Shown here: piece after piece, positions 1 to 16,594 of the stretch
Layout of the letters: each line of letters begins with the position of its first letter
Position numbering within the stretch: the first letter of the stretch is position 1
Source of the DNA: Pseudomonadota bacterium
GTDB lineage: Bacteria; Pseudomonadota; Gammaproteobacteria; Steroidobacterales; Steroidobacteraceae
Length of the DNA: 16,594 nucleotides
NCBI GenBank assembly: GCA_021850555.1
Contig: JAJZLX010000463.1
Coordinates: 1 to 16,594 of the forward strand
Direction of reading: 5' to 3'
Position numbers and translations under genes: made by a program
Notes under the pieces: model-generated
Told to the model about the DNA's origin: nothing
The model's database searches: none
Seen by the model: the letters and a program-made list of their open reading frames with translations, nothing else

Positions 1-164
1 AGGGCGGGGAAGGCACACTATCCTCGCACCGGTTGAGAGCGGTCCCCGGACGGCGCAAATTCCCCCGTGCGCCTATTTTTGGAAGTGTCCAGGATTTGGG
101 TCGCCTCAACCGGTGTTTTGATTTCAAGCGATCGCGCACGGACGATCAGGGCGAGTCGCCTGCG

Positions 165-219
165 GGGAGCGGGCGGGCCCCGGCCGGATCAGGCGGCGCT
201 ACGCGCCGGAAAGAGGATC
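165..219 (+). repeat. Dispersed repeat, copy 1
   Basis: This segment aligns with 9610-9657. They share GGGAGCGG at the left end, a CCCCG block, an exact 19-bp core (GCGGCGCTACGCGCCGGAA, here at 193-211) and GGATC at the right end. The alignment needs only a 4-bp and a 3-bp gap. The core folds as CGGCGC-TAC-GCGCCG. Both copies have the same orientation and lie outside coding sequence, as expected for a small REP-like intergenic repeat family. No family name is assigned. Confidence 0.6.
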
Positions 220-232
220 CGCACCCGAATCC

Positions 233-267
233 GGCGCGCCGGGGAGACAGTCTCTCCCCGGCGCGCC
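233..267 (-). terminator. 15-bp perfect hairpin after the lipoprotein gene
   Basis: GGCGCGCCGGGGAGA (233-247) and its exact reverse complement (253-267) flank a 5-nt loop. The hairpin lies 21 bp beyond the stop codon of the lipoprotein gene. No T-run follows on either strand, so it is a terminator or 3-prime-end-stabilising hairpin by position and stem strength only. Confidence 0.55.
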
Positions 268-288
268 TCGATCAACCCCAAGAGTCAA

Positions 289-993
289 TCAGGCCGAGGG
301 CTTCGGCTGAAAGGTCACCTTGGTCGTCCACTTCGACATCTTGCCGGGCAGGCTGGTGTCGATGACCAGCTTGACGTGCGCCTGGCGGACCCTCGATGCG
401 AGCGTGATCGCGGTCGATTTATCACACTCGGCATTGATCGGGAAGGCGCTGACGATCCGGATTTGCTTCGCCGAGAGCGCATCCGCCGGGGTCTTGCCGA
501 GCGGCTCGATCTTGGCGCTGGTGATCTGGGTATTGGACGCGGTGGCGAACTTGTACTTTACATCACCCTGCCACACACCCTTCTTCGGCGCGCCCGAGGT
601 GTCGATCGTCGCCTCTTGGGTGAGCGGCGGCGGGGTCAGCTCGACATTGATCGGCTGGGCCGGGAACAGCTTCTGCTTGGTCGCCAGACCCTGCAGCCGC
701 CAGATCGCCAGGTACTGCAGCTTGAAGCTGCTCTGGCAGCGCACCGGCAGCATCGCCGAGAAGCGCGTACCGGTCGGGTCCGCCTTCAGCGGGACCTTCT
801 TTCCGCTGCCCACGTCGTACAGGTAGATCGGCTGGCTGACCATGGCGCCCGACGTTACGGTCGCCTTGATCGGATACATGCCGATATCGGGATTGGCCTG
901 GAACTTATCCGGCGTATTGTTCTGCACCTGCACGCTGCAGCCGGCCAGGACCAGCGCTGCGACCCCACAGGTTAACCGGAATGATTTCCGCAT
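289..993 (-). CDS. Predicted outer-membrane lipoprotein of unknown function
   Basis: A 234-residue protein. The first 19 residues form a lipoprotein signal peptide: a basic start (MRK), a hydrophobic stretch, and a lipobox LAGC with the acylated Cys at residue 19. Ser follows the Cys, which by the Lol +2 rule favours the outer membrane. The mature part is polar, with short beta-like alternating segments, and contains only two Cys (about 85 and 190) that could form a disulfide. I recognise no domain or family. The start is supported by AAGGGG about 7 nt upstream. A candidate promoter lies at 1043-1070 and a hairpin at 233-267, so the gene looks monocistronic. Confidence 0.8.
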   Translation of the reverse strand: MRKSFRLTCGVAALVLAGCSVQVQNNTPDKFQANPDIGMYPIKATVTSGAMVSQPIYLYDVGSGKKVPLKADPTGTRFSAMLPVRCQSSFKLQYLAIWRLQGLATKQKLFPAQPINVELTPPPLTQEATIDTSGAPKKGVWQGDVKYKFATASNTQITSAKIEPLGKTPADALSAKQIRIVSAFPINAECDKSTAITLASRVRQAHVKLVIDTSLPGKMSKWTTKVTFQPKPSA

Positions 994-1042
994 GACGTGC
1001 CCCTTTCGAGACGCAACCGTGAACGTGTGAATGGAATCCTAA

Positions 1043-1070
1043 ATTCTACAACTTGTGCGGGTGCTGACAA
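1043..1070 (-). promoter_or_regulatory. Candidate sigma70 promoter for the lipoprotein gene
   Basis: On the minus strand TTGTCA (1065-1070) is followed after 16 nt by TAGAAT (1043-1048), about 50 nt upstream of the start codon at 993. Both boxes resemble the consensus. The short stretch is AT-richer than its surroundings. Confidence 0.5.
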
Positions 1071-1109
1071 GCCCCCGCGCCGGCAACCCAACCGGCCTCC
1101 TGCGCAACC

Positions 1110-1149
1110 AAAAGCCGGGGGCCCCGCGCAATCGGCGGGGACACCCGGC
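1110..1149 (-). terminator. Rho-independent terminator of the small HTH gene
   Basis: On the minus strand GCCGGG and CCCCGC (split by TGT) pair with GCGGGG and CCCGGC (split by CC) around a 7-nt loop. TTTT follows directly (1110-1113). The hairpin begins 20 bp past the stop codon at 1170. It is the most canonical intrinsic terminator in the window. Confidence 0.75.
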
Positions 1150-1169
1150 CTTGAGACCGCGCGCAGCGC

Positions 1170-1382
1170 TTATTTCTTCTTGGCGGTCTTGCGCGCGCCG
1201 GCCCGCTTGGCGGCCCGGAAAGAGATCCCGGCACGCATCGCCTTCTGCTGGACCGCCGCCGGAGTGCGCCCAAGCTTCTTGGCGACCTCGGTGGTCGGGG
1301 TGCCCGCCTTCGCGAGCGCCTTCAGGGTCTTCAGCTCACTGGCGCTCCAGGACGCGCCGTCGTTCGGAGGACGTTTCGCCAT
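1170..1382 (-). CDS. Small basic HTH-like (homeodomain-like) protein
   Basis: A 70-residue protein starting MAKRPPND. Residues about 12-55 read as a compact helical domain: a conserved-looking Trp (SWSASEL), a first helix, then an EVAKKLGRTPAAVQQKA stretch that looks like helix-turn-helix with a recognition helix. This resembles Myb/SANT-like or GcrA-like small domains. The C-terminal 16 residues are Lys/Arg/Ala-rich, as in nucleic-acid-binding tails. A DNA-binding role is inferred; the target is unknown. An in-frame ATG exists 7 codons upstream, but GGGAG 8 nt before the ATG at 1382 fixes this start. Its own promoter and terminator indicate a single-gene unit. Confidence 0.75.
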   Translation of the reverse strand: MAKRPPNDGASWSASELKTLKALAKAGTPTTEVAKKLGRTPAAVQQKAMRAGISFRAAKRAGARKTAKKK

Positions 1383-1426
1383 TAAAAATACTCCCAAAAA
1401 CACCCAACTACAGGGTTCGGAGCCGG

Positions 1427-1455
1427 ATCATACACGTATTTTCGCGCCAGTCCAA
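1427..1455 (-). promoter_or_regulatory. Strong sigma70-type promoter for the small HTH gene
   Basis: On the minus strand TTGGAC (1450-1455), a 17-nt spacer and TATGAT (1427-1432) match the sigma70 consensus closely. The distance to the ATG at 1382 gives a leader of about 38 nt that includes the GGGAG ribosome-binding site. This is the best promoter match I found in the window. Confidence 0.7.
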
Positions 1456-1532
1456 CTTGTAATTGATATGTTGTAGTGAGTGTTCCGCGAATGGACATCA
1501 CGGATGTTGATCGTCAGACGTCAGACAGATGA

Positions 1533-1571
1533 TCCGGCGACGGCCCCGCCCGCGGTGCGGGGCCGGCCGGA
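1533..1571 (-). terminator. Terminator-like hairpin after ahcY
   Basis: An 8-bp inner stem (GGCCCCGC 1542-1549 with GCGGGGCC 1557-1564, 7-nt loop) is extended by a 6-bp outer stem (TCCGGC/GCCGGA) across a small internal loop. It starts 10 bp after the ahcY stop codon. The downstream minus-strand sequence ATCATCTGTCTG is only weakly T-rich, so intrinsic termination is probable rather than certain. Confidence 0.6.
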
Positions 1572-1580
1572 CCAGTCGTG

Positions 1581-3002
<1,422 letters not shown>

Positions 3003-3027
3003 GGTGTGAATTCTCCGATGGGTTCAG

Positions 3028-3118
3028 TGAGCGCCGTATGAGGGATACGCGCGCGCCATCCGAGCCTGGCAGGCGGCGGCCTTCAGGGGCCGGCCGGCCT
3101 GTCGCAACGCTCCTCGGA
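3028..3118 (-). promoter_or_regulatory. SAH riboswitch (ahcY-leader type)
   Basis: Read on the minus strand, the leader contains the conserved blocks of the SAH riboswitch in order: GAGGAGCGTTGCGAC, CCAGGCTCGG and ACGGCGCTCAC. P1 forms from TCCGAG (3113-3118) and CTCGGA (3059-3064). P2 forms from CAGGC (3097-3101) and GCCTG (3070-3074), with an inner GC stem. The pseudoknot forms from GAGCG (3108-3112) and CGCTC (3029-3033). The variable linker carries an optional hairpin CGTAT-N5-ATACG (3035-3049). The aptamer ends about 12 nt before the ahcY GGAG. The class is known to raise ahcY expression when SAH accumulates, and that function is inferred here from the match. Confidence 0.9.
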
Positions 3119-3161
3119 GGACGCGGCTCCACCGCACAATCCGCGGCGAATGGCCGTGTCT

Positions 3162-3196
3162 GGCGCGGCGCAGCGGCAGATCCGCTGCGCCGCGCC
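3162..3196 (-). terminator. 15-bp perfect hairpin between metK and ahcY
   Basis: GGCGCGGCGCAGCGG (3162-3176) is exactly complementary to 3182-3196 around a 5-nt loop. No T-run follows on either strand. Lying after metK and before the SAH aptamer, it could terminate, attenuate or define the 3-prime end of the metK mRNA. It is annotated as terminator-like on position only. Confidence 0.5.
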
Positions 3197-3206
3197 GGCA
3201 AACCTC

Positions 3207-3230
3207 AGGCGGCCCGCGCCCGGGCCGCCT
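3207..3230 (-). terminator. 10-bp hairpin directly after metK
   Basis: AGGCGGCCCG (3207-3216) and CGGGCCGCCT (3221-3230) form a perfect 10-bp stem with a 4-nt loop, 6 nt past the metK stop codon. The following minus-strand sequence GAGGTTTGCC has only three Ts, so termination would be weak. It may act together with the larger hairpin at 3162-3196. Confidence 0.5.
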
Positions 3231-3236
3231 CGCCGA

Positions 3237-4409
3237 TCAGGCCGCTTTCAGGCACTTGGCGGCAGCCGCCAGCGCCTCGGCCCGGTCGGTCCGCTCCCAG
3301 GTGAACTCCGGCTCGGTACGGCCGAAATGCCCGTAGGCGGCGGTCTTCTGGTAGATCGGACGCGCCAGATCCAGCATGCGGCGCAGGCCATAGGGCGTGA
3401 GATCGAAGTGCTCGCGCACCAGCTGGGTCAGTTGCTCGCGCGAGAGGCGGCTGGTGCCGAAGGTCTCAACCATGACGGAGGTCGGCTCGGCCACGCCGAT
3501 CGCATAGGAAACCTGCACCTCGCAGCGCGAAGCCAGACCCGCGGCCACGATATTCTTGGCCACATAGCGCGCCGCATAGGCCGCAGACCGGTCCACCTTC
3601 GAGGGGTCCTTGCCCGAGAACGCGCCGCCGCCATGACGGGCATAGCCGCCGTAGGTGTCGACGATGATCTTGCGGCCGGTGAGACCGCAGTCCCCCACGG
3701 GCCCGCCGATGACGAATCGCCCGGTGGGGTTGATGTGGAAGCGGGTCTCCTTGCCGACCCACTCCTTGGGCAGCACGGGCTTGAGGATCTCCTCCATTAC
3801 CGCCTCGCGCAGCGTCTCGTTGGAGACCTCGGGACTGTGCTGGGTGGAGAGCACCACGGCCTCGAGCCCGACGGGCTTGTCGTCCTCGTAGCGCAATGTG
3901 ACCTGACTCTTGGCGTCGGGACGCAGCCAGGTGAGCCGCCCGGTCTTTCTCACCTCGGCCTGGCGCTTGACCAGCCGGTGCGCCAGAGTGATGGGCGCCG
4001 GCATCAGCACGTCGGTCTCGTTGCTGGCGTAGCCGAACATCATCCCCTGATCACCCGCGCCCTGCGAGCGCTCATCCTTGCGATCGACGCCCTGGGCGAT
4101 GTCCGCAGACTGCTTGCCGATGACGTTGAGCACCCCGCAGCTCGCCCCGTCGAAGCCCATGTCGGAGGAGTTGTAGCCGATGTCGAGGACGGTCTTGCGC
4201 ACCAGAGACTCGACGTCCACCCAGCCAGAGGTGGTCACCTCGCCGGCGACGATGACCACGCCCGTCTTGACCAGAGTCTCGCAAGCCACGCGCCCGCGGG
4301 GATCCTCGCCGAGGATCGCATCCAGCACCGCGTCCGAGATCTGGTCGGCGACCTTGTCGGGATGGCCTTCGGAGACGGATTCGGAGGTGAAAAGATAGTG
4401 ATTGGTCAT
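3237..4409 (-). CDS. metK: Methionine adenosyltransferase (SAM synthetase)
   Basis: Makes S-adenosylmethionine from methionine and ATP in the cytosol, supplying nearly all cellular methylation. The 390 residues fit the family length. Visible landmarks are GHPDK near the N-terminus (15-19), the signature [12 protein letters not shown] (117-128) and the phosphate-binding loop GGGAFSGKD (260-268). The start ATG overlaps the stop of the upstream PfkB kinase as ATGA, so the two are translationally coupled. Two hairpins follow the stop before the riboswitch-controlled ahcY. I found no SAM riboswitch upstream of the kinase or of metK itself. Confidence 0.97.
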
Positions 4410-5458
4410 CGATCGGTTCCCGTAGCTTGAGCGTGAGAGATTTCCCGGGAGCGCACCGCGCCGAACGCGGCCCGGGCCGCAGGCTCACCGAAGCTCTCGG
4501 CGAGCCGCCGCGCGATCTGCTCGCGCGTCGGGCGATGATTCTGAGTGCCGCGTGATTCTATCTTGATGGCGCCCATGACGGCCGCGATCCGGCCGGTGCT
4601 TTCCCAGTCGAGCCCGCGCAGCAGTCCATGCAGCAGGCCGGCGCGATAAGCATCGCCGCATCCCGTCGGATCCACCACGGCGGCCGCCTTGGCGCACGGG
4701 ATCTCGATCCGCCCTTCCCTGGTGTGGATGACCGAGCCGCTGGCGCCGCGAGTGACGATCAGCGCCGCCACGCGCTCGCACACCTGCCGCTCGCTCCAGC
4801 CGGTCTTCTGCTGCACGACCTGCCACTCATAGTCGTTCACCGCCACCCACTGCGCCTGGCCGATGAATGCGCGCAGCGCCTCGCCATCGAACATCGGCAG
4901 GCCCTGACCGGGATCGAAGATGAAGGGAATGCCGGCGGCGGCGAACTGGTGCGCGTGCTCGAGCATGCCTTCGCGCCCGTCGGGCGCCACGATTCCCAAA
5001 GCGATGTCCTTCGCATCCGCCACCTTGTTGAGATGCGCCTGCTGCATCGCTCCCGGATGGAAGGCCCAGATCTGATTGTCGTCCAGATCGGTGGTGGCGA
5101 AGCCCTGTGCCGTGAACTCCCCCTCGAGCACCCGCACGTGCTCGACCGGCACGCCGTTGCGCCGCATCCACTCGCCGTACGCGTCGAAGTCGTGGCCCAC
5201 TGTCGCCATGGGATAGCCCACGTCGCCCAGCAGGTTGAGGTTGTAGGCGATGTTTCCGGCACAGCCGCCGAATTCCCGGCGCATCTGCGGCACGAGAAAC
5301 GACACGTTCAGGATGTGGATCTTGTCCGGGAGGATGTGGTCCTTGAAGCGCCCCTGGAACACCATGATGGTGTCAAAGGCGACGGACCCGCAGATCAGTA
5401 TTTTGCCGGAAGTGTCGCTCGTGCGTGACACTCCCCCGGCCTCGAGATTCTGTGTCAT
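4406..5458 (-). CDS. PfkB-family kinase, probable adenosine kinase
   Basis: A 350-residue ribokinase-fold kinase. The N-terminal beta strand begins at about residue 19 ([12 protein letters not shown]). The glycine motif [17 protein letters not shown] lies at 62-78. The C-terminal PfkB signature [12 protein letters not shown] (263-274) holds the catalytic Asp269 and anion hole. The family covers sugars and nucleosides. Adenosine is inferred as substrate because the gene is coupled to metK (ATGA overlap) and sits two genes upstream of ahcY, whose adenosine product it would convert to AMP. A sugar kinase role cannot be excluded. The first 18 residues precede the fold and no Shine-Dalgarno is seen before the ATG at 5458, so the exact start is uncertain. 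Confidence 0.85.
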
Positions 5459-5474
5459 GCCATGTCAATTGCAA

Positions 5475-5508
5475 GGAGGAATTGGGGATATTAGCGCAAT
5501 TCCCCTCC
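5475..5508. promoter_or_regulatory. Bulged inverted repeat in the fdsD-kinase spacer
   Basis: On the plus strand GGAGGAATTG (5475-5484) pairs with CAATTCCCCTCC (5497-5508) through a 10-bp stem with a 2-nt bulge and a 12-nt loop. It lies between the last fds gene (ends 5561) and the kinase start (5458). It could be the fds operon terminator, an operator, or part of the kinase leader. On the minus strand the loop includes TAATAT, which resembles a -10 box but lacks a good -35 partner. Confidence 0.4.
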
Positions 5509-5560
5509 AAACTCCAGGGCGGCCTCCCCGCGCCGGAACCGCCGCGCGAAGATCATCGCC

Positions 5561-5800
5561 TCACGAGGGATGGGATGGTTTGGATTCCGCCGCGAGCAGC
5601 GCGACCGCCTGCCGGGCGAGATCGGTGAGGCCCTCGCCGTGATGTTCCTCACAATGGGCGATGATCTGGCGCCGCATGCGCGGCTCCCAGAAGCGCTTCA
5701 GATGCGTGGCAACGTCATTCGCAGCCTCCGTCGGCGCCGACTCGGACGCGAAGAACATGCTGATCTCGTTGGCCATCTTGACGAGCAGTTCGGTATTCAT
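5561..5800 (-). CDS. fdsD: NAD-dependent formate dehydrogenase delta subunit
   Basis: A 79-residue protein matching the small FdsD family. An amphipathic N-terminal region with LVKMANEISMFF is followed by the family hallmark VATHLKRFWEPRMRRQII (31-48) and a helical C-terminal part. FdsD accompanies soluble FdsGBA formate dehydrogenases and is needed for their full assembly or activity. It is not a redox subunit and carries no cofactor motif. It is the last gene of the fds operon, 30 bp after fdhD. No strong Shine-Dalgarno is visible, so it may depend on reinitiation after fdhD. Confidence 0.9.
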   Translation of the reverse strand: MNTELLVKMANEISMFFASESAPTEAANDVATHLKRFWEPRMRRQIIAHCEEHHGEGLTDLARQAVALLAAESKPSHPS

Positions 5801-5830
5801 TTGGGTTATCTGGTCATGACATGCAGTTGT

Positions 5831-6703
5831 TCAGACGCCGCTCAACCGTCCCGAGTGGGCATACACCACGTGCTGATGCTCCCGCGCGAACGCCACCAGC
5901 GTCATGCCGGCGCGCTCGGCGAGGCGCACCGCGAGGGCGGTCGGAGCCGAGAGGGCCGCAAGAAAGGCGATGCCCACCGCGGCGCTTTTCTGGATCATCT
6001 CGTAGCTCGCCCGGCTGGTGAGCAGCAGGAATCCGCCGGAGAAATCCGCCCCCGAGCGCACTCGCGCGCCGATCAGCTTGTCGAGCGCGTTGTGCCTGCC
6101 GACATCCTCGCGGACGACCTCGATCCCGCGGCCCGGAACAACCCACGCCGCCGCATGCACGCTGCCCGTGCGGGCGTTGAGGGGCTGGTGGCGCGCGAGC
6201 CCGGCGATGGCCGAGTGCAGATCGGCGGCCGTCACGACCGGCCCCTCCCCCACGGGCTTCACCGCTCGGATTGCCTGCTCGGCGCTCTCCACGCCGCAGA
6301 GGCCGCAGCCCGTGCGACCGGTGAGCCGCCGCCGCTGCTCGAGCAGCCCCGTGAACCGCTCCCAGGCAACGCTGATGCGGACCTCGGCGGTTTCGGCGCC
6401 ATGGATGACCTGCACGTCACGGATCTCCCGCGCATCCTCGACCAGTCCCTCACTCAGCGTGAACCCGACCCCGAAGTCCTCGAGATCGGCCGGAGTGGCA
6501 AGCATCACGCCGTGGGGCACGCCGTGGTAGAACAGCCCCACCGGCAGCTCCTCGGCCACCAGGTCGCGCTCGCGGCTGACCAGACCCTCCCGCCAGCGCT
6601 CGACGTCGAACTCGGCAACCACCTGAGGCGGCGCGCTCCTTGCGGCGGCCTGCAGCCGCGCTCGGGCGTGCTCCGGCTGCGGTGCTCCGCCCGATTCAGG
6701 CAT
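5831..6703 (-). CDS. fdhD: Formate dehydrogenase sulfurtransferase FdhD/FdsC
   Basis: Transfers sulfur from a cysteine desulfurase to the molybdenum cofactor before it enters the formate dehydrogenase; without it the enzyme is inactive. The 290-residue protein shows the family Cys pair CGLC (Cys133 and Cys136) in a flexible loop. It also has an ELPVGLFYHG-like N-terminal core, VVREDVGRHNALDKLIG and LLLTSRASYEMIQK further on. An open frame continues 24 codons upstream, but only with residues that shadow fdsA. The ATG at 6703 gives the usual length and overlaps the fdsA stop by 8 bp, implying coupled translation. In fdsGBACD operons this gene is called fdsC. Confidence 0.95.
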   Translation of the reverse strand: MPESGGAPQPEHARARLQAAARSAPPQVVAEFDVERWREGLVSRERDLVAEELPVGLFYHGVPHGVMLATPADLEDFGVGFTLSEGLVEDAREIRDVQVIHGAETAEVRISVAWERFTGLLEQRRRLTGRTGCGLCGVESAEQAIRAVKPVGEGPVVTAADLHSAIAGLARHQPLNARTGSVHAAAWVVPGRGIEVVREDVGRHNALDKLIGARVRSGADFSGGFLLLTSRASYEMIQKSAAVGIAFLAALSAPTALAVRLAERAGMTLVAFAREHQHVVYAHSGRLSGV

Positions 6704-9554
6704 GCGCAGGATCGCGCGCGCGGCCCGGGGTCTTGCGCAGCGAGCGCTCCACGGCCGCCCGCTCCCGCCAGGCATCCGCCTGGCTCACCCGCACCACCTG
6801 CACCGCCGTCACCTTGTACTCCGGGCAGTTGGTCGCCCAATCGGAGTTTTCCGTGGTGACGATATTGGCCTGGGTCTGGGGGAAGTGGAACGTGGTGTAG
6901 ACCACCCCGGGGGCGATTCGATCGCTGACACTGGCGCGCAGCACGGTCTCCCCCGCACGGCTGGACATTCCCACCCAATCGCCGTCGGCGATGCCGCGTA
7001 CCTCGGCATCGTGCGGATGAATTTCCAGCAGATCCTCCGCGTGCCAGAGCACGTTCGCCGTGCGGCGCGTCTGCGCGCCGACGTTGTACTGGGAAAGGAT
7101 CCGCCCGGTGGTGAGGATCAGCGGGAAGCGGCCGTTCACCCGCTCGCTGGTCGGAACGTACTCGGTGACATAGAAGCGGCCCTTGCCACGCACGAACTGA
7201 TGCACATGCATGGTCGGCGTGCCTTGCGGCGCGGCATCGTTGCACGGCCACTGGATGCTGCCCAGCCGATCGAGCTTCTCGTACGACACGCCCTCGAAGG
7301 TCGGGGTGAGGCGCGCGATCTCATCCATGATCTCGGACGGATGCGTGTAATGCATCGGATAGCCGAGCGCGTTCGAGAGCAACATGGTGACCTGCCAGTC
7401 CTCGTACCCGGCGCGCGGCGGCATCACCTTGCGCACGCGCGAGATGCGCCGCTCTGCGTTGGTGAACGTGCCATCCTTTTCCAGGAACGAGGAGCCGGGC
7501 AGGAACACGTGGGCGAATTTCGCGGTCTCGTTGAGGAACAGGTCCTGCACGATCACGCACTCCATCGCCGCCAGCGCGCTGGTGACATGATGGGTATTCG
7601 GATCGGACTGGACGATGTCCTCGCCCTGCACGTAGAGGGCGCGGAACGTGCCGTCGAGCGACGCCTCGAACATGTTCGGGATGCGCAGGCCCGGCTCGGC
7701 CGGGAGACTCACACCCCAGTCCCGCTCGAACAGCGCTCGCACCTCGGAATCCGACACGTGCCGGTAGCCGGTGAACTCGTGCGGGAACGAGCCCATGTCG
7801 CAGGAGCCCTGTACGTTGTTCTGGCCGCGCAGCGGGTTGACGCCGACGCCCTCGCGCCCAAGATTGCCCGTGGCCATCGCCAGATTCGCGAGCCCCATGA
7901 CGGCCGTCGAGCCCTGGCTGTGCTCGGTCACGCCGAGGCCGTAATAGATCGCGGCGTTGCCGCCGGTGGCGTACAGGCGAGCCGCGCGGCGCACCAGCTC
8001 GGCCGGCACGCCGGTGATCGCGGCCATCGCCTCCGGGGAATTGTGCGCCTCGGCAACGAAGGCCTTCCAGCGCTGATACGACGGGTCTTCGCACCGCTCC
8101 GCGACGAAATCATCCTTGGTCAGCCCTTCGGTCACCACCACGTGCGCCAGCGCGTTGAGCATGGCGACGTTGGTACCCGGCTGCAGCTGCAGGTGGACGT
8201 CGGCTGCAATGTGGGGGCTGCGCACGAGGCCGATGACGCGCGGGTCGATGACGATGAGCTTCGCGCCCTGGCGCAGCCTCTGCTTGATCTGCGAGGCGAA
8301 CACCGGATGGCCGTCCGTGGGGTTCGCGCCGATCACCAGGATCACGTCGGACTGGGCCACCGACGTGAACGCCTGAGTGCCGGCGGACTCCCCCAGGGTG
8401 CTCTTCAGGCCGTAGCCGGTGGGGGAATGGCATACGCGCGCGCAGGTGTCGACGTTGTTGGTGCCTAAGGCCGCGCGCACCAGCTTTTGCACGAGGAAGG
8501 TCTCCTCGTTGGAGCAGCGCGAGGAGGTGATGCCGCCGACCGAGTCGCGGCCGTATTTCGTCTGGATGCGGCGGATCTCTCCGGCCGCATACGCGATTGC
8601 CTCCTCCCAGGACACCTCGCGCCAGTCGTCGCGGATGCTCTTGCGCAGCATCGGCTTCAGCTGCCGGTCCGGATGAGTGGCGTACCCGTAGGCGAACCGT
8701 CCCTTGACGCAGGCGTGGCCATGGTTGGCGTCTCCATCGCGGTTGGGCACCATCCGCACCACTTCCGTCTCGGCGCCACTGCCGCGGGTCTCCGCCTCGA
8801 AGCTGCAGCCCACGCCGCAGTAGGCGCAGGTGGTGGTGACGGCGCGCTGCGGCTGGCCGAGCCGGATGAGCGATTTCTCGGTCAGCGCCGCGGTCGGACA
8901 GGCTTCCACGCACGCCCCGCACGAAACGCACTCTGACTCGAGGAACGGCTGGTCCTGGCTCGCCGCGATCTTCGATTCGAAACCGCGGCCCTGCACCGTG
9001 AGGGCGAAGGTGCCTTGAACCTCCTCGCAGGCGCGCACGCAGCGCGAGCAGACGATGCAGTACTGCGGATCAAACACAAAGTAGGGATTGCTCTCGTCGA
9101 CCGGCGAGGGGTGGCGCCGGCCCGGGCCGTAGGTCGTCTGGGCAAGGCCCACCGTCCTGGCGACGCTCTCGAGCTCGTTGTGCCCCTTCGCCGGGGAGTC
9201 GGCCCAATCAGGCGGCTGGTCCGAGAGATAAAGATCCAGAACGCCGCGGCGCAGCGCCTGGAGCTTCTCCGATTGAGTGCGGATCTTCATGCCCGGGGCG
9301 ACGAGGGTGGTGCACGAGGCGGGGTAGCCCCTGCGTCCCTCGATCTCGACCAGGCACATCCGGCACGAGCCGAAGGCCTTCAACGTATCGGTGGCGCAGA
9401 GCTTGGGCACCTGAGTCCCGGCGAGAGCCGCGGCCCGCATGACGGACGTGCCCTCGGGCACCGTCACGCTCTTGCCGTCGATCTCGACGGTGACGGGTGC
9501 GCCCCCGTCGCGGGGTGCCGGAGTGCCGCAATCATGATAATCAATGGCAAACAT
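6696..9554 (-). CDS. fdsA: NAD-dependent formate dehydrogenase catalytic alpha subunit
   Basis: Oxidises formate to CO2 at a bis-pterin Mo (or W) centre and passes electrons through Fe-S clusters to FdsB/FdsG and NAD. The 952 residues match FdsA length. In order: an N-terminal [2Fe-2S] ferredoxin domain (Cys53, 64, 67, 81); a degenerate His-Cys region (113-126); two [4Fe-4S] motifs (Cys166, 169, 172, 176 and Cys209, 212, 215, 219); the Mo-proximal cluster (Cys243, 246, 250, 282); and the catalytic loop CARVCHSPTG, with Cys375 as metal ligand (not selenocysteine) and His376. The His-Cys3 cluster found in typical FdsA/NuoG is absent: positions read Gln113, Trp117, Ser120 and Asn126. AAGAGG 8 nt before the ATG supports the start. 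It follows fdsB after a structured 111-bp spacer. Confidence 0.97.
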   Translation of the reverse strand: MFAIDYHDCGTPAPRDGGAPVTVEIDGKSVTVPEGTSVMRAAALAGTQVPKLCATDTLKAFGSCRMCLVEIEGRRGYPASCTTLVAPGMKIRTQSEKLQALRRGVLDLYLSDQPPDWADSPAKGHNELESVARTVGLAQTTYGPGRRHPSPVDESNPYFVFDPQYCIVCSRCVRACEEVQGTFALTVQGRGFESKIAASQDQPFLESECVSCGACVEACPTAALTEKSLIRLGQPQRAVTTTCAYCGVGCSFEAETRGSGAETEVVRMVPNRDGDANHGHACVKGRFAYGYATHPDRQLKPMLRKSIRDDWREVSWEEAIAYAAGEIRRIQTKYGRDSVGGITSSRCSNEETFLVQKLVRAALGTNNVDTCARVCHSPTGYGLKSTLGESAGTQAFTSVAQSDVILVIGANPTDGHPVFASQIKQRLRQGAKLIVIDPRVIGLVRSPHIAADVHLQLQPGTNVAMLNALAHVVVTEGLTKDDFVAERCEDPSYQRWKAFVAEAHNSPEAMAAITGVPAELVRRAARLYATGGNAAIYYGLGVTEHSQGSTAVMGLANLAMATGNLGREGVGVNPLRGQNNVQGSCDMGSFPHEFTGYRHVSDSEVRALFERDWGVSLPAEPGLRIPNMFEASLDGTFRALYVQGEDIVQSDPNTHHVTSALAAMECVIVQDLFLNETAKFAHVFLPGSSFLEKDGTFTNAERRISRVRKVMPPRAGYEDWQVTMLLSNALGYPMHYTHPSEIMDEIARLTPTFEGVSYEKLDRLGSIQWPCNDAAPQGTPTMHVHQFVRGKGRFYVTEYVPTSERVNGRFPLILTTGRILSQYNVGAQTRRTANVLWHAEDLLEIHPHDAEVRGIADGDWVGMSSRAGETVLRASVSDRIAPGVVYTTFHFPQTQANIVTTENSDWATNCPEYKVTAVQVVRVSQADAWRERAAVERSLRKTPGRARDPAHA

Positions 9555-9592
9555 ATCTATCGCCTCTTGTCATGCGCTGAGCGCAGGACCTA

Positions 9593-9623
9593 CGGGGCTC
9601 GCTCCGGGAGGGAGCGGACCCCG
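9593..9623 (-). other. Intra-operon hairpin in the fdsB-fdsA spacer
   Basis: CGGGG (9593-9597) plus CGCTCC (9600-9605) pair with GGAGCG (9611-9616) plus CCCCG (9619-9623), a near-perfect 13-bp stem with a 5-nt loop. It is flanked by smaller stems at 9573-9585 (TGCGC-TGA-GCGCA) and 9635-9649 (CGGCGC-TAC-GCGCCG). It may be an mRNA-stabilising or processing structure that sets the fdsGB to fdsA ratio. No T-run follows. Confidence 0.55.
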
Positions 9624-9657
9624 TCTGAACACAGCGGCGCTACGCGCCGGAAGGATC
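9610..9657 (+). repeat. Dispersed repeat, copy 2 (fdsB-fdsA spacer)
   Basis: Second copy of the element at 165-219, in the same orientation, with the 19-bp core at 9634-9652. The two ends GGGAGCGG and GGATC are also shared. It sits between two genes that are usually close together in fds operons, which explains the extra spacer length. Confidence 0.6.
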
Positions 9658-9665
9658 ACCCGTTG

Positions 9666-11258
9666 TCAACGCGATACCCTTGCGAGGAAGTCTTCGCGGA
9701 AATGCTTCAGCGCGCTCTGTACGGGAAACGGGGCCATGCCGCCGAGACCGCACAGCGACCCCTGCACCATCACCTCGCACAACTCCTCGAGCCGCACCAC
9801 CTGGCGCTGCGGATCCTCGCCCTCGAGGATGCGATCGACGATCTCCACCCCGCGCGTCGAGCCGATCCGGCAGGGCGTGCACTTGCCGCAGGACTCTATC
9901 GCGCAGAACTCCATGGCGTAGCGGGCCATCTGCACCATGTCCACGGTGTCATCGAACGCCACGATACCGCCGTGGCCGAGCATGGCGCCGATGCCGGCGA
10001 GCGCCTCGTAATCGACCAGGGTGTCGAACTGCGAAGCCGGCACGTAGGCGCCGAGCGGTCCGCCGATCTGCACCGCGCGGATGGGGCGGCCGGAGGCGGA
10101 GCCGCCTCCGTACTCGTACAGAAGCTCGCGCAGCGTCAGGCCGAACGCCCGCTCCACCAGCCCGCCGCGTTTGATGTTGCCGGCGAGCTGGATCGGCAGC
10201 GTGCCACGCGACTTGCCCGTGCCGTAGCCGGCGTAGAATTCCGCCCCATGGCGCAGGATGGCCGGCACCGTCGACAGCGTGATGACGTTGTTGACGATCG
10301 TCGGGCACCCGAACAATCCCTTCACGGCAGGCAGGGGCGGCCGCACGCGCACCTCGCCCCGCCGGCCCTCCAGGCTCTCCAGCATCGAGGTCTCTTCCCC
10401 GCAGATGTACGCTCCGGCGCCCAGACGCACCTCCAGGTCGAAGCGCTTGCCGCTGCCCATGACATCCGCGCCCAGGTAGCGGGCTTCGTATGCGCCCGCG
10501 ATGGCCCGGGTGAGTATCCGATGGGCATGCGGGTACTCGGCGCGCAGGTAGATGTAGCCCCGGGTCGCGCCCGTGGCGATTGCCGCGATGGTCATGCCCT
10601 CGATCAGGCTGAACGGGTCGCCTTCCATCAGCATGCGGTCGGAGAAGGTGCCGGAATCTCCCTCATCGGCGTTGCAGGTGACATATTTCTGGCCGGCCTG
10701 CTGATCGAGCACGGTCTTCCACTTGATGCCGGTCGGAAAGGCCGCCCCGCCGCGCCCACGCAGTCCCGAGCCGGTCACCGCCTCGACGACGGCCTGCGGA
10801 CTCATCGCAAGCGCCCGCCGCAGACCCTGATAGCCCCCGTGGGCCACGTAGTCCGCCACGCTGAGCGGATCGACACGCCCGACCCGCTCGAAGGTCAACC
10901 GCTGCTGACTCGCAAACCAGGGAACGGTTTCGACATCGCCCACGCGCAGCGCATGCGCGCCGCCCCGGAGCCAGCCGGCATCGAACAGCCCGGGCACGTC
11001 CGCCGCGCTCACCGGACCGTAGGCGATCCGCCCCTGCGCGCCCACCACTTCCACCAGTGGCTCGAGCCAGTAGGCCCCGCGGGAGCCGTTGCGCACCAGG
11101 CGCACATCGAGTCCTCTGCTCGAGGCCTGTGCCGCGATCGCGCGGCAGACGGCCTCGGCTCCGAGCGAGAGCGACCCGGCGTCTCCGGGCACAAACACCG
11201 TCGTGACGGACGCCGCTGCGTCGGGCCCGCCGGGGCGGGCCGTCTTGGGAGAGGTCAT
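9666..11258 (-). CDS. fdsB: NAD-dependent formate dehydrogenase beta subunit (NuoF-like)
   Basis: Diaphorase subunit that takes electrons from FdsA and reduces NAD at FMN. The 530-residue protein has an N-terminal thioredoxin-like region (about 15-115) with a single Cys and hence no cluster of its own. The NuoF core follows: GRGGAAFPTGIKW (168-180) for NADH/FMN, GAGAYICGEETSMLESLEG (280-298), and a C-terminal [4Fe-4S] site with ESCGKCTPC (Cys457, 460, 463) and Cys503. The frame is open for 80 codons upstream, but those codons overlap fdsG. The ATG at 11258 overlaps the fdsG stop as ATGA and gives the family length. Its downstream neighbour fdsA is 111 bp away. Confidence 0.96.
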   Translation of the reverse strand: MTSPKTARPGGPDAAASVTTVFVPGDAGSLSLGAEAVCRAIAAQASSRGLDVRLVRNGSRGAYWLEPLVEVVGAQGRIAYGPVSAADVPGLFDAGWLRGGAHALRVGDVETVPWFASQQRLTFERVGRVDPLSVADYVAHGGYQGLRRALAMSPQAVVEAVTGSGLRGRGGAAFPTGIKWKTVLDQQAGQKYVTCNADEGDSGTFSDRMLMEGDPFSLIEGMTIAAIATGATRGYIYLRAEYPHAHRILTRAIAGAYEARYLGADVMGSGKRFDLEVRLGAGAYICGEETSMLESLEGRRGEVRVRPPLPAVKGLFGCPTIVNNVITLSTVPAILRHGAEFYAGYGTGKSRGTLPIQLAGNIKRGGLVERAFGLTLRELLYEYGGGSASGRPIRAVQIGGPLGAYVPASQFDTLVDYEALAGIGAMLGHGGIVAFDDTVDMVQMARYAMEFCAIESCGKCTPCRIGSTRGVEIVDRILEGEDPQRQVVRLEELCEVMVQGSLCGLGGMAPFPVQSALKHFREDFLARVSR

Positions 11259-11734
11259 GGGCTTTCCTCGGTATCCGCCTCGGCAAGCAGCGCATCGAAG
11301 CGTTCCGGGGTGACACGGCCGTGCAACTGCCCGTCGATCATCACCGCCGGAGAGCAGGCGCAATTGCCCAGGCAGTACACCGGATCGAGCGAGAACTTCC
11401 CGTCCGAGGTGCGCTGGTGGAAATCGACTCCCAACCGCGCGCGCGCGTGCTCTGCCAGCGCCTCGCCCCCGACGGCCTGGCAGGACTCGGCGCGGCACAC
11501 CTGCACGACGTGCTTGCCCGGGGGGGAGCTGCGGAAGTGATGGTAGAAGGTGACGACGCCATGGACCTCGGCGCGGGAGAGATTGAGCTCCTCGGCCACC
11601 AAGGCGACGGTTTCGGCCGGCACGTGGCCCAGCGCTTCCTGGATCGCGTGCAGCACCTCGAGGAGCGGTCCTGGACGATCTTTGAATTCCGTCAGGATCC
11701 GCCGGACGGTCTCACTTTGTGCCGAGGAGAGCAT
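11255..11734 (-). CDS. fdsG: NAD-dependent formate dehydrogenase gamma subunit (NuoE-like)
   Basis: First gene of the fds operon, encoding the thioredoxin-fold [2Fe-2S] subunit that pairs with FdsB. An N-terminal helical bundle (GPLLEVLHAIQEALGHVP, VHGVVTFYHHF) precedes the cluster motif C-x4-C (VCRAESC) and C-x3-C (CLGNC), the standard NuoE pattern. An ATG two codons upstream (11740) is in frame, but GGAG (11742-11745) lies 1 nt from it and 7 nt from the ATG at 11734, so the later start is preferred (159 residues). The stop overlaps the fdsB start as ATGA. The S-formylglutathione hydrolase gene lies 175 bp upstream on the same strand. Confidence 0.95.
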   Translation of the reverse strand: MLSSAQSETVRRILTEFKDRPGPLLEVLHAIQEALGHVPAETVALVAEELNLSRAEVHGVVTFYHHFRSSPPGKHVVQVCRAESCQAVGGEALAEHARARLGVDFHQRTSDGKFSLDPVYCLGNCACSPAVMIDGQLHGRVTPERFDALLAEADTEESP

Positions 11735-11782
11735 CTGCATACTCCAGAAAGTATACGTCCTGCCGGCCGCCGGCTTGAACGA

Positions 11783-11825
11783 TCGGCGGTCGGAGGTCGG
11801 AAAATCTAAGATTGTGTTCGATTTT
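11783..11825. promoter_or_regulatory. Repeat-rich candidate control region upstream of fdsG
   Basis: Three tandem 7-mers TCGGCGG, TCGGAGG and TCGGAAA (11783-11803) adjoin an inverted repeat AAAATC (11801-11806) / GATTTT (11820-11825) with a 13-nt gap, which contains the short palindrome AATCTAAGATT (11803-11813). The AT-rich patch stands out from the GC-rich surroundings 50-90 nt upstream of fdsG. LysR-type regulators control some fds operons and bind dyads of this kind; the assignment is inference only. Confidence 0.35.
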
Positions 11826-11909
11826 TGGCACGTGCAGGCAGCGCGGCGCGGCGGCGCCTGAAGCCGGGCGGAAGCCGGCCGCCGCTCGCCTCGCGGCTGC
11901 AGCCTCTGC

Positions 11910-12770
11910 TCAGCCCTTCAGCAGCCCCGCGTGATGGCGCAGGTGCTCCTCGATGAAGCTCGAGATGCAGTAGTAGCCGTGGTCGTAACCCTCATGGCGG
12001 CGCAGCGTGAGCCTGAGCCCCGACTTGCGGCACGCCTCCTCCAAGAGATGCGGATGCAATTGGTCCTTGAGGAACTGGTCGGCAAGTCCCTGATCCACCA
12101 GAATCGGCGGCCGGCTGGCCGCATCGGTCACCGCGGCGGCAAGCTCGGTGGCATCGTAGGCGGCCCACTGGCCTTGATCGGGCCCCAGATAGCCGCTGAA
12201 GGCCTTGCGGCCCCAGGGACACTGGCGCGGCGCCGAGATCGGCGCAAACGCCGACACCGAGCGATATCTGTCGGGGTTTCGCAGCGCGATCACGAGCGCG
12301 CCATGCCCGCCCATGGAGTGCCCCAGGATGCCCGTACGATCCGGATCCGCCGGGAAATGCGCCTCGATGAGCGCACGCAATTCCCGCGTGACGTAGGTAT
12401 ACATGCGGTAGTGGCGCGACCAGGGCATCTCCGTGGCATCGACGTAGAAGCCGGCGGCCACGCCGAAATCCCACGAATCGCTCTCTCCGGGCAGATTCAC
12501 CCCGCGGGGACTGGTGTCGGGCATGACGAGCATCAAGCCCAGCTCGGCCGCCACGCGCTGCGCGCCGGCCTTGATCGTGAAGGTCTCCTCGGTGCAGGTG
12601 AGGCCGGCGAGGCAATACAGCACGGGCGCGCGAGCGCTCGAGAGGCGCGGTGGCGTGAACACCGCGAACCGCATGGCACAGGCGGTGCTCTCGGCCTGGT
12701 GCCGGTAGAAGCCCACTGTGCCGCCGAAGCAGCGGTGCTGACTGATGACCTCGAAGGGCTGGGCGGCCAT
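11910..12770 (-). CDS. fghA: S-formylglutathione hydrolase
   Basis: Hydrolyses S-formylglutathione to formate and glutathione, the second step of glutathione-dependent formaldehyde detoxification. The 286-residue cytosolic alpha/beta-hydrolase of the esterase D family shows the nucleophile motif GHSMGGHGA (Ser152), Asp231 in DQGLADQFL and His264 in EGYDHGYY. These are the expected catalytic triad, with LAGLTCTEETF near 54-64 forming the oxyanion region. GAGG 7 nt before the ATG supports the start. Its product formate is the substrate of the fds enzyme encoded immediately downstream. The partner glutathione-dependent formaldehyde dehydrogenase is not in the window. Confidence 0.96.
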   Translation of the reverse strand: MAAQPFEVISQHRCFGGTVGFYRHQAESTACAMRFAVFTPPRLSSARAPVLYCLAGLTCTEETFTIKAGAQRVAAELGLMLVMPDTSPRGVNLPGESDSWDFGVAAGFYVDATEMPWSRHYRMYTYVTRELRALIEAHFPADPDRTGILGHSMGGHGALVIALRNPDRYRSVSAFAPISAPRQCPWGRKAFSGYLGPDQGQWAAYDATELAAAVTDAASRPPILVDQGLADQFLKDQLHPHLLEEACRKSGLRLTLRRHEGYDHGYYCISSFIEEHLRHHAGLLKG

Positions 12771-12806
12771 GATGCATCCTCTGGAGCGTGTCGCGAAACG
12801 GTGCGA

Positions 12807-12835
12807 TTTATACCCTGCGCCCGAACGGCAGTCAT
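12807..12835 (-). promoter_or_regulatory. Candidate promoter of fghA
   Basis: On the minus strand ATGACT (12830-12835), a 17-nt spacer and TATAAA (12807-12812) lie about 36 nt upstream of the fghA start. The -10 element is good and the -35 is modest. Confidence 0.45.
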
Positions 12836-12854
12836 CGTGCCGTGAGTCGAGTTG

Positions 12855-12916
12855 CGCCGTAGCGCACGAATGTGCGCCGAAGGCGGCACACGCCTGCTCA
12901 CGCGCGGGACCGCGCG
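12855..12916 (-). terminator. Tandem hairpins after the efflux channel gene
   Basis: Immediately after the stop codon of the NodT-family gene, the minus strand forms CGCGCG-N4-CGCGCG (12901-12916). A stem TGTGC/GCACA with an inner GCC/GGC follows, and then TGCGC-TACG-GCGCA near 12855. None is followed by a T-run. They probably mark the end of that transcript before the fghA promoter. Confidence 0.4.
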
Positions 12917-12917
12917 C

Positions 12918-14444
12918 TCAGCTTCCTTCCCGTTTCCCGGCCATGTGAGCCGCCGGAGCCGCCGCCCGCCAACCCCCGCCGAGTGCCTGATACAGGCGCA
13001 CCAGATCGAGCGACACCGCGGTGGTGGCGCCCGCCAGGGCGATCTGCGACTGCTCCTCGGTGCGCTCGGCATCGAGCACGTCGATGAAACTGGCGATGCC
13101 GCTCGTGTAGCGTTGGCGCGCAAGTTCGAGCGCGTTGCGGCTGGATCGCACGGCCGCCTGCAGCGAGACGCGCTGGCGCTGATCGGCGCCATAGGCCGCG
13201 AGCGCATCCTCGACCTGATTGAGGGCTGTGAGCACGGTGCGCGCGTAGACGATGCCCGCCTGCTTCGCCTGCAGGCGCCGCAATTTCACCGTGGCGCGGA
13301 TCCGGCCGCCTTCGAAGATCGGCAGCTCGATGGCCGGCCCGAACGAGGCGAAGTGGCTGGCCGCCGCGATCAGCTGGCTCAGGCCCTCCGACTGGTAGCC
13401 GCCGCCGGCCGTGAGCATCACTCTCGGGAAGAACTCGGAGACCGCCACGCCGATCTGCGCGGTCGCCGCGTGCAGGTTGGCCTGCGCGGCGCGGATGTCC
13501 GGACGGCGGCGCAGCAGGTCCGAGGGCAGCCCGATCGGCACCACGGGCGGAACCGGCGGCACCGGCCGCGCGCGGGCGAGCTCGGCGCGCAGCGCCTCGG
13601 GCGGGCGCGCCATGAGCTGGCTCAGCTGGTTCACATCGACGGTGATCTGCTGATCGACAAGCGGCAGCTGCGCGCGCGTGGTGCTGAGCTCCGTGGCGGC
13701 GTTCTGCACATCGAGGTCGGAGGTCAGGCCGGCCCTGTAACGGTCGCGGGTCAGTTGCAACAGACCGCGCTGGGTGGCGAGCGTGCGCAGCAGAATGGCC
13801 TTGCGCAGCTGCGCGCCGCGCAGCTCGATGTACGTCTGCGCGACATCGCCCACCATCGTCAGCAGCACTCCACGAGCGTTGTACACGGCGGCGCGGGTCT
13901 CGGCGTCGGCCGCCTCGATCGCCCGGCGCGTGCCGCCGAACAGATCGAGCCCCCACGAGGCGGCGAGCCCGACCTGGTACTGGTTGTAGGGATTGACGAT
14001 GGTCGGCGGCAGGCCGGGAAACACGTGACTCAAGCCGAATATGGCGCCGTTCGGCGTGTTGGTGCTGACGCGCTGGCGGCTCCAGGAGACGTTGGCCGAG
14101 AGGCTGGGCCAAAGCGCACCGGAAAGCACCTCGGTCTGCGCAGCGGCCTCCCGGACCCGCAGCACCGCCTCGCGCACATCCAGGTTCTGCGCCGCCGACT
14201 GGCTCACCAGCGAGGTCAGCATCGGGTCATTGAAGCTCGACCACCATGCGACCGCGGACGGTTCGCGCGTGCTGATGCGCGAGCGGCCCTCGCGGCCGTT
14301 GCGCATGGCGGTGGCCGACCAATGCGCCGGCACGTGCGGCTTCGGCCTGACGAAATTCGGGCCGACGGTGCAGCCGCCGAGCAGCAGCGCGAGCGCGGCG
14401 GCCGCCAGAGCCTTCCGCGGCCGGCTCGAGCCGGTCCGCAGCAT
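12918..14444 (-). CDS. NodT-family outer-membrane efflux lipoprotein
   Basis: A TolC-like channel that forms the outer-membrane exit duct of a tripartite exporter. The 508-residue protein has a lipoprotein signal peptide with lipobox LGGC (Cys25), then two homologous OEP repeats of long coiled-coil helices. The family motif LPSDLLRRRPDIRAAQANL is in the middle, and GLDLFGG and ELPIFEGGRIRA mark the beta segments. AAGGGAG 6 nt before the ATG at 14444 favours this start. In-frame ATGs at 14462 and 14483 are possible, the latter overlapping the permease remnant as ATGA. No membrane-fusion protein is present and the upstream permease is broken, so this channel is an orphan here and may serve a pump encoded elsewhere. 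Confidence 0.92.
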   Translation of the reverse strand: MLRTGSSRPRKALAAAALALLLGGCTVGPNFVRPKPHVPAHWSATAMRNGREGRSRISTREPSAVAWWSSFNDPMLTSLVSQSAAQNLDVREAVLRVREAAAQTEVLSGALWPSLSANVSWSRQRVSTNTPNGAIFGLSHVFPGLPPTIVNPYNQYQVGLAASWGLDLFGGTRRAIEAADAETRAAVYNARGVLLTMVGDVAQTYIELRGAQLRKAILLRTLATQRGLLQLTRDRYRAGLTSDLDVQNAATELSTTRAQLPLVDQQITVDVNQLSQLMARPPEALRAELARARPVPPVPPVVPIGLPSDLLRRRPDIRAAQANLHAATAQIGVAVSEFFPRVMLTAGGGYQSEGLSQLIAAASHFASFGPAIELPIFEGGRIRATVKLRRLQAKQAGIVYARTVLTALNQVEDALAAYGADQRQRVSLQAAVRSSRNALELARQRYTSGIASFIDVLDAERTEEQSQIALAGATTAVSLDLVRLYQALGGGWRAAAPAAHMAGKREGS

Positions 14445-14479
14445 ACGGGTCTCCCTTTTCATTCGACAGCCCTCGAGGG

Positions 14480-15010
14480 TCATTGCAGACGGTGGCGAAA
14501 CATCCATGCGGCGGCGCCCGGAGTGATCGCGGCGATCAGCGCCAAGGGCCGCAAATCGGGCAGCAGGAGCCTCACGCCCGCGCCCTCCAGGCACACCCGC
14601 TCCGCGATATCCATAGCGTAGCGCAACGGATTGATCAGCGTGAAGCACCGAGGCAACCGGGGCATATTGGCGATCGGCGTCGTCAGGCCCGAGAGCAGCG
14701 AAAACGGCATGATTGAGCACGAAGGCGAACAGCATCGCCGGCTGCATGGTATGGGACAACGCCGAGACTACCAGCCCGATGCCCACCACGGCGAGGACAA
14801 ATGCCGCAAGTCCTCCGTAGAGGACAGCAAAGGACCCCTCGAACGGGATACGAAGCCACCGCTGCGCCACCAACAGGACGCCCGTGGCCCGGGTGATGCC
14901 GATCAGCATGGCCGGCAGCGCCCTGCCGGCCATGATTTGCGCGGCGCGCAACGGCGTGACCAGCAGTGGCGCAGCATGGAGGCGAGCCTCATCGTGCCCC
15001 AGCCTCCCTG
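14480..15010 (-). pseudogene. ABC-2 type permease remnant (truncated, frameshifted)
   Basis: Only the C-terminal part of an ABC-2 export permease survives. One frame reads LLVTPLRAAQIMAGRALP then hydrophobic segments to AMLFAFVL. The match continues in another frame as MPFSLLSGLTTPIANMPR, an INPLRYAMDIAERVCLEG segment and a last membrane helix ending at 14480. Removing one of the two bases at 14713-14714 would restore FVLIMPFSLLSG. A second 1-nt defect seems to lie near 14983 (GTM to EARLH). The N-terminal membrane helix and large periplasmic domain are missing, and the plus-strand rhomboid gene starts at 15129. The adjoining NodT gene fits a former HlyD-ABC-permease-NodT operon. Confidence 0.8.
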
Positions 15011-15128
15011 GGCCGAGCGGTGCGGCGCGAGCCGACGAGTCCGAAACACACCGGCCGCCCGATGTCAACCGATCGATCGCGGGCCGGCGGCACTTCAGCG
15101 GCGGCGTCGCGCCGCGTAGACTTGGCGG

Positions 15129-15728
15129 ATGTTCCGCTCGCTCACACCGGCCGCAACGGCCCTGATCGCCGCAAACTTCGCCGTGTTTCTGCTCGAGCAG
15201 GTGGCGTTCGTCCCCATCGTGCGCCTGTTCGCGCTCTGGCCGCTCGGCCCGTATTTCCACTGGTGGCAGCTGGTGACCTTCGCCTTCATCCACGACGGCT
15301 GGCTGTACATCTTCTTCAACATGTTCGCGGTGTTCGTGTTCGCCCCGGCGCTCGAGCGATTCTGGGGCGCGCGGCGATTCCTGACGTACTACTTCGTGTG
15401 CACCGTGGCCGCCGCGCTCACCCAGCTCACCGTCCAGCGCCTGACCGGCAGCCCCGAGCCGACCATCGGCGCCTCCGGCGGCATCTTCGGCCTGCTGCTC
15501 GCCTTCGCCGTGCTGTTTCCCCGGACCCAGCTGTTGCTGCTGCTGCCGCCCATCCCCATGCCGGCGTGGCTGTTCGTCAGCATCTACGGCGTGCTCGAGC
15601 TGATCTTCGGTGTCACCGGCACCTTCGCCGACATCGCCCATTTCGCTCATCTCGGGGGCATGATCGGCGGGGCGTTGATGATGCTCTACTGGCAGTTGAG
15701 CGGCCGGGTGCGCTGGCGTCCGGGCTAG
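15129..15728 (+). CDS. Rhomboid-family intramembrane serine protease
   Basis: A 199-residue six-helix membrane protein with the rhomboid core. It has the nucleophile motif GASGG (Ser116), the partner His174 in HFAHLGGMIGG on the last helix, and the WR-like loop region LERFWGARRFL (75-85). The oxyanion side helix reads HDGWLYIFFN: His55 and Asn64 are kept, but the position that is His in GlpG (H150) is Tyr60. Cleavage within the inner membrane is therefore plausible, with altered oxyanion geometry; substrates are unknown. There is no soluble extra domain. The start has only a weak GGCGG before it. It is transcribed away from the permease remnant and 84 bp ahead of the ABC ATPase. Confidence 0.92.
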   Translation: MFRSLTPAATALIAANFAVFLLEQVAFVPIVRLFALWPLGPYFHWWQLVTFAFIHDGWLYIFFNMFAVFVFAPALERFWGARRFLTYYFVCTVAAALTQLTVQRLTGSPEPTIGASGGIFGLLLAFAVLFPRTQLLLLLPPIPMPAWLFVSIYGVLELIFGVTGTFADIAHFAHLGGMIGGALMMLYWQLSGRVRWRPG

Positions 15729-15812
15729 CGGAGCCAGCCTTCGCCCCGCGCCCGAGTTGCCTCGGGAACTTTTCTCATTTGCGTGCATCTATGGCAACCT
15801 GTGGAGGGCACC

Positions 15813-16594
15813 ATGATCAAGACCGATCACCTGTGCAAGCGCTATCAGTCGGTGACTGCCGTCGAGGACGTCACTTTCGAGGTCCGGCCGGGAGAAGTCC
15901 TCGGCTTTCTCGGGCCCAATGGCGCGGGCAAGACGACAACCATGCGCATGCTCGCCGGCTTCGTCACGCCGACCTCGGGCAGCGCCAGCATCTTCGGTCA
16001 TGACGTGCAGGGCGAGCCGCTCGCCGCCCGGCAGAGCCTCGGGTACCTGCCCGAGGGCGCACCGAGCTACGGTGAGATGCGTGTCAACGCCTTCCTCGCC
16101 TTCATCGCGGACCTGCGCGGGCTCGAAGGCGCCCGCAAGCGCGCGCGCCTGCATCATGTGATCGAGCGGCTGCAGCTCGACTCGGTGCTCGATCGGCCCA
16201 TCGAGACGCTCTCGAAGGGCTTTCGCCGCCGCGTCGGCCTCGCGCAGGCCATGATCCACGATCCGCCGGCGCTCATTCTCGATGAGCCCACGGACGGCCT
16301 CGATCCCAACCAGAAGCACGAAGTCCGCACCCTCATCAACGAGATGGCCCGCGAGAAGATCATCGTGATCTCCACGCACATCCTGGAGGAGGTCGATGCG
16401 GTCTGCACCCGGGCCATCATCATCGCGCGCGGTCGCATCGTCGCCGATGACACGCCGGTGCAGCTCGCGGCCCGCTCGCGTTACTACAACGCCGTGTCGC
16501 TGCAGCTCGAAACGGCCGAGCAGCTGGCCGAGGCCCGCGCGGCCGTCGAGGCGCTGCCCTCGGTGGCGCAGGTGGAGGTGAGCGAGCGCGATGC
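15813..16594 (+). CDS. ABC transporter ATP-binding protein, GldA-like (partial, runs off the window)
   Basis: The first 260 codons are visible, with no stop before the window ends. It powers an exporter of the ABC-2/GldA type at the inner membrane. Motifs are Walker A GPNGAGKT (34-41), a Q-loop region LGYLPEGAPSY (76-86), the signature LSKGF (133-137, a variant of LSGGQ common in this subgroup), Walker B LILDEP (154-159) and the switch His189. After residue 220 the C-terminal regulatory extension begins. GGAGG lies 5 nt before the ATG. In this family the next genes are usually an ABC-2 permease and a GldG-like auxiliary protein, which would lie just beyond the window. Confidence 0.94.
   Translation, partial: MIKTDHLCKRYQSVTAVEDVTFEVRPGEVLGFLGPNGAGKTTTMRMLAGFVTPTSGSASIFGHDVQGEPLAARQSLGYLPEGAPSYGEMRVNAFLAFIADLRGLEGARKRARLHHVIERLQLDSVLDRPIETLSKGFRRRVGLAQAMIHDPPALILDEPTDGLDPNQKHEVRTLINEMAREKIIVISTHILEEVDAVCTRAIIIARGRIVADDTPVQLAARSRYYNAVSLQLETAEQLAEARAAVEALPSVAQVEVSERD

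What the first reader, a model, noticed from the sequence alone, without database searches (positions are those of the whole stretch)
9177..9218. FdsA has lost all four ligands of the His-Cys3 iron-sulfur cluster
Typical FdsA and NuoG carry H-x3-C-x2-C-x5-C between the [2Fe-2S] domain and the double-cluster domain. Here the frame is intact and the flanking residues (LYLSD before, GHNELE after) are kept, but the ligands read Gln113, Trp117, Ser120 and Asn126. The other FdsA clusters keep every Cys. This suggests a clean loss of one cluster rather than decay, which would alter the electron path or show that this cluster is dispensable.
Basis: partly seen in the sequence, partly recalled or inferred. 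Interest (0 to 1): 0.7.

Follow-up and report, generated by a model that had tools for sequence, protein, structure and literature searches.

The report
Formate dehydrogenase missing one iron-sulfur cluster
This bacterial formate dehydrogenase has lost the amino acids that hold one of its iron-sulfur clusters, a cluster that in a solved relative sits beside the main electron path where two copies of the enzyme touch, and related enzymes have lost the same site repeatedly, which suggests that the cluster can be spared.

Summary
FdsA (6696-9554, minus) reads Gln113, Trp117, Ser120, Asn126 where cluster A4 needs His-Cys-Cys-Cys, and no Cys lies between C81 and C166. The gene is otherwise sound: 17 motif Cys are invariant in 70 aligned rows, omega against L001-L004 is 0.11-0.16, and fdsG-B-A-C-D is complete. 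It is neither an error nor unique: 73 of the 120 best homologues (own row included) and 115 of 255 representatives lack the full motif (a sample biased to losers). N-terminal trees need 11-13 changes, but only 5 independent pairs lie on well-supported branches. In R. capsulatus FDH, A4 lies off the bis-MGD-to-FMN path at the dimer interface, and a monomer was reported as active as the dimer. So the main path should be intact and only a possible link between protomers is gone. M. extorquens FDH1 is a distant solved precedent. New here: repeated loss inside canonical FdsA, non-ligand positions that differ with it, and signs that the cluster-less N-terminal stretch moved between FdsA genes.

The parts
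6696..9554 (-). fdsA, 952 aa, catalytic subunit of NAD-dependent Mo formate dehydrogenase, without the cluster A4 ligands
   Evidence: TIGR01591 918.7 bits, cut-off 666.25; 6tg9_A 1399 bits; PF10588 not listed at E<=0.001
9177..9218 (-). former His-Cys3 site of cluster A4: Q113, W117, S120, N126
9666..11498 (-). fdsB (longest open frame 610 aa from GTG; the true start may lie inside), FMN and 4Fe-4S diaphorase subunit
   Evidence: PF01512, PF10589
11255..11740 (-). fdsG, 161 aa, 2Fe-2S subunit
   Evidence: PF01257; NF004638 247 bits, cut-off 198
5831..6775 (-). fdsC/fdhD, sulfurtransferase for the Mo cofactor
   Evidence: PF02634; TIGR00129 211 bits, cut-off 140.9
5561..5800 (-). fdsD, 79 aa, small subunit, with F16 F17
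   Evidence: PF11390 84.6 bits, cut-off 27

Best explanation
This is an NAD-dependent molybdenum formate dehydrogenase (FdsABGCD type) whose FdsA no longer binds the His-Cys3 cluster A4. Shown: ligands gone, no substitute Cys, the other cluster motifs kept, gene under purifying selection, same loss in its clade and in other FdsA lineages. Inferred: formate electrons still run bis-MGD, A1, A2, A3, A5, B6, FMN, NAD; A4, a side cluster at the FdsA-FdsA interface, is gone, so two enzyme halves can no longer exchange electrons through A3-A4-A4'-A3', and the enzyme works as single FdsABG(D) units or as a dimer without that link. After loss of the cluster the site drifted step by step and was partly repacked (W, M, A at 117, F or Y at 113, or a four-residue deletion). 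The N-terminal stretch with the lost site has in at least one case moved between FdsA genes by recombination.
For: Ligands Q/W/S/N, codons read directly; 17 motif Cys invariant in 70 of 70 rows, 70 being my choice out of 360 proteins. Omega 0.157, 0.123, 0.118, 0.114 against L001-L004. Off the main path and at the interface in RcFDH (section read). A monomer as active as the dimer, and one cluster, likely A4, never reduced in EPR, as told in a review from the group that made the enzyme (passages; the thesis behind the monomer was not seen). MeFDH1, a heterodimer, lacks this cluster. NuoG-like proteins of 8 genomes whose FdsA lacks the motif all keep H-x3-C-x2-C-x5-C (8 of 8 fetched; in the other two of ten genomes, G003 and G008, one search listed none that I took for NuoG). 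Leu115 (RcFDH Leu119, at the interface) is L in 140 of 140 representatives with the motif and 45 of 115 without. P0110 (YRST) is 95-99% identical to motif-bearing P0089 over 401-940 but 40% over 99-146, where it is 92% identical to L015.
Against: No protein was studied; quaternary structure is unknown. The cryo-EM paper saw a density difference at A4 on NADH reduction and calls it likely redox active, contrary to the EPR remark. FdsD and Trp906 (RcFDH Trp917) are kept, so that side looks normal. L115 lies inside the motif, so its change may be plain loop drift and not loss of the dimer. The tree-based test of linked changes has 5 well-supported pairs and cannot reach p 0.05. Whether the window clade and the deletion clade share one loss is open (support 40, 72/54). 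The QWTC and L016 cases of recombination are not seen on every N-terminal tree.
Confidence: 0.82

Rival explanations
1. A different cluster (for example 2Fe-2S or 3Fe-4S) or another metal is held by residual or neighbouring residues, so the site is remodelled and not lost.
For: Some relatives keep one or more ligands (of 440 rows: H--C 36, QWSC 5, HARC 1, HAAC 1); L032 keeps H and two Cys.
Against: The window has no Cys in residues 82-165; in the deletion group the remaining Cys126 is Thr in 26 of 62 rows, which fits drift.
Confidence: 0.05
2. The gene is decaying and the loss is a symptom of a failing enzyme.
For: All four ligands are gone; dN in the 40-codon A4 stretch exceeds the gene average in 5 of 6 comparisons within the window clade (for example 0.064 against 0.034 with L001; the exception is L003 against L004, 0.011 against 0.021).
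Against: Whole-gene omega 0.08-0.16 in those six comparisons, one open frame, complete operon, other motif Cys kept; the same loss in other lineages with open frames of full length.
Confidence: 0.03
3. Not exclusive of the best explanation: loss of A4 is positively selected. Removing an off-path cluster reduces electron leak to oxygen, saves iron or frees the enzyme from dimerisation, and recombination spreads the cluster-less stretch.
For: 11-13 changes on N-terminal trees; Trp at 117 in 37 of 440 rows of several lineages; a mosaic N-terminus that carries the lost site.
Against: Relaxed constraint plus drift explains repeated loss equally well; Cys to Trp is a one-base change; no link with habitat or oxygen was tested; Acidiphilium multivorum P0123 keeps HCCC beside relatives without it.
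Confidence: 0.25
4. Assembly or sequencing error in these codons.
For: None found.
Against: Related proteins and loci of other assemblies share the loss; the frame is intact.
Confidence: 0.01

Closest known systems
Rhodobacter capsulatus FdsABGD (PDB 6TG9/6TGA)
   Same: Same subunits and domain order; 64% identity to 6tg9_A (65% to R. aestuarii 9ktl_A) in the Foldseek alignment; other cluster motifs aligned
   Different: RcFDH has A4 held by H117, C121, C124, C130 at the dimer interface; the window has none of the four
Methylorubrum extorquens FDH1 (MeFDH1, PDB 7E5Z/7XQW, 7VW6/8J83)
   Same: Lacks the interface cluster and also reads Q at the His position with no Cys at the other three
   Different: Distant (595 bits against 1399 for RcFDH), tungsten enzyme with one beta subunit like FdsB plus FdsG and no FdsD; by this distance I take its loss as a separate event
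NuoG/Nqo3 of complex I
   Same: Shared N-terminal cluster domain with a His-Cys3 site
   Different: NuoG-like proteins of 8 of 8 genomes fetched keep the motif; that this cluster (N5) lies on the complex I path is recalled, no call
BfuA subunits of bifurcating enzymes
   Same: Single clusters of the related domain are reported missing in some members, e.g. A4 Cys in the 'Tsib' Nfn-Bfu (passages of PMC9304861)
   Different: Other partner domains; their cluster numbers were not matched to RcFDH numbers here

Membership tests
FdsA, NAD-dependent Mo formate dehydrogenase alpha subunit | Formate dehydrogenase alpha model over cut-off | tested here: met
   TIGR01591 918.7 bits, cut-off 666.25
FdsA, NAD-dependent Mo formate dehydrogenase alpha subunit | Mo-ligand Cys (RcFDH Cys386) | tested here: met
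   C375 in the alignment; invariant in 70 of 70
FdsA, NAD-dependent Mo formate dehydrogenase alpha subunit | Cys motifs for A1, A2, A3 and the 2Fe-2S cluster A5 | tested here: met
   C53 C64 C67 C81; C166 C169 C172 C176 C209 C212 C215 C219; C243 C246 C250 C282 invariant in 70 of 70; assignment to clusters is by motif, recalled
FdsA, NAD-dependent Mo formate dehydrogenase alpha subunit | His-Cys3 site of A4 (typical, but not universal by this survey) | tested here: not met
   Q113 W117 S120 N126; full motif in 140 of 255 representatives
FdsA, NAD-dependent Mo formate dehydrogenase alpha subunit | Operon with fdsB, fdsG, fdsC, fdsD | tested here: met
FdsA, NAD-dependent Mo formate dehydrogenase alpha subunit | Formate:NAD activity | not testable with these tools
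   no protein
MeFDH1-type W formate dehydrogenase | Closer to MeFDH1 than to RcFDH; one beta subunit in place of FdsB and FdsG | tested here: not met
   595 against 1399 bits; separate fdsB and fdsG frames

The most novel reading that the evidence does not exclude
The cluster-less N-terminal stretch is a favoured, exchangeable form of FdsA: loss of the off-path interface cluster is selected (for example to stop electron leak or to free the enzyme from dimerisation), arises repeatedly with matching changes at positions such as 110 and 222, and spreads between FdsA genes by recombination.
Probability: 0.2. Interest if true: 0.65.

Novelty: new variant of a known kind. Interest (0 to 1): 0.45.

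Why it matters
The structure paper left the function of A4 to future studies. Nature supplies close FdsA enzymes with and without the site, for example P0110 and P0089, 90% identical over 952 columns. They make the question of electron transfer between formate dehydrogenase protomers directly testable, and they may offer simpler enzymes with one cluster less for CO2 reduction work.

Tried and rejected
Habitat: I thought of acid-adapted hosts because some lineages without the motif bear names of acidophiles, but five Acidiphilium and Acidocella rows that I checked keep HCCC (P0123, P0136, P0150, P0174, P0187), so I dropped it; no habitat data were used. PF10588 as a proxy for the motif: rejected, P0044, P0049 and P0116 carry PF10588 yet lack both middle Cys; all counts are of the residues. 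Loss tied to loss of FdsD: not supported, FdsD matches in 14 of 17 loci without the motif and 55 of 63 with it, many loci being cut short. A second FdsA as backup: of 10 genomes searched, nine have one match of 70% identity or more and G009 has one plus a contig-end piece; the genomes are mostly incomplete drafts. The paired-tree test of linked changes at 110, 115, 128, 131, 222 and 223, with 57 as a column chosen for control, was under-powered: 5 pairs, b going the same way in 4.8 (110), 4.0 (115), 3.7 (222), 3.0 (223), 2.2 (131), 1.4 (128) and 0.1 (57) of them. The AlphaFold model (mean pLDDT 70.9, shallow alignment; blocks of 69-76 over residues 111-140) is too rough to show how the site is packed. 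Papers: seven searches ran (listings of 10, 49 and 50 were cut at 15 of 21, 10 of 15 and 10 of 24); by titles and abstract starts none is about A4 loss in FdsA. PMC8808070, PMC12571268 and PMC13397495 were seen as passages only and added nothing on A4. Subscription papers are not held.

Full report
What is there. The window's minus strand carries a complete formate dehydrogenase operon: fdsG (11255-11740), fdsB (9666-11498), fdsA (6696-9554), fdsC/fdhD (5831-6775) and fdsD (5561-5800). They align with H117, C121, C124 and C130 of R. capsulatus FdsA, the A4 ligands in the cryo-EM paper PMC7171172 (sections 6, 8, 9 and 10 read). The window protein has no Cys between 81 and 166, so no substitute Cys ligand lies nearby.

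Is the gene sound? Yes. In an alignment of 70 rows (the window and 69 of the 360 proteins found) the 17 Cys of the other motifs, the Mo ligand included, are invariant. Whole-gene omega of the window against L001-L004 is 0.157, 0.123, 0.118 and 0.114. The 40-codon A4 stretch evolves faster in these four (dN 0.064, 0.077, 0.107, 0.109 against 0.034, 0.039, 0.071, 0.070 for the whole gene) but not freely: L003 against L004 gives 0.011 (all).

How common is it? Of the 120 best homologues, the window's own row included, 47 keep H-C-C-C and 73 do not. Of 80 genome loci (the best 80 of a capped list), 63 keep it and 17 do not. Of 440 rows from three protein searches and the genome scan, 233 keep it and 207 do not. 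Of 255 representatives 140 keep it and 115 do not. Record titles of loci without the motif name Steroidobacteraceae, Steroidobacter gossypii, Peristeroidobacter agariperforans, Acetobacteraceae, Acidiphilium, Xanthobacteraceae and Candidatus Acidiferrales, besides unplaced proteobacterial MAGs.

How often was it lost? The whole-gene tree needs 18 changes and, rooted at the midpoint, shows 27 motif-less clades. Trees of the N-terminal part without the motif (columns 1-98 and 147-232) need 11 changes, 13 when 215-228 are also dropped, and 13 on a careful tree of 85 rows, with 11 to 14 over 300 of 1000 bootstrap trees. Only 5 independent pairs lie on well-supported branches, so 'about five at least, perhaps a dozen' is the safe wording. 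L032, with H and two Cys left, is a borderline case counted as loss.

Order of loss near the window. On the whole-gene tree the window clade (QWSN, QWSS, QWSC, LWSS) is sister to a clade with the full motif; a further clade has lost four residues including both middle Cys, with Cys126 turned to Thr in part of it. Intermediates such as QWSC suggest that C117 and C120 went before C126. Whether the window clade and the deletion clade share one loss is not settled (support 40, 72/54).

Recombination. N- and C-terminal trees disagree. P0012 and P0013 (QWTC) join the window clade in the N-terminal tree (support 87) and the deletion clade in the C-terminal one (99). The three YRST/YRTT rows form one N-terminal clade there (94) and are scattered in the C-terminal tree. 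C-terminal data reject YR* as one clade (p-AU 0.0016) and QW/LW as one clade (0.029); these groups were named after the first trees were seen, so the p-values flatter. Against this, on the N-terminal trees L016 (YRTT) stands apart from the YRST pair, and P0012 stands apart from the window row. The firmest case is P0110: 91-99% identical to motif-bearing P0089 over 233-940, 40% over 99-146, and 92-93% identical to L015 over 99-232.

Linked changes. Position 110 is I or V in 138 of 140 motif-bearing representatives and L or A in 113 of 115 others; 222 is A in 129 of 140 and in 13 of 115; 115, the interface Leu119 of RcFDH, is L in 140 of 140 and in 45 of 115. Among 516 columns at least 90% conserved in motif-bearing rows, 222 has the third-highest share of departures in the others, after two ligand columns. 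The window itself has L110 and P115 but still A222. These raw counts do not correct for kinship, and the paired-tree test was under-powered. Repacking of an emptied site is the natural reading; without coordinates it is inference.

What A4 does. In RcFDH the direct chain is A1, A2, A3, A5, B6; A4 is outside it, at the dimer interface, and could connect the protomers. The same paper saw a density difference at A4 on reduction and calls it likely redox active. A review (PMC10385643, passages) recalls that one cluster, likely A4, was never reduced in EPR, and that a monomer was as active as the dimer. MeFDH1 is a heterodimer without this cluster, and its authors infer that it is not needed there (PMC10869683, sections 7 and 8 read; they number it A5). 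The window's loss is best read as loss of a side cluster with the main path intact. NuoG-like proteins of 8 of 8 genomes fetched keep their motif.

Structure. An AlphaFold model (pLDDT 70.9) matches R. aestuarii and R. capsulatus FDH best (TM 0.86 each) and then MeFDH1 7vw6 (0.82). It confirms the fold only.

Verdict. Real and biologically meaningful, with a known distant precedent; the repeated loss and the mosaic N-terminus within canonical FdsA are the new part.

Noticed in passing
window 1581-12770, minus strand: fghA, the fds operon, a PfkB-type kinase, metK and ahcY lie in one row; matches to all of them flank fdsA in L001, L003, L004, L005 and L037, and all but ahcY in L002, which ends there. 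It looks like a C1-oxidation and SAM-cycle neighbourhood.
   Followed up: partly
L077: FdsA of an Acidiphilium MAG has no FdsB, FdsG, FdsC or FdsD match in the 12.7 kb held; its genome G009 holds a second FdsA piece at a contig end.
   Followed up: partly
P0341, P0343, P0342: Two motif-bearing rows sit inside a cluster-less group and one cluster-less row sits beside a motif-bearing one on the whole-gene tree, as N-terminal exchange would give.
   Followed up: partly
L068 and P0205: The former A4 loop carries extra residues, in L068 with two Cys at unusual spacing; possibly another kind of site.
   Followed up: no
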